From Hyphomicrobium sp. NDB2Meth4 (GTDB taxonomy: Bacteria; Pseudomonadota; Alphaproteobacteria; Rhizobiales; Hyphomicrobiaceae): DNA of 56,151 nucleotides. Below are positions 1 through 56,151 of this stretch, in pieces; position 1 is the stretch's first letter, and every line of letters starts with the position of its first letter. The notes under the pieces were generated by a model. The model ran no database searches. It saw only the letters and a program-made list of their open reading frames with translations, and was not told the origin of the DNA. Location: positions 1 to 56,151 of the forward strand of contig NZ_FPEJ01000008.1 in assembly GCF_900117445.1 (NCBI RefSeq), given 5' to 3'. The position numbers were made by a program, and so were the translations under genes.

Positions 1-127
1 CGCCGGCCACGCCCTCCGCTTGCTTCGCTACGCTCCGCAGCTCCGGTCCTGGCCGGCGCCATCACCACACTCAGACGGGGTCAACATTGCACGCCGATAA
101 GGGGTCAAAGTTCGACGCCGATTGACA
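1..127. mobile_element. End of an IS21-family-like insertion sequence
   Basis: Two near-identical direct repeats with a 24-bp period occupy 77-98 and 101-122, each of the form GGGGTCAA-N5-ACGCCGAT. They are followed by TGACA ending at 127. Multiple terminal repeats of this type and a terminal CA/TG dinucleotide are what IS21-family elements (istA/istB) carry at their ends. The orientation implies that the element lies to the left, outside the window. No istA/istB coding sequence is visible here, so the family call rests on the repeats alone. Confidence 0.6.
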
Positions 128-129
128 TT

Positions 130-486
130 GGAGGCCGCCTCGCCGACGGACCGACGCGCCTCTTCGGCATATCGCAGGGGCAGGCGATCGATGCCGTGGC
201 GGCCGAGATTGTTCGCCGGTGGCCCGACGCGACGAACATGGACTATTTTCCCGGTCGCGACAGGTACCGCCACGATCGTAACGACCGCTACGAATATTAT
301 CGCGAGCACGTTCAGCGGCACGCCGCAATTAGCGCTGGCACACGCCTGTCGCACAAAATGCCGGTCGTTCGCAGCAGCTATGATACTTCGGACTTTACGC
401 CGTGGGACGAGTGGCTCGCCCGCTACGATCTGACTTTCAAAAGGCAGACGGTCAGTGCGCTGCATGCACCGGCTGGCCGCCCGTGA
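130..486 (+). pseudogene. Truncated hypothetical gene fragment beside the IS end
   Basis: An open frame runs without a stop from the IS boundary to TGA at 484-486. It encodes about 118 residues with a protein-like composition (LFGISQGQAIDAVAAEIVRR, then a charged and Tyr-rich stretch). There is no convincing start or ribosome site after the IS end, so it looks like the 3' part of a gene whose 5' part was removed or separated by the insertion. I do not recognise the family. Its end overlaps the 3' end of the convergent MFS gene by 35 bp. It could also be a chance open frame in GC-rich DNA. Confidence 0.35.
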
Positions 487-2035
487 CGCTGCGCAGTGCG
501 AGGGCCAGCGGGACCACTGCCAAAGCCACCAGCGTCAAAGTCCAGAACACATCGACGTACGCGAACAGAGAAGCCTGCGCCTGCACGGTCTGCCCGATCC
601 AGGCCAGCGCCTGTTGCTTCGCCTCCATCAGCGAGCTCCCCTGCGCGACGAAATACTGCGTCACCTGATGCAATGCCTGTTGGAACTGCACGCTCGACGG
701 GATCGCATTTTCAACAAGCCGCGCCTGGTGAAACTGCTCGCGATGCGCCAGCACGTTCGAAGCCAGGGACACACCGATCGACCCGCCAGTATTGCGCGCC
801 ACGTTGATCAGCGCCGAAGCCTGATCGTACTTTTCCGGCGACAGGCCCTCGTAGGAAGCCGTGATGATCGGAATGAGGATCAGCGGCAGCCCGAGGCCGA
901 GCAGCATGCGCGAGTCCGCAAAGAACCAGAAATCGAGGCTGGGATTGACGTTCGTGAGAACGTACATCGACAGCGCAATGATCGATCCGCCCGCCGCGAT
1001 CAGATACTTGGGCTGCACGTGGCCCGATAGCCGCCCGACGATGAACATCATCGCCATGGTGACGAGACCGCCCGGCGACAGCACGAGACCCGCCCACGTA
1101 GCCGTGTAGCCAAAGTCCTCCTGCACCAGCTGCGGTAGGAATTGCGTCGTCGCGTAAAGCACCACGCCGAACGATCCCATGATGAGAAAACAAGCGGCGA
1201 GCTGTCGTGACGCCAGCATTCGGATGTCCACCATTGGATTGGCGCGCGAAAGCTCCCACGGGATCATCAGCAGGAACGCGAGCGCGCACACCGCCGCGGT
1301 CGTCACGATGAAAGCCGAACCGAACCAGTCATCGATCAAGGCTCGGTCGAGCACCACCTCCAATGCGCCAAGGAACGTCGCGACGAGCGCGAAGCCGATG
1401 AAATCAAACCGCACGTGATCGCCATGGGCCGGACCTTCCTCGCCCAGCACCAGCCAGATGAGCCCTATCGTCAGCAGACCTACCGGACCGTTGATCAGGA
1501 AGCACCAGTGCCATGACCAGTTGTCAGAGAGCCATCCCCCGAGCGTCGGCCCGACCACAGGCGCCACCACCACCGCGACGCCGAACAGCGCGAACGCCTG
1601 GCCGCGTTTCTCCTGCGGGAATGAGCTGGCAAGGATCGACTGCGCCACGGGAACCATGCCCCCGCCACCGAGGCCCTGCAGCACACGGAAGAACAACAGA
1701 CTGTCGAGATTCCAGGCAAAGCCGCAGAGCACGGAGCTGACAGTGAACAGTCCGAGGCAGGCGATGAAGAACGCCTTGCGGCCGAAGCGTCGGGCAAAGA
1801 AGCTGCTGGCGACAAGTGCAACCGCGTTGGCGACGAGATAGCTCGTGACCACCCAAGAAGCTTCGTCCACGCTGACGCCTAGGCCGCCCGCGACGTAGCG
1901 CAGAGCAACGTTGGCGATGGTCGTGTCCAGCACTTCCATGAACGCAGCGAGCGCAACCAGCACGGCAACGAGCCAAGGGTTTTGCACGCCGGCACCAATT
2001 GGCGATCGTGGTGAAGCTGTCGCGCCAGCCCTCAT
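452..2035 (-). CDS. emrB: DHA2-family MFS multidrug efflux permease (EmrB-type)
   Basis: A 527-residue, 14-helix-type major facilitator protein of the inner membrane, expected to export hydrophobic drugs by proton antiport. The DHA2 signatures are visible: LDTTIANVAL in helix 1, the RVLQGLGGGG motif in helix 4, and GPTLGGWLSDNWSWHWCFLI in helices 5-6. The start codon overlaps the stop of the upstream HlyD-type gene by 4 bp (ATGA), so the two are translationally coupled. As in other EmrAB pairs, a separate outer-membrane channel would be needed for full export, and none is encoded nearby. The 3' end runs 35 bp into the opposing gene fragment. Confidence 0.9.
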   Translation of the reverse strand: MRAGATASPRSPIGAGVQNPWLVAVLVALAAFMEVLDTTIANVALRYVAGGLGVSVDEASWVVTSYLVANAVALVASSFFARRFGRKAFFIACLGLFTVSSVLCGFAWNLDSLLFFRVLQGLGGGGMVPVAQSILASSFPQEKRGQAFALFGVAVVVAPVVGPTLGGWLSDNWSWHWCFLINGPVGLLTIGLIWLVLGEEGPAHGDHVRFDFIGFALVATFLGALEVVLDRALIDDWFGSAFIVTTAAVCALAFLLMIPWELSRANPMVDIRMLASRQLAACFLIMGSFGVVLYATTQFLPQLVQEDFGYTATWAGLVLSPGGLVTMAMMFIVGRLSGHVQPKYLIAAGGSIIALSMYVLTNVNPSLDFWFFADSRMLLGLGLPLILIPIITASYEGLSPEKYDQASALINVARNTGGSIGVSLASNVLAHREQFHQARLVENAIPSSVQFQQALHQVTQYFVAQGSSLMEAKQQALAWIGQTVQAQASLFAYVDVFWTLTLVALAVVPLALALRSVTGGQPVHAAH

Positions 2036-3258
2036 AACAGCCTCTCGAGGCGTTCGTAGATCGATGGGGCAGGATTGACACGCACCGTCGGTACCACTGA
2101 CATGCCGGGCCCGAGTGCCACATCGCTGGGTGCGTCATCGAGAACGATCTTCACCGGTACGCGCTGCACGATCTTGACATAGTTGCCGGTCGCGTTCTCG
2201 ACCGGTAGCAGCGAGAACGCAGTGCCAGATCCTGGCTGCACGCTGGCGACGTGTCCATGTATGACCCGCTCGGGATACGCATCGAGGGTGATATCAACCG
2301 GCTGCCCTGGCCGCAGGGCATCGAGCTGCGTCTCTTTGAAATTTGCCGCGACCCAGATCTCGTCGGGAACGAACATCGAAAGGTTGGTGCCCGGCTGCGC
2401 GAATTCGCCAACTGCCGCAGTTAGCTGCACGACGCGCCCGGGCTGCGCCGCGGTTATGGTCGCGTACGAAAGGTTGACCAGAGCTTGATTGAGCTGCGCC
2501 TTCGCCTGTTCCACCTGCGCCAACGCTTCGTCGCGGTCAGCCTTCAACGAGTCGATTTGTCTCTGGTCGAGTGCGAGTGTCGCCTGCGCGCTGTCCACCC
2601 CCGCCTGCGTCTGGCTTTGTTGCGAGGTGTATTGCTGCGCCTTTTCGACAGTGCCGAAGCCATCGCGCGCCAAGTGTTGGAAGCGCGCCGCTTCTTCCTC
2701 TGCGAAGAGATGCGAGGCTTTCGCCTGAGCGACGTTCGCATCGTCGGAAACGATCTTGGCTTCTTGCACCTTGATGTCGGCTTCGACCTTCTTGACGCCC
2801 GCTTCCGCATTGGCGACGGCCGCTCTCGCATTCTCGACCGCGATCTTGTAATTGCGCTCATCGATGCGCGCGATTACATCACCCGTCGTCAGATGCTGGT
2901 TGTCGGTGACGGGCACCTGCGTCAGATAGCCGGAGACCTCTGGCGCGATCGCGAAAGGCCGCGATGCGATGAATGCGTCGTCCGTCGATTCGAACCGTGA
3001 CGCGTAGTCCCAGTAGAGATAGCCGGCTGCCGTCAGCAACACGCCTAACAGCGCGCCAGAGACGGACGCCTTCGGGTGCCGGTGCAAGAAGCTCGCGCCG
3101 GTCTTGGCGGCGACGACGTCGGGACTGCTTTGCGGAGAGAAGCCCTGCGGTTGCGACGGCTCTGGTGCCGCCTTCAGTTCAGGCTGAACACGGCCCGCTG
3201 GCGCGGCTGATGCGAGCTTTGCCTCGCGGGCAAGTGAGTTTTTGGCGTCGAGCACCAT
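2032..3258 (-). CDS. emrA: HlyD/EmrA-family periplasmic adaptor of the efflux pump
   Basis: A 408-residue membrane-fusion protein that should link the EmrB permease to an outer-membrane channel. Residues about 65-85 form one N-terminal transmembrane anchor (GALLGVLLTAAGYLYW). A lipoyl-like half motif follows (EVSGYLTQVPVTDNQHLTTG), then a long Ala/Gln/Lys-rich alpha-helical hairpin, the second lipoyl half, and the beta-barrel (GRVVQLTAAVGEFAQPGTNL). I chose ATG at 3258 because an AGGGG site precedes it at good spacing; a longer in-frame start at 3309 has no such support. It is the first gene of the two-gene operon with emrB. Confidence 0.87.
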   Translation of the reverse strand: MVLDAKNSLAREAKLASAAPAGRVQPELKAAPEPSQPQGFSPQSSPDVVAAKTGASFLHRHPKASVSGALLGVLLTAAGYLYWDYASRFESTDDAFIASRPFAIAPEVSGYLTQVPVTDNQHLTTGDVIARIDERNYKIAVENARAAVANAEAGVKKVEADIKVQEAKIVSDDANVAQAKASHLFAEEEAARFQHLARDGFGTVEKAQQYTSQQSQTQAGVDSAQATLALDQRQIDSLKADRDEALAQVEQAKAQLNQALVNLSYATITAAQPGRVVQLTAAVGEFAQPGTNLSMFVPDEIWVAANFKETQLDALRPGQPVDITLDAYPERVIHGHVASVQPGSGTAFSLLPVENATGNYVKIVQRVPVKIVLDDAPSDVALGPGMSVVPTVRVNPAPSIYERLERLL

Positions 3259-3512
3259 CGGCGAAACCCCTGAAACCGCGACCGCGAGAACACAATGCCA
3301 GCTACACACAACCGGTGTGGCACATGCCGCCGTGGGCCCGGATACGTTTCAAAATGTAGGGAGCTGGCGATGGCGCTGCCATTGCGCGCTGGTTCTGCAA
3401 GGCTAACCGTTGGTGGCGCTCGCCCTGTCCTTTGGTATAGCGCCGAAGCGGAAGCGGGGGCGTGCCCGCGCGCGCTCAGCTGCGTCAATGGCGCAGGGCA
3501 AACGCAGGCAAG

Positions 3513-4910
3513 TTAGTGATGGAAGCCGGTGGCGTCTTCGCTGCTCAGCGGGCTGGCGGTGGGGTGGGCTTGAAGATGCTGGATGGCGGCCTTCATGTCC
3601 GCGATGAGCAGGGAAGCGAGATCATAGCTGACGCCGTTGCGGACCAGGATGCGCTGCACCGCCAGGCGGCTGCAATTGGCCGGAAGCGTGTAGGCCGGCA
3701 CTTGCCATCCGCGCACCCGCAAACGGTCGGCAAGATCGAACAGCGTGAAGCCGGGATCTGATCCGTCCTTGACCGTCCATGATACCGCGGGGATGCCACG
3801 CGCCATGTCTCCATCGAAGATCAATTCGAACGGCCCCATCGCCGCGATTTCGCTAGCCAGGTAAGCCGCGCTTCGATAGCAGGCGTTGTGCACCTTGCGG
3901 TAGCCTTCGCGCCCAAGCCGAAGAAAGTCGTAGTACTGGCACACCACCTGTCCGCCGGGGCGCGAGAAGTTAAGTCCGATGTCGCGCATTTCTCCGCCGA
4001 GGTAGTTCACCCAGAACACCATGCTGTCGGGCAGATCCTTTTCTTCGCGCCACAACACCCAGCCGACGCCCAGCGGCGCCAGACCGAACTTGTGCCCCGA
4101 GGCGTTGATCGAGCGCACGCGCGGCAGGCGGAAATCCCATTCGAGGTCGGGTGCGCAGAACGGAGCCAGGAAGCCGCCGCTGGCAGCATCCACGTGGATT
4201 GGGATATCGAGCCCGGTCTCCCGCTGGAGTTTGTCGAGCGCGTCGCTGACCGCCTTCACCGGCTCGAACTCGCCGGTAAATGTCACGCCCAGCGTCGGAA
4301 TGACGCCGATCGTGTTTTCATCGCATCGTGCCAGCACTTCCTCGGGCGTCATTTTCAGCCGCCCCGGTTCCATCGGAATTTCGCGCAGCTCGACGTCCCA
4401 ATAGCGCGCGAACTTGTGCCAGCAGACTTGCACCGGTCCGGTCACGAGGTTGGGTTTGTCGGTTGGCTTTCCAGCCGCGCGGCGTCCCGCTTCCCACCGC
4501 CGCTTCATGGCGAGGCCGCCAAGCATCGCCGCCTCGCTCGATCCCGTCGTCGAGCATCCGACGGCATGGTCGGATTGCGGCGCATGCCACAGATCGCCGA
4601 TCATGCGCACGCATCGGCGCTCGATCTCTGCCGTCTGCGGATACTCGTCCTTGTCGACCAGATTCTTCGCGATGCATTCATCCATCAGGCGATGGACTTC
4701 GGGCTCTTCCCAGGTCTGGCAGAACGTTGCGAGGTTCTGGCGCGAATTGCCATCGAGCATCAGCTCATCGCGCACCGCCGCAAAGACGCGGCGCGGATCG
4801 CGCTCCCCTTCCGGGAAGGCAGACTTCGGCAGGCCGGCAGCCAGATCCCCCGCACCATAGGTCTCGTCGTCGAAATCGCCCGGGACTAGAGAGAAGGCTT
4901 CCGTCGGCAT
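3513..4910 (-). CDS. gadB: Glutamate decarboxylase (PLP-dependent)
   Basis: A 465-residue group II decarboxylase that converts L-glutamate to GABA and CO2 while consuming a proton. The PLP-binding lysine is Lys274 in [11 protein letters not shown], close to Lys276 of the E. coli enzyme. [13 protein letters not shown] supplies the PLP-contacting Asp, and [15 protein letters not shown] is the cofactor phosphate-binding stretch. Length and order match GadA/GadB throughout. A GAGGA ribosome site sits upstream of ATG 4910. No GadC antiporter or acid regulator is adjacent, so an acid-resistance role is not supported by context; GABA production or glutamate turnover is equally possible. Confidence 0.93.
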
Positions 4911-5053
4911 TGTGGATTCCTCACCTGCTTGAGTGAGGATAAGGCAGCCCCAATCCTAGCCATTCCGTTCAATTGCCGCGTTGCGGCCGCTCTTGGTTCC
5001 TGTTGTGCTCTAAACTGTTTCAGATCGGAACGCTGAGCGAGTACGGAGCAGGT

Positions 5054-5503
5054 TCAGCGGCGGCTGAGGCTCAGCGCGGCTGAATTGCTGTCTCCCGATA
5101 GCGTCACCGATTGGCTATTGCCGTTGAGAACGACACGGATGCTGCCGGTCACGTTGTACTCGGTGTTGTGAAATGTGCCGCGAAATCTGTTTCGGCTGAC
5201 TTCGTACACGGTAGCGCTCTGCGCTGCCTTGCCCGAGGCGGTCGCGCACGTCGCACTCAGCGAATAGCTCTTCCCCCCATTGGGGCTATAGTGCGCGCGA
5301 CAACGTGCACGCTCGCGCTTTCCATTCGAGAATGACACCCAGCCGCTGCCGCTCCAGCTTCCGGCCAGGCTGCCGCTCCCCTTCGCCGGTTTGCTTTCAG
5401 CCGCCGGTGTCATAGCCAGAAAGGTACCCGCCGCCACCAGCGTAGCCGCACCCAGCATCGACCAGACCGAGAGCTTTGTTCCTTCAACGATCGTCTTCAG
5501 CAT
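5054..5503 (-). CDS. Small secreted protein of unknown function
   Basis: A 149-residue protein with an N-terminal signal-peptide-like segment (LGAATLVAAGTFLAMTPAAES). The mature part is Ser/Gly-rich and looks beta-stranded: LAGSWSGSGWVSFSNGKRER, then ARCRAHY, and a second Cys in ATCATAS. The two Cys could form a disulfide in the periplasm. Similar small exported proteins are common in Hyphomicrobiales, but I know of no assigned function. It is a monocistronic gene between gadB and the NUDIX gene. Its GC content and codon use look like those of its neighbours. Confidence 0.75.
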   Translation of the reverse strand: MLKTIVEGTKLSVWSMLGAATLVAAGTFLAMTPAAESKPAKGSGSLAGSWSGSGWVSFSNGKRERARCRAHYSPNGGKSYSLSATCATASGKAAQSATVYEVSRNRFRGTFHNTEYNVTGSIRVVLNGNSQSVTLSGDSNSAALSLSRR

Positions 5504-5612
5504 GTCGCGCGCCTCGATGTTATGTTCCGACCGTAGGGTTCAACCATAAACGAATATCAAAGTGCCGTAGCGCAAAGCAGCAAAATTCATCTGCATTCGC
5601 AACCCCTGACGT

Positions 5613-6068
5613 CTACTCGAGCTTCGATGCCAGACGATCGAGAAATACCATTTGCCCCGGCAGGATTTTTAGCCGCGCGGCATCGAGCGAGAACCATTGG
5701 GCGCGATCTATCTCGGGGAACGACTGCGTTCTGCCGCTCTTGGGTGGCCATTCGAGTGGGAACGTTAGGCTCACCAGAGCTGAGACATCCCAGTCGCTTT
5801 CGATAGCCCAGATGTGCACGCGCTTGCCGCTCGGTTGTCGCGCTTCGCCCAGATCGAGCACATCGCCGAGTGGTCGAAACCCGGTCTCCTCCGCAAACTC
5901 GCGTTGCGCTGCAGCTAGAATTTCTTCGCCAGGCTCGACCTCGCCTTTGGGTATGCTCCACGCACCGAGGTCCCGGCGTCTCCAGAAAGGCCCCCCGGGA
6001 TGCGCCAAAAGAACTTGCAGCGCGTCGGCATACCGGTAGAGCAGAATTCCTGCACTGAGGCGTGACAT
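5613..6068 (-). CDS. NUDIX hydrolase
   Basis: A 151-residue single-domain NUDIX protein. The Nudix box is complete: GEVEPGEEILAAAQREFAEE followed by TGF, matching G-x5-E-x7-REUxEExGU and providing the metal-binding glutamates. The N-terminus (SAGILLYRYADALQVLLAHP) and the WSIPKGE entry to the box resemble the YtkD/diadenosine-polyphosphate hydrolase-like group, but the substrate cannot be read from sequence. I prefer ATG 6068, which begins MSRLSAGILLYR; an upstream in-frame start at 6119 adds 17 residues with no family resemblance. It is divergent from rmuC with about 125 bp between starts. Confidence 0.88.
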   Translation of the reverse strand: MSRLSAGILLYRYADALQVLLAHPGGPFWRRRDLGAWSIPKGEVEPGEEILAAAQREFAEETGFRPLGDVLDLGEARQPSGKRVHIWAIESDWDVSALVSLTFPLEWPPKSGRTQSFPEIDRAQWFSLDAARLKILPGQMVFLDRLASKLE

Positions 6069-6194
6069 GGCTTGCGCGTCAGCTCCCCTGCCGGCCAGGG
6101 TACGGCCCTGATCCGACACGATCTTAGGTCAAAGGTTGCCATAGCGGTACCTCTGCCCGAATTCTGTCCGTACGAATCAGCTATCGCAGGGGCT

Positions 6195-7487
6195 ATGCCT
6201 GAGTTCCTCACTTCCCTCGATTTTACTGCGATCGAGGATTTCCTCGCCGAGAACGCGCTTGTGCTCAGTTGCGCGGCGATCGGCATTTCCGGTCTTATCA
6301 CCGCTTTCGCGGCGTTGCTCTCCGCCGCCCGTTCGCGCAACCGCACAACGGAATCCGAGTTCGCCGAGCTGAAGGGCCGCATCTCCGCCATGGCGGAGCT
6401 GTCCGTACAGCAGAGTGCCGAACAATCACGTAGCCTCAACGACCGCATCGACTCGCTCGCGCGTAACGTGTCCCAAGCGCTCGACGCGACAGCGGTTCGT
6501 CTCGGCGAGAATCTCAACGCAACTGCCGCGCGCCTCGGCGACAACCTCAACGCGACAGCAGCTCGCCTCGGCGAGAACATCAACTCCACCGCCGCGCGGC
6601 TCGGCGACAACATGAGTGAATCCGAGCGCCGCACCTGGGAAAGCCTCTCGACGCTGAACGAGCGCCTCGCGCTCATCGACGAGGCAAACCGAAACCTCTC
6701 GAAGCTGTCGACCGAGGTCGGCTCGCTGCACGGCGTGCTTGCCAACAAGCAGGCGCGCGGTGCCTTTGGCCAGATGCGCATGGAGACCATCGTCCGCGAT
6801 GCTCTCCCCTCCGGGGCTTACGACTTCCAGCCGACGCTCTCCAACGGCAAGCGTCCTGATTGTGTCATCCGCCTGCCCAACACCGAAGCTCTGGTGGTCG
6901 ATTCCAAATTCCCGCTCGAAGGCTTCGAAGCGCTGCGCGTTGCCCAATCGCCGGAAGAGACCAAGGCCGCCTTCGCCGCGGTGCGCGAAGCTGTCGGGCG
7001 GCACGTCGCCGCCATTGCCGACAAATACCTCATTCCCGGCGAGACGCAGGAAACGGCGCTGATGTTCGTGCCGTCGGAATCGATATGCGCCGATCTCTAC
7101 GAGAAGTTCCCCGATCTCGTGCAGGGCGCCCACCGCGCCCGCGTTATGATCGTGTCGCCCAACACGATGATGCTCGCCGTGCAGACGGTGCAGGCGTTGC
7201 TCAAAGACGCCAAGATGCGCGACCACGCCGACGTCATCCAGCGTGAGGTCGGCCTGCTGATCGGTGACGTCGCCCAGCTGGTCGAGCGCGTCTCCGATTT
7301 GGAGCGCCACTTCGCGCTGTCAGGCAAAGCCCTGGAGAAGGTCACCGCGACGACCACGAGAATCCTTGCGCGCCGCGATCGCCTCAACGTACTCGATCTC
7401 GACGCCATGCAGGCGCCCGGCTCCAACGTCACCGCACTGCCCGATCCCGACCCGGCTGGAAAACGCACGCTGTCGCGTCAAAGCTAG
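6195..7487 (+). CDS. rmuC: RmuC-family DNA recombination protein
   Basis: A 430-residue RmuC homologue. The family restrains recombination at inverted repeats and carries a PD-(D/E)XK-like nuclease fold. One N-terminal transmembrane helix (about residues 20-45) is followed by a coiled-coil region, then the catalytic domain with RPDCVIRLPNTEALVVDSKF, PLEGFEAL and EAVGRHVAAIADKYL. The C-terminus has LIGDVAQLVERVSDLERHF. ATG 6195 (MPEFLTSLDF) follows a CAGGGG site; the frame is open further upstream without family match. The coiled coil contains four exact-length 11-residue repeats (see the separate repeat entry). It overlaps the convergent PAP2 gene by 4 bp. Confidence 0.9.
   Translation: MPEFLTSLDFTAIEDFLAENALVLSCAAIGISGLITAFAALLSAARSRNRTTESEFAELKGRISAMAELSVQQSAEQSRSLNDRIDSLARNVSQALDATAVRLGENLNATAARLGDNLNATAARLGENINSTAARLGDNMSESERRTWESLSTLNERLALIDEANRNLSKLSTEVGSLHGVLANKQARGAFGQMRMETIVRDALPSGAYDFQPTLSNGKRPDCVIRLPNTEALVVDSKFPLEGFEALRVAQSPEETKAAFAAVREAVGRHVAAIADKYLIPGETQETALMFVPSESICADLYEKFPDLVQGAHRARVMIVSPNTMMLAVQTVQALLKDAKMRDHADVIQREVGLLIGDVAQLVERVSDLERHFALSGKALEKVTATTTRILARRDRLNVLDLDAMQAPGSNVTALPDPDPAGKRTLSRQS
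6483..6614 (+). repeat. Four 33-bp tandem repeats inside rmuC
   Basis: Four consecutive 11-codon units encode DATAVRLGENL, NATAARLGDNL, NATAARLGENI and NSTAARLGDNM. Alternating E/D at position 9 and hydrophobic residues at positions 4, 7 and 11 fit a hendecad (11-residue) coiled-coil. The copies are in frame and close in DNA sequence, consistent with tandem duplication. Confidence 0.85.
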
Positions 7488-8122
7488 CCGCGGCCGTTGT
7501 CGTCGCGTGTGCCCGGCCCGCCCGTTACGCACAAGATCAACGCCGCAAGCGCAAACCCGGCCAGTACATCGCTGGGGTAATGCACGCCTTGATAGATGCG
7601 TGACAGCCCGATGGCGCCGATGAGCGCCCCCGTCGGCATCAGCACCACTGCGCGCTGCCAGCGATCCGGCAAGCCCGAGGCCACCAAGAGCCCGATGAAC
7701 CCGAAAAAGCAGGCAGAGAAAAGCGCATGTCCGCTGGCGAAGCTATAGCTGTCCGGCGCCACGCCGAAGAACGGTTCAGGACGCGGACGCGCGACCAGCA
7801 GCTTGATGAAGCTGTTTGCGGCGAGTGCCACGCCCATCACCACCAGCAGCCGGATTGCCACAGCGCGATGGCCGAGCAGCAGCAGCGCGCCAGCGACCAC
7901 GGCTGTCATGAAGTAGATGGCTTTCCACGAGCCCAGCCGGTTGAGCGCTCCGCTGAGCTCCGTAAGCGCTGGCGAGGAGAGGCCATGCACGTAAGCGCGG
8001 ATGACGGCGTCCGGCCCGTCCACAAGTCCGATGATGACGCCGATAGTCAGCAGTACGAGGACGAAAATCGACCTTTGCGTGCAGCGAGTTTTGCCCTGCC
8101 GACCTTGCTCGTTGCCCGCCAC
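7484..8122 (-). CDS. PAP2-family membrane phosphatase
   Basis: A 212-residue integral membrane phosphatase of the PAP2/BacA-like acid phosphatase superfamily. The three motifs are present in order: KLLVARPRPE (KxxxxxxRP), SFASGH (in place of PSGH) and SRIYQGVHYPSDVLAG (SRxxxxxHxxxD). About six hydrophobic helices are visible. Likely substrates are phosphatidate, phosphatidylglycerophosphate or undecaprenyl pyrophosphate; the sequence does not decide. The start is GTG at 8122. The gene converges on rmuC with a 4-bp overlap of coding ends. Confidence 0.86.
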   Translation of the reverse strand: MAGNEQGRQGKTRCTQRSIFVLVLLTIGVIIGLVDGPDAVIRAYVHGLSSPALTELSGALNRLGSWKAIYFMTAVVAGALLLLGHRAVAIRLLVVMGVALAANSFIKLLVARPRPEPFFGVAPDSYSFASGHALFSACFFGFIGLLVASGLPDRWQRAVVLMPTGALIGAIGLSRIYQGVHYPSDVLAGFALAALILCVTGGPGTRDDNGRG

Positions 8123-8200
8123 GCTCTGCCCCGCGATCGCTTCTGGTTCCGATCGCTCTATGCAGCAAGTGGCGGGCTTTGCCTAGCAACTCAAGGCCCG

Positions 8201-8704
8201 CTAGTTCGCAACCCAGTCGGCGCACTTCGCCGGCGGAGTGGCCTCGCCCCACGGGCTGATCGGCACCGCGGACGTTGAATTCTCCGGGCTGCCCTCGATG
8301 ATCTTGTCGGTGTAGATCATGTAGACCAGCACGTTGCGCTTGGCGTCGCACCCGCGCACGATCTGCATCTTCTTGAAGATCAGCGACCGGCGCTGGCTGA
8401 AGGCCTCATCACCCTGCTCGAGCTTGCGCTTGAACTTGATCGGCCCAACCTGCCGGCACGCGAGCGACGCGTTGGAAAGCTCCTCGGCAAGCCCGAGCCA
8501 TCCTTTCCAGCCGCCTTTCTCTGGCACCGTGAAGTAGCACGCAACGCCTTCAACATCGGGATCATCGATCGCGTAAGTGCCGAGCTTATGATCGGGCGAC
8601 AGCAGCTTCCACACCGTCGTCTTCTTCATGATGAGGTCGGGGTCCGCGGCGGCGGCGGGAACGGCCAGCAGCAAGGCCAATACAAGGCAGGCAATCGCGC
8701 GCAT
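8201..8704 (-). CDS. creA: CreA family protein
   Basis: A 167-residue exported protein with a clear signal peptide (ACLVLALLLAVPAAAADP). The mature part matches the CreA family: DPDVEGVACYFTVPEKGGWK, LACRQVGPIKF, FKKMQIVRGCDAKRNVLVYM and the GSPENSTSAVPI tail. CreA is linked to the creABCD locus in enterobacteria but its activity is unknown, and creBCD are absent here. I chose ATG 8704 because it places the signal peptide at the N-terminus. It faces the next gene across a 132-bp divergent spacer. Confidence 0.85.
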   Translation of the reverse strand: MRAIACLVLALLLAVPAAAADPDLIMKKTTVWKLLSPDHKLGTYAIDDPDVEGVACYFTVPEKGGWKGWLGLAEELSNASLACRQVGPIKFKRKLEQGDEAFSQRRSLIFKKMQIVRGCDAKRNVLVYMIYTDKIIEGSPENSTSAVPISPWGEATPPAKCADWVAN

Positions 8705-8836
8705 TCCTAGTCGTCTCCTCAAACGCGGGACCGGCTCTAGCCCGCTCCGATGGCACCAGATGGCCCCGCCGCCCGCGCAGTACAAGCTTTACCGCCGCGT
8801 GCTATGGCTGCGCGCCTTGGCTATCCGGAGGGACAC

Positions 8837-9313
8837 ATGGCGCGCAGAACGATCGGCGAAGCGGCAAAGGTTGTGATCGCAGCTGTCGTGCTCGGACCCC
8901 CGCTCGGCGGCGCCGCCCTCATCGCGCTGATGCAGATTGTCCCCTGGATCGCCACCGACTTCCCCGTATCGGTGCCCGAGTTCAGCCAGAACCTTTTCAG
9001 GTCGATCTCTATCGCGGTGCCGCTGGCCTACGTCGTCGGCCTCTACTCGGCCATCCTCGCCGGCCTTGCCCTCGCGGCCTACGTTTCCTGGGGCGGCCGC
9101 CTTACATGGTGGTCGAGCCTTGCCGCCGCGCTCGTCTATCCTGCCGTCCTTGCCATAAGCGGTTGGTTCAGCCTCCAGGGATCGCCAGAAACGCTTCCGC
9201 CCGTAATGATCAATGCCGCGATCATGGCGATCGCGTCGGCCAGTGGCGCCCTGCTGACCTACCTTCTCCTGCATCGCACCGGGTTCGTGCGCCGTCTTAA
9301 CGCGCGTCAGTGA
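8837..9313 (+). CDS. Hypothetical four-helix membrane protein
   Basis: A 158-residue protein starting at ATG 8837 behind a CGGAGGGA ribosome site. Four hydrophobic segments are visible: AAKVVIAAVVLGPPLGGAAL, VPLAYVVGLYSAILAGLALA, LAAALVYPAVLAISGWF and ASASGALLTYLLL. No catalytic or binding motif is evident and I do not recognise a named family. It lies 48 bp upstream of the YcgN-like gene on the same strand and could be cotranscribed with it. Confidence 0.72.
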   Translation: MARRTIGEAAKVVIAAVVLGPPLGGAALIALMQIVPWIATDFPVSVPEFSQNLFRSISIAVPLAYVVGLYSAILAGLALAAYVSWGGRLTWWSSLAAALVYPAVLAISGWFSLQGSPETLPPVMINAAIMAIASASGALLTYLLLHRTGFVRRLNARQ

Positions 9314-9361
9314 TTCAACGATAAGGTGACGCAGCGGGGGGATGTGTTACAAGGCGCCCCC

Positions 9362-9850
9362 ATGAGCAAGAGCACCACCAGTCAGGCCAAAAAACAACAG
9401 GACGCCCCGGGATACCGCCCGTTCTGGGAGACCAAGTCCCTCGACGCCATGTCGCACGCAGAGTGGGAATCCCTTTGCGACGGCTGCGGACGGTGCTGCC
9501 TCCTGAAAGTCGAGGACGAGGATACCGGTGACGTTTACCTCACCCGCCTCGGCTGCAAGCTGCTCGACACCAATTCCTGCCGTTGCCGCGACTATCCCAA
9601 CCGCAAGAAGAAGGTGCACGACTGCCTCAGCCTCACGCCCGGCGATATTGAGAAGATGCCCTGGCTTCCCTCGACGTGCGCCTATCGCACGCTTCATGAA
9701 GGCCGCAGCCTCGAATGGTGGCACCCTCTCGTCTCCGGCGATCCCGAGACCGTGCACGAAGCCGGCATTTCCGTGCGCGGCTGGGCGCGCAGCGAGAAGG
9801 GCGTGAAGCCGGACGCCATCGTCCGCTACATCATCGGCGAAGCCGGCTGA
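9362..9850 (+). CDS. YcgN/UPF0260-family cysteine-cluster protein
   Basis: A 162-residue soluble protein of the UPF0260 (YcgN) family. The N-terminus has [20 protein letters not shown] and a CDGCGRCCL cluster, followed by further cysteines in [16 protein letters not shown] and HDCLSLTP. This is the pattern of the YkgJ/UPF0153-like zinc or Fe-S binding cluster. The family's role is unknown. The start at ATG 9362 ([10 protein letters not shown]) gives the expected size. The gene is followed 16 bp later by the ABC-F ATPase, suggesting one transcript. Confidence 0.88.
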
Positions 9851-9866
9851 TCATTCCGGACCCAAC

Positions 9867-11678
9867 ATGGCCCCTCCTCTTCTGCAACTCAGCGACATCG
9901 CGCTGACTTTCGGCGGTCATCCGCTGCTCGAAGGAGTCGAACTCTCGGTCTCCGCCGGCGAGCGCGTCTGCCTCGTCGGTCGTAACGGCTCCGGCAAATC
10001 TACCCTTCTGAAAATCGCCGCCGGGATCGTCACACCCGATGGCGGCCAGCGCTTCGTGCAGCCCGGCGCCTCCGTGCGCTACCTGCCGCAAGAGCCAGAC
10101 TTCACAGGGCACGACACGACGCTGTCCTATGTCGAAGCCGGCCTCGGTGCGAGTGATGACGCGCACCAGGCGCGCTACCTGCTCGAGCAGCTCGGGCTCA
10201 CCGGTGAAGAAGACCCAGCTCATCTGTCCGGTGGCGAGGCCCGCCGCGCCGCGCTGGCCCGCGTGCTGGCACCGCAACCCGACATTCTTCTGCTCGACGA
10301 GCCGACCAACCACCTCGACATGCCAACTATCGAGTGGCTGGAGTCGGCGCTCGCCAGCCAGCGCGGCGCACTCGTGCTCATCAGCCACGACCGCCGCTTC
10401 CTCGAAACGCTCTCACGCGTCACCGTTTGGCTCGACCGTGGCCGCGCCCGCCGCGTCGACATCGGGTTCAAGGAGTTCGAAGCCTGGCGCGACCAGCAGC
10501 TCGCCGAGGAAGAGGTCCAGCAGCACAAGCTCGACCGCAAGATCGTGCGCGAGGAGCACTGGGTTCGTTATGGCGTCACCGCGCGCCGCAAGCGCAACGT
10601 TCGCCGTATGGCCGAGCTTGCAGGGCTGCGCCAGCAACGGCGCGAGCATCGCAAGGCCGCCGGTAAGGCAGTGATCGAGGCGGCGCAGGCAGAGAAGTCC
10701 GGCGCCCTCGTCATCGAGGCCAAGGGCATCTCCAAGAGCTACGGCGAGCGCCGCATCGTCGACAATTTCTCCACCCGCATCATGCGTGGCGACCGCGTCG
10801 GCATCGTGGGCCCCAACGGTTCAGGCAAGACGACACTGGTCAGCATGCTCATCGGCGCACTTCAGCCCGACAGCGGGGAGGTACGCCTCGGCGCCAACAT
10901 CGAGATGGCGACGCTCGAGCAGGATCGCGACAGCCTCGATCCCAACTGGACGCTGGCCCAGGCCATGACCGGTGGCCGCGGCGATCACGTCGCCGTGGGA
11001 ACGGGCCACAAGCACGTCGTCAGCTACATGAAGGACTTCCTTTTCCAGCCCGAGCAGGCGCGCACGCCCTTGCGGGTCCTGTCCGGCGGCGAGCGCGGCC
11101 GCCTCATGCTCGCCCGCGCCCTCGCCAAGCCATCGAACCTGCTGGTGCTCGACGAGCCGACCAACGATCTCGACCTCGAAACCCTCGATGTGCTCGAGGA
11201 AATGCTGACCGAGTACGCTGGTACGGTCCTCCTCATCAGCCACGACCGCGACTTCCTAGACCGCATCGTGCACGCCGTCATCGTGCCAGAAGGCGACGGC
11301 CGCTGGGGTGAATACCCAGGCGGCTATTCCGACATGCTGATGCAGCGCGGCTCCGACCTCGCCGGGCATCGCACTGGCAAGGCCAAGTCCGCACCGAAAG
11401 AAAAAGAGAACCCGACGGCCGCAGCGCCGCCGTCGAAGCGGCGCCTGAGCTTCAAGGACAAGCACGCGCTGGAGACGCTGCCCAAGCAGATGGCCGCGCT
11501 CCAGGAGGAAGCTAAGAAGCTGGGCGATGCGCTCGCTGACCCGCAGCTCTACACGCGCGATGCGAAGGCCTTTGCCGACAAGTCAGCGCGTCTCGCGGCC
11601 GTCGAAGCGGAACTCGCCTCCGCCGAAGAAAGATGGCTTGAACTCGAAATCCTCCGCGAGGAGATCGAAAGCTCTTAA
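9867..11678 (+). CDS. uup: ABC-F family ATPase, Uup-like
   Basis: A 603-residue soluble protein with two ABC domains and no membrane domain. Walker A motifs are GRNGSGKST (about residue 38) and GPNGSGKTT (about 320). ABC signatures are LSGGEARRAALARVL and LSGGERGRLMLARAL, with Walker B in ILLLDEPTNHLDMP and LLVLDEPTNDLDLE. A C-terminal coiled coil (about 520-600, KQMAALQEEAKKLGDAL) fits Uup rather than EttA. ABC-F proteins act on ribosomes; Uup also affects transposon excision and DNA repair phenotypes. The ends of this gene and the convergent flavoprotein gene overlap by 4 bp. Confidence 0.92.
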   Translation: MAPPLLQLSDIALTFGGHPLLEGVELSVSAGERVCLVGRNGSGKSTLLKIAAGIVTPDGGQRFVQPGASVRYLPQEPDFTGHDTTLSYVEAGLGASDDAHQARYLLEQLGLTGEEDPAHLSGGEARRAALARVLAPQPDILLLDEPTNHLDMPTIEWLESALASQRGALVLISHDRRFLETLSRVTVWLDRGRARRVDIGFKEFEAWRDQQLAEEEVQQHKLDRKIVREEHWVRYGVTARRKRNVRRMAELAGLRQQRREHRKAAGKAVIEAAQAEKSGALVIEAKGISKSYGERRIVDNFSTRIMRGDRVGIVGPNGSGKTTLVSMLIGALQPDSGEVRLGANIEMATLEQDRDSLDPNWTLAQAMTGGRGDHVAVGTGHKHVVSYMKDFLFQPEQARTPLRVLSGGERGRLMLARALAKPSNLLVLDEPTNDLDLETLDVLEEMLTEYAGTVLLISHDRDFLDRIVHAVIVPEGDGRWGEYPGGYSDMLMQRGSDLAGHRTGKAKSAPKEKENPTAAAPPSKRRLSFKDKHALETLPKQMAALQEEAKKLGDALADPQLYTRDAKAFADKSARLAAVEAELASAEERWLELEILREEIESS

Positions 11679-12895
11679 CCTAACCACTCCACAATCCCGC
11701 GCCCGGCCTGCGCACCCGTCGCAAGGCACGCCTGCAGCAGGTAGCCGCCCGTCGGCGCCTCCCAATCCAGCATTTCGCCGGCAACGAACACACCCGGACG
11801 CCGGTGCAGCATCAGCCGGTCATCGACGTCATCCCATTTGACGCCGCCCGCGGTCGATATCGCCCGCGCGATGGGTGCTGCCGCTGTCAGACGCAACGGT
11901 ACGGCTTTGATCAGCCGCGCGATCTCCTCTGGGGGCGTCTCGGTCAGGCGTTGTGCAGCCGTCTCGTGCAGCAGTCCAATCTCCACCGCAGACATGCCCG
12001 CCGCCTTGCGCAGGAACGTCGCCAGCGATTGCTTAGCCCGTGGCTTGCCGAGGCGCGCCGCCAGCGCTTCGGTGGTCATATCCGGCCGCAGATCGAGCAA
12101 GAGCACCGCTGTCCCGTCTCTGGCGATGGCATCGCGCAACTTGGCCGAGAGTGCGTAGACGGCGCCGCCCTCGATGCCCTCGGCAGTGATTAAAGCCTCC
12201 CCGCGCACACTCGCTCCCTCGAACCCCGCCGCGATGCGTTTCAGCGGCTGCCCCTCGAAGTGGCCGCGGAAGTGATCGGACCACGCGATCAGGAATCCGC
12301 AGTTTGCCGCCGCCAGCGGAGCCACGGCGACGCCCGCGCCATCCAGCACGGGCACCCAGTCGCCTGTCGACCCGAGCCGCGGCCAGCTCGCCCCGCCGAG
12401 CGCCAGCAGCGTCGCATCGGCCTCGATGCGCCTCTCCCCCGCCGGCGTCTCGAACGTGAGGCGCCCTTCTCCATCCCAACCCGTCCACTGCCACCGGTTC
12501 CGGATAGTGACGCCAGCCGCGATCAGCCGGGAAAGCCACGCCCGCAACAGCGGCGACGCCTTCATCGCCACCGGAAACACCCGCCCGCTTGATCCAACGA
12601 AGGTAGTTTCACCGAGCCCTTCGCACCACTCCCGCACCGCGCTGGGCGGGAATGCCTCGATGGCCGGCCGCAGCCGCTCCCGCGCGTTGCCGTAGCGCGC
12701 GAGAAACTGCTCGAGCTCTTCGCTGTGGGTCAGGTTCAACCCCCCACGGCCCGCCAGCAGGAACTTGCGCGCGAGAGAGGGCATGCGGTCGTAGACCGTC
12801 ACGCTGACGCCGGAACGGGCCAGGGTCTCGGCGGCCATGAGCCCCGCCGGGCCGCCGCCGATTACGGCGACGCTGCAACTCGAAGCTCGCGCCAC
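11675..12895 (-). CDS. HI0933-like NAD(P)/FAD-dependent oxidoreductase
   Basis: A 406-residue flavoprotein with an N-terminal Rossmann motif (VAVIGGGPAGLMAAETLARS). The family motif RKFLLAGRGGLNLTHSE lies at about residues 43-60. The C-terminal GGVKWDDVDDRLMLHRRPGV and FVAGEMLDWEAPTGGYLLQA close the FAD site. This pattern fits the PP_4765-type branch of the HI0933/BaiN family, whose physiological substrate is unknown. The start is GTG at 12895. It shares its 3' end with uup in a convergent pair. Confidence 0.88.
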   Translation of the reverse strand: MARASSCSVAVIGGGPAGLMAAETLARSGVSVTVYDRMPSLARKFLLAGRGGLNLTHSEELEQFLARYGNARERLRPAIEAFPPSAVREWCEGLGETTFVGSSGRVFPVAMKASPLLRAWLSRLIAAGVTIRNRWQWTGWDGEGRLTFETPAGERRIEADATLLALGGASWPRLGSTGDWVPVLDGAGVAVAPLAAANCGFLIAWSDHFRGHFEGQPLKRIAAGFEGASVRGEALITAEGIEGGAVYALSAKLRDAIARDGTAVLLLDLRPDMTTEALAARLGKPRAKQSLATFLRKAAGMSAVEIGLLHETAAQRLTETPPEEIARLIKAVPLRLTAAAPIARAISTAGGVKWDDVDDRLMLHRRPGVFVAGEMLDWEAPTGGYLLQACLATGAQAGRGIVEWLG

Positions 12896-13055
12896 TTTTA
12901 TATTGCCCTCTCTGCCCCGGAGCCCGCCCTAACACTCTCGCGTTGGCTAAGGCAACGGCCCGCCCTGGGAAGCGGAGTTAACGTCGGAGACCGTTCAGCC
13001 GGTCTAGGCGGCGACGGCGGGGTGTTATAATGTTCCAATTAATGCACCGAGGATT

Positions 13056-14426
13056 TTGCAATTGTCGCTGCGCACTCGCCTCCTGATTTCGGTCTTTGCC
13101 ACTTTGCTGCTGAGCCTCATCGCCGGCGGCGCGTTCACCTATTGGCACGCCGTGGCCAAGATCGAGACCGAGATGCAGGCCGCGATTGCGGTCGGCAGCC
13201 GTATCGCGCGCAACGCCGTCGACGATTGGGAGGAGGCAACCGATCCCGCACGGCGCCTGGCCCTTCTGGTGGCTGACTTCGAGGGTGATCGCCATCTGCG
13301 AGCGACGCTCATCAGCCCCGACGGAAAGGAAATTCACGCATCCAAAGTTGCCATCGCCGATGACCCCGCGCCGGCATGGCTCGTGTCGTTGCTGGCCGCG
13401 CCCCCGAAAAAAGTGGCGGTAGATCTTCCCGAGGTGTTCGACAAGTTCGGGACCGTGGAGCTGCAGACCGATCCCCGCAACGAGGTCGCCGAGGTGTGGA
13501 GCGACGTCTGGCTCACGCTCACTGTGATGACGATTTTCTGCGGACTCGTACTCGCCTTCATTTATTGGACGCTGGCTTCGACCATGCGCCCCTTGCACAG
13601 CCTGACCAACGCCTTTGCGCGTGTCGGCGATGGCGATTATCGCGAGCGCCTCAACGAGCAGGGTCCTCTGGAACTCGTTCGCCTGTCGCAGAGCTTCAAC
13701 CAGATGGTCGAGCGCCTCGCCACCTCCGAAGCCCATAACAAGCGCCTGCAGCAGCAGCTCACGTCCGTCCAGGACGAGGAGCGTGCCGACCTAGCGCGCG
13801 ACTTGCACGACGAGATCGGGCCTTTGCTGTTCGCCGCCGACGTTGATGCCGTCGCCATCGAGCAACTCGCCAAAGCCGGCGACTACGAGGAAATTCCCCA
13901 CCGCGTCGGTATTATTCGCGACGCCATCGGCCGCATGCAGAGACACGTGCGCGATATCCTCGGCCGGTTGCGCTCGGCGATGCTTCTAGACGTCGGATTG
14001 GCCCATGCCATCGACAATTTGCTGGCATTTTGGCGGGCGCATCGCCCCAAGCTGGTCTTCCGCGTAGAAGTGCCGGAGGAAAGCTTTGGAGAGGTGATCG
14101 ATGGAACGATCTACCGCGTCGTGCAGGAAAGCATCAGCAACGCAGTGCGCCACGGGACACCGACGACCATCGACATTAGCGTCAAAGCGAACCCGGACAA
14201 CTCGATCGATATCAAGGTCGCCGACGACGGATGCGGTCTAAAGTCGGGCGGAGTTCGCGGCTTCGGCATCGTCGGCATGCGCGAGCGCGTAGCAACGCTC
14301 GGCGGCAGTCTAGAGGTCACCAATCGACGCGACGGCAAAGGTGTTGTCGTCTCCGCTCATCTTCCAGCGCGCGGCCCCCACGCTGCCGCTTCCACTTTTG
14401 AAACACACGAGGCAATGCTGCAATGA
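13056..14426 (+). CDS. Two-component sensor histidine kinase (HisKA_3/NarX-DegS type)
   Basis: A 456-residue membrane kinase. Transmembrane helices lie at about residues 8-30 and 155-178 and flank a periplasmic sensor region of about 125 residues. A HAMP domain follows (MRPLHSLTNAFARVGDGDY), then the dimerisation domain with phospho-acceptor His251 in ADLARDLHDEIGP. The HATPase_c domain has the N box ESISNAVRHG and the G box VADDGCGL. The start is TTG 13056 after CCGAGGA; a second TTG at 13062 is possible. It overlaps the response-regulator gene by 4 bp. The sensed signal cannot be read from the sequence. Confidence 0.9.
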   Translation: MQLSLRTRLLISVFATLLLSLIAGGAFTYWHAVAKIETEMQAAIAVGSRIARNAVDDWEEATDPARRLALLVADFEGDRHLRATLISPDGKEIHASKVAIADDPAPAWLVSLLAAPPKKVAVDLPEVFDKFGTVELQTDPRNEVAEVWSDVWLTLTVMTIFCGLVLAFIYWTLASTMRPLHSLTNAFARVGDGDYRERLNEQGPLELVRLSQSFNQMVERLATSEAHNKRLQQQLTSVQDEERADLARDLHDEIGPLLFAADVDAVAIEQLAKAGDYEEIPHRVGIIRDAIGRMQRHVRDILGRLRSAMLLDVGLAHAIDNLLAFWRAHRPKLVFRVEVPEESFGEVIDGTIYRVVQESISNAVRHGTPTTIDISVKANPDNSIDIKVADDGCGLKSGGVRGFGIVGMRERVATLGGSLEVTNRRDGKGVVVSAHLPARGPHAAASTFETHEAMLQ

Positions 14427-15034
14427 AGATACTTCTGGTGGACGATCATATTGTCGTTCGTGAAGGCGTCCGCCGCCTCCTGTCGGGCATGAGCGGTGCT
14501 GAATTGCACGAAGCCTCCACCGGTGAGGAGGCTCTGGAGATGTTTCGCCAGATCAAGCCGGAGCTCGTACTGCTCGACCTTAATCTGACGGGCATCGGAG
14601 GCCTTGAGCTTTTGCGCCGCCTGCTGAGCGAGGACGAGAAGGTCCGCGTCGTCGTGTTCTCAATGCACGCCGAGCCGATCTACGCAGCCCGCGCCCTGCG
14701 TCTTGGCGCGCGCGGCTATGTCAGCAAGAGCGCTGGCGCCGACGAGTTGGTCACCGCCGTCAAGAAGGTGGCCGAGGGCGGCCGCTACGTTGAACGCGAG
14801 ATCGCGGGCGAACTGGCCTTCACCCAGCTTTCTGCTGAAGATCCGCTGCAGCAGCTCACCATGCGTGAGATTGAAATCCTCCGCCTTCTCGGCGAGGGCA
14901 ACAGCCTCACGGAGATCGCTCAGACGATTGGCGTTGCCTACAAGACGGTCGCCAATACTTGCTCGATCATCAAGAGCAAGCTGGGCGTGGAGCGCACCGC
15001 CGACCTCATTCGCGTCTCGATGGAGATGAAGTAG
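14423..15034 (+). CDS. NarL/FixJ-family response regulator
   Basis: A 203-residue transcription regulator, partner of the preceding kinase by ATGA overlap. The receiver domain (1-120) has the acidic pair LLVDDH, phospho-acceptor Asp52 in LVLLDLNLTG, and the Lys of YVSKSAG. The LuxR-type HTH (about 138-200) reads LTMREIEILRLLGEGNSL, then EIAQTIGVAYKTVANTCSII. This is a complete orthodox HisKA_3/NarL pair. No obvious target operator was found nearby, though the globin gene downstream on the opposite strand is one candidate target. Confidence 0.92.
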   Translation: MKILLVDDHIVVREGVRRLLSGMSGAELHEASTGEEALEMFRQIKPELVLLDLNLTGIGGLELLRRLLSEDEKVRVVVFSMHAEPIYAARALRLGARGYVSKSAGADELVTAVKKVAEGGRYVEREIAGELAFTQLSAEDPLQQLTMREIEILRLLGEGNSLTEIAQTIGVAYKTVANTCSIIKSKLGVERTADLIRVSMEMK

Positions 15035-15179
15035 CCACCCGATGCGCCTTCGCTGACGTGGGCCGGTTTCCCGCGACACCTGAGTCAGCCTTCCGGGAAA
15101 CTTGGTAGGGATTGAACGGGAAATAATCCCTGGCCGTCGGCTAAGCCGTCTCGCTAACGTTCCGGCGCCGCGCACTTGC

Positions 15180-15231
15180 GGAAAGGACGCCGGATCGCCA
15201 ATGGCCCTGGCGTCCTTCCCGCACTTTTTTT
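15180..15231 (+). terminator. Rho-independent terminator after the response regulator
   Basis: The stem GGAAAGGACGCC (15180-15191) pairs with GGCGTCCTTCC (15209-15219), and a run of seven T follows at 15225-15231. It ends transcription from the two-component operon; the opposite strand has no T run of similar quality. Confidence 0.75.
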
Positions 15232-15282
15232 GCGCAGCATTCTCCAAAGAGTCTGGTTCGCTCGGGTCGCTGCGCGCCGCCG

Positions 15283-15741
15283 CTAGCAGTTGACGAGCAT
15301 CGTTGCGACGCGCGTGAATGGCGTCATCAGGCGGACCTGGACGTCGCCGGGCAGTCCCACGCGCTCAATGGCCATCACCATGCACCGGAGCCAGGCGTCC
15401 TTCGCCTCCGCGTTGATATCGACGTGCTCGTGCATCTCGCGCACATTCGAATGTCCCCACTTTTGCGCATAGAGCCTGGGACCGCCGAGAAAGCCGGATA
15501 GAAAGTTCAGTTGTTCGATGCGCGAATGGGCGACCCCATGTCCGCGCAGATGCAGGACGTGCAGCGCCCGGCCCTCGGGTTCGAACTCGACGATGTCGTA
15601 GAACGTCTCGACCAGATTGCGCAGGCCTTCCTGGCCACCGACGAGCTCGTAGAGCGATGCCTCGCGCAAAGCCGGACCCGGCGCCTCAGCGGTTGCCGCA
15701 ACGGGCATATGGGCATCTGAAACTTTTGCAGCACCTGACAT
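15283..15741 (-). CDS. Group II truncated haemoglobin
   Basis: A 152-residue 2-on-2 globin. Group II features are visible: YELVGGQEGLRNLVETFYDI with a Tyr at the B10-like position, FLSGFLGGPRLYAQKWGHSN, the proximal-His region VREMHEHVDI, and a Trp in the G helix (AWLRCMVMAI). It has an extra 30-residue N-terminal tail of low complexity. Group II globins typically handle O2, NO or peroxide. An AGGAGG ribosome site precedes ATG 15741. It lies between the two-component operon and the glnT/gmaS array; no redox partner is adjacent. Confidence 0.87.
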   Translation of the reverse strand: MSGAAKVSDAHMPVAATAEAPGPALREASLYELVGGQEGLRNLVETFYDIVEFEPEGRALHVLHLRGHGVAHSRIEQLNFLSGFLGGPRLYAQKWGHSNVREMHEHVDINAEAKDAWLRCMVMAIERVGLPGDVQVRLMTPFTRVATMLVNC

Positions 15742-15810
15742 AGATCCTCCTGAGTTTAAGACTCAGTCCGAGCGCATCGAAGTGCATTGTTCCCGCTCAA
15801 TGCTCTGCCC

Positions 15811-15848
15811 AAAAAAAAGCGCGCGGCGTTCGAGGCACCGCGCGCTTC
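15811..15848 (-). terminator. Terminator of the glx-glnT array
   Basis: Read on the minus strand, GCGCGCGG (15845-15838) pairs with CCGCGCGC (15826-15819), followed by a run of eight T (complement of 15811-15818). It sits 17 bp beyond the stop of the glnT/gmaS-like gene and marks the 3' end of the minus-strand array. Confidence 0.85.
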
Positions 15849-15864
15849 AGAGTTTTCTCTTCGC

Positions 15865-17193
15865 TTAGATGTCGAGTGTGTTCTCGCGCTCCCACTCCGT
15901 GAAGTGCGACGCGAATTGGTTCCACTCGCCAGTCTTCAGTTTGATGTAGGCGGCGGAGAACTCCTCGCCGAGGGCGCTCTTGAGAGAGGCGTCCTTGTCG
16001 AAGTTGCGGATGGCGTCGAGAAGGTTGAGCGGCAGCTTCGGAGCATCGGTCACTGTATGTCCGAGCTGGTACATGTCGATATCGTAGCGACGGCCCGGGT
16101 GGGCATTGCTTTCGATACCGTCGAGGCCGGCTGCAATGATGACGGCCTGGAGGAGGTACGGGTTAGCAGCGCCGTCTGGCAGGCGAAGCTCGAAGCGACC
16201 CTTGCCCGGCACACGGACCATGTGCGTGCGGTTGTTGCCGGTCCAGGTAACGGTGTTGGGCGCCCACGTCGCGCCGGAAACCGTGCGCGGCGCGTTGATG
16301 CGCTTGTAGGAGTTGACAGTAGGATTGGTGATCGCGGACAGCGCTTCGGCGTGCTTCATGATACCGCCGAGGAACTTGTAGCCCTGTTGAGACAGGCCCA
16401 TTTCGTCCGTGCCGTCCAAGAAGGCGTTGGAGGTGCCGCTCGTGTCCCAGACAGAAATGTGTGCGTGACAGCCGTTTCCGGTAAGGCCTGGGAACGGCTT
16501 CGGCATGAAGGTCGCGCGCAGCCCGTGCTTCTCGGCGACAGTCCTTGCCATGTACTTGAAGAACGAGTGGCGGTCGGCGGTGACCAGCGCGTCGTCGAAG
16601 CTCCAGTTCATCTCGAACTGGCCGTTGGCATCCTCGTGGTCGTTCTGGTAGGCACCCCAACCCAGCTCCTGCATGTAATCGCACATCTCGGCGATCACAT
16701 CGTAGCGGCGCATCAAAGCTTGCTGGTCGTAACAAGGCTTCGCTGCAGTGTCCTTTTGATCGGAGATCGCCGTTCCGTCGGGCAACGTCAGGAAGAATTC
16801 GCACTCTACGCCGGTCTTCACGCGCAGCCCGAGCGCCGCGGCCCTCGCAACGAGGTGCTTGAGGACCACGCGAGGCGCCTGAGCGACGAGCTTGTCCTCC
16901 ATCACGCAGTCGGCCGGCAGCCAGGCAACTTCCTTCTTCCACGGAAGCTGGATCATGCCGGCTGGATCCGGCATGCCGAACATGTCCGGGTGCGCCGGTG
17001 TCATGTCCAGCCATGTGGCGAAGCCGGCAAAGCCGGCTCCGTCTTTCTGCATCTCTGCGATTGCTGCTGCGGGAACGAGCTTGGCTCGCTGCCCACCAAA
17101 CAGGTCGGTGAACGAGATCATGAAATAGCGGATGCCACGATCTTTCGCGACTTGCGCTAGATCGATCTTCACCTCGTGTGAATCGTGGGCCAT
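15865..17193 (-). CDS. glnT: Type III glutamine synthetase / gamma-glutamylmethylamide synthetase family
   Basis: A 442-residue ATP-dependent ligase of the GlnT/GmaS branch of the glutamine synthetase superfamily. YFMISFTDLFGGQRAKLVPA is the beta-grasp start. GVECEFF carries the metal-binding Glu, YQNDHEDANGQFEMNW follows at about 183-196, then GNGCHAHISVW and NRTHMVRVP in the ATP/glutamate site. GlnT makes glutamine from ammonia; GmaS uses methylamine to give gamma-glutamylmethylamide. Residues 187-194 match the block targeted by published gmaS PCR primers, but the C-terminus (FTEWERENTLDI) is not the one I recall for GmaS. Substrate is undecided. ATG 17193 fits family length; a GTG at 17271 is weaker. 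Confidence 0.85.
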   Translation of the reverse strand: MAHDSHEVKIDLAQVAKDRGIRYFMISFTDLFGGQRAKLVPAAAIAEMQKDGAGFAGFATWLDMTPAHPDMFGMPDPAGMIQLPWKKEVAWLPADCVMEDKLVAQAPRVVLKHLVARAAALGLRVKTGVECEFFLTLPDGTAISDQKDTAAKPCYDQQALMRRYDVIAEMCDYMQELGWGAYQNDHEDANGQFEMNWSFDDALVTADRHSFFKYMARTVAEKHGLRATFMPKPFPGLTGNGCHAHISVWDTSGTSNAFLDGTDEMGLSQQGYKFLGGIMKHAEALSAITNPTVNSYKRINAPRTVSGATWAPNTVTWTGNNRTHMVRVPGKGRFELRLPDGAANPYLLQAVIIAAGLDGIESNAHPGRRYDIDMYQLGHTVTDAPKLPLNLLDAIRNFDKDASLKSALGEEFSAAYIKLKTGEWNQFASHFTEWERENTLDI

Positions 17194-17287
17194 CGGTGTT
17201 TTCCCAAGTGTGTCGGTTACGTTGACGCTCTTCGCTGCCGCCGGCCTGCTAAATCTTCCGAAGAATTTCACAGCCGCCCGCCCAATT

Positions 17288-18616
17288 TTAGAAGTTGCCC
17301 TGACCAGGAATCCAGCCCGTTCCCGCCAGAGGCACCCGCGCCATGGCGGCGGCCTCGATCGTGAGCGCGCAGAGATCTTCTGGGGTCAGATTGTGCACGT
17401 GATTGTGGCCGCAGGCACGTGCAATGGTCTGTGCCTCGAGCGTCATCACTTTGAGGTAGTTGGCTAGGCGCCGGCCGGCGAGAACCGGGTCGAGACGCCG
17501 CGACAGCTCGGGGTCCTGGGTGGTGATGCCAGCCGGATCCCTGCCCTCGTGCCAGTCGTCATAGGCGCCGGCCGTCGTGTGCAGCTTGTTGTACTCAGAT
17601 TCCAGCGCCGGATCGTTATCGCCGAGGGCGATGAGAGCCGCGGTGCCGACCGACACAGCGTCAGCGCCGAGTGCCAGCGCCTTGGCAACGTCCGCGCCGT
17701 TGCGGATGCCGCCCGACACGATCAGCTGCACCTTGCGATGCATGCCGAGGTCCTGCAGCGCCTGCACGGCCGGACGGATGCATGCGAGGGTCGGCTGGCC
17801 GACGTGCTCGATGAACACTTCCTGCGTGGCGGCGGTGCCGCCCTGCATGCCGTCGACGACCACGGCGTCAGCGCCGGCCTTCACGGCCAGGGCAACGTCG
17901 TAGTAAGGACGCGCGCCGCCGACCTTGATGTAGATGGGCTTCTCCCAGTCGGTGATCTCGCGCAGCTCGAGGATCTTGATCTCGAGATCGTCGGGACCGG
18001 TCCAGTCCGGGTGACGGCAGGCCGAGCGCTGGTCGATGCCCTTCGGCAGCGTGCGCATCTCGGCGACGCGATCGGAGATCTTCTGGCCGAGCAGCATGCC
18101 GCCGCCGCCGGGCTTCGCACCCTGGCCGACCACCACCTCGATGGCGTCCGCTTTACGCAGATCGTCCGGGTTCATGCCGTAGCGCGAGGGCAGATACTGA
18201 TAAACCAGCGTCTGCGACTGGCCGCGCTCTTCCGGCGTCATGCCGCCGTCGCCCGTCGTCGTCGACGTGCCGGCGATGGTGGCGCCGCGGCCGAGTGCTT
18301 CCTTCGCGTTGGCTGACAGCGAGCCGAAGCTCATGCCGGCGATCGTGATCGGAATTTTCAGCTCGATCGGCTTCTTCGCAAAGCGCGTGCCGATCACCAC
18401 GTTGGTCGAGCACTTCTCGCGATAGCCTTCCAGCGGATAGCGGGACATCGACGCGCCGAGGAACAGCAGGTCGTCGAAGTGCGGAACCTTGCGCTTGGCG
18501 CCGCCGCCACGAATGTCATAGATGCCGGTCGTAGCGGCACGGCGGATTTCCGACAGCGCATAGTCATCGAATGCGGCCGCCTTGCGCGGCGTCGTGGGAG
18601 GGTTGTGGTAGCTCAT
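17288..18616 (-). CDS. glxD: GlxD/MgsC: FMN-binding glutamate-synthase-like subunit
   Basis: A 442-residue homologue of the FMN-binding (alpha/beta barrel) domain of glutamate synthase. FGSLSANAKEALGRGATIAG, STTTGDGGMTPEER, VVVGQGAKPGGGGMLLGQKI and VSGGIRNGADVAKALALGAD line the FMN site. The GltB [3Fe-4S] motif (C-x5-C-x4-C after the MIALG element) should come next, but here LIALGDNDPALE and YDDWHEGRDPAGITTQDPEL contain no cysteine. This is the third piece of the split GltB-like enzyme called GlxBCD in rhizobia and MgsABC (N-methylglutamate synthase) in methylotrophs. The start overlaps the stop of glxC (TGATG). Confidence 0.88.
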   Translation of the reverse strand: MSYHNPPTTPRKAAAFDDYALSEIRRAATTGIYDIRGGGAKRKVPHFDDLLFLGASMSRYPLEGYREKCSTNVVIGTRFAKKPIELKIPITIAGMSFGSLSANAKEALGRGATIAGTSTTTGDGGMTPEERGQSQTLVYQYLPSRYGMNPDDLRKADAIEVVVGQGAKPGGGGMLLGQKISDRVAEMRTLPKGIDQRSACRHPDWTGPDDLEIKILELREITDWEKPIYIKVGGARPYYDVALAVKAGADAVVVDGMQGGTAATQEVFIEHVGQPTLACIRPAVQALQDLGMHRKVQLIVSGGIRNGADVAKALALGADAVSVGTAALIALGDNDPALESEYNKLHTTAGAYDDWHEGRDPAGITTQDPELSRRLDPVLAGRRLANYLKVMTLEAQTIARACGHNHVHNLTPEDLCALTIEAAAMARVPLAGTGWIPGQGNF

Positions 18617-19302
18617 CAGTAAGCGTCCGCGTTATCGATGTTGAAGTTATAGAGCTTGCGGGCCGAGCCGTAGCGACGGAAATCCTTCGGCTTCACGCCG
18701 TTGAGACCCGAGCGCTTCAGGATGCCGTCGATGATCTCGAGATGCTCATCGCGCATCTCTTTCTCGATGCAGTCCGCACCAAGGCTCTTCACCGAGCCGC
18801 GCACGAACAGGCGTGCCTCGTAGATCGAGTCACCGAGCGCATCGCCTGCATCGCCGAACACCACGAGGTTTCCGGTCTGCGCCATGAACGCCGACATATG
18901 GCCGATGTTGCCTTTGACGACGATGTCGATGCCCTTCATCGAGATGCCGCAGCGCGACGACGCGTTGCCCTCGACAACCAGCATCCCCCCGCGCCCCGTG
19001 GCACCCGCGTACTGGCTGACGTCGCCCTTAACGACGACTTTGCCCGACATCATGTTCTCGGCAGCGCCCGGTCCGGCGGAGCCGTGTACCGTGACATTAG
19101 CCTGCTTGTTCATGCCGGCCACGTAGTAGCCGACGCTACCCTTGATATCGATGTTGAGCGGGGCATCCACGCCGACAGCAACCGCATGCCGGCCCTTCGG
19201 ATTGAGAATTTCCCACTGCGTTTCGTTGGTGCCGGCGTTCTGCTTGTGCAGAAGCTCGTTCATTTCACGCAGTGAAGTAGAAGCAAGATCGATGGTGCGC
19301 AT
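18616..19302 (-). CDS. glxC: GlxC/MgsB: GXGXG domain subunit
   Basis: A 228-residue protein made only of the glutamate-synthase C-terminal GXGXG beta-helix domain. Repeating glycine turns are visible: DIKGSVGYYVAGMNKQANVT, VHGSAGPGAAENMMSGKVVV, DVSQYAGATGRGGMLVVEGN and VKGNIGHMSAFMAQTGNLVV. In GltB this domain is structural and holds the other two domains together; here it is a separate subunit. It is translationally coupled to glxD downstream and 8 bp after glxB. It works with GlxB and GlxD in the same complex. Confidence 0.88.
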   Translation of the reverse strand: MRTIDLASTSLREMNELLHKQNAGTNETQWEILNPKGRHAVAVGVDAPLNIDIKGSVGYYVAGMNKQANVTVHGSAGPGAAENMMSGKVVVKGDVSQYAGATGRGGMLVVEGNASSRCGISMKGIDIVVKGNIGHMSAFMAQTGNLVVFGDAGDALGDSIYEARLFVRGSVKSLGADCIEKEMRDEHLEIIDGILKRSGLNGVKPKDFRRYGSARKLYNFNIDNADAY

Positions 19303-19310
19303 GGCAGCTC

Positions 19311-20207
19311 TTAGCGCTCCCAGAAATAGACGGTTGCGGGTTCAGGCTCCCAAATGCGTGCACCATCGACGCCGGGCAGGCCGGCAAGTGCACGATATTC
19401 GGAACCAAAGGCGACGTATTGATCGGTTTCGGCCATGACGGCGGGCTTGCACGCGATGGGATCGCGCACGACCGCAAAGCCGTTCTTGGTGCCGACGACA
19501 AACGTGAAGAAACCATCGAGATCATCGAGGCTCTTCTGCAGCGCTTCGCCGAGGTTCATTCCCTGCTTGATGCGCCAGGAAATGTACGCAGCTGCAACTT
19601 CCGTGTCGTTCTCCGTCTCGAACGTCATGCCGTCGCGGATCAGTTCGCGACGCACGTTCGGATGGTTCGACAGCGACCCGTTGTGCACCAGGCACTGGTC
19701 GGGGCCCGTGGAAAACGGATGCGCGCCCATCGTTGTCACGGCCGACTCCGTCGCCATGCGCGTGTGCCCGATGGCGTGCGAGCCCTGCATCTTGGCAAGC
19801 TCGAACTGGCTCGCGACCTCCGTCGGCCAACCGACTTCCTTGAAGATCTCGATCGATTCTCCGGTGCTCATGATGCGCAGCTTCGGATGCCCGGTGCGCA
19901 GAGCTTCGCGCGTGGCCTGGGCCTTGTCGGCCGGCACGCTGAGAACCGCATGCGTTGCCTTGCGCTCGAGGCTGACCTCGGCACCTATGGCTTTCGACAG
20001 GTCCGCGGTGAGGCCGGCGAAATCCGCATCCGGATTCGGCGACTGCAGAGTGATCTTCGCCTTGCCTTGCTGCGGAGCTCCATAGACGGCGAAGCCGGCA
20101 GAGTCCGGTCCGCGCTCGCACATGGTCGCAAGCATGGTTGAAGTGAGCTCGCCGAGGCGAGGCTCAAGTTTGGCGTCCTTTATGAACAGGCCAACAATGC
20201 CGCACAT
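19311..20207 (-). CDS. glxB: GlxB/MgsA: class II glutamine amidotransferase subunit
   Basis: A 298-residue Ntn-type class II amidotransferase domain. Translation from ATG 20207 gives MCGIVGLF, which exposes Cys2 as the N-terminal nucleophile; the open frame extends further upstream but would bury this cysteine. Supporting motifs are MCERGPDSAGFAVYG, GHTRMATESAVTTMGAHPF, LVHNGSLSNH and FETENDTEVAAAYI. It matches the amidotransferase part of GltB split off as its own gene, first of the glxBCD/mgsABC set. In N-methylglutamate synthase it would release or channel the amine from the gamma-glutamyl substrate (inference from the family). Confidence 0.9.
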   Translation of the reverse strand: MCGIVGLFIKDAKLEPRLGELTSTMLATMCERGPDSAGFAVYGAPQQGKAKITLQSPNPDADFAGLTADLSKAIGAEVSLERKATHAVLSVPADKAQATREALRTGHPKLRIMSTGESIEIFKEVGWPTEVASQFELAKMQGSHAIGHTRMATESAVTTMGAHPFSTGPDQCLVHNGSLSNHPNVRRELIRDGMTFETENDTEVAAAYISWRIKQGMNLGEALQKSLDDLDGFFTFVVGTKNGFAVVRDPIACKPAVMAETDQYVAFGSEYRALAGLPGVDGARIWEPEPATVYFWER

Positions 20208-20295
20208 CTTGTTTCTAATCCCCAATGCTTCAGTGCTGAGTTTGAGCTTAGCAGGCACTTTCCTGCAGTCAACTGGTATGAAGAGATTTTTCCTA

Positions 20296-20577
20296 TCAGG
20301 CAACTTGCTGCCCGTGGCGCCAAACCTCGTAACGGATGCGCGCAATGCGATAAGCATCCGGAATCGACAGCGCCCACACGAACAAACCAAGGGCGGAGCG
20401 GCCGATAAACGAAGTTTCGGGCCCAGTCGCGTGCCAGCACAGCAGCGCCAGCAACAGCGAGAAGAACGCAAATCCAAGTCCGCGCATTTGCGCGCCGACG
20501 GCAACGTGGCCGGCACCTGGAGCGAGGATGGCGAGGGCAAGCACGATGTACGGGTTGATCGGAGGCTTTGCTGTCAT
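20296..20577 (-). CDS. Small hypothetical membrane protein in the permease-glx array
   Basis: A 93-residue protein with hydrophobic segments PYIVLALAILAPGAGHVAVG, LGFAFFSLLLALLCWHA and a weaker third (GRSALGLFVWALSIPDAY). The basic tail IARIRYEVWRHGQQVA suggests a cytoplasmic C-terminus. The first segment has the GAGH pattern of small TM2-like proteins, but I do not assign a family. It is coupled to the upstream 223-residue gene by a 4-bp overlap and lies 88 bp before glxB, so it is probably expressed with the array. Function unknown. Confidence 0.72.
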   Translation of the reverse strand: MTAKPPINPYIVLALAILAPGAGHVAVGAQMRGLGFAFFSLLLALLCWHATGPETSFIGRSALGLFVWALSIPDAYRIARIRYEVWRHGQQVA

Positions 20578-21245
20578 GCCGCGTGCGCCTGACCCATCGC
20601 ACCCGCAACCCTGCGCATGCTGTGTAGCTGATCGAGAACCATCGCGAATTCATCGCGTGCGATTTGCGCCTTCTCGAACACCGACTGGCGAAGCAGCAGA
20701 TGATCGCCACGCTTGCCCTCGGCGCCCTGGCGCAAAATCCGCATGCCGCGCTCGGTGATCGCGATCTCTTTCACGCGCGGATCCTGGAGAATCCCGCTCA
20801 GCACCGGGGCCAGTTCTGCGAGCAGCGGCTCGGCCTCTTCGTCGCCGCGGATGAGCACCTCGGCAGGAAAGTCGGTGGGAGTATCGAGCCGATACTCGAA
20901 CCGCGAGGAAAGCGAATAGAACTCGGTGCCGCAATGGCGCACCAGGATAGATAGTCCCGGCAGCCCTGGATTGCGGTCAAGCAGCGTCGTCGACAGCCAC
21001 AGCTGCGGCAGACGGCGCATGGTCAGCGTGTCGAGCACGAGGTCGACTTTGACGCCGCGCCCGCGATGCGAGCCCGAAAGCTGCGGGAAGCCATCGGCCC
21101 CGTGCGTCAGCTCCGAGCGATCAAGCACTGCGGCGCATTCATCGAGCAAACCGCGACGCGCAGCCATTGCGGCGCGATGATCGCGGACTGCGATGTAGGA
21201 AACGGTCACGGCGCCAGCGGCAGCCACGAAAAGCGTGAGGGACAT
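20574..21245 (-). CDS. Hypothetical membrane-anchored protein in the permease-glx array
   Basis: A 223-residue protein with one N-terminal membrane anchor (LTLFVAAAGAVTVSYIAV). A soluble part follows with GRGVKVDLVLDTLTMRRLPQ, LSILVRHCGTEFYSLSSRFE and a helical C-terminus (EKAQIARDEFAMVLDQLHSM). I recognise no catalytic motif and no named family. The composition (balanced charge, coherent secondary-structure pattern, good codon bias) supports a real gene. Its stop overlaps the start of the 93-residue gene, and it lies 120 bp after the permease. Its position between an amine permease and glxBCD suggests a role in the same pathway, which is inference only. Confidence 0.74.
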   Translation of the reverse strand: MSLTLFVAAAGAVTVSYIAVRDHRAAMAARRGLLDECAAVLDRSELTHGADGFPQLSGSHRGRGVKVDLVLDTLTMRRLPQLWLSTTLLDRNPGLPGLSILVRHCGTEFYSLSSRFEYRLDTPTDFPAEVLIRGDEEAEPLLAELAPVLSGILQDPRVKEIAITERGMRILRQGAEGKRGDHLLLRQSVFEKAQIARDEFAMVLDQLHSMRRVAGAMGQAHAA

Positions 21246-21289
21246 GAGGGGGCACCTGACGCGTTGGAGTTGTTGTTTCGCGGGATGGG

Positions 21290-21354
21290 CGATCCCCGGG
21301 TAGCCGTCCGGGGATCGCGGGGCCTGCCGCGGGGAGAAGGGTCCCGCGACAGGC
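21290..21354. other. Two adjacent strong hairpins between permease and downstream genes
   Basis: CGATCCCCGG (21290-21299) pairs perfectly with CCGGGGATCG (21308-21317) around an 8-base loop. GCCTGCCGCGGG (21322-21333) pairs with CCCGCGACAGGC (21343-21354) with one mismatch. Neither is followed by a T run on the minus strand, so they are not orthodox terminators. They may stabilise the permease mRNA or attenuate the downstream genes. Confidence 0.7.
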
Positions 21355-21365
21355 TAACGGTTAGC

Positions 21366-22751
21366 TCAGTGCCCGACCGGACGCGGCCAGGGCATCGTGA
21401 ACTGCGCACCGCGTTTGACGAACTTGTAGCGGTGGCCGGCGAACCAGACCGAAGCGATGATGTAGAACACCATCATGGCGACGAGCTGGGTGCCGTACCC
21501 GAGGAACACCGCGAAGTACGTCGTGGCGCAAAGAGCGAGCAGCACGAAGGCCGGCAGCGGATGGAACGGATGCACGTAGCCGCGCTTGATCGTGCCGAGC
21601 GGCCACATCTTCCGGAACATCAGTACGTTGAAGGCCATGAACGTGTACTCGAGCAGACCCGACAGGATCGAGAAGGTGATGACCTGATCGAGCGGCGCGA
21701 AGTATGCGAACACCAGAGCCACCGGCACGAGGAACACGATCGAGCGGAACGGTGTGCGGTACTTCGGATGCACGGCGCCGAACACCTGCGGCAGATACCG
21801 GTCGCGACCCATGGAGAACCATGCGCGCGAGGCATCGTTGATGCAGCCGTTCGCCGACGCGAGCGTCGAGAAGATGGTGCCGACGAACAACAGCACCATC
21901 AGCGGGGTCGAGCCGGTGAGGCGGGCGGCGTCGAACAGCGGCGTCACTGCCTGACCAAGGTATTCCCAAGGCATCAGGCCGGAGCAGATGTACCAGGTCA
22001 TCGTCGCCGCGATCAGCAGCGTGATGATACCGGTCATCGTGCCGAGCGGCAGGGCGCGCGCGGGAGATCGCACTTCTTCGGCGGCCTGCGTCGTTCCCTC
22101 GATGCCGAGGTAGTACCACATGCCGAAGTGCATGGCCGCCAAGACGCCCAGCCAGCCGTAAGGCAGACCGTTGAGCAACTCGTGCGGCTTCAGCACGTTG
22201 TCCGTCCAGGGGCTTACCGCCGCGAACAGGATGAGGATCGCGACGAAAGCGATGGCGGTGATGACGAGGTTGAACGTCAGCGTGGCGTAGACGCCGCGGT
22301 AGTTCAGGAACGCCAGGAACATGATGGTCAGCACGATAAACGGCTTATCGTGCGTGTCGGCGAACCCTGCCATGCCTCCCACGGTTTGCACGAGGTAGCC
22401 GAGCGTGATCGCGTTGGCTGCTTCGAGCATCGTGTAGGCAAAGACGAGGAACAGGCCGACGTTGAACGCCATCAGCGGCCCGACGATGTGCTTGGCCTGC
22501 GCGTACTGACCACCGGCGGCGGCGACCGTTGAGGTCACCTCCGAGTCGATCATTGCGACACAGGTGTAGAGCATGCCCGCCGCCCAGCACGCGATGAGAG
22601 CAGCGAGTGCACCACCCTTGCCGACGGCGAAGTTCCAACCCATATACTCGCCGACGAGCACGATACCGACGCCGAGGGCCCATACGTGACCAGGGCCGAG
22701 GACGCGGAGCAGCGAGACCTTCTCGCCGTGAACTGCAGTATACTGGGTCAC
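21366..22751 (-). CDS. APC-superfamily amino acid/amine permease
   Basis: A 461-residue inner-membrane transporter with about 12 helices. The N-terminal signature GPGHVWALGVGIVLVGEYMG with WNFAVGKGG resembles the ethanolamine-permease-like branch of the APC superfamily. MWYYLGIEGTTQAAEEVRSP is the conserved loop after helix 6, and ASANGCINDASRAWFSMGRD that after helix 8. Substrate cannot be read off; given its place upstream of glxBCD-glnT/gmaS, methylamine, ethanolamine or an amino acid is plausible. Its start overlaps the stop of the preceding 64-residue membrane protein by 4 bp, so these are coupled. Confidence 0.88.
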   Translation of the reverse strand: MTQYTAVHGEKVSLLRVLGPGHVWALGVGIVLVGEYMGWNFAVGKGGALAALIACWAAGMLYTCVAMIDSEVTSTVAAAGGQYAQAKHIVGPLMAFNVGLFLVFAYTMLEAANAITLGYLVQTVGGMAGFADTHDKPFIVLTIMFLAFLNYRGVYATLTFNLVITAIAFVAILILFAAVSPWTDNVLKPHELLNGLPYGWLGVLAAMHFGMWYYLGIEGTTQAAEEVRSPARALPLGTMTGIITLLIAATMTWYICSGLMPWEYLGQAVTPLFDAARLTGSTPLMVLLFVGTIFSTLASANGCINDASRAWFSMGRDRYLPQVFGAVHPKYRTPFRSIVFLVPVALVFAYFAPLDQVITFSILSGLLEYTFMAFNVLMFRKMWPLGTIKRGYVHPFHPLPAFVLLALCATTYFAVFLGYGTQLVAMMVFYIIASVWFAGHRYKFVKRGAQFTMPWPRPVGH

Positions 22752-22942
22752 AGGTGGCCTCCCTGGTGCGGCGGGTCGATGACGAGGCTGTCTTCGATTT
22801 CACCTTCCTTCGAGGAAAGCAGCGTCTCCTCCGAGTGGGCGCGGTTGGTACGGATCATGTCGGTGAGCATCCAGAGGCCGAGCAAGGCCGAGATGCCCCA
22901 GGCTGCGTATTCCAGCAGCTGGAAGTTGTTCAGATTTTCCAT
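22748..22942 (-). CDS. 64-residue single-helix membrane protein coupled to the permease
   Basis: A very small protein with one hydrophobic helix (EYAAWGISALLGLWMLTDMI), then an acidic and polar cytoplasmic tail (TLLSSKEGEIEDSLVIDPPH). The last codons overlap the permease start (ATGA), which argues strongly for a real, stoichiometrically expressed partner. It is the third of three consecutive small membrane-protein genes. I recognise no family. An accessory or stabilising subunit of the transporter is the simplest hypothesis. Confidence 0.76.
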   Translation of the reverse strand: MENLNNFQLLEYAAWGISALLGLWMLTDMIRTNRAHSEETLLSSKEGEIEDSLVIDPPHQGGHL

Positions 22943-22954
22943 TGGAGCACTCCG

Positions 22955-23335
22955 TCAGCGGTCGAACCGCTCAGCGATGACGTCCTTGTATTCCTTCGCC
23001 GACCAGCGGAAGACGAGCCAGAAGTAGGCAATCACCACGAATGCGGTGATCAGCAGTGCCGGCAAGCTGAAGGAATAGTCGAAGCGGGTGGCGATCAGCT
23101 CGTGGGCTGTCTGCGGCGTGTAGCCGAGCTTTTCCCACTGCTGCGCCATCGTCGCGTTCTGCCCTAGATCTGCCCACGAAGCGTCAGGCAGATTGAGGGT
23201 GGTCTTGCCGCCGCCTGCGAGGCCGAAGTAGACCGGCAGGAACAGGGCAGCTAGCACGAGCACCAGCAGAAACAACGAGTCGACGAACTGCCCGAACTTT
23301 GACTGTTGGGGCGGTTGATAAGGCGTCTTGGCCAT
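22955..23335 (-). CDS. 126-residue two-helix membrane protein upstream of the permease
   Basis: A protein with two transmembrane helices: FVDSLFLLVLVLAALFLPVY near the N-terminus and LPALLITAFVVIAYFWLVF near residue 100. They are separated by a roughly 55-residue loop (NLPDASWADLGQNATMAQQW) and followed by a basic tail. A strong GAGGAGGAA ribosome site precedes ATG 23335. It lies 12 bp before the 64-residue gene and 10 bp after the 97-residue gene. No family is recognised; the context fits an accessory subunit of the permease or a membrane complex with it. Confidence 0.78.
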   Translation of the reverse strand: MAKTPYQPPQQSKFGQFVDSLFLLVLVLAALFLPVYFGLAGGGKTTLNLPDASWADLGQNATMAQQWEKLGYTPQTAHELIATRFDYSFSLPALLITAFVVIAYFWLVFRWSAKEYKDVIAERFDR

Positions 23336-23345
23336 TGTTTCCTCC

Positions 23346-23639
23346 TCAGCCTTTCTTGCCGCGAAGCAAATCGAGGTAGTGGAGGTCGAGGCCGTAGATG
23401 TGCTCCTTGTCCTCTCCGTAGTGCTTCAGCATCGCGAAAATCGATGCCGAGTTGAACAGCAGCACCACGCCGCCCGCGAACGCGAGTGCGTAGACCACTT
23501 CCGGCGAGCCGGCGTTAGGTACGACCTTCCAGAATACGAAGGCATACGTTGCCCAGAGAACGGCGACGGCTAATACTGCCCATCGCCGGTCTCCCGCGAA
23601 CATTCGATGTACGCGTGCGTCTGTATTGCTCTTTTCCAT
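23346..23639 (-). CDS. 97-residue two-helix membrane protein, first gene of the array
   Basis: A small protein with hydrophobic segments WAVLAVAVLWATYAFVFW and VVYALAFAGGVVLLFNSASI, ending in a charged tail (HYLDLLRGKKG). I chose ATG 23639 because AAGGGG lies at the right distance upstream; an in-frame start at 23663 is possible. It is the promoter-proximal gene of the minus-strand array. No named family is recognised. Together with the next two genes it forms an unusual trio of tiny membrane proteins expressed ahead of an APC permease. Confidence 0.76.
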   Translation of the reverse strand: MEKSNTDARVHRMFAGDRRWAVLAVAVLWATYAFVFWKVVPNAGSPEVVYALAFAGGVVLLFNSASIFAMLKHYGEDKEHIYGLDLHYLDLLRGKKG

Positions 23640-23672
23640 GAGCACCCCTTGGCTAGTTTCCACCCGAGTTAT

Positions 23673-23727
23673 GGTTGCCTATGAGGCAACCGTTTTTTAT
23701 ATCAGGAAAATTCTGCGACGGGTTGCC
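23673..23727. promoter_or_regulatory. GGTTGCC repeat operator candidate in the divergent spacer
   Basis: GGTTGCC at 23673-23679 and its exact complement GGCAACC at 23685-23691 form a perfect inverted repeat around TATGA. A third copy (GGTTGCC) lies at 23721-23727 in direct orientation. The site sits just upstream of the first gene of the permease-glx array and on the side of the XRE-cupin regulator. Because a TTTTTT run follows the inverted repeat on the plus strand, a plus-strand terminator reading is also possible. Confidence 0.45.
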
Positions 23728-23861
23728 GCAAGTTGTCAAGGCATTTGAGTGCTGATTTACCGAGCATTTCGAATAGCAAGTCGAAAAAATGTGCAAAGTG
23801 CTGCCCTGATGGGCGGTTGAACCTGCGGAAAATCGCTTGCATCCTAAGAACGTGATTGGCC

Positions 23862-24200
23862 ATGTTTACAGCGTCTTTTTGGGGCCGCTCAGAGTACGGA
23901 TCGATCGATGCCTCTCGCCTTGTTAAGTACGCGCTCGCGAAGGATCACCCGGAGGATCCGCACTTCCGCTGGACGCCTGAGTTCAAGACTTCCTACGGCG
24001 TCGGCATCATCGGAGCGGGCGGCAATTGGCTAGCCACCGCCTACTATCTCGCCACGCGGCATCACCGACATCGCAGCTTTCGGTAAGGGCTGGCTCGCCG
24101 GTGGCAACACCGCGCGCAACACGACGATCATCCGAGACAACTCACGCCGGAAGGCGTGTGCTTCGACGCCGAGGAGTTCGCCGATCTTCCATCGCTCAGA
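23862..24200 (+). pseudogene. Decayed 5' end of a sarcosine oxidase / N-methylglutamate dehydrogenase beta-subunit gene
   Basis: The first frame gives [20 protein letters not shown] and [11 protein letters not shown], the FAD-binding start of SoxB/MgdA-type proteins. After a frameshift near 24056-24061 the next frame reads [20 protein letters not shown] and TTIIRDN, exactly the continuation expected in that family. A second shift near 24140-24147 gives [14 protein letters not shown], the following family segment. The similarity then ends and the remaining roughly 300 codons are missing. At least two frameshifts plus the truncation show that it is a relic. It is divergent from the permease-glx array, as an mgd/sox operon could be. 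Confidence 0.8.
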
Positions 24201-24378
24201 CATCGATTGCCAAGATGTCCGCAATCCTCACTCGGGCGGATATCGGGGGTAGAACCGTTTTCCACTTGCTAGTGGACAGTGCAGCCGCCTTATACTTCTG
24301 CAATTGTCTCCTTGATGCCGCGGCCGAGTTCGGCGGCCGCATCGCTGGCCTTGATGTTTTGCAGAAGTTTGAAGACGT

Positions 24379-25185
24379 ATGAAATCGACAAAAACGCGCC
24401 GCCCGCCTTCCGTTAAGGCCCGCATCGCCGAAAGCAACTCAGACGCCCTCAGCGAGCCTTTGGGTACCGTGGTGGCCGATAACGACTCAAATCCCGATGC
24501 CATCGCTAAGCCTGCGGCAGGTCGCGTGTCGCGGCAGATCCCGACGCGCAAGTCCACGCCGGGCGAGGATGATCAGGATCCGCACGCTCTGCATGGTGCG
24601 CGCGACAACATGCTCGAAGTTGCGATCGGTCGCGAGGTCCGCGCATTCCGCAACAAGCTTGGCATCACCGCGTCCGACCTGGCGCGCGCCGCTGACCTCT
24701 CCCTCGGCATGCTGTCGAAGATCGAGAACGGCGTCACCAGCGCTTCGCTGACGACGTTGCAACGTCTGTCGAAGGCGCTCGGCGTTCCGGTCACTTCTCT
24801 TTTTCGCCGCTTCGAGGAGCGCCGCGATGCCGTCTTCGTTTCGAGCGGCCAGGGTCTGCTCATCGAGCGTCGCGGCACTCGTGCCGGTCACCAGTATCAG
24901 CTCCTCGGACACACCGGCGGCCTGTCCGGCAGTGTGGTCGTCGAGCCTTACATGATCACGCTCACCGAGGAATCGGACGTCTTCCCGCTCTTCCAGCATG
25001 CTGGCCATGAGCTGATCTATCTGCTCGAGGGCGAGGTCGTATATCGCCACGCCGACAAGCTCTATCCGATGAAGCCTGGCGATAGCCTGTTCTTCGATGC
25101 GGACGCGCCGCACGGCCCCGAGGAACTGGTCAAGCTGCCGATCCGATTTCTATCGGTCATCAGCTACTCTCGTGAGCTTCCATAA
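24379..25185 (+). CDS. XRE-family transcriptional regulator with cupin sensor domain
   Basis: A 268-residue regulator. A polar N-terminal extension of about 75 residues is followed by an HTH_3 domain (about 80-135: REVRAFRNKLGITASDLARA, LSLGMLSKIENGVTSASLTT) and a C-terminal cupin_2 domain (about 180-260: HAGHELIYLLEGEVVYRHAD, MKPGDSLFFDADAPHGPEEL). Such proteins usually sense a small ligand or metal in the cupin and regulate an adjacent amine or amino-acid operon. Its location across the relic from the array makes it the likely regulator of permease-glx-glnT/gmaS (inference). The long N-terminal extension is unusual; an internal start is possible. Confidence 0.88.
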   Translation: MKSTKTRRPPSVKARIAESNSDALSEPLGTVVADNDSNPDAIAKPAAGRVSRQIPTRKSTPGEDDQDPHALHGARDNMLEVAIGREVRAFRNKLGITASDLARAADLSLGMLSKIENGVTSASLTTLQRLSKALGVPVTSLFRRFEERRDAVFVSSGQGLLIERRGTRAGHQYQLLGHTGGLSGSVVVEPYMITLTEESDVFPLFQHAGHELIYLLEGEVVYRHADKLYPMKPGDSLFFDADAPHGPEELVKLPIRFLSVISYSRELP

Positions 25186-25266
25186 GAATTTCTCTTTGGC
25201 CCCGCTTGCAATTTGCATGTTATGGGAATACCGATTTCCTACGGGGAAACTGAGAATTGACCTCCG

Positions 25267-26004
25267 ATGCTGCCGCGCGTCGTCATCTTCCAGCATGCAG
25301 ATTCATGCCATGCGGGCACCCTCGCCGGCCATCTGCGCGTGGATGGGATCGCGCCCGCTATCGTGAAGCTTGATCGCGGCGAGCCGCTCCCAGACCTCGA
25401 CCAGTTCGACATCCTGATGGTGATGGGCGGCCCAATGAATGTTTGGGACGAAGACGCCTATCCCTGGCTGAAACACGAAAAGGCAGCCATCCGCCGCTGG
25501 GTCGTCGAGCAAGACAAGCCCTTCCTCGGCGTCTGCCTTGGCCATCAGTTACTTGCCGACTCGCTGGGCGGCCAAGTGGGGCCGGCGACGGTGGGCGAGA
25601 TCAATCTGCTTGAGATTGCGCTCAGCCCCGAGGGGCGGCGGCATCCCCTTTATGCCGGCTTCGGCGACAAAAAGCGCGGATTGCAGTGGCATGGCGCCGA
25701 GGTCAAAGCGCTGCCCGACGGATCGATCGTTCTTGCCTCGACCAGCGACTGCCCGATCGCGGCATTCGCCTACGGCTCGAGCGCCTTCGGATTGCAATAC
25801 CACGTTGAGGCGACTGACCAGTCCGTGGTGGATTGGTCTTCAGGAGTAGCCGCTCAGGAGGCGCTGAGCCGCCTGCATCCTCCGGGGTTCGTGCAGACGC
25901 TGCAATCCCGCGTGAGCGAGGGCTTTTCGGAATTGCTCGGCAATTCGCGGCGCCTCTATGACAACTTCATGCGTATCGCAGTCGAGCGTCTCGTTTACGC
26001 CTGA
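25267..26004 (+). CDS. Class I glutamine amidotransferase-like protein
   Basis: A 245-residue stand-alone GATase1 domain. The nucleophile elbow is FLGVCLGHQLLADSLGG with Cys90, and the His/Glu pair is in GLQYHVEATDQSV (His179, Glu181). The oxyanion strand is VMGGPMNVWD. No synthetase domain is attached. Relatives include GMP-synthase-like YLR126C-type proteins and gamma-glutamylamide hydrolases such as PuuD, IpuF and AtdA2. Its position next to a GlnT/GmaS-type ligase makes hydrolysis of a gamma-glutamylamide a reasonable hypothesis. Its 3' end overlaps the convergent monooxygenase gene by 10 bp. Confidence 0.85.
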   Translation: MLPRVVIFQHADSCHAGTLAGHLRVDGIAPAIVKLDRGEPLPDLDQFDILMVMGGPMNVWDEDAYPWLKHEKAAIRRWVVEQDKPFLGVCLGHQLLADSLGGQVGPATVGEINLLEIALSPEGRRHPLYAGFGDKKRGLQWHGAEVKALPDGSIVLASTSDCPIAAFAYGSSAFGLQYHVEATDQSVVDWSSGVAAQEALSRLHPPGFVQTLQSRVSEGFSELLGNSRRLYDNFMRIAVERLVYA

Positions 26005-27251
26005 TCTCCGGCCTTCCAGCCATAGAGCCAGTCGTATCGCGCCATAAGTCGCTCCGGCGGCGCGTAGCGCAGCACGAGGTTGCGCGCCACCGCGGACGGG
26101 CCACCAAGATGATAGATGCGTCCGTTGTTCCGGGAAGCATCGGCAACTTTGACGACGCGCGGACGCCGTATTTGCTGATAAGAGCGCAGCGCTTGCGGAA
26201 CGTCATCCGGTCTCAGTGCGAGCGCATCGGCAAGCACGACTGCATCCTCCAGCGCCATCACCGCACCCTGCGCAAAGAATGGCATCACGGGATGCGCTGC
26301 ATCGCCGAGCAGCGCGATGCGGCCGCGCGTCCATTCGGCGGGAACCGGCAGCGACTGCAATGACCAGCGCTTCCACGCCGGCGCGCAGCGGATCAGAGCC
26401 TGCAGCGGTGCGGCGCTATCGGGCATGTTCTGCGCCACCCAATCTGGCGCCACCGGCGCGCTCCAATCGGTGTCGTGGCGGCTATCATCGAGCACAACGA
26501 TGATCGCCAGTTCCCTCCCGCCCGAGACTGGGTAATGCACGACGTGCGCCTGCGGAAACAGCCAGATCGTCACCTCGTTACGGAGAAAGTCAGTCGGCAA
26601 CTCTTCGCGCGCGATCACGCTGCGCACCGCGCTCTTGCCTGAAAAGCGCGGCTTGCTGTCGTCGATCAACTTCGTGCGCAGGCCCGACCAGACACCATCC
26701 GCCGCGATCAGCGCAGAGCCAAAATGTGCTTCCCCCGCGTCGTTCGCAAAGCAGACCCGCGCATCGTTGCTCGCCACCTGCGATGCACTAAAGCCGAGCG
26801 ACAATGAGATCAGCGGATTGGCGCGTGCCGCATCGGCCAGCACCGCGTGCAGGTCTTTTCTATGTGCAACCCAATAGGGCGCGCCGTGGCGGGCCGCGAT
26901 CCATTCCCCCAGCGGCATCCGCGCCAGTTCCGCGCCGCTCGCCCCGTCGCGCACGCTGAGCGATTCCGGCTCGCCCACGCGTGCACGCAGCGCATCCGCG
27001 ACGCCTAGATGCTGCAGAATGCGCGTGCCGTTGGGGCCGAGCTGAATGCCGGCGCCTTCCTCGTGAAAAGCCGGACGCCGCTCGATCACGTGCGAGGCGA
27101 TGCCGCGTCGCGCCAGCGCCAGCGCTGTCGACAACCCGCCGATGCCACCGCCGGCGATCAGCACCGGATCGGCGGAGCCGCCGTCACGCGCGCGTGTCAA
27201 CGCCGCCTCAGCGTTGGAATTCGCCAGAGGATCGAGCTGTGGAAGGGACAT
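25995..27251 (-). CDS. FAD-dependent aromatic-ring monooxygenase family protein
   Basis: A 418-residue group A flavoprotein monooxygenase. The dinucleotide-binding motif is VLIAGGGIGGLSTALALARR, the DG motif is ALIAADGVWSGLRTKL, and the GD motif is RIALLGDAAHPVMPFFAQGA followed by VMALEDAVVLADAL. This arrangement is typical of salicylate/3-hydroxybenzoate hydroxylases and related enzymes; the substrate is not determinable here. ATG 27251 (MSLPQLDP) is chosen because sequence further upstream does not resemble the family and overlaps the zf-CHCC gene. No aromatic-degradation partners lie nearby. Confidence 0.87.
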   Translation of the reverse strand: MSLPQLDPLANSNAEAALTRARDGGSADPVLIAGGGIGGLSTALALARRGIASHVIERRPAFHEEGAGIQLGPNGTRILQHLGVADALRARVGEPESLSVRDGASGAELARMPLGEWIAARHGAPYWVAHRKDLHAVLADAARANPLISLSLGFSASQVASNDARVCFANDAGEAHFGSALIAADGVWSGLRTKLIDDSKPRFSGKSAVRSVIAREELPTDFLRNEVTIWLFPQAHVVHYPVSGGRELAIIVVLDDSRHDTDWSAPVAPDWVAQNMPDSAAPLQALIRCAPAWKRWSLQSLPVPAEWTRGRIALLGDAAHPVMPFFAQGAVMALEDAVVLADALALRPDDVPQALRSYQQIRRPRVVKVADASRNNGRIYHLGGPSAVARNLVLRYAPPERLMARYDWLYGWKAGDQA

Positions 27252-27274
27252 GGGTATTGCAGCGTGCGAGCCCG

Positions 27275-27526
27275 CTAGGCCGCATCCTCGACGAGATTGA
27301 CGATCGCGCCCGCCGGATCGCTCTCGTCTGCGGCGAGCCGCGGATCGTAGATGTACAGCGTCGAGCAGTAGGGGCAGAGGATCTGACCGTCGCCACCCAT
27401 GTCGAGATAGACGTGCGGATGATCGAACGGCGGCCGGGCGCCCATGCAGTTGAGTTCGCGCACGCCGATGAAGATCTTCTCCACGCCCTGATCGTTGGCG
27501 AGGTGGGGGACGGGGCTGGAGGCCAT
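27275..27526 (-). CDS. zf-CHCC zinc-finger protein (NDUFS6-like)
   Basis: An 83-residue protein with the CHCC zinc pattern: LNCMGARPPFDHPHVYLDMG supplies Cys and His, and QILCPYCSTLYIYDP supplies the CPYC pair. This short domain is conserved in alphaproteobacteria and is related to the NDUFS6 subunit of mitochondrial complex I. ATG 27526 (MASSPVPHLAND) gives the usual length. It lies 23 bp upstream of the monooxygenase gene on the same strand, so cotranscription is likely though a shared function is not evident. Confidence 0.87.
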   Translation of the reverse strand: MASSPVPHLANDQGVEKIFIGVRELNCMGARPPFDHPHVYLDMGGDGQILCPYCSTLYIYDPRLAADESDPAGAIVNLVEDAA

Positions 27527-27576
27527 TGATTTGCCCTGCAGTTCTTGATGTGCTGGCGGGACCATAGCGCCGGCCG

Positions 27577-28389
27577 GTGGCAAATGATAGGGGTGCGCGC
27601 GATGGCAAAAGCGCGCTCCGCGTGAGGAACCGAACGGTGCAGAAATTCAGCTCGGACGGCGTCGAAATCGCCTACATCGACGAAGGCGAGGGGACCCCGG
27701 TCCTCCTCATCCACGGCTTTGCTTCTAACGTCTCGACCAACTGGGGCGACACTGGCTGGGTGAAGTTGCTGACCAATGCCGGTTTCCGCGTCATCGCCTA
27801 CGACAACCGCGGCCACGGTCACAGCGCCAAGCTCTACAATCTCGACGACTACGGCTCTCCGCTCATGGCCGAGGATGCGCGCCGTCTTCTCGATCATCTC
27901 GGCATCGAGAAAGCGCACGTGGTCGGCTATTCGATGGGCGCGCGCATCGCGGCCTTTCTCGCCATCGCCCACCCGCAGCGGGTGCGCTCGCTCACCTTCG
28001 GCGGGCTCGGCATCAACATGGTGCGTGGCGTCGCCGGCACCGGTCCTGTGGCGCAGGCACTGGAAGCGCCGACTATCGATGATGTGACGCATCCGACCGC
28101 GCGCACGTTCCGTGCCTTCGCCGAACAGACAAAAAGCGACCTCAAGGCGCTCGCCGCCTGCATTCGCTCATCGCGTGCCCGCATCACCCCCGAGGCGGTG
28201 GGGGGACTGCGCTGTCCCGTGCTGGTGGTGGTGGGAGAGAGGGACGTCATCGGCGGCCCGGCCGCGGATCTCGCCGCCCTGATACCGGGCGCGCGTGCTG
28301 TGATGCTGCCCGACCGCGATCACATGAAGACCGTCGGCGACAAGCTGTTCAAGCAGGCGGTTCTGGAGTTTCTGGCAGAGCAATCCTAG
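27577..28389 (+). CDS. Alpha/beta hydrolase
   Basis: A 270-residue (250 if started at GTG 27637) alpha/beta-hydrolase-fold protein. The oxyanion region is LLIHGFASN, the nucleophile elbow VVGYSMGARIAAF (Ser), and the acid and base are in VVVGERDVIGG and PDRDHMKTV. VIAYDNRGHGHSAK is the strand-4 loop typical of the family. Substrate is unknown. The start is uncertain: GTG 27577 gives the longest product, while GTG 27637 has GAGGA upstream at good spacing. It is divergent from the zf-CHCC gene. Confidence 0.86.
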   Translation: MANDRGARDGKSALRVRNRTVQKFSSDGVEIAYIDEGEGTPVLLIHGFASNVSTNWGDTGWVKLLTNAGFRVIAYDNRGHGHSAKLYNLDDYGSPLMAEDARRLLDHLGIEKAHVVGYSMGARIAAFLAIAHPQRVRSLTFGGLGINMVRGVAGTGPVAQALEAPTIDDVTHPTARTFRAFAEQTKSDLKALAACIRSSRARITPEAVGGLRCPVLVVVGERDVIGGPAADLAALIPGARAVMLPDRDHMKTVGDKLFKQAVLEFLAEQS

Positions 28390-28796
28390 CCGGTGATTCC
28401 GACCGGCCCGCATACGAGGCCCCGGCGACCAGCACCGGAATCTCGAAAGACAAACGCGGGGTTGCCATGAGATCGGCGGCCGATCAATGCCGGGGCCAAG
28501 ACGCAGTACACACCCAGATTTTGCAGCACATACGCATTACGAATTGGCCACTGCCTGGGGGCCTGGATCGCTCCAGACACCTAATACTTAACAAGCCAAA
28601 GGTGACAGGTCTGCATACGTTGCAGTAGTTGCGGCACTCCAGCTGTGGATAACTTTCGCTGGGGCGTTGTCTCGTTGCGCCCTGTCTGATTGCGCCGCTT
28701 TTGAGTCGTAATGGCGCCCGAATGCCCTGGCTCTATACCGCTGGGAAAGATGGCAGATTCACAATTCGTTAGGGTTACCGCGGTTAGCGTCCCATC
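28390..28796. other. Intergenic stretch, no gene seen
   Basis: About 400 bp between the hydrolase and the extensin-like gene. I see no tRNA, no convincing terminator with a T run and no protein-like open frame with a ribosome site. Open frames here are short, Arg-rich and lack coding character. Confidence 0.5.
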
Positions 28797-29468
28797 ATGC
28801 CATCCGTCCCGTTGCGCGTAGCTTTTGGCATTCTTGTCCCGGTGCTGCTCACTGGCTGTGGCGGCACTGGCCAATCTTTTATTGCCAAGGACGAGCCCTG
28901 GCGGGCGACCGAAGAACGCGCGTGCCTGGCCTCCGGAGCGGTTCGCGAAAGCCCCTTCGTCAAGACAAAGCTGTCGCTCGGCGGACCGAGCGTGTGCGGC
29001 GCCGAGCGCCCCTTCGAGATGGCCGCTGCCGACGGCGGACGCGTCACCCTGAGCCCCGTCGCCTACTTGCGCTGCCCTATGATCCCCCAGGTCAACAACT
29101 GGGTCGTCAATACGATCGAGCCCGCCGCGCGCCGCGTCTATGGTGTGCCCCTGGCAGAGCTCAGCATTGCGGGTTCTTACGCCTGTCGCCCGATCAATCA
29201 CGCCAGCGGCTCGATCTTGTCGGAGCATGGCCACGCCAACGCCCTCGATGTCTCCGGCTTCGTCCTCGCCGACGGTCGCCGCATCTCGGTGAAGCGGGGC
29301 TGGCGCGGCGACTATCGCGAACGTGCGTTCCTACGCGCTGTGCACGCTGGGGCCTGCCAGGAGTTCACCACGGTGCTCGGTCCCAACTACAACTCGCTGC
29401 ACGCCGACCACTTCCACGTCGATCTTGCGCGCCGCGGTTCTGATGGCCTGAAGACTGTCTGCAAATAG
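28797..29468 (+). CDS. Extensin-like family lipoprotein
   Basis: A 223-residue exported protein. The N-terminus has a signal and lipobox (GILVPVLLTGC), implying lipidation at Cys21. The extensin-like C-terminal domain follows with LRCPMIPQVNNWVVNTIEPA, SYACRPINHASGSILSEHGH, ANALDVSGF and LHADHFHVDL. The two His/Asp blocks resemble the metal site of LAS-type peptidases such as VanY/MepA, suggesting a cell-wall peptidase, though this family is not biochemically defined to my knowledge. Paired Cys suggest disulfides in the periplasm. It is a monocistronic gene. Confidence 0.87.
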   Translation: MPSVPLRVAFGILVPVLLTGCGGTGQSFIAKDEPWRATEERACLASGAVRESPFVKTKLSLGGPSVCGAERPFEMAAADGGRVTLSPVAYLRCPMIPQVNNWVVNTIEPAARRVYGVPLAELSIAGSYACRPINHASGSILSEHGHANALDVSGFVLADGRRISVKRGWRGDYRERAFLRAVHAGACQEFTTVLGPNYNSLHADHFHVDLARRGSDGLKTVCK

Positions 29469-29508
29469 CGCGAATGCACCGGGCTTGATGTGCGGTTGAC
29501 CCGAAGGT

Positions 29509-29646
29509 TCAATCGTCATCCTCGTCGCCGCAGTCGACTGGAAATTCCATGTCGGCTTCCCAGCAGACGAAGTCCGGCTGCAGCCGCTGCACCACAGGAG
29601 GCGTGGCCAGAGCGCCAAAAACGATAGCGAGAAGCACCAAGCGCAT
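29509..29646 (-). CDS. Possible 45-residue secreted peptide
   Basis: A short frame from ATG 29646 to TGA 29509-29511. It reads MRLVLLAIVFGALATPPVVQ, then RLQPDFVCWEADMEFPVDCG and DEDDD. The hydrophobic N-terminus looks like a signal peptide; the remaining 25 or so residues have two Cys, a Trp and a strongly acidic end. A GGTAGGTG stretch lies upstream. It is 43 bp before the next minus-strand gene's stop region and may be its downstream partner. It is too short to judge by codon statistics. Confidence 0.4.
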   Translation of the reverse strand: MRLVLLAIVFGALATPPVVQRLQPDFVCWEADMEFPVDCGDEDDD

Positions 29647-29689
29647 GCGGCACCTACCCACACGTTGCGGTGCTGCACGCTAGCCCATT

Positions 29690-30304
29690 TCAGCGGGTGC
29701 GGCCAGCGCGCGCAAGCGTAGACGGCTCCCCGGCCGAGGCAGACCGGGCGCGCTTGGCGGCAAAATACTTCTGTGCCTGATCGATATCCGTGGCCGCCAT
29801 GTCGGCGACCGAAGTCGCCCGCAATTCGCGCATCTGCTCGACGTCGGTATCCCCCAACTTCACGTGCTGCGCGTACTGCATGGCCACGAGTCCACGCCCA
29901 TCGGCGGCCGGAGCATATTTGAATACGTTGAATTCCATGACGTCGCTGTCGGGCGCCCAGGTGAGAAAATCGATGATCGCCTCGCCCTTGTCGTTGGTCA
30001 CGATTGCGTAGTTGGCGTCCTTGTTACTCTCTTTGACCGCCTTACCTACGGCTTCAACCGCCGTGACCGGATCGACGTTCATCTCCGGATACGAATAGAA
30101 CGCAAACAGCTTCGACCAGTTGTCGACGCTCTCGCCCGGCAGGGTGAACTCCGCAAGTCCGTTCCCTGGCTGCCCGTCAGGCAGCGTGCGCTGATCCTCG
30201 AAGCCGAGCGAAAACGTCTCGTTCCCGAACTCGACGCTCGGCGTGTCCGCCGCCATGGCGATGGACGACAACGCAAACAACACAGCGACGATCACAACGC
30301 GCAT
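29690..30304 (-). CDS. Hypothetical periplasmic protein
   Basis: A 204-residue protein with a signal peptide (VVIVAVLFALSSIAMAAD) when started at ATG 30304. The mature part has GNETFSLGFEDQRTLPDGQP, WSKLFAFYSYPEMNVDPVTA and IVTNDKGEAIIDFLTWAPDS, a mixed alpha/beta pattern without recognisable catalytic residues. I do not recognise a named family. It lies 11 bp downstream of the next gene on the same strand and is probably cotranscribed with it. Confidence 0.76.
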   Translation of the reverse strand: MRVVIVAVLFALSSIAMAADTPSVEFGNETFSLGFEDQRTLPDGQPGNGLAEFTLPGESVDNWSKLFAFYSYPEMNVDPVTAVEAVGKAVKESNKDANYAIVTNDKGEAIIDFLTWAPDSDVMEFNVFKYAPAADGRGLVAMQYAQHVKLGDTDVEQMRELRATSVADMAATDIDQAQKYFAAKRARSASAGEPSTLARAGRTR

Positions 30305-30315
30305 AATGCGCTCCT

Positions 30316-30597
30316 TCACGCTTGAGATGACTTGAGCACGCGGGCGAGCTGCCAAGCCGACACCACACGGTCGAACGGCTCTGCATCGCAGCGAATGCGA
30401 CAGAGCGTGGCGCCGTCATCGAGCATCATCAGCTGTTCGATGCGATACGACACCTCAGGCGCCATATGGCCGGTCTCGAGGCCGGCGAATTGCGCGCCCG
30501 CGAACTGAACCAAAGCTCCGATTTCCAGCTCGACTCGTGCCACGCCGACAACCTCGCATCCCCGGGGCGTCCAACTGGATGAGCGTATGGCGGGCAC
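30316..30597 (-). CDS. Small hypothetical protein
   Basis: Up to 93 residues. The core LEIGALVQFAGAQFAGLETG and YRIEQLMMLDDGATLCRIRC followed by DAEPFDRVVSAWQLA resembles short beta-rich proteins of rhizobia that have a similar 'YRI..L..DDG...YRIR.D.E..ERVV' arrangement, as I remember them. The N-terminal 20 residues lack that character, so the true start may be internal. It is read with the following periplasmic protein gene. Function unknown. Confidence 0.55.
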   Translation of the reverse strand: MPAIRSSSWTPRGCEVVGVARVELEIGALVQFAGAQFAGLETGHMAPEVSYRIEQLMMLDDGATLCRIRCDAEPFDRVVSAWQLARVLKSSQA

Positions 30598-30803
30598 GCT
30601 GAAGGACGCGTGTGGATCATCGAGACAATTGGATGAAGATTGTTAGCCGTCGGGCAACAGACCATTGCGGCGAGGCGCGGTAACTTTTTTCGCGGTGCGG
30701 CGAACCAACGGTTACACTCGTTCGTTACCAAGCAATTGGCCCTGCGCGGCATCGCGCCATCCGTTGGCGGTGTCGAACACCAACGAAAATCCTGAGGCTC
30801 CCT

Positions 30804-32108
30804 GTGCTTTCAACGCTCTCGGTCGAAAAGACCGCATCTCCGCGCTCTAGCAAGCGTCAGGGCGATTTGTACGAGCGCCTGCTTTCCAGCCGAAATCTAT
30901 CGCTCTCGCTCGCGGCACCGCTATCCGACGAAGATCAAGTCGTTCAGTCGATGGACGACGCCAGCCCCACCAAGTGGCACCTCGCGCACACCACGTGGTT
31001 CTACGAGTCGTTCATCCTGAAGCCGACGCTTTCGGACTATCGCGAGTTCTCCCCTGACTTCGAGTATTGCTTCAATTCATACTATGAGAGCAAAGGCGAC
31101 CGTCATCCGCGCGCCCGGCGCGGATTGCTGACGCGCCCGTCCGTCGCCCAAGTGCGAGAATACCGCGCCCACGTCGATGCCGCACTTGCGCGTCTGTTCG
31201 ATGAGGGCGTTGTCGACTCTTCGCCCGATCCGTTGGCCGCGCTGATCGAGCTCGGCATCAATCACGAGCAGCAGCATCAAGAGCTGCTGCTGACCGACAT
31301 TCTTAGCCTGTTCGCCGTCGAGCCGCTGCGCCCGGCGTACCGGCAAACGCAAACTCTCGCCCAATCCTCCGCCATCGACCTGGAGTTCATCCCCTTCTCC
31401 GGTGGCATACATACGATAGGCCACGACGGCGCTGGATTCTCCTACGACAACGAGGGCCCACGTCACGAAGCGCTTCTCTACCCATATCGCCTCGCCAATC
31501 GCTGCGTGACCAACGCCGAGTGGCTCTCCTTCATGGAGGACGGCGGCTATCGTGAGCCGCTGCTGTGGCTCGCCGATGGCTGGGCGACGATCAAGGCGCA
31601 GGGATGGACGTCGCCCCTCTATTGGGAGCAGCGCGACGGCGTCTGGCATCAGATGACGCTCGAAGGATTGCGGCCCGTTGATCTCGAGCGCCCCGTTACC
31701 CACGTGAGCTTCTATGAGGCAAACGCCTTCGCGACTTGGGCCGGGAAGCGTTTGCCGACCGAGTTCGAGTGGGAAGCGGCGACTTCCGGCTATCCCGTCG
31801 AAGGCAACGATCTCGGCGCCGACACATTGCGCCCATGCGCCGCGCAGGCAGCACAGGGCCGCCTCGCCCAGCTCTTCGGCGACGTGTGGGAATGGACATC
31901 AAGCGCCTACCTGCCTTACCCCGGCTATCGCCCCGCACCAGGCGCCGTCGGTGAATACAACGGCAAGTTCATGGTCAGCCAGAACGTGCTCCGCGGCGGC
32001 TCTTGCGCAACCCCGAAAGGCCACATCCGCGCGAGTTACCGCAATTTCTTTTACCCGCATCAGCGCTGGCAGTTCACCGGCGTGCGCCTTGCCGAGGATG
32101 ACGCATGA
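30804..32108 (+). CDS. egtB: Ergothioneine biosynthesis protein EgtB
   Basis: A 434-residue non-haem iron sulfoxide synthase that joins hercynine to a thiol donor with O2. The N-terminal DinB-like domain supplies iron ligands: His in WHLAHTTWFYE (about 59-62) and NHEQQHQELL with His154 and His158. The C-terminal formylglycine-generating-enzyme-like domain has GPRHEALLYPYRLANRCVTN, GYREPLLWLADGWATIKAQG, WEWTSSAYLPYPGYRP and NVLRGGSCATPKGHIRASYR. The start is GTG 30804. Its end overlaps egtD by 4 bp. No EgtA is present; the thiol donor (gamma-Glu-Cys or Cys) and the lyase gene are not encoded nearby. Confidence 0.93.
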   Translation: MLSTLSVEKTASPRSSKRQGDLYERLLSSRNLSLSLAAPLSDEDQVVQSMDDASPTKWHLAHTTWFYESFILKPTLSDYREFSPDFEYCFNSYYESKGDRHPRARRGLLTRPSVAQVREYRAHVDAALARLFDEGVVDSSPDPLAALIELGINHEQQHQELLLTDILSLFAVEPLRPAYRQTQTLAQSSAIDLEFIPFSGGIHTIGHDGAGFSYDNEGPRHEALLYPYRLANRCVTNAEWLSFMEDGGYREPLLWLADGWATIKAQGWTSPLYWEQRDGVWHQMTLEGLRPVDLERPVTHVSFYEANAFATWAGKRLPTEFEWEAATSGYPVEGNDLGADTLRPCAAQAAQGRLAQLFGDVWEWTSSAYLPYPGYRPAPGAVGEYNGKFMVSQNVLRGGSCATPKGHIRASYRNFFYPHQRWQFTGVRLAEDDA

Positions 32109-33112
32109 ATCTCGACGACGACTACACGCTCGAAGCCGCCGCAGATGCACGCGACGCCGAAGCAGAGGCATCCCTGTGCGATATCCATGGCGAACCCAGC
32201 GAGTTTGCCACCGCTCTTGTCTGCGGTCTGTCTAAGAGCAACAAGGCCATCCCCTGCCGCTTCTTCTACGATGCCGAGGGCAGCAGCCTCTTCGAGCAGA
32301 TTACCAGCCTCCCCGAATACTATCCAACGCGTACCGAGACGAGCATCCTGCGCGCGCACGCGACGCATCTTGCCCGGCTTGTCCCTCCCGGTGCCGTGCT
32401 GATCGAATTCGGGTCCGGCTCGAGCACCAAGACCGAGTTGCTGCTTGCCGAAATGGACGATCTCCACGCCTACGTGCCGATCGACATCAGCCCTGCAGCG
32501 CTCGATGATGCCCGCACACGCATTGCGCAGCGCTTCCCGCACCTGCGCGTCACACCTGTCGTCGGCGATTTCTCGGGGCCCATTGCGTTGCCCGCAGCTA
32601 TCGCCGGTCACCCGCGCGTCGGCTTCTTTCCCGGCTCGACCATTGGCAACCTGGCCGAATCCGATGCTGTCGCTCTACTCGCGAGCATGCGCGCCATCCT
32701 CGGCAAGGGGGCCATCCTCATCATCGGCGCCGATTTGAAGAAGGATGTGCGCCGCCTCATCGCCGCTTACGATGATGCGGAAGGCGTAACTGCCGCCTTC
32801 AATCTCAACCTGCTTCGGCGCGCCAACCGCGAGCTGGGCACGGATTTCGATCTGAGCGCCTTTTCGCATCTCGCCACCTACGACGTGCGCCACGGCCGGA
32901 TCGATATGCATCTCGTCAGCGGGCGCGCCCAGACGGTGAACGTCCTCGGCCACCGGATCCGCTTTGCTGAAGGCGAGCGCATCCACACCGAGCACTCGCA
33001 TAAGTACGATATGGCCGGTTTCGCCGCCCTGGTGCAGCGGGCGGGGTGGCAATCTCGCGAGGTTCTGACCGACCCTGAGAACCTGTTCAGCGTGCACATT
33101 CTCACCGCCTGA
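32105..33112 (+). CDS. egtD: L-histidine N-alpha-methyltransferase EgtD
   Basis: A 335-residue SAM-dependent methyltransferase that converts histidine to hercynine, the substrate of EgtB. Characteristic segments are SNKAIPCRFFYDAEGSSLFE, QITSLPEYYPTRTETSILRA, the SAM motif VLIEFGSGSSTKTELLL, and VGFFPGSTIGNL. The C-terminus has EHSHKYDMAGFAALVQRAGW. It is coupled to egtB through ATGA, giving the usual compact egtBD operon. Order (B then D) and lengths are normal for proteobacteria. Confidence 0.93.
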   Translation: MNLDDDYTLEAAADARDAEAEASLCDIHGEPSEFATALVCGLSKSNKAIPCRFFYDAEGSSLFEQITSLPEYYPTRTETSILRAHATHLARLVPPGAVLIEFGSGSSTKTELLLAEMDDLHAYVPIDISPAALDDARTRIAQRFPHLRVTPVVGDFSGPIALPAAIAGHPRVGFFPGSTIGNLAESDAVALLASMRAILGKGAILIIGADLKKDVRRLIAAYDDAEGVTAAFNLNLLRRANRELGTDFDLSAFSHLATYDVRHGRIDMHLVSGRAQTVNVLGHRIRFAEGERIHTEHSHKYDMAGFAALVQRAGWQSREVLTDPENLFSVHILTA

Positions 33113-33148
33113 TAGCTCTCCAGCCACGAATTGCGCTAAAAGCGCGCC

Positions 33149-33790
33149 ATGACATGGCACAAGGACGGCCCGGGCTCGCGCCGCGGCTATCATCACGGAA
33201 ATCTGCGCGAAGCGCTCATCGCCGCCGCGCTCGATCTCATTTCCAAGAAGGGGCCGGCTGGCTTCACCTTCGCCGATGCCGCGCGCGCAGCCGGCGTCAG
33301 TCCAGCCGCGCCCTACCGCCATTTCCGCGATCGCGACGCGTTGATGGCCGACATCGCGCGCCGCGGCTTTGATGCCTTTGCGGAGGCGCTGTTGCGTGCC
33401 TGGGACGACGGCAAGCCAACGCCGCGCTCAGCGTTCGAACGCGTCGGCCGCGCCTATCTCGGGTTCGCCGCCAAGGAGCCGGCCCAGTTCTCTGCGATGT
33501 TCGAAAGCGGCGTGCCGCTCAACGATTATCCCGAGGTTCGTGAAGCCGGGGATCGTGCATTCAACGTGTTGCGTCAGGCGTGCGAGGCGGTCGCAGCGAC
33601 CATGCCGAAGGAGAAGCGTCCCCCCTCGTTGATGATGGCGCTGCACATCTGGTCGCTCAGTCACGGCATCGCATCGTTGTTCGGCAGAGGCGATGCTGCA
33701 CGACGCACGATTCCGATGTCGCCCGACGATCTGTTGGAAGCTGCAGTGCTCATCTATCTCGATGGTCTTGGTGTTCCCACCGACAAGTAG
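33149..33790 (+). CDS. TetR-family transcriptional regulator
   Basis: A 213-residue regulator. The N-terminal TetR HTH is clear (REALIAAALDLISKKGPAGF, TFADAARAAGVSPAAPYRHF, RDRDALMADIARRGFDAF). The C-terminal ligand domain has FERVGRAYLGFAAKEPAQFS and ALHIWSLSHGIASLFGRG, a pattern of the WHG-type C-terminal domain. It begins 36 bp after egtD on the same strand; whether it controls egtBD is not shown. No palindromic operator was identified. Confidence 0.88.
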   Translation: MTWHKDGPGSRRGYHHGNLREALIAAALDLISKKGPAGFTFADAARAAGVSPAAPYRHFRDRDALMADIARRGFDAFAEALLRAWDDGKPTPRSAFERVGRAYLGFAAKEPAQFSAMFESGVPLNDYPEVREAGDRAFNVLRQACEAVAATMPKEKRPPSLMMALHIWSLSHGIASLFGRGDAARRTIPMSPDDLLEAAVLIYLDGLGVPTDK

Positions 33791-33891
33791 ATGCGTCGCG
33801 ACGAACGATGCATGACGCAATGCGTGCTCTCTGAGCAAAACCGATGTATAGCAATTGCTCTCTTATTCATTGACACAGATGGATTGAACTC

Positions 33892-34116
33892 ATGGCAGCT
33901 AACGAGAAGACATCGGCAGCAGTTGCAAAGATCGCATCGAAGGCGTTGAAGTCGCCGTCGTCGCTCACCCCCGCCGAAATCAAGAAGCTTGCAGCCTCGG
34001 CGCTCACGCAGGCAGCCGACAAGCCGGCGAAGCCGGTGAAGAAGAAAAAGTCGCCGGTGAAGCGCAAGGTCGCCGCCAAGAAGGTGAAGCGCAAGGCCGT
34101 CAAGAAGAAGCGTTGA
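33892..34116 (+). CDS. Histone H1-like lysine-rich small protein
   Basis: A 74-residue very basic protein. The N-terminal 45 residues are helical and Ala/Ser-rich (KTSAAVAKIASKALKSPSSL, TPAEIKKLAASALTQAADKP). The last 30 are a Lys/Arg/Pro tail with KPVKKKKSPVKRKVAAKKVK. Tails of this kind bind DNA non-specifically, as in H1-like proteins such as Hc1. It has its own terminator hairpin downstream. A nucleoid or DNA-protection role is inferred from composition only. Confidence 0.78.
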   Translation: MAANEKTSAAVAKIASKALKSPSSLTPAEIKKLAASALTQAADKPAKPVKKKKSPVKRKVAAKKVKRKAVKKKR

Positions 34117-34120
34117 TGTC

Positions 34121-34157
34121 GTGAGACGGCGGCGCGTGCGGCGCCGCCGTTCTCTCA
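34121..34157 (+). terminator. Hairpin after the H1-like gene
   Basis: ACGGCGGCGC (34126-34135) pairs with GCGCCGCCGT (34141-34150), extended by GAGA/TCTC, and is followed by the short pyrimidine-rich TTCTCTCATT. The stem is very stable but the T run is poor, so termination is likely rather than certain. Confidence 0.6.
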
Positions 34158-34559
34158 TTGTCGTGGTGACGATCGCTTGTCTCTCGCAGGCTCCGGCCGA
34201 CAGGGAGAACACTGCAAGTTCGCACTACGCTGTCGCCTACGGGCGATACTCATCGGTTGCGGCACCAATGTCGTGCCAGCCCTGCTCCTCCACCTTTGAT
34301 GGCTGACGAGCGTCCAGCATTGGGCGCGATCGCTTCCGCGCGTGCGTTGCCCTGGCGTTAAGCGCATCTGGCGCTACGGGCCACGTCGCACCATGTGTAG
34401 CGAGCGTGCGGTCTCGGGCTGCCACCGGCTTCTGGCCAGACCCTCCATCCAGGCCACCGAAATCCGGCAGTCCGATTTTTCCGCGCCCGCCCCTTGACGG
34501 GGTCCAGGCCACCTGCCAACTATGTAAATGTGATAAACATTCACATGGAGAGACCTTCA
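34158..34559. promoter_or_regulatory. 400-bp intergenic region with dyad operator candidate
   Basis: No supported gene lies here. Just before the DUF2852 start there are overlapping dyads: ATGTGA (34528-34533) with TCACAT (34541-34546), and AATGT (34527-34531) with ACATT (34537-34541). A TTGACG hexamer at 34494-34499 could be a -35 element. TGTGA-N7-TCACA resembles CRP/FNR-family sites but the spacer is 7 rather than 6. Binding protein unknown. Confidence 0.4.
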
Positions 34560-34985
34560 ATGACTGGGGTTGTGGCGACGCTCGACGACTACGGCAAACC
34601 CGCGTGGATTGCCGTCATGGTCGCCGGCTTCATCCTTTTCTGGCCCGTGGGCCTCGCCATTCTTGCCTACTTGCTATGGAGCGGACGCATGGGTTGTGGT
34701 GCACGTAACGGTGACATGAGCCGCTGGCAGCAGCGCTGGGCGGATCGGTGGGACCGCAAGATGGAACGCTTCGGCCGTGAGTTCCGCGGCGGCTTCCAGT
34801 CGAGCGGCAACGCCGCTTTCGACGACTACCGCGAAGAGACCCTGCGCCGGCTCGAAGACGAGCAGCGCGAGTTCCGCGAGTTCCTGGAGCGCCTGCGTAA
34901 GGCGAAGGACAAGGCAGAGTTCGACCAGTTCATGGCCGAGCGCCGCACCCGTCCCACCGACGGCACCGAGGGCGCATCTGCCTAA
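34560..34985 (+). CDS. DUF2852 domain protein, copy 1
   Basis: A 141-residue protein with one transmembrane segment (AWIAVMVAGFILFWPVGLAI), then WSGRMGCG and a charged helical region WQQRWADRWDRKMERFGREF. The DUF2852 core SGNAAFDDYREETLRRLEDE is followed by FREFLERLRKAKDKAEFDQF. ATG 34560 is preceded by GGAG at 34547-34550; an in-frame ATG at 34545 is possible but overlaps that site. A related gene lies directly downstream. DUF2852 is widespread in alphaproteobacteria without known function. Confidence 0.87.
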   Translation: MTGVVATLDDYGKPAWIAVMVAGFILFWPVGLAILAYLLWSGRMGCGARNGDMSRWQQRWADRWDRKMERFGREFRGGFQSSGNAAFDDYREETLRRLEDEQREFREFLERLRKAKDKAEFDQFMAERRTRPTDGTEGASA

Positions 34986-35006
34986 ATCGTCCCTATATGA
35001 ATCCAG

Positions 35007-35028
35007 CCAGGGCGGCGTGCCGCCCTGG
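35007..35028. other. Perfect inverted repeat between the two DUF2852 genes
   Basis: CCAGGGCGGC (35007-35016) and GCCGCCCTGG (35019-35028) form a perfect 10-bp stem around GT. There is no T run downstream. It may be an RNA hairpin that sets the ratio of the two DUF2852 proteins, or a terminator remnant. The same CCAGGGC core recurs in the terminator at 35493-35519. Confidence 0.6.
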
Positions 35029-35063
35029 CAACTTGGTGTCCAACTCTTAAGGAGCGGCGCTCC

Positions 35064-35468
35064 ATGCCTCTGATCCTCGGCTTCATCGGCTTCATCTTCG
35101 CAGCATTGGTCATGTTCGCCTGGGCTGCGGTCTGGCTGGTCGCGGCCCTCTTCTGGCTCGCCTGGCCGTTGGTTCTGCTGGTCTTCGGCGCCATCGCTTG
35201 GCGTCGCCAGTCGCGTTACTGGCAGAAGGTGCAGTCGTCGTCCGCGGCTGCGCGTCAGGCCCCCGCGCAGCCGTTCTTCAAGAACAGCGGCAATGCGGCC
35301 TTCGACGAATACCGCACCGATACGCTGCGCCGTCTCGACGAGGAGCGCGAAAAATTCCGCGACTTCCTGGAGCAGCGCCGAAAGGCCAGAGACCGCGAAG
35401 CGTTCGACCGGTACATCTCCGAGCGCTGGGGGCGGCCTGGCGACCGCCCACAAGGCGCTATCACCTAA
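35064..35468 (+). CDS. DUF2852 domain protein, copy 2
   Basis: A 134-residue paralogue of the preceding gene. Two hydrophobic segments open the protein (LGFIGFIFAALVMFAWAAVW, ALFWLAWPLVLLVFGAIAW). The C-terminal core SGNAAFDEYRTDTLRRLDEE with FRDFLEQRRKARDREAFDRY is closely similar to copy 1, position by position. The N-terminal membrane part differs from copy 1, so the duplication was followed by divergence of that part. It is terminated by the hairpin at 35493-35519. Confidence 0.86.
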   Translation: MPLILGFIGFIFAALVMFAWAAVWLVAALFWLAWPLVLLVFGAIAWRRQSRYWQKVQSSSAAARQAPAQPFFKNSGNAAFDEYRTDTLRRLDEEREKFRDFLEQRRKARDREAFDRYISERWGRPGDRPQGAIT

Positions 35469-35492
35469 ACTCGAAGGCAGTGAATGCAAACG

Positions 35493-35519
35493 AAAGCCAG
35501 GGCATGCCCTGGCTTTTTT
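35493..35519 (+). terminator. Rho-independent terminator after DUF2852 copy 2
   Basis: The palindrome AGCCAGGGCATGCCCTGGCT (35495-35514) is followed by TTTTTT. It closes the DUF2852 transcript and may also act on the converging pentapeptide-repeat gene, because AAA precedes the stem. Confidence 0.87.
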
Positions 35520-35540
35520 GTTGCCGTCCGCGCTTGCTGA

Positions 35541-36416
35541 CTAACGGATCGTCTTGTCGAAGTTGAGGGCTGTCGACAGCCCCTTCGCCTTGTCGAGGCC
35601 CTTGACGCCAAGCAGCGTTGCGCCGTCGAGATCGGCTCCCGTCAAATCGGCACCTGTCAGGTCGGCCCCGGTGAAGTCGGCGCGGGAAAGATCGGTGTTC
35701 CTCAGGTTCGCATCGGTCAGGTCGGCGCCGTTGAAGCGCGAGAACGTCATCAGCGCATGCTCGAAGTTGCCCCCGCGGATGATTGCCTTGGTGAAGTCGC
35801 AGGACTTCAGAAGGTTCTTCGACAGCGTGGTGATGGTGCCTTGTCCGGCGCGCACTTCGCGCGGCGTGAAGTTCGCGTCGCTGAGGTCGGCGCCGTGAAA
35901 ATCAGAGCCCGAGAGATTAGCCATCACACGGATGCCGGAGAGATTGGCACCGGCAAAGCGCGGTGCATCGGCGAGGTTCTCGGAGAGGTCCGAATAGATC
36001 GTCGGCCTCAAGATGCTGGCCCCGGAGAGGTTTGCGCCTGAGAAATCTGCGCGGATCAGTGTCGCCCGGTCGAGGCGCGTGCCCGACATATCCGTGCCGC
36101 GCAGGTTCGCTCCGGTGAAGTCGGCGCCATAGAAGTTCGACTTGGCGAGCTTGGCACCTTTGAAGTTCAGACCCGACAGGTCGAGATAGGTGAGATCGTG
36201 GTTCGAATAGTCGGGCGCCTCGCCAGGCTTGGCTTTGAACAGCTCCGTGGCGATGTCCCGCACCGACATGTCCGCAGCGTTCTGCGGCACCGGCTCCGTC
36301 TCTGCCGCCAGAACCGTAGGCACGTGAGCTGCAACACCCATCAGCATGGCGCCGCCGACAAGCGCGCCACCGAGGGCCGATTTGCGAACCATCACTTTGC
36401 GAGCCGCATTCATCAT
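35541..36416 (-). CDS. Exported pentapeptide-repeat protein
   Basis: A 291-residue protein with a signal-like N-terminus (ALVGGAMLMGVAAHVPTVLA). From about residue 75 on, A(D/N)LXX pentapeptides form a right-handed quadrilateral beta-helix: LKFKGAKL-type turns such as LDLSGLNFKGAKLAKSNFYG, ADFTGANLRGTDMSGTRLDR and ADFTGADLTGADLTGADLDG. An interruption of about 50 residues occurs in the middle (IRVMANLSGSDFHGADLSDA onward). Function unknown; periplasmic location is inferred. It converges on the DUF2852 genes. Confidence 0.87.
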   Translation of the reverse strand: MMNAARKVMVRKSALGGALVGGAMLMGVAAHVPTVLAAETEPVPQNAADMSVRDIATELFKAKPGEAPDYSNHDLTYLDLSGLNFKGAKLAKSNFYGADFTGANLRGTDMSGTRLDRATLIRADFSGANLSGASILRPTIYSDLSENLADAPRFAGANLSGIRVMANLSGSDFHGADLSDANFTPREVRAGQGTITTLSKNLLKSCDFTKAIIRGGNFEHALMTFSRFNGADLTDANLRNTDLSRADFTGADLTGADLTGADLDGATLLGVKGLDKAKGLSTALNFDKTIR

Positions 36417-36553
36417 TTGTTATCCGTCGCCTTCGCGATCATCGTTGCCCCTATAATGAGGGGTGCGCGGCCCGATCTGGCAAGAGTTATTGAGATCGGC
36501 AATTGCTGAAAGCGGCTATGAGGCGCCTTCTGCAACACATCAAATTGCTGGCT

Positions 36554-39500
36554 TTAATTGCAGCCATAACCGCCCCCTGTGGGCGTGACGATGATGATGG
36601 CCTCTCCGGCTTCCAAAACGGTCTCGTCGCAGCCCGAAAGAGCTTCGATCGCCCCATCCTTCCGCCGCACGCCATTGCTGCCTGCTTCGCCGGGTTCGCC
36701 CCCCGCGACGCCGAACGGACGTACTTTGCGGTAGCCGGAAAGGATGGCGCAGTGCATACGCTTCAAAAAGCGGATGACGCGCCAAGTGCCATCGCCGCTG
36801 GTCCACTTCCCCTTGCCGCCCGAGCCGCGCCGGATCGAGAACTCCTCCAGCACCACCGGATAGCGCAGCTCCAAGATCTCCGGATCAGTCAGTCTCGTGT
36901 TCGTCATGTGCACGTGCACGGCCGCAGCACCGTCGAACCCAGGCCCGGCTGGCGCGCCTGAGCATAACGTCTCGTAGTACTGCAGCGCCTCGTCCCCGAA
37001 CGTGAGGTTGTTCATCGTTCCTTGCGAGGACCCGAGCGCGCCGAGCGCGCCGAACAGAGCATTGGTGACGATTTGGCTGGTCTCTACGTTGCCTGCCACC
37101 ACCGCCGCGGGATACGTCGGCCGCAGCATCGACCCCTCGGGGATCACGATTTCGATCGGCTTCAGGCACCCCGCATTCATCGGAATTGGCTCATCCACCA
37201 TCACGCGAAACGTGTAGAGGACGGCCGCGCGGGTCACCGGCTCGGGGGCGTTGAAGTTGTTCGCCTGCTGCGCACTGGTTCCGCTGAAGTCCACCTTTGC
37301 CGACCGAGCCGCACGATCGACCGTAATGCGCACCTCCACCGTCGCGCCTTGATCGGTCTCGACGCGAAAATGCCCGTCCTCTAGACGCGATATCAGGCGC
37401 CGAACCGCTTCCTCGGCGTTGTCCTGCACGTGGCGCATGTAGGCCTCGACCACCTCGAGGCCGAAGTGTGCAACCATGCGCCGAAGCTCCGCCTCTCCCT
37501 TGGCGTTGGCAGCAATCTGCGCTTTGAGATCTGCGATGTTTTTCTCCGGACGCCGTGCCGGATACTTGGCACCGCAAAGCAGCGCGCGCGTTTCGTCTTC
37601 GAGAAACCGCCCTTGATCGACCAGCTTGAAGTTGTCGATATAGACGCCTTCTTCCTCGATCCGCGTCGCCCGCGGCGTCATCGACCCGGGCGTCAATCCG
37701 CCGATGTCCTCGTGATGCCCGCGGCTGGCCACGTAGAACAGCACCCGCTGTCCGGCGTCATCGAACATTGGCGTCACGACAGTGATGTCGGGGAGATGCG
37801 TGCCGCCGTTATACGGCGCATTCAGCATGAAGCTGTCGCCGGGACGCATATTGCCCCTGCGCTCGCGAATGATCGTCTCAACCGAGCGATCCATCGAGCC
37901 CAGATGCACCGGCAGATGCGGAGCGTTGGCGACGAGTGCCCCCGACGCATCGAACACCGCGCAGGAGAAGTCGAGCCGCTCCTTGATGTTCACTGACTGC
38001 GCCGTATTGCGCAGCGCCTCGCCCATCTGCTCCGCGATAGCCATGAAGAGGTTGTTGAACACTTCGAGCAGCACCGGGTCGGCTTCCGAGCCTAGGCGCT
38101 CCCGCTGAGGTGGCTCCGCCCGCCGCATGACGATGTCGTTATCGGGTGTGAGCGTCAGCTTCCAGCCGGGCTCGACCACCACCGTCTGGTTCGGCTCGAT
38201 AACGAGCGCTGGCCCTGCGATATCGCACCCGCTGGCAAGCTGGTCGCGAAGAATAACCGGCGCCTCGTGCCAGCCTCCGCGCGAATAGAACTTCGTCGCG
38301 CGAGTGGCCTGCAAACTCTCACACCCTCCCTCCTTGCGGGGGAGGGCAGGGGAGGGAGAAGTTTGGGGAGAGCCGCCCCCCGTCGCCGCAACTTCCAGCG
38401 CCGCGATGACCACGTCCTTCTCCGGCGAGACGAATCCAAACCGCTGCCGATGCAACACTTCGAAGTCGCGCCGCATGAAGTGCGGCTCCGACAACGACAC
38501 AGGAAGCGCGGTGTCGGTGCCCGCGTAACGCAAATGCGCAAAGCTCTCGATGGCGATGTCGTCGTGCTCTACGCCCTCGTCGAGCAACTCCTCGGTCACC
38601 TCGCTGCCGAGCTCAAAGGCGAGGTTCTCCAGCGCATCCATGGATTCTTCGCCCAGCGGCGCTTCAATCGAGCGCTCGCGGCTGGCGCGCTGCTGTGCCA
38701 GGCCGATCCCGTACGCCGACAACAACCCCGACAGCGGATGCACCAGCACTGTTTCGATGCCGAGCGTATCGGCGATCAGGCACGCGTGCTGCCCACCCGC
38801 CGAGCCGAAGCAGTTGAGCGCGTACTCGGTAACGTCATACCCGCGCTCGACCGAGATCTTCTTGATGGCATTCGCCATGTTCTCGACGGCGATGCGGATG
38901 GCTCCGTCTGCGATCTCTTCCGGCGCGCGCCCGTCTCCCACCTTCAGCGCCAGTTCGGCAAAGGCAGCGCGCACCGCCTCGGCATCGAGCGGCTGATCGT
39001 GCGCCTCGCCGAAGATCGCCGGAAAGAATTTGGGGTCCAGCTTGCCGAGCATCACATTGGCGTCGGTCACCGTCAGCGGTCCACCGCGCCGGTACGCCAT
39101 CGGGCCGGGGTTCGCCCCGGCGCTGTCCGGCCCGACCCGAAAGCGTGTGCCGTCGTAGGAAATGATGGATCCCCCGCCGGCAGCCACCGTATGCACGCGC
39201 AGCATCGGCACCGCCAGCCGCACGCCGGCGATCTGTGTCTCGAACGAGCGCTCATATTCTCCGGCGAAATGCGCAACGTCCGTAGACGTGCCGCCCATGT
39301 CGAAGCCGATGACCTTGTCGAACCCGGCGCGCTTGGCGGTCTCCGCCATACCGACCACGCCGCCCGCAGGCCCCGATAGGATTGCATCGCGCCCGCGGAA
39401 GGTCTGCGCCGACTTCAATCCGCCCGACGACGCCATGAACAGCAGCCGCAGTTCGTCATCGTCACCGGCTTTCAGCGCTGTCGACACGCGATCGACGTAA

Positions 39501-40177
39501 CGGTTGAGCACGGGTGACAGGTAGGCGTCCGCCACCGTTGTATCCCCGCGCGGCACCAGCTTGATCAGCGGCGATACCTCGTGGCTCGCCGAAACCTGGG
39601 AAAAGCCGAGGCTCCGCGCCAGCGCCGCGGCCTGCTGCTCGTGCTCGGGAAAAGCGTAGGCGTGCATGAACACGATGGCGACCGCGTCGATGCCTTGCGA
39701 ACGCGCTTGCCGAAGCCCCACCTCGAGTGCCTCAAGATCGATAGGCCGCTCTACGGTTCCGTCCGCGCGCACCCGCTCGTCCGCCTCGATCACGCGGCTG
39801 TAGAGCATATCCGGCTTGATGATGCGCTTGGCGAAGATGTCAGGTCTGGCCTGCGTACCGATCTCGAGCTGGTCTTTCAGTCCGCGCGTGATGACGAGCA
39901 GCGTGGTGTCGCCCTTGCGCTCCAAAAGTGCGTTGGTGGCGACCGTCGTACCCATTTTCACCGTCGCGATGCGCGTCGACGGAATAGGTGCCCCGCTCGG
40001 CACCTCCAGAAAGCGGCGGATCGCTTCGAGTGCGGCGTCGTCGTAGGCGCCGGGGTTCTCGGAAAGCAACTTGCGCGCGAGCAGCCGTCCATCGGGTGCG
40101 CGTGCAACGACGTCGGTAAACGTCCCCCCGCGGTCGATGAAGAAGTGCCACTTTTCGTCGCTGAGAAGCCCTGCCAT
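36554..40177 (-). CDS. 5-oxoprolinase (fused hydantoinase A/B type)
   Basis: A 1207-residue ATP-dependent enzyme of the OPLAH/HyuAB fused family, expected to open 5-oxo-L-proline to glutamate. The HyuA half has [40 protein letters not shown] and [20 protein letters not shown]. The HyuB half starts near residue 730 with [20 protein letters not shown] and has [23 protein letters not shown] 40177 ([10 protein letters not shown]) suits the family; upstream in-frame residues do not. A short Pro/Ser segment near residue 610, absent from the family as I know it, comes from a palindromic repeat in frame (separate entry). Function could also be acetone- or hydantoin-type hydrolysis. Confidence 0.88.
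38316..38372 (-). repeat. Palindromic small repeat inserted in frame in the oxoprolinase gene
   Basis: On the plus strand the segment reads as pyrimidine-rich CCCTCCCTCCTTGCGGGGGA followed by purine-rich GGGCAGGGGAGGGAG, a GC-rich imperfect inverted repeat centred on TTGCGGG. On the coding strand it yields [16 protein letters not shown], a low-complexity linker unlike its surroundings. Dispersed palindromic elements of this look are common in intergenic regions of Rhizobiales genomes. No other copy was seen in this window. Confidence 0.6.
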
Positions 40178-40358
40178 TCGCCGCCCGCTGGAAAACCACC
40201 GCTCCCGTGAGCTATCGGGCGTTGCGGTTAGCGTCAACCGCGACCATATCCCGGCTCGCTCCGTTTTTTCCGCCAATTGCTGCGACTTTGCGTGAACTGG
40301 GTGGCGGCAGGCCGAGGCGGGGCTTCAAGTTACGGGCGAATGCCGATAAGGGTTCTGC

Positions 40359-41090
40359 ATGCCTTGGAAGGATATAGCGCAGGCGATCGGTATCGAGCCC
40401 GGCGGCACTATGCGCGACGCGCTCTCGGCGCTGTGGAACCGTATCGCTGGAGACCGTGCGGCGCGGCAGACGCCCGGCTATCGCACCGTCGCCTTCACCA
40501 TCGCCGTTACGACGCTGGCGGCCAAGATGGCCAAGGCCGACGGCGTCGCCCTGCCCGTCGAGGAGCGCGCTTTTGAGCGCGTGTTCGATGTCCCTTCCGA
40601 AGAGCGTGCAAACTTCCATCGCCTGTACGATTTGGCTGCGCAGGATATCGCTGGCTACGAAACCTACGCCGGCAAGATCGCCTCGCTGCTTGCCGACGAG
40701 CCGCAAATGTTGCGCGCCTTGCTCGAATGCCTGTTCCACGTCGCAGCAGCCGACGGCATCCTTCATCCCGACGAGGATAGGTTCCTCGAAGTCGTCGCCG
40801 ACAAGTTCGGCCTTTCGCGCGGGGAGTTCCTCAGCATCCGCGCCGGATTCATCAACGACCCGTGCAGCCCGTATCAGATCCTCGGCGTGCACCCCGACAT
40901 TTCCGACGCCGACTTGAAGCTGCGCCACCGCTCGCTCGTGCGCGAGCACCACCCTGACCGGTTGGCTGCAACGGGCGTGCCGCAGGAGTTGCGCTGCGCC
41001 GCGAATAGGCGCCTCGCCGCCATCAATGCCGCCTACGACGCCGTTGTTAAAGACCGGCACAAACCAGGCAGAGAGCGGGGCGGACCATGA
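40359..41090 (+). CDS. TerB-like/DjlA-type DnaJ-domain protein
   Basis: A 243-residue protein with an N-terminal TerB-like helical domain (about 45-155: VAFTIAVTTLAAKMAKADGV, LFHVAAADGILHPDEDRFLE) and a C-terminal J domain (about 175-240: PYQILGVHPDISDADLKLRH). The HPD motif that stimulates DnaK is in VREHHPDRLAA. Unlike E. coli DjlA no transmembrane anchor is visible, which is usual for alphaproteobacterial members. Its stop overlaps the start of the amidase gene (ATGA), indicating coupling and possibly a common envelope-stress role. Confidence 0.88.
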   Translation: MPWKDIAQAIGIEPGGTMRDALSALWNRIAGDRAARQTPGYRTVAFTIAVTTLAAKMAKADGVALPVEERAFERVFDVPSEERANFHRLYDLAAQDIAGYETYAGKIASLLADEPQMLRALLECLFHVAAADGILHPDEDRFLEVVADKFGLSRGEFLSIRAGFINDPCSPYQILGVHPDISDADLKLRHRSLVREHHPDRLAATGVPQELRCAANRRLAAINAAYDAVVKDRHKPGRERGGP

Positions 41091-41851
41091 TCCTCAAGCC
41101 CGACTCCACGCTGGTGCATACGCTGTATCCCTCGCCCAACATCGAGGAACGCCGCGCCGGCAGCCGTCCCGACATCATTATCCTGCACTACACCGGCATG
41201 TCGTCCGCCGAGAAGGCGATCGGCTGGCTCGCCAATCCGGTGAGCAAGGTCTCGTGCCACTACGTGGTCGACGAGGATGGCCGCATCACGCAGATGGTCG
41301 AGGAGGAAAAGCGTGCCTGGCACGCTGGCGTCTCACACTGGGGCGGCAACACCGACATCAACTCCGCTTCCATCGGCATCGAGATTCAGAACACCGGGCA
41401 CGAGCATGGCTATCCCGATTTTCCGCTTCCGCAGATGGAGGCCGTCGCCGCGCTCTGCCGCGACATCGCCAAGCGTCATGGCGTCCCCGCCGAGCGCATC
41501 CTCGCCCATTCGGATATCGCCCCCGGACGCAAGCTCGACCCCGGCGAGAAATTCAACTGGGCCTGGCTCGCCAGGCACGGCGTCGGCCATTGGGTGCCGC
41601 CCGCATCTATCGACGATGCTTCGGCGCAGCTGCTCGATGACGACAGTGCAGCAATCACCGACACGCTCGCGCTCATGCGCGCCTACGGCTACGGCATCGA
41701 CAACCCCGAGCGCAGCGACTGGCTGTCCGTGCTCGTCCGCAGTTTTCAGCTTCATTTCCGCCCGCAGCGCGCCGATGGCCGCCTCGACGCAGGCACCCTC
41801 GATACGCTGACCCGGCTCGTCGCTGCGCTGCCAGACCGCGCGACGAGCTGA
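41087..41851 (+). CDS. N-acetylmuramoyl-L-alanine amidase (AmiD/Amidase_2)
   Basis: A 254-residue amidase that cleaves the bond between MurNAc and the stem peptide. The zinc site is spread over IIILHYTGM, NTGHEHG and ILAHSDIAPGRKLDPGEKFN, with WHAGVSHWGG between. The C-terminal region MRAYGYGIDN and LVRSFQLHFRPQRADGRLDA is a peptidoglycan-binding-like domain. No signal peptide is seen, so it may act on recycled anhydro-muropeptides in the cytoplasm as AmpD does, or be exported another way. It is coupled to the preceding DnaJ-domain gene. Confidence 0.89.
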   Translation: MILKPDSTLVHTLYPSPNIEERRAGSRPDIIILHYTGMSSAEKAIGWLANPVSKVSCHYVVDEDGRITQMVEEEKRAWHAGVSHWGGNTDINSASIGIEIQNTGHEHGYPDFPLPQMEAVAALCRDIAKRHGVPAERILAHSDIAPGRKLDPGEKFNWAWLARHGVGHWVPPASIDDASAQLLDDDSAAITDTLALMRAYGYGIDNPERSDWLSVLVRSFQLHFRPQRADGRLDAGTLDTLTRLVAALPDRATS

Positions 41852-41916
41852 CGGCCCAGGAATTTCAGAATGGCGCAATACAATCGCGCCATCCTCGAGA
41901 GCCTACGGAGGTGGTC

Positions 41917-42282
41917 ATGATCGAGTTAGTGAAGGGATTTCCGGCAAACGTCGTCGCCCTATCGGCTTCGGGTGAGCTCACCAAGGAAGATTACGAAAAG
42001 GTTGTCGCCCCGGCCGTGCAGCGCGCGCTGGATCAGCACGATACGGTGCGCCTTTATTATCAGATCGGGCCGCAGTTCCGCGGCATGGAGCTGGGCGCGA
42101 TGTGGGCCGACACAAAGGTTGGCATGGGGCACTTCCTCAAGTGGGAGCGCATCGCCGTCGTCACCGATATCGAGTGGATCAAGGTTTCGGTAACGGCGTT
42201 TGGCTTCCTCATGCCCGCCCAGGTCAAGGTCTACCCGACCGCGGAAGCCGAGGCCGCGCGCCAGTGGATCAGCGCCACCTGA
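41917..42282 (+). CDS. SpoIIAA/STAS-like protein
   Basis: A 121-residue single-domain protein with a SpoIIAA-like (STAS-fold, DUF3478) pattern: ELVKGFPANVVALSASGELT, LDQHDTVRLYYQIGPQF, WERIAVVTDIEWIKVSVTAF and a C-terminal AEAEAARQWISAT. ATG 41917 is placed 6 bp after GGAG; GTG 41911 would overlap the ribosome site. The role of this family is unknown; it is a short monocistronic gene in many alphaproteobacteria. Confidence 0.84.
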   Translation: MIELVKGFPANVVALSASGELTKEDYEKVVAPAVQRALDQHDTVRLYYQIGPQFRGMELGAMWADTKVGMGHFLKWERIAVVTDIEWIKVSVTAFGFLMPAQVKVYPTAEAEAARQWISAT

Positions 42283-42509
42283 GCGGGGCCCTCGGCTCAT
42301 CATCGAGGAAGGTGCGTCGCTCTGTCCGGGCCACCGACCCTGCCTATGATTGGAGGATCAACCTCTTGACCCCAAGTTTAGGAAGCCTGTCGTATCCGAA
42401 TGCTCCGCGCATCGGGTGATCTTGATGCCTATCAACGCCGTCACAAAGAACTGACGTAATACGACGGCAGGTTGAAGCGACGCACCCCGTAGCTGGTGAG
42501 AGGCCCCCC

Positions 42510-44351
42510 ATGGCGACACGCCCCAATACCCAGCTGTCGGTACGTTCCCCCCAGGCTCTTCAGCCCACCCCGCGAACGCTCCCCGTGCGTGCTCCCGGAG
42601 CCCCATTCGCCGATGATCCGGCCGAAGACGCCGCGAGCGGTCTCGCCGATGCCGTCGATCGTTCGGTGCACTACGCCATGTCGCGGCTCACGATGGGGTT
42701 GTCCCCCGCGGCCGTGCTCGAGGCCTACTACGATTGGATGCTTCACCTCGCGGGATCACCGGGCAGGCAGGGGCAGCTCGTTCACAAGGCGCTGCGCAAG
42801 TGGCTGCGCCTCGTTCATTATACGACGGCTGCCATCGGCAATCCGAGTTGCCCCGAATGCTGCATCGAGCCGCTGCCGCAGGATAAGCGCTTTCGCGGCG
42901 ACGCATGGAAAACCTTCCCCTACAACGTGATGAGCCAAGCTTTCCTGCTGCAACAGCAGTGGTGGCACAACGCCACGGTCGGCGTGCGCGGCGTTGAGCG
43001 CGATCACGAGAAGCAGGTCGAATTCGCCACCCGCCAGATGCTCGACATGCTCTCGCCGTCGAACTTCCTCTTCACCAACCCCGAGGTGATGCAGAAGACG
43101 ATCAGCGACTTCGGCATGAACCTCGTGCGCGGCTATTGGAACTTCGCCGAAGATTTTCAGCGCGCAATCGATGGCCGCCCGCCCGTCGGCATGGAGAACT
43201 TCAAGGTCGGCGAGACGCTCGCGGTCACGCCCGGCGAGGTCATCTATCGCAACGACCTGATCGAGCTGATCCAGTACGCGCCACGCACCAAGCGCGTAAA
43301 GGCCGAGCCGGTGCTGATCGTGCCGGCCTGGATCATGAAGTACTACATTCTCGATCTCAGCCCACAGAACTCCCTGGTGCAGTACCTGCTCGACCGTGGC
43401 TACACGGTCTTCATGATATCCTGGAAGAACCCGGAATCGTCTGACCGCAACCTCAGCTTCGAGGATTACCGCAAGCTGGGTGTCGAAGCCGCGCTGGATG
43501 CGGTTCGCACTGTCATCCCCAACCGCAAGGTCCACGCTGCCGGCTATTGCCTCGGTGGTACGCTGCTCTCCGTTGCCGCCGCGACGCTCTCGCGTGAGCA
43601 TCGCGATGTCTTGGCCACGATGACCCTATTCGCCGCCCAGGTGGACTTCACCGAGGCTGGCGAACTCACCCTATTCATCAACGAGGGCCAAGTCTCCTTC
43701 CTCGAAGACATGATGTGGAAAGAGGGTTATCTCGACGCCCGGCAGATGTCCGGCGCCTTCCAGCTCCTGCGCTCCAACGACCTCATCTGGTCGCGCATGG
43801 TGCACGACTATCTGATGGGCGACCGTGAGCCGTTGTTCGACCTCATGGCGTGGAATGCCGATTCAACGCGCATGCCCTATCGCATGCACTCCGACTACCT
43901 GCGTCAGCTCTTCCTGAACAACGACTTCGCCGAAGGGCGCTTGCGCACCGATGGAGAGATCGCCGCGCTCACCGACATAAGGGTTCCCGTCTTCGCCGTT
44001 TCCACAGAGACAGACCACGTGGCGCCTTGGCGCTCTGTCTTCAAGCTGAACCTTCTGCTCGATACCGAGGTCACGTTCCTGCTGACCACCGGCGGCCACA
44101 ACGCCGGTATCGTCTCTCCGCCCGGCAACTCCAAGCGCAGCTATCGCGTGGCGACGCGCACAGATGCCGACATCTATCTCGATCCCGACACCTGGTACGC
44201 GAAGATGATGCCCAACCAGGGTTCCTGGTGGCCGGAGTGGGTGCGCTGGCTCGACTCACATTCCAGCGGTGAGGTCGACGCCCGAGAGCCCGGAGGTGGC
44301 AAGCTCACGCCGCTGTGCAAGGCGCCTGGAACTTACGTCCTGCAAACGTAG
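42510..44351 (+). CDS. phaC: Poly(3-hydroxyalkanoate) synthase (PhaC)
   Basis: A 613-residue polymerase that links hydroxyacyl-CoA monomers into PHA granules. The lipase-like box is AAGYCLGGTLL with Cys347 as nucleophile; the Asp and His of the triad are in STETDHVAPWRS and TTGGHNAGIVSPPGNS. The N-terminal PhaC_N region includes WWHNATVGVRGVERDHEKQV. Length and motifs fit class I/II enzymes; no PhaE or PhaR partner is adjacent. A phasin gene lies about 2.6 kb downstream. The gene ends 5 bp before the convergent PCMT-fusion gene. Confidence 0.93.
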   Translation: MATRPNTQLSVRSPQALQPTPRTLPVRAPGAPFADDPAEDAASGLADAVDRSVHYAMSRLTMGLSPAAVLEAYYDWMLHLAGSPGRQGQLVHKALRKWLRLVHYTTAAIGNPSCPECCIEPLPQDKRFRGDAWKTFPYNVMSQAFLLQQQWWHNATVGVRGVERDHEKQVEFATRQMLDMLSPSNFLFTNPEVMQKTISDFGMNLVRGYWNFAEDFQRAIDGRPPVGMENFKVGETLAVTPGEVIYRNDLIELIQYAPRTKRVKAEPVLIVPAWIMKYYILDLSPQNSLVQYLLDRGYTVFMISWKNPESSDRNLSFEDYRKLGVEAALDAVRTVIPNRKVHAAGYCLGGTLLSVAAATLSREHRDVLATMTLFAAQVDFTEAGELTLFINEGQVSFLEDMMWKEGYLDARQMSGAFQLLRSNDLIWSRMVHDYLMGDREPLFDLMAWNADSTRMPYRMHSDYLRQLFLNNDFAEGRLRTDGEIAALTDIRVPVFAVSTETDHVAPWRSVFKLNLLLDTEVTFLLTTGGHNAGIVSPPGNSKRSYRVATRTDADIYLDPDTWYAKMMPNQGSWWPEWVRWLDSHSSGEVDAREPGGGKLTPLCKAPGTYVLQT

Positions 44352-44356
44352 CCCCA

Positions 44357-46378
44357 TCAGAGCCCGAACGGATATGTATCCGGCACGCCCTCGAGGTCGC
44401 GCGTGACAAGCGGGCTGACGGCCGACGTGGTATCGATCCACACATACTCGTCGAACTGCCGCGGCAGTACCGCCTGGAAGTAGTGGCTCGCGATCTCGGT
44501 CTCGGGGCGGTAGATCACACCGATCGCGCGTTCGATACGCGGCAAAGACAGCGGCCCTCTGAGTTCAGAGGCAAGATTGCGCCCCAGCGGCAGCATGAAG
44601 CTCGCTTTGCCGGTTTCCTCGCTCACCGCGTGGCACTGGCGTTCGTGGCTTCTCGGCTGTGACGGACGAACCTTCATCACCTGCATCGGTCCATCCCAGT
44701 CGGAGGCTGCCGCAACAGTTCCGCTATCGGTCCCAAATCCGATCCGGTAGGCCCCTTCGCCGTACTCGCGCCGGCAGAGTTCGCCGATATTGGTCTCGCC
44801 GCGGCTGCCCATCTCCGTGGCGCTCGCATCTCCAACGTGCGAGTTGTGCGCCCAGATGACAGCCTTGCTGTGCGGCCCATAGAACGCAAACAGCGCCTTC
44901 AGCGTCTCGAACATGTGCGTGTCGCGCAGGTTCCACGACGCGCGCGAGCCGTAATACATCACCCGGTAATAGCGCTCGGCGCTGGCAACGAGACGCGCGT
45001 TCTGCACCGCATCGAGATACCGTTCGCCGTCTCGCACCGCGTACTCCCGCTGTCGCGCCAGGATGCCGGACAGCATCAGCGCGACTTCATTCTCGCACGT
45101 GCGGTAGCCGCCACTGAGCGCCGCACGCCCGTACGTTGCGGGGTCCGACTGCCACGGCGTCAGGCAGCCATACCTCTCGCGTGCGATTTTCGCGGCCTCG
45201 GGATCGACTTGGTCGAGGTATTCGAGCACCGCTCGGATTGATGTGTGCAGGCTATAGAGATCGAGCCCGTGAAAGGCGACACGCTCCTTCGGCAGCTTGC
45301 TGTGGTTATATTTGCGCAGCCAGTCGACGAATTCCCGGACCTCCTGGTTGCGCCACATCCACGTTGGAAAGCGCGCAAAGGCGGTCCACTCTGAAGCGGG
45401 AAACTCGAAATGCCGTACGTAATGGTCGATGCGGCCCGCGTCCGGCCAGTCGCCCTCTATGGCAACGAAGGTAAAGTCCTTCCGCGTGATCAGCGCGCGC
45501 GTGATCTTCTCGCGCAGCCGGTAGAACTCCGATGTCCCGTGCGTCGCCTCCCCGATCAGCACGACGCGGGCATCACCGATGCGCGTCAGCAGAGGCTCGA
45601 GGTCGGCGTCATCCACATCGTCGAACGGCTCGATTTGCTGTTTCAGCGCCTTGACGAGGTCTGCATCGACGCCGTCTCTGCTGGGTTTCTTCGCCCGCAC
45701 GCGGGGGCGGCTTGGCTCCTCCCATCCCTCCTCGCCAACCAGGGGGACGAAGCGCACGTCGGCGATATCTTCGGTCTTGTAATCGTCGTCGCTGACGCGC
45801 GTGATGCGGACGAGCTCCTGAGCCCGCGGATCGCGCCCTACCGGAATGACAAGCCGCCCGCCGACCTTCAACTGCTGCATCAGCGAGCGCGGAACGTCAG
45901 GGCCGCCGGCGGCGACGATGATGGCGTCGTAAGGAGCATGCTCGGGCCATCCGCGCGTGCCATCGGCGTGCAGCACATGCACGTTGCGATAACCGAGGTC
46001 GGCAAGACGCTCTGAAGCTTTAGCAGCGAGCGCACCAATGCGCTCCACCGTATAGACCTCGCCGGCAATGCGCGACAGAACCGCCGCCGCGTAACCTGAC
46101 CCGGCTCCGATCTCAAGCACCCTTTCGCCGCCCGACAGTCCGAGCGCTTCGACCATGAACGCCACGATATACGGCTGCGATATCGTCTGCTCTTCTCCGA
46201 TCGGGAGTGGCGCGTCCTCGTAGGCGTAGTCGCGCAGATGTGAGGGCAGAAACCTCTCGCGCGGCACCTCGTTCATGGCATCGAGCACCAACGCAGACCG
46301 TACGCCGCGCCCCTTTATGTGGTGCTCGATCATGTACGCGCGCTGGGAAGCAAAACCGCTCATGGGAGTTTCCAGCAT
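44357..46378 (-). CDS. Fusion of protein-L-isoaspartate O-methyltransferase and erythromycin-esterase-like domain
   Basis: A 673-residue two-domain protein. Residues about 1-215 are a PCMT, which repairs isoaspartyl residues with SAM: EEQTISQPYIVAFMVEALGL, VLEIGAGSGYAAAVLSRIAG and LMQQLKVGGRLVIPVG. A linker of about 45 residues follows. Residues about 255-650 are an erythromycin-esterase homologue: VVLIGEATHGTSEFYRLREK, FVAIEGDWPDAGRIDHYVRH and VIWAHNSHVGDASATEMG, carrying the Glu/His pairs of that family. No frame break is seen, so the fusion is real. The esterase-like domain's substrate is unknown and need not be a macrolide. Confidence 0.9.
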   Translation of the reverse strand: MLETPMSGFASQRAYMIEHHIKGRGVRSALVLDAMNEVPRERFLPSHLRDYAYEDAPLPIGEEQTISQPYIVAFMVEALGLSGGERVLEIGAGSGYAAAVLSRIAGEVYTVERIGALAAKASERLADLGYRNVHVLHADGTRGWPEHAPYDAIIVAAGGPDVPRSLMQQLKVGGRLVIPVGRDPRAQELVRITRVSDDDYKTEDIADVRFVPLVGEEGWEEPSRPRVRAKKPSRDGVDADLVKALKQQIEPFDDVDDADLEPLLTRIGDARVVLIGEATHGTSEFYRLREKITRALITRKDFTFVAIEGDWPDAGRIDHYVRHFEFPASEWTAFARFPTWMWRNQEVREFVDWLRKYNHSKLPKERVAFHGLDLYSLHTSIRAVLEYLDQVDPEAAKIARERYGCLTPWQSDPATYGRAALSGGYRTCENEVALMLSGILARQREYAVRDGERYLDAVQNARLVASAERYYRVMYYGSRASWNLRDTHMFETLKALFAFYGPHSKAVIWAHNSHVGDASATEMGSRGETNIGELCRREYGEGAYRIGFGTDSGTVAAASDWDGPMQVMKVRPSQPRSHERQCHAVSEETGKASFMLPLGRNLASELRGPLSLPRIERAIGVIYRPETEIASHYFQAVLPRQFDEYVWIDTTSAVSPLVTRDLEGVPDTYPFGL

Positions 46379-46604
46379 TTGAAGTGGCGTGCCCGCCCCG
46401 TTGGCACACTACGACGCATGCGCAAGGTGCGCGAGCCGCATGACAAGAGATTTGTCCACTCCCCCAATAGCTGGTTACGCAACTCGATAGCGTTGTTCAG
46501 GGCGATCCGGAATCGCAACAAGCCGCACCTAACAGACCGATCTCAATCAATTTTCTTTAATACGTGATGGGGTAGCTATGGAGCGGCAGGAACGGGAGAA
46601 GCCC

Positions 46605-46838
46605 ATGAAGCTTAGTTTGAAGTACATCGCTCCGCTGGCCGTCGTCGCTGGCGGTGTTATCGCTGGCAAGGCAATGGCCGCCGACTTTGGTCCGCCGCCG
46701 CCCCCTCCGGCTCCGCCGGTTGTGTATGTTGCGCCTGACTATCGCTGCATGCGCTGGAGCCAGCGCTGCGAATTCCGCTGGGGCCTTGGCACTTGGCGTT
46801 ACGCTCGCTGCATGTATCGCCACAGCTGCGGCGCCTGA
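46605..46838 (+). CDS. Small secreted Cys/Trp-rich protein
   Basis: A 77-residue protein starting at ATG 46605 behind GGGAGA. A signal peptide (IAPLAVVAGGVIAGKAMAAD) is followed by a polyproline stretch FGPPPPPPAPP and a compact domain rich in Cys, Trp and Arg: DYRCMRWSQRCEFRWGLGTW, then RYARCMYRHSCGA. Four cysteines (CX6C and CX5C) could make two disulfides. No family recognised. Its codon use is like that of its neighbours and the ribosome site is good. Confidence 0.72.
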   Translation: MKLSLKYIAPLAVVAGGVIAGKAMAADFGPPPPPPAPPVVYVAPDYRCMRWSQRCEFRWGLGTWRYARCMYRHSCGA

Positions 46839-46924
46839 TCGGCTACTAGCCAATCGCAATGATCACTAGTGGTGAGGCCGGCGAAAGTCGGCTTCACTAC
46901 GACTGGGCGAATGCGACGCCGGAC

Positions 46925-47278
46925 CTAGGCAGCTGGCCGCCCGCGACGCGCAGGCTGGGCGGAATCTGTAGCGAGAAGGGGACCGCTGTTTATGGCGGCA
47001 ATGCGCAGCCACTCGGCTTGGTATTGACTGAACGCCTTGTTCCAAAAATCGATCCACGCCTGCTGCACGTCCTGAGGAGACCTGCAGTGCGAGAGGCGCT
47101 CAGGCAGCCGCACATCCTCCTCGATCCGCGCCAGCGTGAAGTCGGTAAGCTCGGAAGTCACTTCGATCGCCCGCGTGCACATGGCGTCGGTCAGCTGCAC
47201 GCCTGTCGCTAGCGCCGGACCCGTCCACGCCATAGGCTGCTGATCCGCTTCTTCTTTGGTAGTCTGTTCCTTCGCCAT
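46925..47278 (-). CDS. Phasin-family protein
   Basis: A 117-residue protein with an N-terminal charged/Gln tail and an amphipathic helical core: GVQLTDAMCTRAIEVTSELT, DFTLARIEEDVRLPERLS and VQQAWIDFWNKAFSQYQAEW. This spacing is typical of the phasin_2-like granule-coat proteins. A strong AGGAGG ribosome site lies 8 bp upstream of ATG 47278. It should coat PHA granules made by PhaC encoded 2.6 kb away. The C-terminus ends in a basic Pro/Ala stretch. Confidence 0.8.
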   Translation of the reverse strand: MAKEQTTKEEADQQPMAWTGPALATGVQLTDAMCTRAIEVTSELTDFTLARIEEDVRLPERLSHCRSPQDVQQAWIDFWNKAFSQYQAEWLRIAAINSGPLLATDSAQPARRGRPAA

Positions 47279-47549
47279 TTTCTGCCTCCTGTTTCCTGGC
47301 CCATGCGAGACTGCGTAGCAAACGCGCCGAGTGGATCGGGTTCGCCAAATCCACCCATCACAGTTTTCACACGGTGTGACGAACCGCTGCCAAGCCCATA
47401 TGAGTTGAGCAGATGACGGAGCATGTGTGTTGACACGCATCAATTACTTGCATTGCATCGATTGACGCGAAGCAATGCGCCATTGATCCGCAATAGGATC
47501 ATTGCGTCACTGCCACAAGTAGAGGAGCCTAAAGTCAGAGGAGAGTTTT

Positions 47550-47969
47550 ATGAAAATTCGAGAGCTGATGCATAAGGGCATTGAAGTCATGCCGCCCGAA
47601 ACGCCTCTTTCTAAGCTGGCGCAAAAGATGCGCGAAGAGGACATCGGCGCAATTCCAGTTGGCACCAAGGATAAGCTCCAGGGCATGGTGACCGATCGCG
47701 ACATCACCATCCGCGCGGTTGCCAACGGCAAGGACCTATCGAAGCTCACCGCCGCCGATGTGATGACCAAGGGCGCCGTATGCTGCGCCGACGAAGACAA
47801 GGTCCACGACGTATTGCACACCATGGAAGCAAAGAAGATCCGCCGCATACCCGTGTGCGACCAGAGTCACCGCGTGATTGGCATGATCAGTCTCGGCGAC
47901 ATCTCAGCGGCGGCGACAGACAAGCTCACTGCCGAAGTCATGAAAGCCGTGTCGGCGCATCACGCATGA
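47550..47969 (+). CDS. CBS-pair domain protein
   Basis: A 139-residue protein consisting of two CBS domains: IEVMPPETPLSKLAQKMREE with AIPVGTKDKLQGMVTDRDI, and AVCCADEDKVHDVLHTMEAK with RRIPVCDQSHRVIGMISLGD. CBS pairs bind adenosyl ligands and regulate partner proteins; no effector domain is attached. AGAGGAGAG lies just before ATG 47550. It is a monocistronic gene with the shared hairpin at 48036-48063 downstream. Confidence 0.9.
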   Translation: MKIRELMHKGIEVMPPETPLSKLAQKMREEDIGAIPVGTKDKLQGMVTDRDITIRAVANGKDLSKLTAADVMTKGAVCCADEDKVHDVLHTMEAKKIRRIPVCDQSHRVIGMISLGDISAAATDKLTAEVMKAVSAHHA

Positions 47970-48035
47970 AGCATCGCTAGAGCGAGGCCACGCAGCGGAC
48001 GCTCGGGCGTCGATGCCGTGCGCCTCAAAGTGAAA

Positions 48036-48063
48036 ACGCCCGGACAGTGAACTGCCCGGGCGT
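48036..48063 (-). terminator. Bidirectional terminator hairpin between CBS and SH3 genes
   Basis: ACGCCCGGACAG (48036-48047) pairs with CTGCCCGGGCGT (48052-48063) with one mismatch and a TGAA-type loop. On the minus strand it is followed by TTTTC, supporting termination of the SH3-protein transcript; on the plus strand the tail is CCTTATT. Likely serves both convergent genes. Confidence 0.7.
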
Positions 48064-48091
48064 CCTTATTCACACAACGGATGACGTCACG

Positions 48092-48733
48092 TCAGCGCCG
48101 GTCGTCGCGGCGATCATCTCGCCGGTCGTCCCGTCGATCATCGCGCCGGTCGTCCCGGCGATCGTCACGCCGGTCATCGCGGCGATCGCCACGATGCTCG
48201 ACGCGAGCCGGTCGGCGCCAGCCCCTGTCAGGCGGCGGACGCATTCCCTTCGGAGCGACATAGCCAGAACGCCACCAGCCGGGATTGCGCGGGCCAGGCG
48301 GGGGAGCGTGCCATCCACGGCGCGGCTGCCACTTGTAGGAGTACCAGCGCGCGCGATCCCGGTACCAGGGACGCCCGACGTAATAGCGATCCCAGTAGTC
48401 GCGCACCGAGAACGTCACGAAAGGAATCCGGAAGTAGGCTGGACCATAGTCCGGCAACAGCACCATGTTGCCACGGTAATCGAAGGCGATGTATTCGCTA
48501 TAGACCCAGCCGCGATCCGGTCCCCAGCGGACGTCACACCAGGACTCATCGCGCAGGCAGCCTTCGACGTAGATCGGCTCGCCTTCGGGGATGACACCGA
48601 GACTGGGATAATCGATGTCGGGCCCTGTCCGCATATTCACATTGGCTGTCGCATAGCCGGGGTCGGCCTGCGCAGCGGCGGCTCCCAGCACTGTCGCCAG
48701 CGCGGCTACCATAATTCTCAACTTCATTCGCAT
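48092..48733 (-). CDS. Exported SH3-domain protein with a DDRR-repeat tail
   Basis: A 213-residue protein. A signal peptide (IMVAALATVLGAAAAQAD) precedes a bacterial SH3 domain (about 27-90: ATANVNMRTGPDIDYPSLGV, RDESWCDVRWGPDRGWVYSE). A Tyr/Trp/Arg/Pro-rich middle follows (DYWDRYYVGRPWYRDRARWY). The last 36 or so residues are DDRR repeated about eight times. GAGGAG precedes ATG 48733; ATG 48727 is the alternative. SH3 domains of this type bind peptidoglycan; the zwitterionic tail may be disordered. The repeats are encoded by 12-bp tandem units (separate entry). Confidence 0.86.
   Translation of the reverse strand: MRMKLRIMVAALATVLGAAAAQADPGYATANVNMRTGPDIDYPSLGVIPEGEPIYVEGCLRDESWCDVRWGPDRGWVYSEYIAFDYRGNMVLLPDYGPAYFRIPFVTFSVRDYWDRYYVGRPWYRDRARWYSYKWQPRRGWHAPPPGPRNPGWWRSGYVAPKGMRPPPDRGWRRPARVEHRGDRRDDRRDDRRDDRRDDRRDDRRDDRRDDRR
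48095..48199 (-). repeat. 12-bp tandem repeat (minisatellite) encoding DDRR units
   Basis: About eight and three-quarter copies of a 12-bp unit encode (DDRR)n at the end of the SH3 protein. The units differ at third positions (cgg, cga, cgc; gac, gat), so the array is not freshly expanded, but unit length and order make it prone to slippage. Confidence 0.85.
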
Positions 48734-49033
48734 TCGTCTCCTCGGGGGTAGTTGAGGCTCATGTGTGCGCCAACCTTGGCAGGTTGATGGCCGCCGCCGC
48801 ATTTAGTTGACGCGCCACTTTCCAACGATAGTCCAACGGTTCGAGGAGCATCGTTCCGGCGCCAGCGCATCTATTTCGAGCAGATCGGCCACCAACTGCG
48901 CGCGCGGGCAGCAGGGCCGGGGCGGCTGAGCTGTGGCTACTGATCTTGGACAGGTGTGATCAAATTACACTTGCCTTACGTTGTATCCATGTGAACATAG
49001 CGACACGGGGTACTGAGTAGGGGTGTAATTGTA
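48734..49033. promoter_or_regulatory. Upstream region of the TonB receptor gene
   Basis: About 300 bp without a gene. AATTACAC at 48963-48970 and its exact complement GTGTAATT at 49023-49030 bracket a 52-bp stretch directly ahead of ATG 49034. No orthodox Fur, RirA or Irr box is obvious to me. The two half-sites could be repressor contacts. Confidence 0.35.
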
Positions 49034-51265
49034 ATGCGTACGTTTGCGTACGCGGCGCTGTGGGGCGCCGCGATGGGAATCCTATTGCCTGCTGCCAACG
49101 CGCAGGAGGCGCCGCTGACGGCGGCAGGTGACGTAACGGCTTCCGAGGCCACGCCGCTGCCGCCACTGGACGTGACAGCGCCGTCCCAGCCGTTGAACAA
49201 GCCAAAGACCAGCAAAGCCAAGAAGAGCACGGCAACGAGCGCTTCGAGTGTCCCGTCCGAAGCGGGCGAGGGAACCGAAGGCGACGGCAAGACGGGCATC
49301 TTCACGCTCGGCCAGCTCTCGATGATCGGTGGCGCCACCGTCTCCAACGAGACCATGTGGACCTTCAACACTGTCACACTCCCGCAGGCGGCTGCGCTCG
49401 CACCAGGCGTTTCCATGGCCCAGTACGGCGGTACCCGCAATGAGGGTGACGTGATGGTGCGCGGCTTCGACCGCTGGCGCGTGCCGCTCACCATCGATGG
49501 TGCGCGCATCTATCTGCCCGCAGACAACCGCATCGACATGAATCGCTTCCTGACGCCGGACATCGCGGAGATTCAGATCGAGAAAGGCTATGTCTCCGTA
49601 TTGAACGGGCCCGGAGGCATGGCCGGTTCGATCAACATGGTCAGCCGCAAACCCACCAAGGAGCTCGAATCCGAGGTGCGCGTCGGCATGACGTTCGACG
49701 GCGACCTCTCCACGAAGAACGCCTTCACCAGCTACGGCCGCGTGGGCACGCGCCGCGACGAAGGCTACGCGCAAGTCAGCGGCACGATCTATAACGTCGA
49801 CCAATGGAATCTGTCGGGCGACTACTCGCCTGTAGCGGGTGCGCTGGAAAAGGGTGATGGCCGCGACGGATCCGAGACCCGCGACTGGCGAGTAAACGCC
49901 AAGATCGGCTACACGCCGAATGCCACTGATGAGTATGCGATCAGCTATACGTCACAGGCCGGCGAGAAAGGCGCGCCGCTCTTCATCGATCAAACCAGCA
50001 CTTCTTCCGGAAGATTTTGGCAGTGGCCAAAGTGGGATATGACAAGCCTTGCAGGCTTTACACATACCAAGCTGGGCGAGGCCTCGTACGTAAAGACCAA
50101 CGCGTACTACAACACGCTCAACAACTCTCTGTTCTCATACGATAACGCGTCCTATACGACGCAATCGTCCCAGAAAAGCTTCCGAAGCTGGTACGATGAC
50201 GTCGTCTACGGAGGTTCGGTCGAGGTCGGAACCGATCTCATCCCGATGAACACGCTGAAGGCATCGGCGCACTATCGCTTCGACCATCACGGCGAGCACG
50301 ACTACAACCGGCCGGACAGCTCGAGCGGCTATGTCGAGCCGATGCAATATCGCGAAGAGTACAACTGGTACTTTGCCGCTGAGAACACGTTCCACGCGAC
50401 CAAGTGGTTCGATATCGTAGCTGGCATCAGCCAGGACAACTCGCGCCTCAAGCGGGCCGAGTACTACGATAGCTCCTCCGGCGTCGTCAAAGGCTATCCG
50501 ACGGGAGAAAACGATGCATGGAACTGGCAGAGCGCGGCCATTCTTCGCTATAGCGAAGATGGAAAGGTCTACGCGAATGTCTCGGAGCGCTCGCGCTTTC
50601 CGACGTTGTTCGAGCGTTATTCCACCCGCTTCGGCACGGCACTTCCCAATCCCGACCTCAAGGCGGAGAGAGCGCGAAACCATGAGCTCGGTTGGGGCGA
50701 CACGTTCAACAAAAGACTGAAGGTATCGGCGGCGGTCTTCTACACCGAGATCAGCGACTACATCGACTCCGTGTACCAGTACACGGACTCGTCCACCGGC
50801 AATGATGTCCGTCAGAGTCAGAACGTCGGCGATGGTGTGAACCGCGGCATTGAGTTCTCGGTCGACTACGATCTGTTCCCCGGTCTGCGCGTTGGCGGTA
50901 ACTACACTTACCTGCATCGCAAAATCTCGGATCCAGTGGATCCGAACTTGAAGCCGACGGATACGCCGACACACGAAGCGTTTCTTTATATGTCGTGGAA
51001 GGCGATGCGCGACCTCACCGTCACGCCGAGCCTTGAGCTGGCCAGCAACCGCTGGAGCGTCGTCAGTGGCACATCTGGTCTCACTGCTGACTACGCCAAG
51101 GTCGGCTCCTACGCGCTCGTGAACCTCGATGTCGAGTATCGCCTCGATGAGAACTGGACCGCTTCGCTCGCAGGCAAGAACCTGACGGACGAGTATTACG
51201 AGCTGACTGACGGCTATCCCGATCCGGGTCGCCAGTTCTACGCCAACATCCGCGCTCAGTTCTGA
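49034..51265 (+). CDS. TonB-dependent outer-membrane receptor
   Basis: A 743-residue receptor. After a signal peptide (GAAMGILLPAANAQEA) there is a TonB-box-like LPPLDVTAPSQ and a linker rich in Lys/Ser/Thr. The plug domain has MVRGFDRWRVPLTIDGARIY and IQIEKGYVSVLNGPGGMAGS. A 22-stranded barrel follows, ending in Phe (GRQFYANIRAQF), with VGDGVNRGIEFSVDYDLFPG in the last third. Receptors with this plug typically import Fe-siderophores, but the ligand is not defined. A strong hairpin lies 18 bp after the stop and separates it from the downstream trio. Confidence 0.9.
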   Translation: MRTFAYAALWGAAMGILLPAANAQEAPLTAAGDVTASEATPLPPLDVTAPSQPLNKPKTSKAKKSTATSASSVPSEAGEGTEGDGKTGIFTLGQLSMIGGATVSNETMWTFNTVTLPQAAALAPGVSMAQYGGTRNEGDVMVRGFDRWRVPLTIDGARIYLPADNRIDMNRFLTPDIAEIQIEKGYVSVLNGPGGMAGSINMVSRKPTKELESEVRVGMTFDGDLSTKNAFTSYGRVGTRRDEGYAQVSGTIYNVDQWNLSGDYSPVAGALEKGDGRDGSETRDWRVNAKIGYTPNATDEYAISYTSQAGEKGAPLFIDQTSTSSGRFWQWPKWDMTSLAGFTHTKLGEASYVKTNAYYNTLNNSLFSYDNASYTTQSSQKSFRSWYDDVVYGGSVEVGTDLIPMNTLKASAHYRFDHHGEHDYNRPDSSSGYVEPMQYREEYNWYFAAENTFHATKWFDIVAGISQDNSRLKRAEYYDSSSGVVKGYPTGENDAWNWQSAAILRYSEDGKVYANVSERSRFPTLFERYSTRFGTALPNPDLKAERARNHELGWGDTFNKRLKVSAAVFYTEISDYIDSVYQYTDSSTGNDVRQSQNVGDGVNRGIEFSVDYDLFPGLRVGGNYTYLHRKISDPVDPNLKPTDTPTHEAFLYMSWKAMRDLTVTPSLELASNRWSVVSGTSGLTADYAKVGSYALVNLDVEYRLDENWTASLAGKNLTDEYYELTDGYPDPGRQFYANIRAQF

Positions 51266-51283
51266 TCTGGGCAGGTTGTAGTC

Positions 51284-51326
51284 AGGCCGGCGCGTGCCCC
51301 CGTCAACGCGCCGGCCTTCTCCTTTT
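51284..51326 (+). terminator. Hairpin between TonB receptor and downstream trio
   Basis: AGGCCGGCGCGT (51284-51295) pairs perfectly with ACGCGCCGGCCT (51306-51317) around a 10-base loop, followed by TCTCCTTTTG. The stem is strong and the T run short, so partial termination is likely. That would give more receptor than trio transcript if read from one promoter. Confidence 0.75.
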
Positions 51327-51376
51327 GATCCTCGTCAAGTCCAACCTCGTCCCCCGCGCTTAACTTCGGAGCCGCT

Positions 51377-51898
51377 ATGAAAATCGCCCGTCCCTTATTC
51401 GCCGCGCTACTGTGCGCCGCCGCTGCTGCATCGTTCGCCACGCCCGTCCTCGCCGAGGACTGCACCGGCTTCAAATGGCCGCTCGACACCGAGCTGGCTT
51501 GGCTCGCCTCCAGCGATGATGTCGCCGTGAAGTCCGAGGGCAAGCTCGCGTCTCCGCCGCAGAAGGCCGTGGCCCTGTCGCTGCAGCCCGCTAAGTCGGT
51601 GAAGATGCCCGTCGCTCCGGGTGTGAAGGCGCAGCGCATCGCGGCTGACACCTTTTCGGGCTGGTTCACGATCGAAGGCCTGAAGCCCGGCCTCTATCAG
51701 ATTTCACTCTCTGATAACGGCTGGATCGATGCCGCGCAGAACGGCGAGCTCATCTCCTCCAAGGGCTTCAGCGGACGCCAGGAATGCAAGGCCATCCATA
51801 AGAGCGTCCGTTTCGAGATCGGCGAAGGGCCGCTCACAGTTCAGATCAGCGGCGCGCCCAAGGACGTCATCCGCATCACCGTCAACGAAGGAAAGTAG
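51377..51898 (+). CDS. Secreted protein of unknown function in the receptor-globin-peroxidase cluster
   Basis: A 173-residue periplasmic protein with a signal peptide (FAALLCAAAAASFATPVLAE). The mature part begins CTGFKWPLDTELAWLASSDD and has FSGWFTIEGLKPGLYQISLS with DNGWIDAAQNGELISSKGFS, a beta-sandwich-like pattern. Two Cys (CTGFKW and RQECKAI) could form a disulfide. Similar proteins in Rhizobiales appear, as I remember, next to TonB receptors and are sometimes mis-annotated as homogentisate dioxygenases; no dioxygenase motif is visible. It is 28 bp before the globin gene. Confidence 0.8.
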   Translation: MKIARPLFAALLCAAAAASFATPVLAEDCTGFKWPLDTELAWLASSDDVAVKSEGKLASPPQKAVALSLQPAKSVKMPVAPGVKAQRIAADTFSGWFTIEGLKPGLYQISLSDNGWIDAAQNGELISSKGFSGRQECKAIHKSVRFEIGEGPLTVQISGAPKDVIRITVNEGK

Positions 51899-51926
51899 CC
51901 GCAACGGCGGCCGCAGAGGTCACACC

Positions 51927-52418
51927 ATGGATCGAGACGAAGGGGCGAGCACGTCCGCAACTCTGGCCGGGGCCGCACCTGTCAATCCTGCCGCCCTTGA
52001 GGCAGCCATCGAACGCTGCGTGCGCCTCTTCTACGTTAAGGCGCACGCCGACGACCTTCTCGCCCCCGTCATGCGGGCAGGCATCGTCGACTTCGAGCGT
52101 CACGTCGCCACCGTGTGCGATTTCTGGTCGCGTGCGCTGCTCGGCACGGAGCGCTATCAAGGTAAGGCATATCCGGCCCACGTGGGAATGCCCATCCGGC
52201 CGGAGCACTTCGACCGCTGGTTGGAACTGTTCGAAGAAGCGGCGGTTGTTGAGCTTCCGCCCGCTCAGGCAAACTTCGCCATCGACAAGGCACATCACAT
52301 GGCTAAATCGTTCATGGCTGGACTGTTCCCTCTGGAGACGCCGCGCATGAAGGCACACCGCGCCAGACTGGTTTTCGAGTGGCCGCAGGATCAGACGGAC
52401 CCTTCACGGCGCTCATGA
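51927..52418 (+). CDS. Group III truncated haemoglobin
   Basis: A 163-residue globin. ATG 51927 lies after AGAGGT. Group III traits are visible: IERCVRLFYVKAHADDLLAP in helices A-B, VCDFWSRALLGTERYQGKAY in the E helix region, PAHVGMPIRPEHFDRWLELF with the proximal-His motif, and ANFAIDKAHHMAKSFMAGLF. Group III globins are poorly understood; roles in peroxide or NO handling and electron transfer have been proposed. It lies between the secreted protein and the di-haem peroxidase, with a 4-bp overlap with the latter (ATGA). Confidence 0.85.
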   Translation: MDRDEGASTSATLAGAAPVNPAALEAAIERCVRLFYVKAHADDLLAPVMRAGIVDFERHVATVCDFWSRALLGTERYQGKAYPAHVGMPIRPEHFDRWLELFEEAAVVELPPAQANFAIDKAHHMAKSFMAGLFPLETPRMKAHRARLVFEWPQDQTDPSRRS

Positions 52419-53608
52419 AAATGCGGTGGGGGAGTGCATCACGCTTGGTAGGGCGCGCGCTGCCGCTCGCGGCAGTCGCGGGGGCAGTCGTCTTGGCTGC
52501 GGGCTATCTCGCCATTCCGGGCAACGCTGCCGATCCGCCCGCTGTCACACCTGAATCCCTCGGTAACGACCTTTTCTTCGACGTCAACCTGTCGAAGAAC
52601 CGGGCGCAGGCCTGCGCAAGCTGCCATTCGCCCAACCTTGCGTTCACCGACCCGCGCGCGAATGCGAAAGGCGCAGGGGCAGTCTCCGTCGGCGACGACG
52701 GCAAATCGATCGGCGAGCGCAACGCGCCCACCGCGACTTACGCCAGCTTCGCCCCTGAGTTCCACATCAACGCCAAGGGCAAGGCCGTCGGCGGCCTGTT
52801 CCTCGATGGCCGCGCAAAGACCCTGGAGGAGCAAGCCGGCGGCCCGCCGCTCAATCCGGTCGAGATGGGCATGCCCGACAAGGCAAGCGTCGTCGCTCGC
52901 CTCAAGGAGAACCCGTCCTACGTCGCAGCCTTCAACACGCTCTACGGCGCGGGCGTGCTCGATGATGTCGAGAAAGGTTTCGCGGCCATGACCAGCGCCA
53001 TCGCCGCCTTCGAACGCACGCCGCAGTTCGCGCCGTTCGATTCGAAGTACGACCGCTATCTGCGCGGCGAGGAAAAGCTGACCGACCAGGAAGAGCTCGG
53101 CCGCGTGCTCTTCTTCTCGACCCAGTTCACCAACTGCAGCCAGTGCCACAAGCTGAATGTGATGGGCGGGTCGGAGAAAGAGGTCTTCTCCAACTTCGAG
53201 TACCACAACGTCGGAACGCCCGCGAACGCGGCGCTGCACGCCGCCAACGGCAAACCCGCCGATCGCGGCCTCTCCGCCAATCCGGCCATCAAGAGCACCG
53301 CCGAAGAGGGCAAGTTCAAGGTGCCGACGCTTCGCAACGTCGCCGTCACCGGCCCTTACATGCACAATGGCGTGTTCAACGATCTGCGTACCGTCGTGCT
53401 GTTCTACGACAAGTACAACAGCAAGGCCCGCAAGCGGCAGATCAACCCTGAGACCGGCAAGCCCTGGGACCCGCCCGAGGTCCCCCAGAATCTCTCTATG
53501 AAGGAGCTGGAGACCGGCCCCGGCCTTGATGACCGCCGCGTCGATGCCCTCGTCGCCTTCCTCAAGACCCTGACTGACAAGCGCTACGAGCCCCTGATAC
53601 CGCAATGA
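52415..53608 (+). CDS. Di-haem cytochrome c peroxidase (CcpA/MauG-type)
   Basis: A 397-residue periplasmic di-haem protein. A signal/anchor (AAVAGAVVLAAGYLAIPGNA) precedes the first haem motif CASCHSPNLAFTDPRANAK and, later, the second CSQCHKLNVMGG. Conserved segments are APTATYASFAPEFH, FLDGRAKTLEEQAGGPPLNP, FKVPTLRNVAVTGPYMHNGV and DDRRVDALVAFLKTLTD. The family includes H2O2-reducing CcP and MauG-like oxygenases; I cannot tell them apart here. ATG 52415 overlaps the globin stop, so the peroxidase is coupled to it. No methylamine dehydrogenase genes are adjacent. Confidence 0.9.
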   Translation: MKMRWGSASRLVGRALPLAAVAGAVVLAAGYLAIPGNAADPPAVTPESLGNDLFFDVNLSKNRAQACASCHSPNLAFTDPRANAKGAGAVSVGDDGKSIGERNAPTATYASFAPEFHINAKGKAVGGLFLDGRAKTLEEQAGGPPLNPVEMGMPDKASVVARLKENPSYVAAFNTLYGAGVLDDVEKGFAAMTSAIAAFERTPQFAPFDSKYDRYLRGEEKLTDQEELGRVLFFSTQFTNCSQCHKLNVMGGSEKEVFSNFEYHNVGTPANAALHAANGKPADRGLSANPAIKSTAEEGKFKVPTLRNVAVTGPYMHNGVFNDLRTVVLFYDKYNSKARKRQINPETGKPWDPPEVPQNLSMKELETGPGLDDRRVDALVAFLKTLTDKRYEPLIPQ

Positions 53609-53697
53609 GCTGCGCATAGCGCTGGTCGGCGGCGCTGGCGCACCAGCGAATCGCGCTACCCAGGTCCCAGAATGGGCAGCATAGTGTCTCGCAGGGG

Positions 53698-55569
53698 ATG
53701 TCGGGTACCGCAGCGCGCAAGCAAATGACCTCAGCCGGCCAGCTCGATCGCGCGCGCGAGGTCCTGGCCGACGTGTTCGGCTATCGCGATTTCCGCTCGC
53801 ATCAGGCGGGCATCATCTCATCGCTCATCGCCGGCAGCGACGTTCTCGCGCTGATGCCGACCGGCGGCGGCAAGTCGCTCTGCTACCAGATACCCTCTCT
53901 CGTGCGCCCCGGCCTCGGCGTCGTCGTCTCGCCGCTGATCGCCCTCATGCAAGACCAGGTCGAGGCCCTGAGCGCCGCCGGCGTTAAAGCCGCCTTCCTC
54001 AATTCGACGCTCGACTACCGCGCACAAACGGCGCTGGAGAACTGGATCACGTCCGGCGGCCTCGACATCCTCTACGTCTCGCCCGAGCGCCTTCTGCAGG
54101 ACCGAACGCTGGCGCTGCTATCGCGCACCGACATCGCCCTCTTCGCCATCGACGAGGCGCATTGCGTCTCACAATGGGGCCACGACTTCCGCCCGGAGTA
54201 TCGCCAGCTCAAGCTGCTGGCCGAACGCTTCCCCTCCGTGCCGCGCATCGCCCTGACGGCCACCGCCGACGAGCGCACGCGCGAGGAAATCGTCGCCGAG
54301 CTGCGTCTCGAAAAGGCCGAGCGTTTCGTCGCTTCGTTCGACCGCCCCAACATCCGCTACACCATCTCCGATGCTGGCAGCATGGGCGCCCGCGAGCGCC
54401 TCTGGCGCTTCATCGAGGGCGAACACGCCGAGGACGCCGGCATCGTCTATTGCCTGTCGCGCAAGTCGGTGGAGGAGACCGCCACCTGGCTATCGGGCAA
54501 GGGGCGCACTGCGCTGGCCTACCACGCCGGCCTCGACGCCGAGGTGCGGCGCGAGGTGCTCGAGCGCTTCCGCAACGAGGCCGGCATCATCGTCGTCGCC
54601 ACCATCGCCTTTGGCATGGGCATCGATAAGCCCGACGTGCGTTTCGTCGCCCACCTCAATCTGCCGAAGTCTCTGGAGGCCTACTACCAGGAAACCGGTC
54701 GCGCCGGCCGCGATGGCCTGCCTGCGAACGCCTGGCTCGCCTACGGATTGCAGGACATCGTCCAGCAGCGCCAATGGATCGCGCAAAGCGAGGGCTCGGA
54801 AACCCATAAGCAGGTGCAGCGCCAGAAGCTCGCCTCGCTCGTCGGCTTGTGCGAGCTGCCGAGCTGTCGTCGTCAGGCATTGCTCGCCTACTTCGGCGAA
54901 CGGCAGACCGAGCCGTGTGGTAATTGCGACAACTGCCTCAACCCGCCGCGCACGACTGACGGCACCGTGCTCGCGCAAAAGGCGCTGTCTGCCGCCTATC
55001 GCACCGGCCAGCGCTTCGGATCGACTTACCTGATCGACGTGCTGCTCGGCCGCGAGTCAGAGCGCATCGTCCGCGCCAGTCACGATCGTCTCCCTGTCTA
55101 CGGCATCGGCAAGGACACCGACGAGGCGACATGGAAGGCGGTTTTCCGCCAGCTCACCGCCGCCGGTCACCTCACCGGCGACGACGAAGGCCACGGCACG
55201 CTGCAGCTCACCGAAGCGGCACGTCCGATCCTGCGCGGCGAAGAGAAGTTCCTCATCCGCTTCGCGCCCAAGGAAACCCGCGCGCCGAGCCAGAAATCCA
55301 AGCGCCAGAACAAGAGCACGATCGTCGTCGCCGACGCCGACCGGCCGCTCTTCGATGCCCTGCGCACGCTGCGCTCCAAACTCGCCGCGGAAGCAAAGCT
55401 GCCGCCCTACATCATCTGCAATGACGTCACGCTTGCTGAGCTGGCCCTATTCCGCCCGCCCGATGAATCGGCCCTGCACGGCATTACGGGCCTCGGCAAC
55501 AGCAAGATAGCGCGCTACGGCGCGGCCTTCCTGGCCACCATCGCCGCCCACCCCTCCCGCCGCCTCTAA
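53698..55569 (+). CDS. recQ: ATP-dependent DNA helicase RecQ
   Basis: A 623-residue 3'-5' helicase for recombination and fork repair. The helicase core has [17 protein letters not shown] (Walker A), [20 protein letters not shown] (DEAH), DRPNIRYT and the motif [19 protein letters not shown]. The RecQ zinc region follows ([24 protein letters not shown]), then a winged-helix and a C-terminal HRDC domain (about 540-620: [20 protein letters not shown]). Length is typical. ATG 53698 is preceded by CAGGGG. It is monocistronic. Confidence 0.95.
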
Positions 55570-56120
55570 GACAGCCGCTGGTCTGGGCGGTGAGCCGCCC
55601 CCGGCGGCAGCGCGGCTAGTTTCGCGTCTTCCACCGCAGATATCCGCCGAGCGGTCAGCACCGGCGGCGTCATCACTGCGTTCGAATTGGAAAGTTGGCT
55701 GGGGGACTAACATTCGATTCCCCTATTTCCGTGTCTCCAGCGTGTTGAATTATCTCGCTATTTTTCATGGTCTGAAAAATTTGTTGTGCTCGATGTTATG
55801 CCCAATGTTGTGCTCGCCGCCGGCGAGTGGCGTCGATCTTCTTTATCGGCCGATGAGCATCTCAACAAGAGTTCTGAAGACTTTCCGGTACGAGGCGCCG
55901 CGGGCGATTACAAAGCAAGGGTGCAGTGAGGCGCGGCGCTGCTCGCGAGGCCGCGGAGGCGAACGACTAAGAGCGTGCTTCGCCCTGGCAAGATGCACCA
56001 AGTCGCAATGACAGGTTCGTCCCATGTGTGGACATCGGGTAATCGCGGCGGAGCATGATCCTCCATAGTGCCGCGGTCAGAGCGCTATTGCTCGGCTCTT
56101 CGCACATCGGAGGCTGCTCG
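55570..56120. other. Intergenic region and left flank of the IS110-family element
   Basis: No supported gene. Around 55742-55800 base composition becomes AT-rich, with an inverted repeat ATTTTTCA (55760-55767) and TGAAAAAT (55773-55780). The stretch 55784-55816 repeats TGTTGTGCTCG and a related TGTTATGCCC. From about 55900 to 56120 lies the non-coding left end of the IS110-type element, where members of one IS110 subgroup carry their bridge RNA. I could not define the IS boundary. Confidence 0.4.
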
Positions 56121-56151
56121 ATGACCTGCTATGTCGGATTGGACGTGTCAC
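56121..56151 (+). CDS. IS110-family transposase, first ten codons only
   Basis: ATG at 56121 after CGGAGG (56108-56113) reads MTCYVGLDVS and runs off the window. YVGLDVS is the start of the RuvC-like DEDD catalytic domain that opens IS110/IS1111 transposases, with its first catalytic Asp in GLDV. Only ten residues are visible, so the call depends on this motif and the ribosome site. Confidence 0.65.
   Translation, partial: MTCYVGLDVS

Follow-up and report, generated by a model that had tools for sequence, protein, structure and literature searches.

How a glutamate synthase-like gene cluster came to be joined to a permease and several genes of no recognised family, and what the latter do, are the questions raised by ten consecutive open reading frames on the minus strand of Hyphomicrobium sp. 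NDB2Meth4 (23639 to 15865 of the window, i.e., the whole 56,151-nucleotide stretch analysed from contig NZ_FPEJ01000008.1). From the sequence alone, the array had been read as one transporter-coupled module which takes up an amine and attaches it to glutamate. The present analysis demonstrates that it is two joined modules, the known N-methylglutamate core (MgsA, MgsB, MgsC, and GmaS) and a separable six-gene module (g1, g2, g3, an APC permease, g5, and g6).

Organization of the locus

The proposed single-strand arrangement with short gaps and overlaps was borne out (Table 1). Spacers of 10 bp (g1-g2), 12 bp (g2-g3), 120 bp (APC-g5), 85 bp (g6-mgsA), 8 bp (mgsA-mgsB), and 94 bp (mgsC-gmaS) were found, together with overlaps of 4 bp (g3-APC and g5-g6) and 1 bp (mgsB-mgsC), and the same ten-gene order is present in five relatives and seven further genomes of the order. 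Comparison with two relatives gave dN/dS values of 0.02-0.31 for nine genes (g1-g3, the APC gene, g5, g6, mgsC, gmaS, and X1), showing that the small reading frames are real genes.

Table 1. Positions of genes, remnants, and candidate control sites in the window
Feature	Position	Strand	Remarks
Intrinsic terminator 3' of gmaS	15816..15848	-	13-bp stem and T run
gmaS, gamma-glutamylmethylamide synthetase (type III GS)	15865..17193	-	TIGR03105 666 bits (cut-off 470); PDB 7cql E 4.6e-192
mgsC (glxD-like), glutamate-synthase-type subunit	17288..18616	-	Glu_synthase E 9.3e-88
mgsB (glxC-like), GXGXG subunit	18616..19302	-	GXGXG E 4.8e-10
mgsA (glxB-like), N-methylglutamate synthase amidotransferase subunit	19311..20210	-	GATase_6 E 4.7e-21
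g6	20296..20577	-	93 aa; two predicted membrane segments
g5	20574..21245	-	223 aa; one N-terminal membrane segment, presumably soluble domain; no family
g4, APC-superfamily permease	21366..22751	-	461 aa; GTG start
g3	22748..22942	-	64 aa; 3' end overlaps APC start by 4 nt
g2	22955..23335	-	126 aa; two predicted membrane segments; no family
g1	23346..23639	-	97 aa; two predicted membrane segments; no family; first module gene; dN/dS 0.13-0.31
Palindrome TTGCC-N5-GGCAA, possible operator	23675..23689	.	Between promoter and g1
Sigma-70-like promoter before g1, TTGACA-18-CAGAAT	23710..23739	-	Sequence scan
mgdA 5'-part remnant, frameshifted	23907..24167	+	Comparison with relatives
mgdD 3'-part remnant	24175..24378	+	Comparison with relatives
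X1, HTH and cupin (XRE-type) regulator, intact	24379..25185	+	HTH_3 1.8e-14; Cupin_2 3.8e-12

The TTGACA of the candidate promoter is invariant across six aligned intergenic regions (the window and five relatives), the scan having returned 2 promoter-like sites against 1.5 expected by chance. The palindrome has an overall density of 0.041 per kb, and 10 of 34 loci carry it no more than 300 bp from g1. It was rejected as a universal operator, different short palindromes being present at other loci. At the opposite end, the stem and T run of the terminator previously called strong do exist, but the fold is just moderately unusual (z = -1.75; 11 of 200 shuffles fold equally well), and 9 terminator-like sites were counted where 7.2 are expected in shuffles. 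X1 is situated 3' of mgdD in relatives and is often near the module.

The N-methylglutamate core

GmaS scored above the TIGR03105 cut-off, and the GATase_6, GXGXG, and Glu_synthase domains occur in three adjacent genes, which is the split glutamate synthase MgsABC; mgsC is 78-97% identical among the full-length copies compared. The earlier choice between the N-methylglutamate pathway and a glx-glnT locus proved to be no real alternative: the core was identified, and an S. meliloti locus whose annotation names a GlxA-family regulator and glnT contains its orthologues (65-87% identity), which we take to be the rhizobial glxBCD-glnT genes. While GmaS and MgsABC are clear orthologues of the products of such operons (gmaS-mgsABC with mgdABCD, or glxBCD-glnT), the window differs in its additional six-gene permease module and in the deletion of the local mgdABCD. 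According to PMC5023235, GmaS uses ATP to convert methylamine and glutamate to gamma-glutamylmethylamide, MgsABC forms N-methylglutamate, and MgdABCD oxidises the latter to methylene-tetrahydrofolate and glutamate, by an exact route that is called unsettled there.

A third part of the locus, mgdABCD, has been lost from the window, which the sequence-only reading did not note. Relatives carry a divergent mgdABCD operon here, whereas in the window approximately 4.7 kb is missing relative to the nearest relative and intact MgdABCD is replaced by two remnants. A second, canonical-type mgdABCD was found on contig C4 (locus L102), with MgdA and MgdC 75% and 54% identical to those of P. aminophilus, a SoxD-type match, and a SoxG-type subunit; MgdABCD is thus present at the genome level, and this copy may finish the pathway in the same organism.

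Conservation and distribution of the six-gene module

All six genes are present and identically ordered in 36 of 40 loci, the remaining four being cut by contig ends. Separate plasmid searches with the permease (E<=1e-60), g2, and g5 (both E<=1e-3) agreed on one set of 22 records out of 72,556, at one place each, and the other four genes of no known family travel with g2. On plasmid OX341518.1 of Aminobacter niigataensis MD1, g5 occupies 304436-305023, the APC gene 305100-306476, and g2 306694-307059. The module was observed in Alphaproteobacteria, Paraburkholderia, and one genome of another class (G723), some copies being damaged. In a thin sample of the class, g2 was detected in 7 of 385 genomes, one of them spurious; G137, where the match is weak (E 4e-4) and the neighbourhood holds no genes of the module, was rejected as a module genome.

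The previously suggested test of co-occurrence with mgs/gmaS, carried out for g2, had a positive outcome. Thirteen of 60 relatives possess g2, and strong gmaS was found in 12 of these 13 compared with 11 of the 47 others (Fisher p = 1e-5). G038 contains g1-g2 and neither strong gmaS nor mauA, and no gmaS match was obtained in G130, a genome 82% complete; the GS of G723 shows only 42% identity. Since 11 of 23 gmaS-containing relatives lack g2, and most gmaS plasmids lack the permease (210 plasmid records with gmaS versus 22 with the permease), the module is dispensable for the pathway.

At 26 of 40 loci the stretch fetched around the module contained mgs/gmaS/mgd genes, which are arranged in several ways. 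Three genomes have mau (methylamine dehydrogenase) genes beside it (MauA by PF02975, E 1e-54), the MauA gene ending 2.1-3.3 kb before g1, and gmaS is found in all three. Other methylated-amine genes or the regulator only were the neighbours in four loci, and none of the sought genes was detected in the fetched stretch in seven, three of whose replicons gave no GmaS-type match at E<=1e-100. Coupling of a putative amine transporter to glutamylation is still the best reading of the array, but not as one obligate ten-gene unit, the six-gene block standing with mau in three genomes.

The permease and its partner proteins

Membership of g4 in the APC superfamily is indicated by AA_permease (97.9 bits; gathering score 24.6). 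A hydropathy scan placed 10 membrane segments over threshold (about 12 in the APC type), and the protein could be aligned nearly full-length to the solved amino acid transporter 5oqt (profile positions 11-431 of 461, E 3e-26). Compared with known APC amine permeases (TIGR00908; 5oqt/6f34), it is distinguished by the accompanying g1-g3, g5, and g6 and by its score against the nearest named NCBIfam model, the ethanolamine permease TIGR00908 (173 bits, less than half of the curated cut-off of 381.75), on which assignment to that family was rejected. VGE[YF]-x-GWN and LGIEGT, which take the place of the corresponding 5oqt segments, were found in all 12 permease copies compared, with acidic residues kept in two segments.

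As had been noted from the sequence, the extra genes have no recognised family: for the window copies of g1, g2, g3, g5, and g6, no Pfam or NCBIfam model scored above its cut-off, and in seven annotated plasmid records these families, where annotated at all, are "hypothetical". Of the "three tiny membrane proteins", g1 and g2 are securely assigned to the membrane, but not g3, whose hydrophobic N-terminal stretch remains below the hydropathy threshold and which ends in a conserved SExxLxSSxEG-like tail. Weak similarity of g6 to DUF6677 was seen in 11 of 11 aligned members (best E 0.0016; window copy 0.055), and faint similarity of g5 to YbjN in 2 of 11 (best E 0.076). Structure prediction of g5 from a two-row alignment gave a mean pLDDT of 37.7, and its single solved-structure match (E 1.3) was discarded. 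An apparent g3-APC fusion in S. meliloti Ak57 was likewise rejected; the frame is open across both genes, but in that record g2 also lacks a proper end, so a sequencing error is likely.

Carriers accompanied by small or accessory membrane partners include SLC7/4F2hc, SSS transporters with small subunits, and TRAP systems. The module resembles them in that partner proteins accompany a carrier, but has three tiny partners (64-126 aa) without family matches, in a putative association with the permease. A transporter gene within a methylamine operon is also known from Pseudomonas sp. C5pp, for which PMC8292978 describes gmaS-mgsABC-amt; an amt gene is used there, in contrast to the APC permease and five partner genes here, and amt was the only methylamine transporter named for the pathway in the literature searched. 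The same literature yielded no description of the six-gene module, although this does not show that none exists; the Aminobacter copy may be treated in Figure 4B of PMC9699525. The suggestion of a previously undescribed module holds, apparently, for the six-gene part, whereas the glutamylation half is the known pathway.

Proposed function and alternative readings

Gene content, conservation, co-occurrence, adjacency to two unrelated methylamine pathways, and the acidic permease residues suggest that the six-gene module is probably a dedicated multi-component methylamine importer whose substrate is trapped by GmaS and processed along the known GmaS-MgsABC-MgdABCD path, the contig C4 copy presumably finishing the route in place of the deleted local mgdABCD. 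From these features we infer transport, its direction and ion coupling, complex formation, and the role of each partner. The APC permease would carry the methylammonium cation inward, g1-g3 might be its small partner subunits (binding is suggested by co-occurrence and by the overlap of g3 with the APC gene), and g5 and g6 could be accessory proteins, anchored in the membrane, that assist assembly, gating, or signalling; trapping by GmaS would prevent back-leak of the amine as free base. Methylamine is the putative substrate from the gene neighbourhood, because it is the compound common to the N-methylglutamate and mau pathways.

It is rather unlikely that a different or broader set of amines (ethanolamine, dimethylamine, short alkylamines) is imported. 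The ethanolamine permease is the top NCBIfam match, dmm- or tmm-like genes lie near the module in 8 of 9 g327/g337 genomes fetched, and in Pararhizobium the glutamine-synthetase-family gene upstream of the module is a different one (28%); however, the score is far below the family cut-off, gmaS/mgs/mgd or mau are the partners in 29 of 40 loci, and no dmm- or tmm-like match was obtained at E<=1e-10 in the window or in 31 other stretches taken around gmaS, mgd, and the mau-linked modules of relatives.

APC permeases are mostly amino acid carriers, and both intermediates made by the adjacent enzymes are amino acids. Uptake or overflow of N-methylglutamate, gamma-glutamylmethylamide, or glutamate nevertheless seems improbable, as it leaves the mau-linked copies unexplained, whose neighbours make neither intermediate, and as the closest family model is that of an amine permease. 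To about the same degree, a methylamine sensor or regulator (transceptor) is doubtful. Methylamine dehydrogenase is periplasmic (PMC5023228), so the mau enzyme needs no importer, which counts against import; proximity to mau is compatible with import only because gmaS is present in the three genomes as well. The anchored g5 domain with its YbjN similarity and the frequent proximity of X1 would also suit sensing, but a complete and strongly conserved permease (dN/dS 0.06-0.14) argues for transport, and Pfam and NCBIfam searches detected no signalling domain among the six proteins.

It is very improbable that g4 is TmoP, the APC permease for TMAO, and that TMAO or trimethylamine is what the module takes up: although both are permeases of methylated-amine loci in the APC superfamily (to which Msil_3606, the TmoP of Methylocella silvestris, presumably belongs) and tmm-, dmm-, or TmoP-like genes, as labelled in this analysis, lie near the module in several genomes, the 601-aa APC protein encoded beside a tmm-like gene on P. 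aminophilus pAMI6 (RS21895, TmoP by position) is distinct from the module permease RS21950 of the same plasmid and has no significant similarity to the window permease (E 0.03), and both kinds are near each other in Paraburkholderia, G614, and G563. This rejection is supported by long DUF1989 (Tdm-like) reading frames, which occur in only 4 of 13 g2 genomes; TMAO is not considered a general substrate because the window's own genome has none.

Implications

Beyond the methylamine importer reading, a wider proposal, possible rather than probable, is that g1-g2-g3-APC-g5-g6 is a six-component secondary transporter of new APC architecture and provides many methylotrophic and methylamine-using Proteobacteria with their missing high-affinity importer of methylamine, serving whichever methylamine pathway is present. 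With its links to two unrelated methylamine pathways, the conserved six-gene module offers a concrete importer candidate in rhizobia and in soil and Paracoccus-type strains. It might also serve, in addition to gmaS, as a marker of methylamine use, and perhaps represents an APC carrier that has small subunits of its own.

A conserved, probable transporter module beside the N-methylglutamate genes

The ten-gene array (intergenic gaps of at most 120 bp, three overlaps, closed by a 13-bp hairpin and a T run) encodes GmaS (TIGR03105, 666 bits against a cut-off of 470), MgsA, MgsB and MgsC (assigned via GATase_6, GXGXG and Glu_synthase domains, respectively) and an APC permease, while g1, g2, g3, g5 and g6 matched no Pfam or NCBIfam family above cut-off. 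The array stands as the sequence-only reading described it, except that g3, counted there as a membrane protein, had no membrane segment above threshold in a hydropathy scan. The mgs/gmaS core is ordinary and already known: in this 4.08-Mb genome, of which the window is one contig, GmaS is 98% identical to its counterpart in a Hyphomicrobium MAG (the nearest named relative), matches the type III ligase structure 7cql (E 4.6e-192), and has matches at E <= 1e-190 in 23 of 60 relatives, own genome included.

The six-gene transporter module is real and apparently undescribed. We compared 40 loci, comprising the 13 g2-carrying genomes among the 60 relatives (window included), five from 385 genomes of the class, 11 new ones from 398 genomes of the phylum, and 11 of 22 plasmid records; a sixth class genome, G137, was removed as a spurious match. 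The order g1-g2-g3-APC-g5-g6 was complete in 36 loci, and the four incomplete ones (G034, G038, G130, G611) all stop at a contig edge. Searches of the plasmid collection with the permease (E <= 1e-60), g2 and g5 (E <= 1e-3) returned one identical set of 22 records, and gmaS was far commoner (210 records). Damaged copies occur in Sinorhizobium meliloti Ak57 (read-through of g2 and g3), Rhizobium RCAM05350 (frameshift in the permease) and G019 (permease interrupted by a single in-frame stop). Genomes G001 and G002 have the permease doubled in tandem with a single full partner set; stretch L066 has an additional g1-like match between the two.

Features in the window and in fetched stretches (L handles) of compared genomes
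Feature	Position	Strand	Remark
Ten-gene array	23639-15865	minus	
Bacterial-like globin gene	15283-15741	minus	just past the terminator
mgd deletion scar	23907-24378		remnants of mgdA and mgdD; ~4.7 kb absent against nearest relative
HTH-cupin regulator	24379-25185; L068:945-1667	plus (window)	
Class-I glutamine amidotransferase-like gene	25267-26004		adjoins regulator; conserved in G003, G004, G006
ORF, 1240 aa	36554-40276	minus	
Tandem permease copies, one partner set	L065:9878-12681; L066:10167-13353		two mau-linked loci
Second, canonical-type mgdABCD set	L102:8153-13345		own genome, contig C4
ABC-transporter-like gene pair	L047:3893-6125		G030
Glutamine-synthetase-family gene	L162:3497-4849		Pararhizobium qamdonense
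Second, divergent mgsABC-like set (32-42%)	L037:14253-19537		G019, ~5 kb past mgd operon

Genomic partners of the module

Thirteen of the 40 loci share the window's layout, with mgsABC-gmaS immediately downstream of the module and co-oriented with it, and a further 13 have gmaS, mgs or mgd genes within the fetched stretch in other layouts, including G723 from another class (mgd set at 60 and 47%, GS just 42%). Three loci (G001, G002, G027) carry the module downstream of mau genes, with 2.1, 2.2 and 3.3 kb between the end of MauA and g1; MauA was the sole mau gene checked by family model (PF02975), and the other names are our assignments from order and sequence. Four (G614, G611, Paraburkholderia, G038) have only other methylated-amine genes or the HTH-cupin regulator nearby. 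No queried partner gene was found near the module in seven (G130 and six plasmids); gmaS lies elsewhere on the replicon in three of these and in Paraburkholderia, and was absent at E <= 1e-100 from three replicons among the seven. An apparent binding protein and ATPase (judged by eye) separate module and gmaS in G030. Upstream of the module in Pararhizobium qamdonense lies another member of the glutamine-synthetase family, only 28% identical to GmaS, which may act on another amine.

Among the 60 relatives, g2 and gmaS occurred together in 12, g2 alone in one, gmaS alone in 11 and neither in 36 (p = 1e-5), the corresponding counts being 5, 8, 1 and 46 for g2 and mauA (p = 0.001) and 5, 2, 64 and 314 for g2 and gmaS (over family cut-off) in the class sample (p = 0.0025), all p values being too strong because related genomes are not independent. 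The class-sample g2 genomes lacking gmaS were G130 and the spurious G137.

Excerpts of published reports describe a transporter gene within a methylamine cluster, gmaS-mgsABC-amt (PMC8292978), amino-acid permeases among methylamine-responsive genes, not itemised in the table (PMC5023235), induced plasmid methylamine genes in Aminobacter (PMC9699525), and mgsABC-gmaS on plasmid pAMI6 (PMC4543880). The excerpt of the last does not mention the six adjoining module genes, which the plasmid record holds as RS21935-RS21960.

Candidate regulatory elements

All six aligned intergenic regions contain, upstream of g1, a TTGACA box together with the palindrome TTGCC-N5-GGCAA. In a scan of 34 loci (L069, L127, L159, L160, L161 and L163 left out), TTGACA occurred in 23 and the palindrome in 10, two mau-linked ones included. 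The palindrome is only suggestive of a regulatory element, because TTGCCT-N3-AGGCAA has two sites in the own genome against one for the reversed control. Many genomes have the HTH-cupin regulator next to mgs or mgd genes or next to the module, one of them being G038, which has no strong gmaS.

Local loss of mgdABCD

In eight relatives (G001, G002, G003, G004, G006, G019, G027, G029) mgdABCD is divergent from g1 or mgsA. The alignment of G004 to the window covers 15865-24167 and resumes at 24175, with ~4.7 kb extra in G004 between. Two remnants, unnoticed in the sequence-only reading, persist in the window: one comes from the 5' portion of mgdA and is frameshifted, the other from the 3' portion of mgdD. 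The intact regulator and the amidotransferase-like gene come next. Real decay is more probable than an assembly error, because the mgdA remnant is frameshifted and of lower identity. The only SoxD-type match in the own genome belongs to the second mgdABCD set, and therefore the N-methylglutamate pathway, as judged from gene content, is probably complete but split between loci. MgdA of the second set shares 75% identity with its Paracoccus aminophilus counterpart; the lost-type MgdA is ~43% identical to both, and MgdC of the two types shares 34% identity. G004 and G006 each carry both types.

Substrate and possible mechanism

Methylamine is the compound shared by both partner pathways, and we therefore infer that it is the substrate of the module. 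The periplasmic location of methylamine dehydrogenase (PMC5023228) counts against simple import; however, gmaS is present in all three mau-linked genomes, so a cytoplasmic methylamine user exists there. Most of the permease aligns to 5oqt, a transporter of known structure. All 12 copies compared contain the segments VGE[YF]-x-GWN and LGIEGT, in which the acidic residues would suit a carboxylate-free amine. GmaS would then trap the imported methylamine, a parallel being AmtB with glutamine synthetase.
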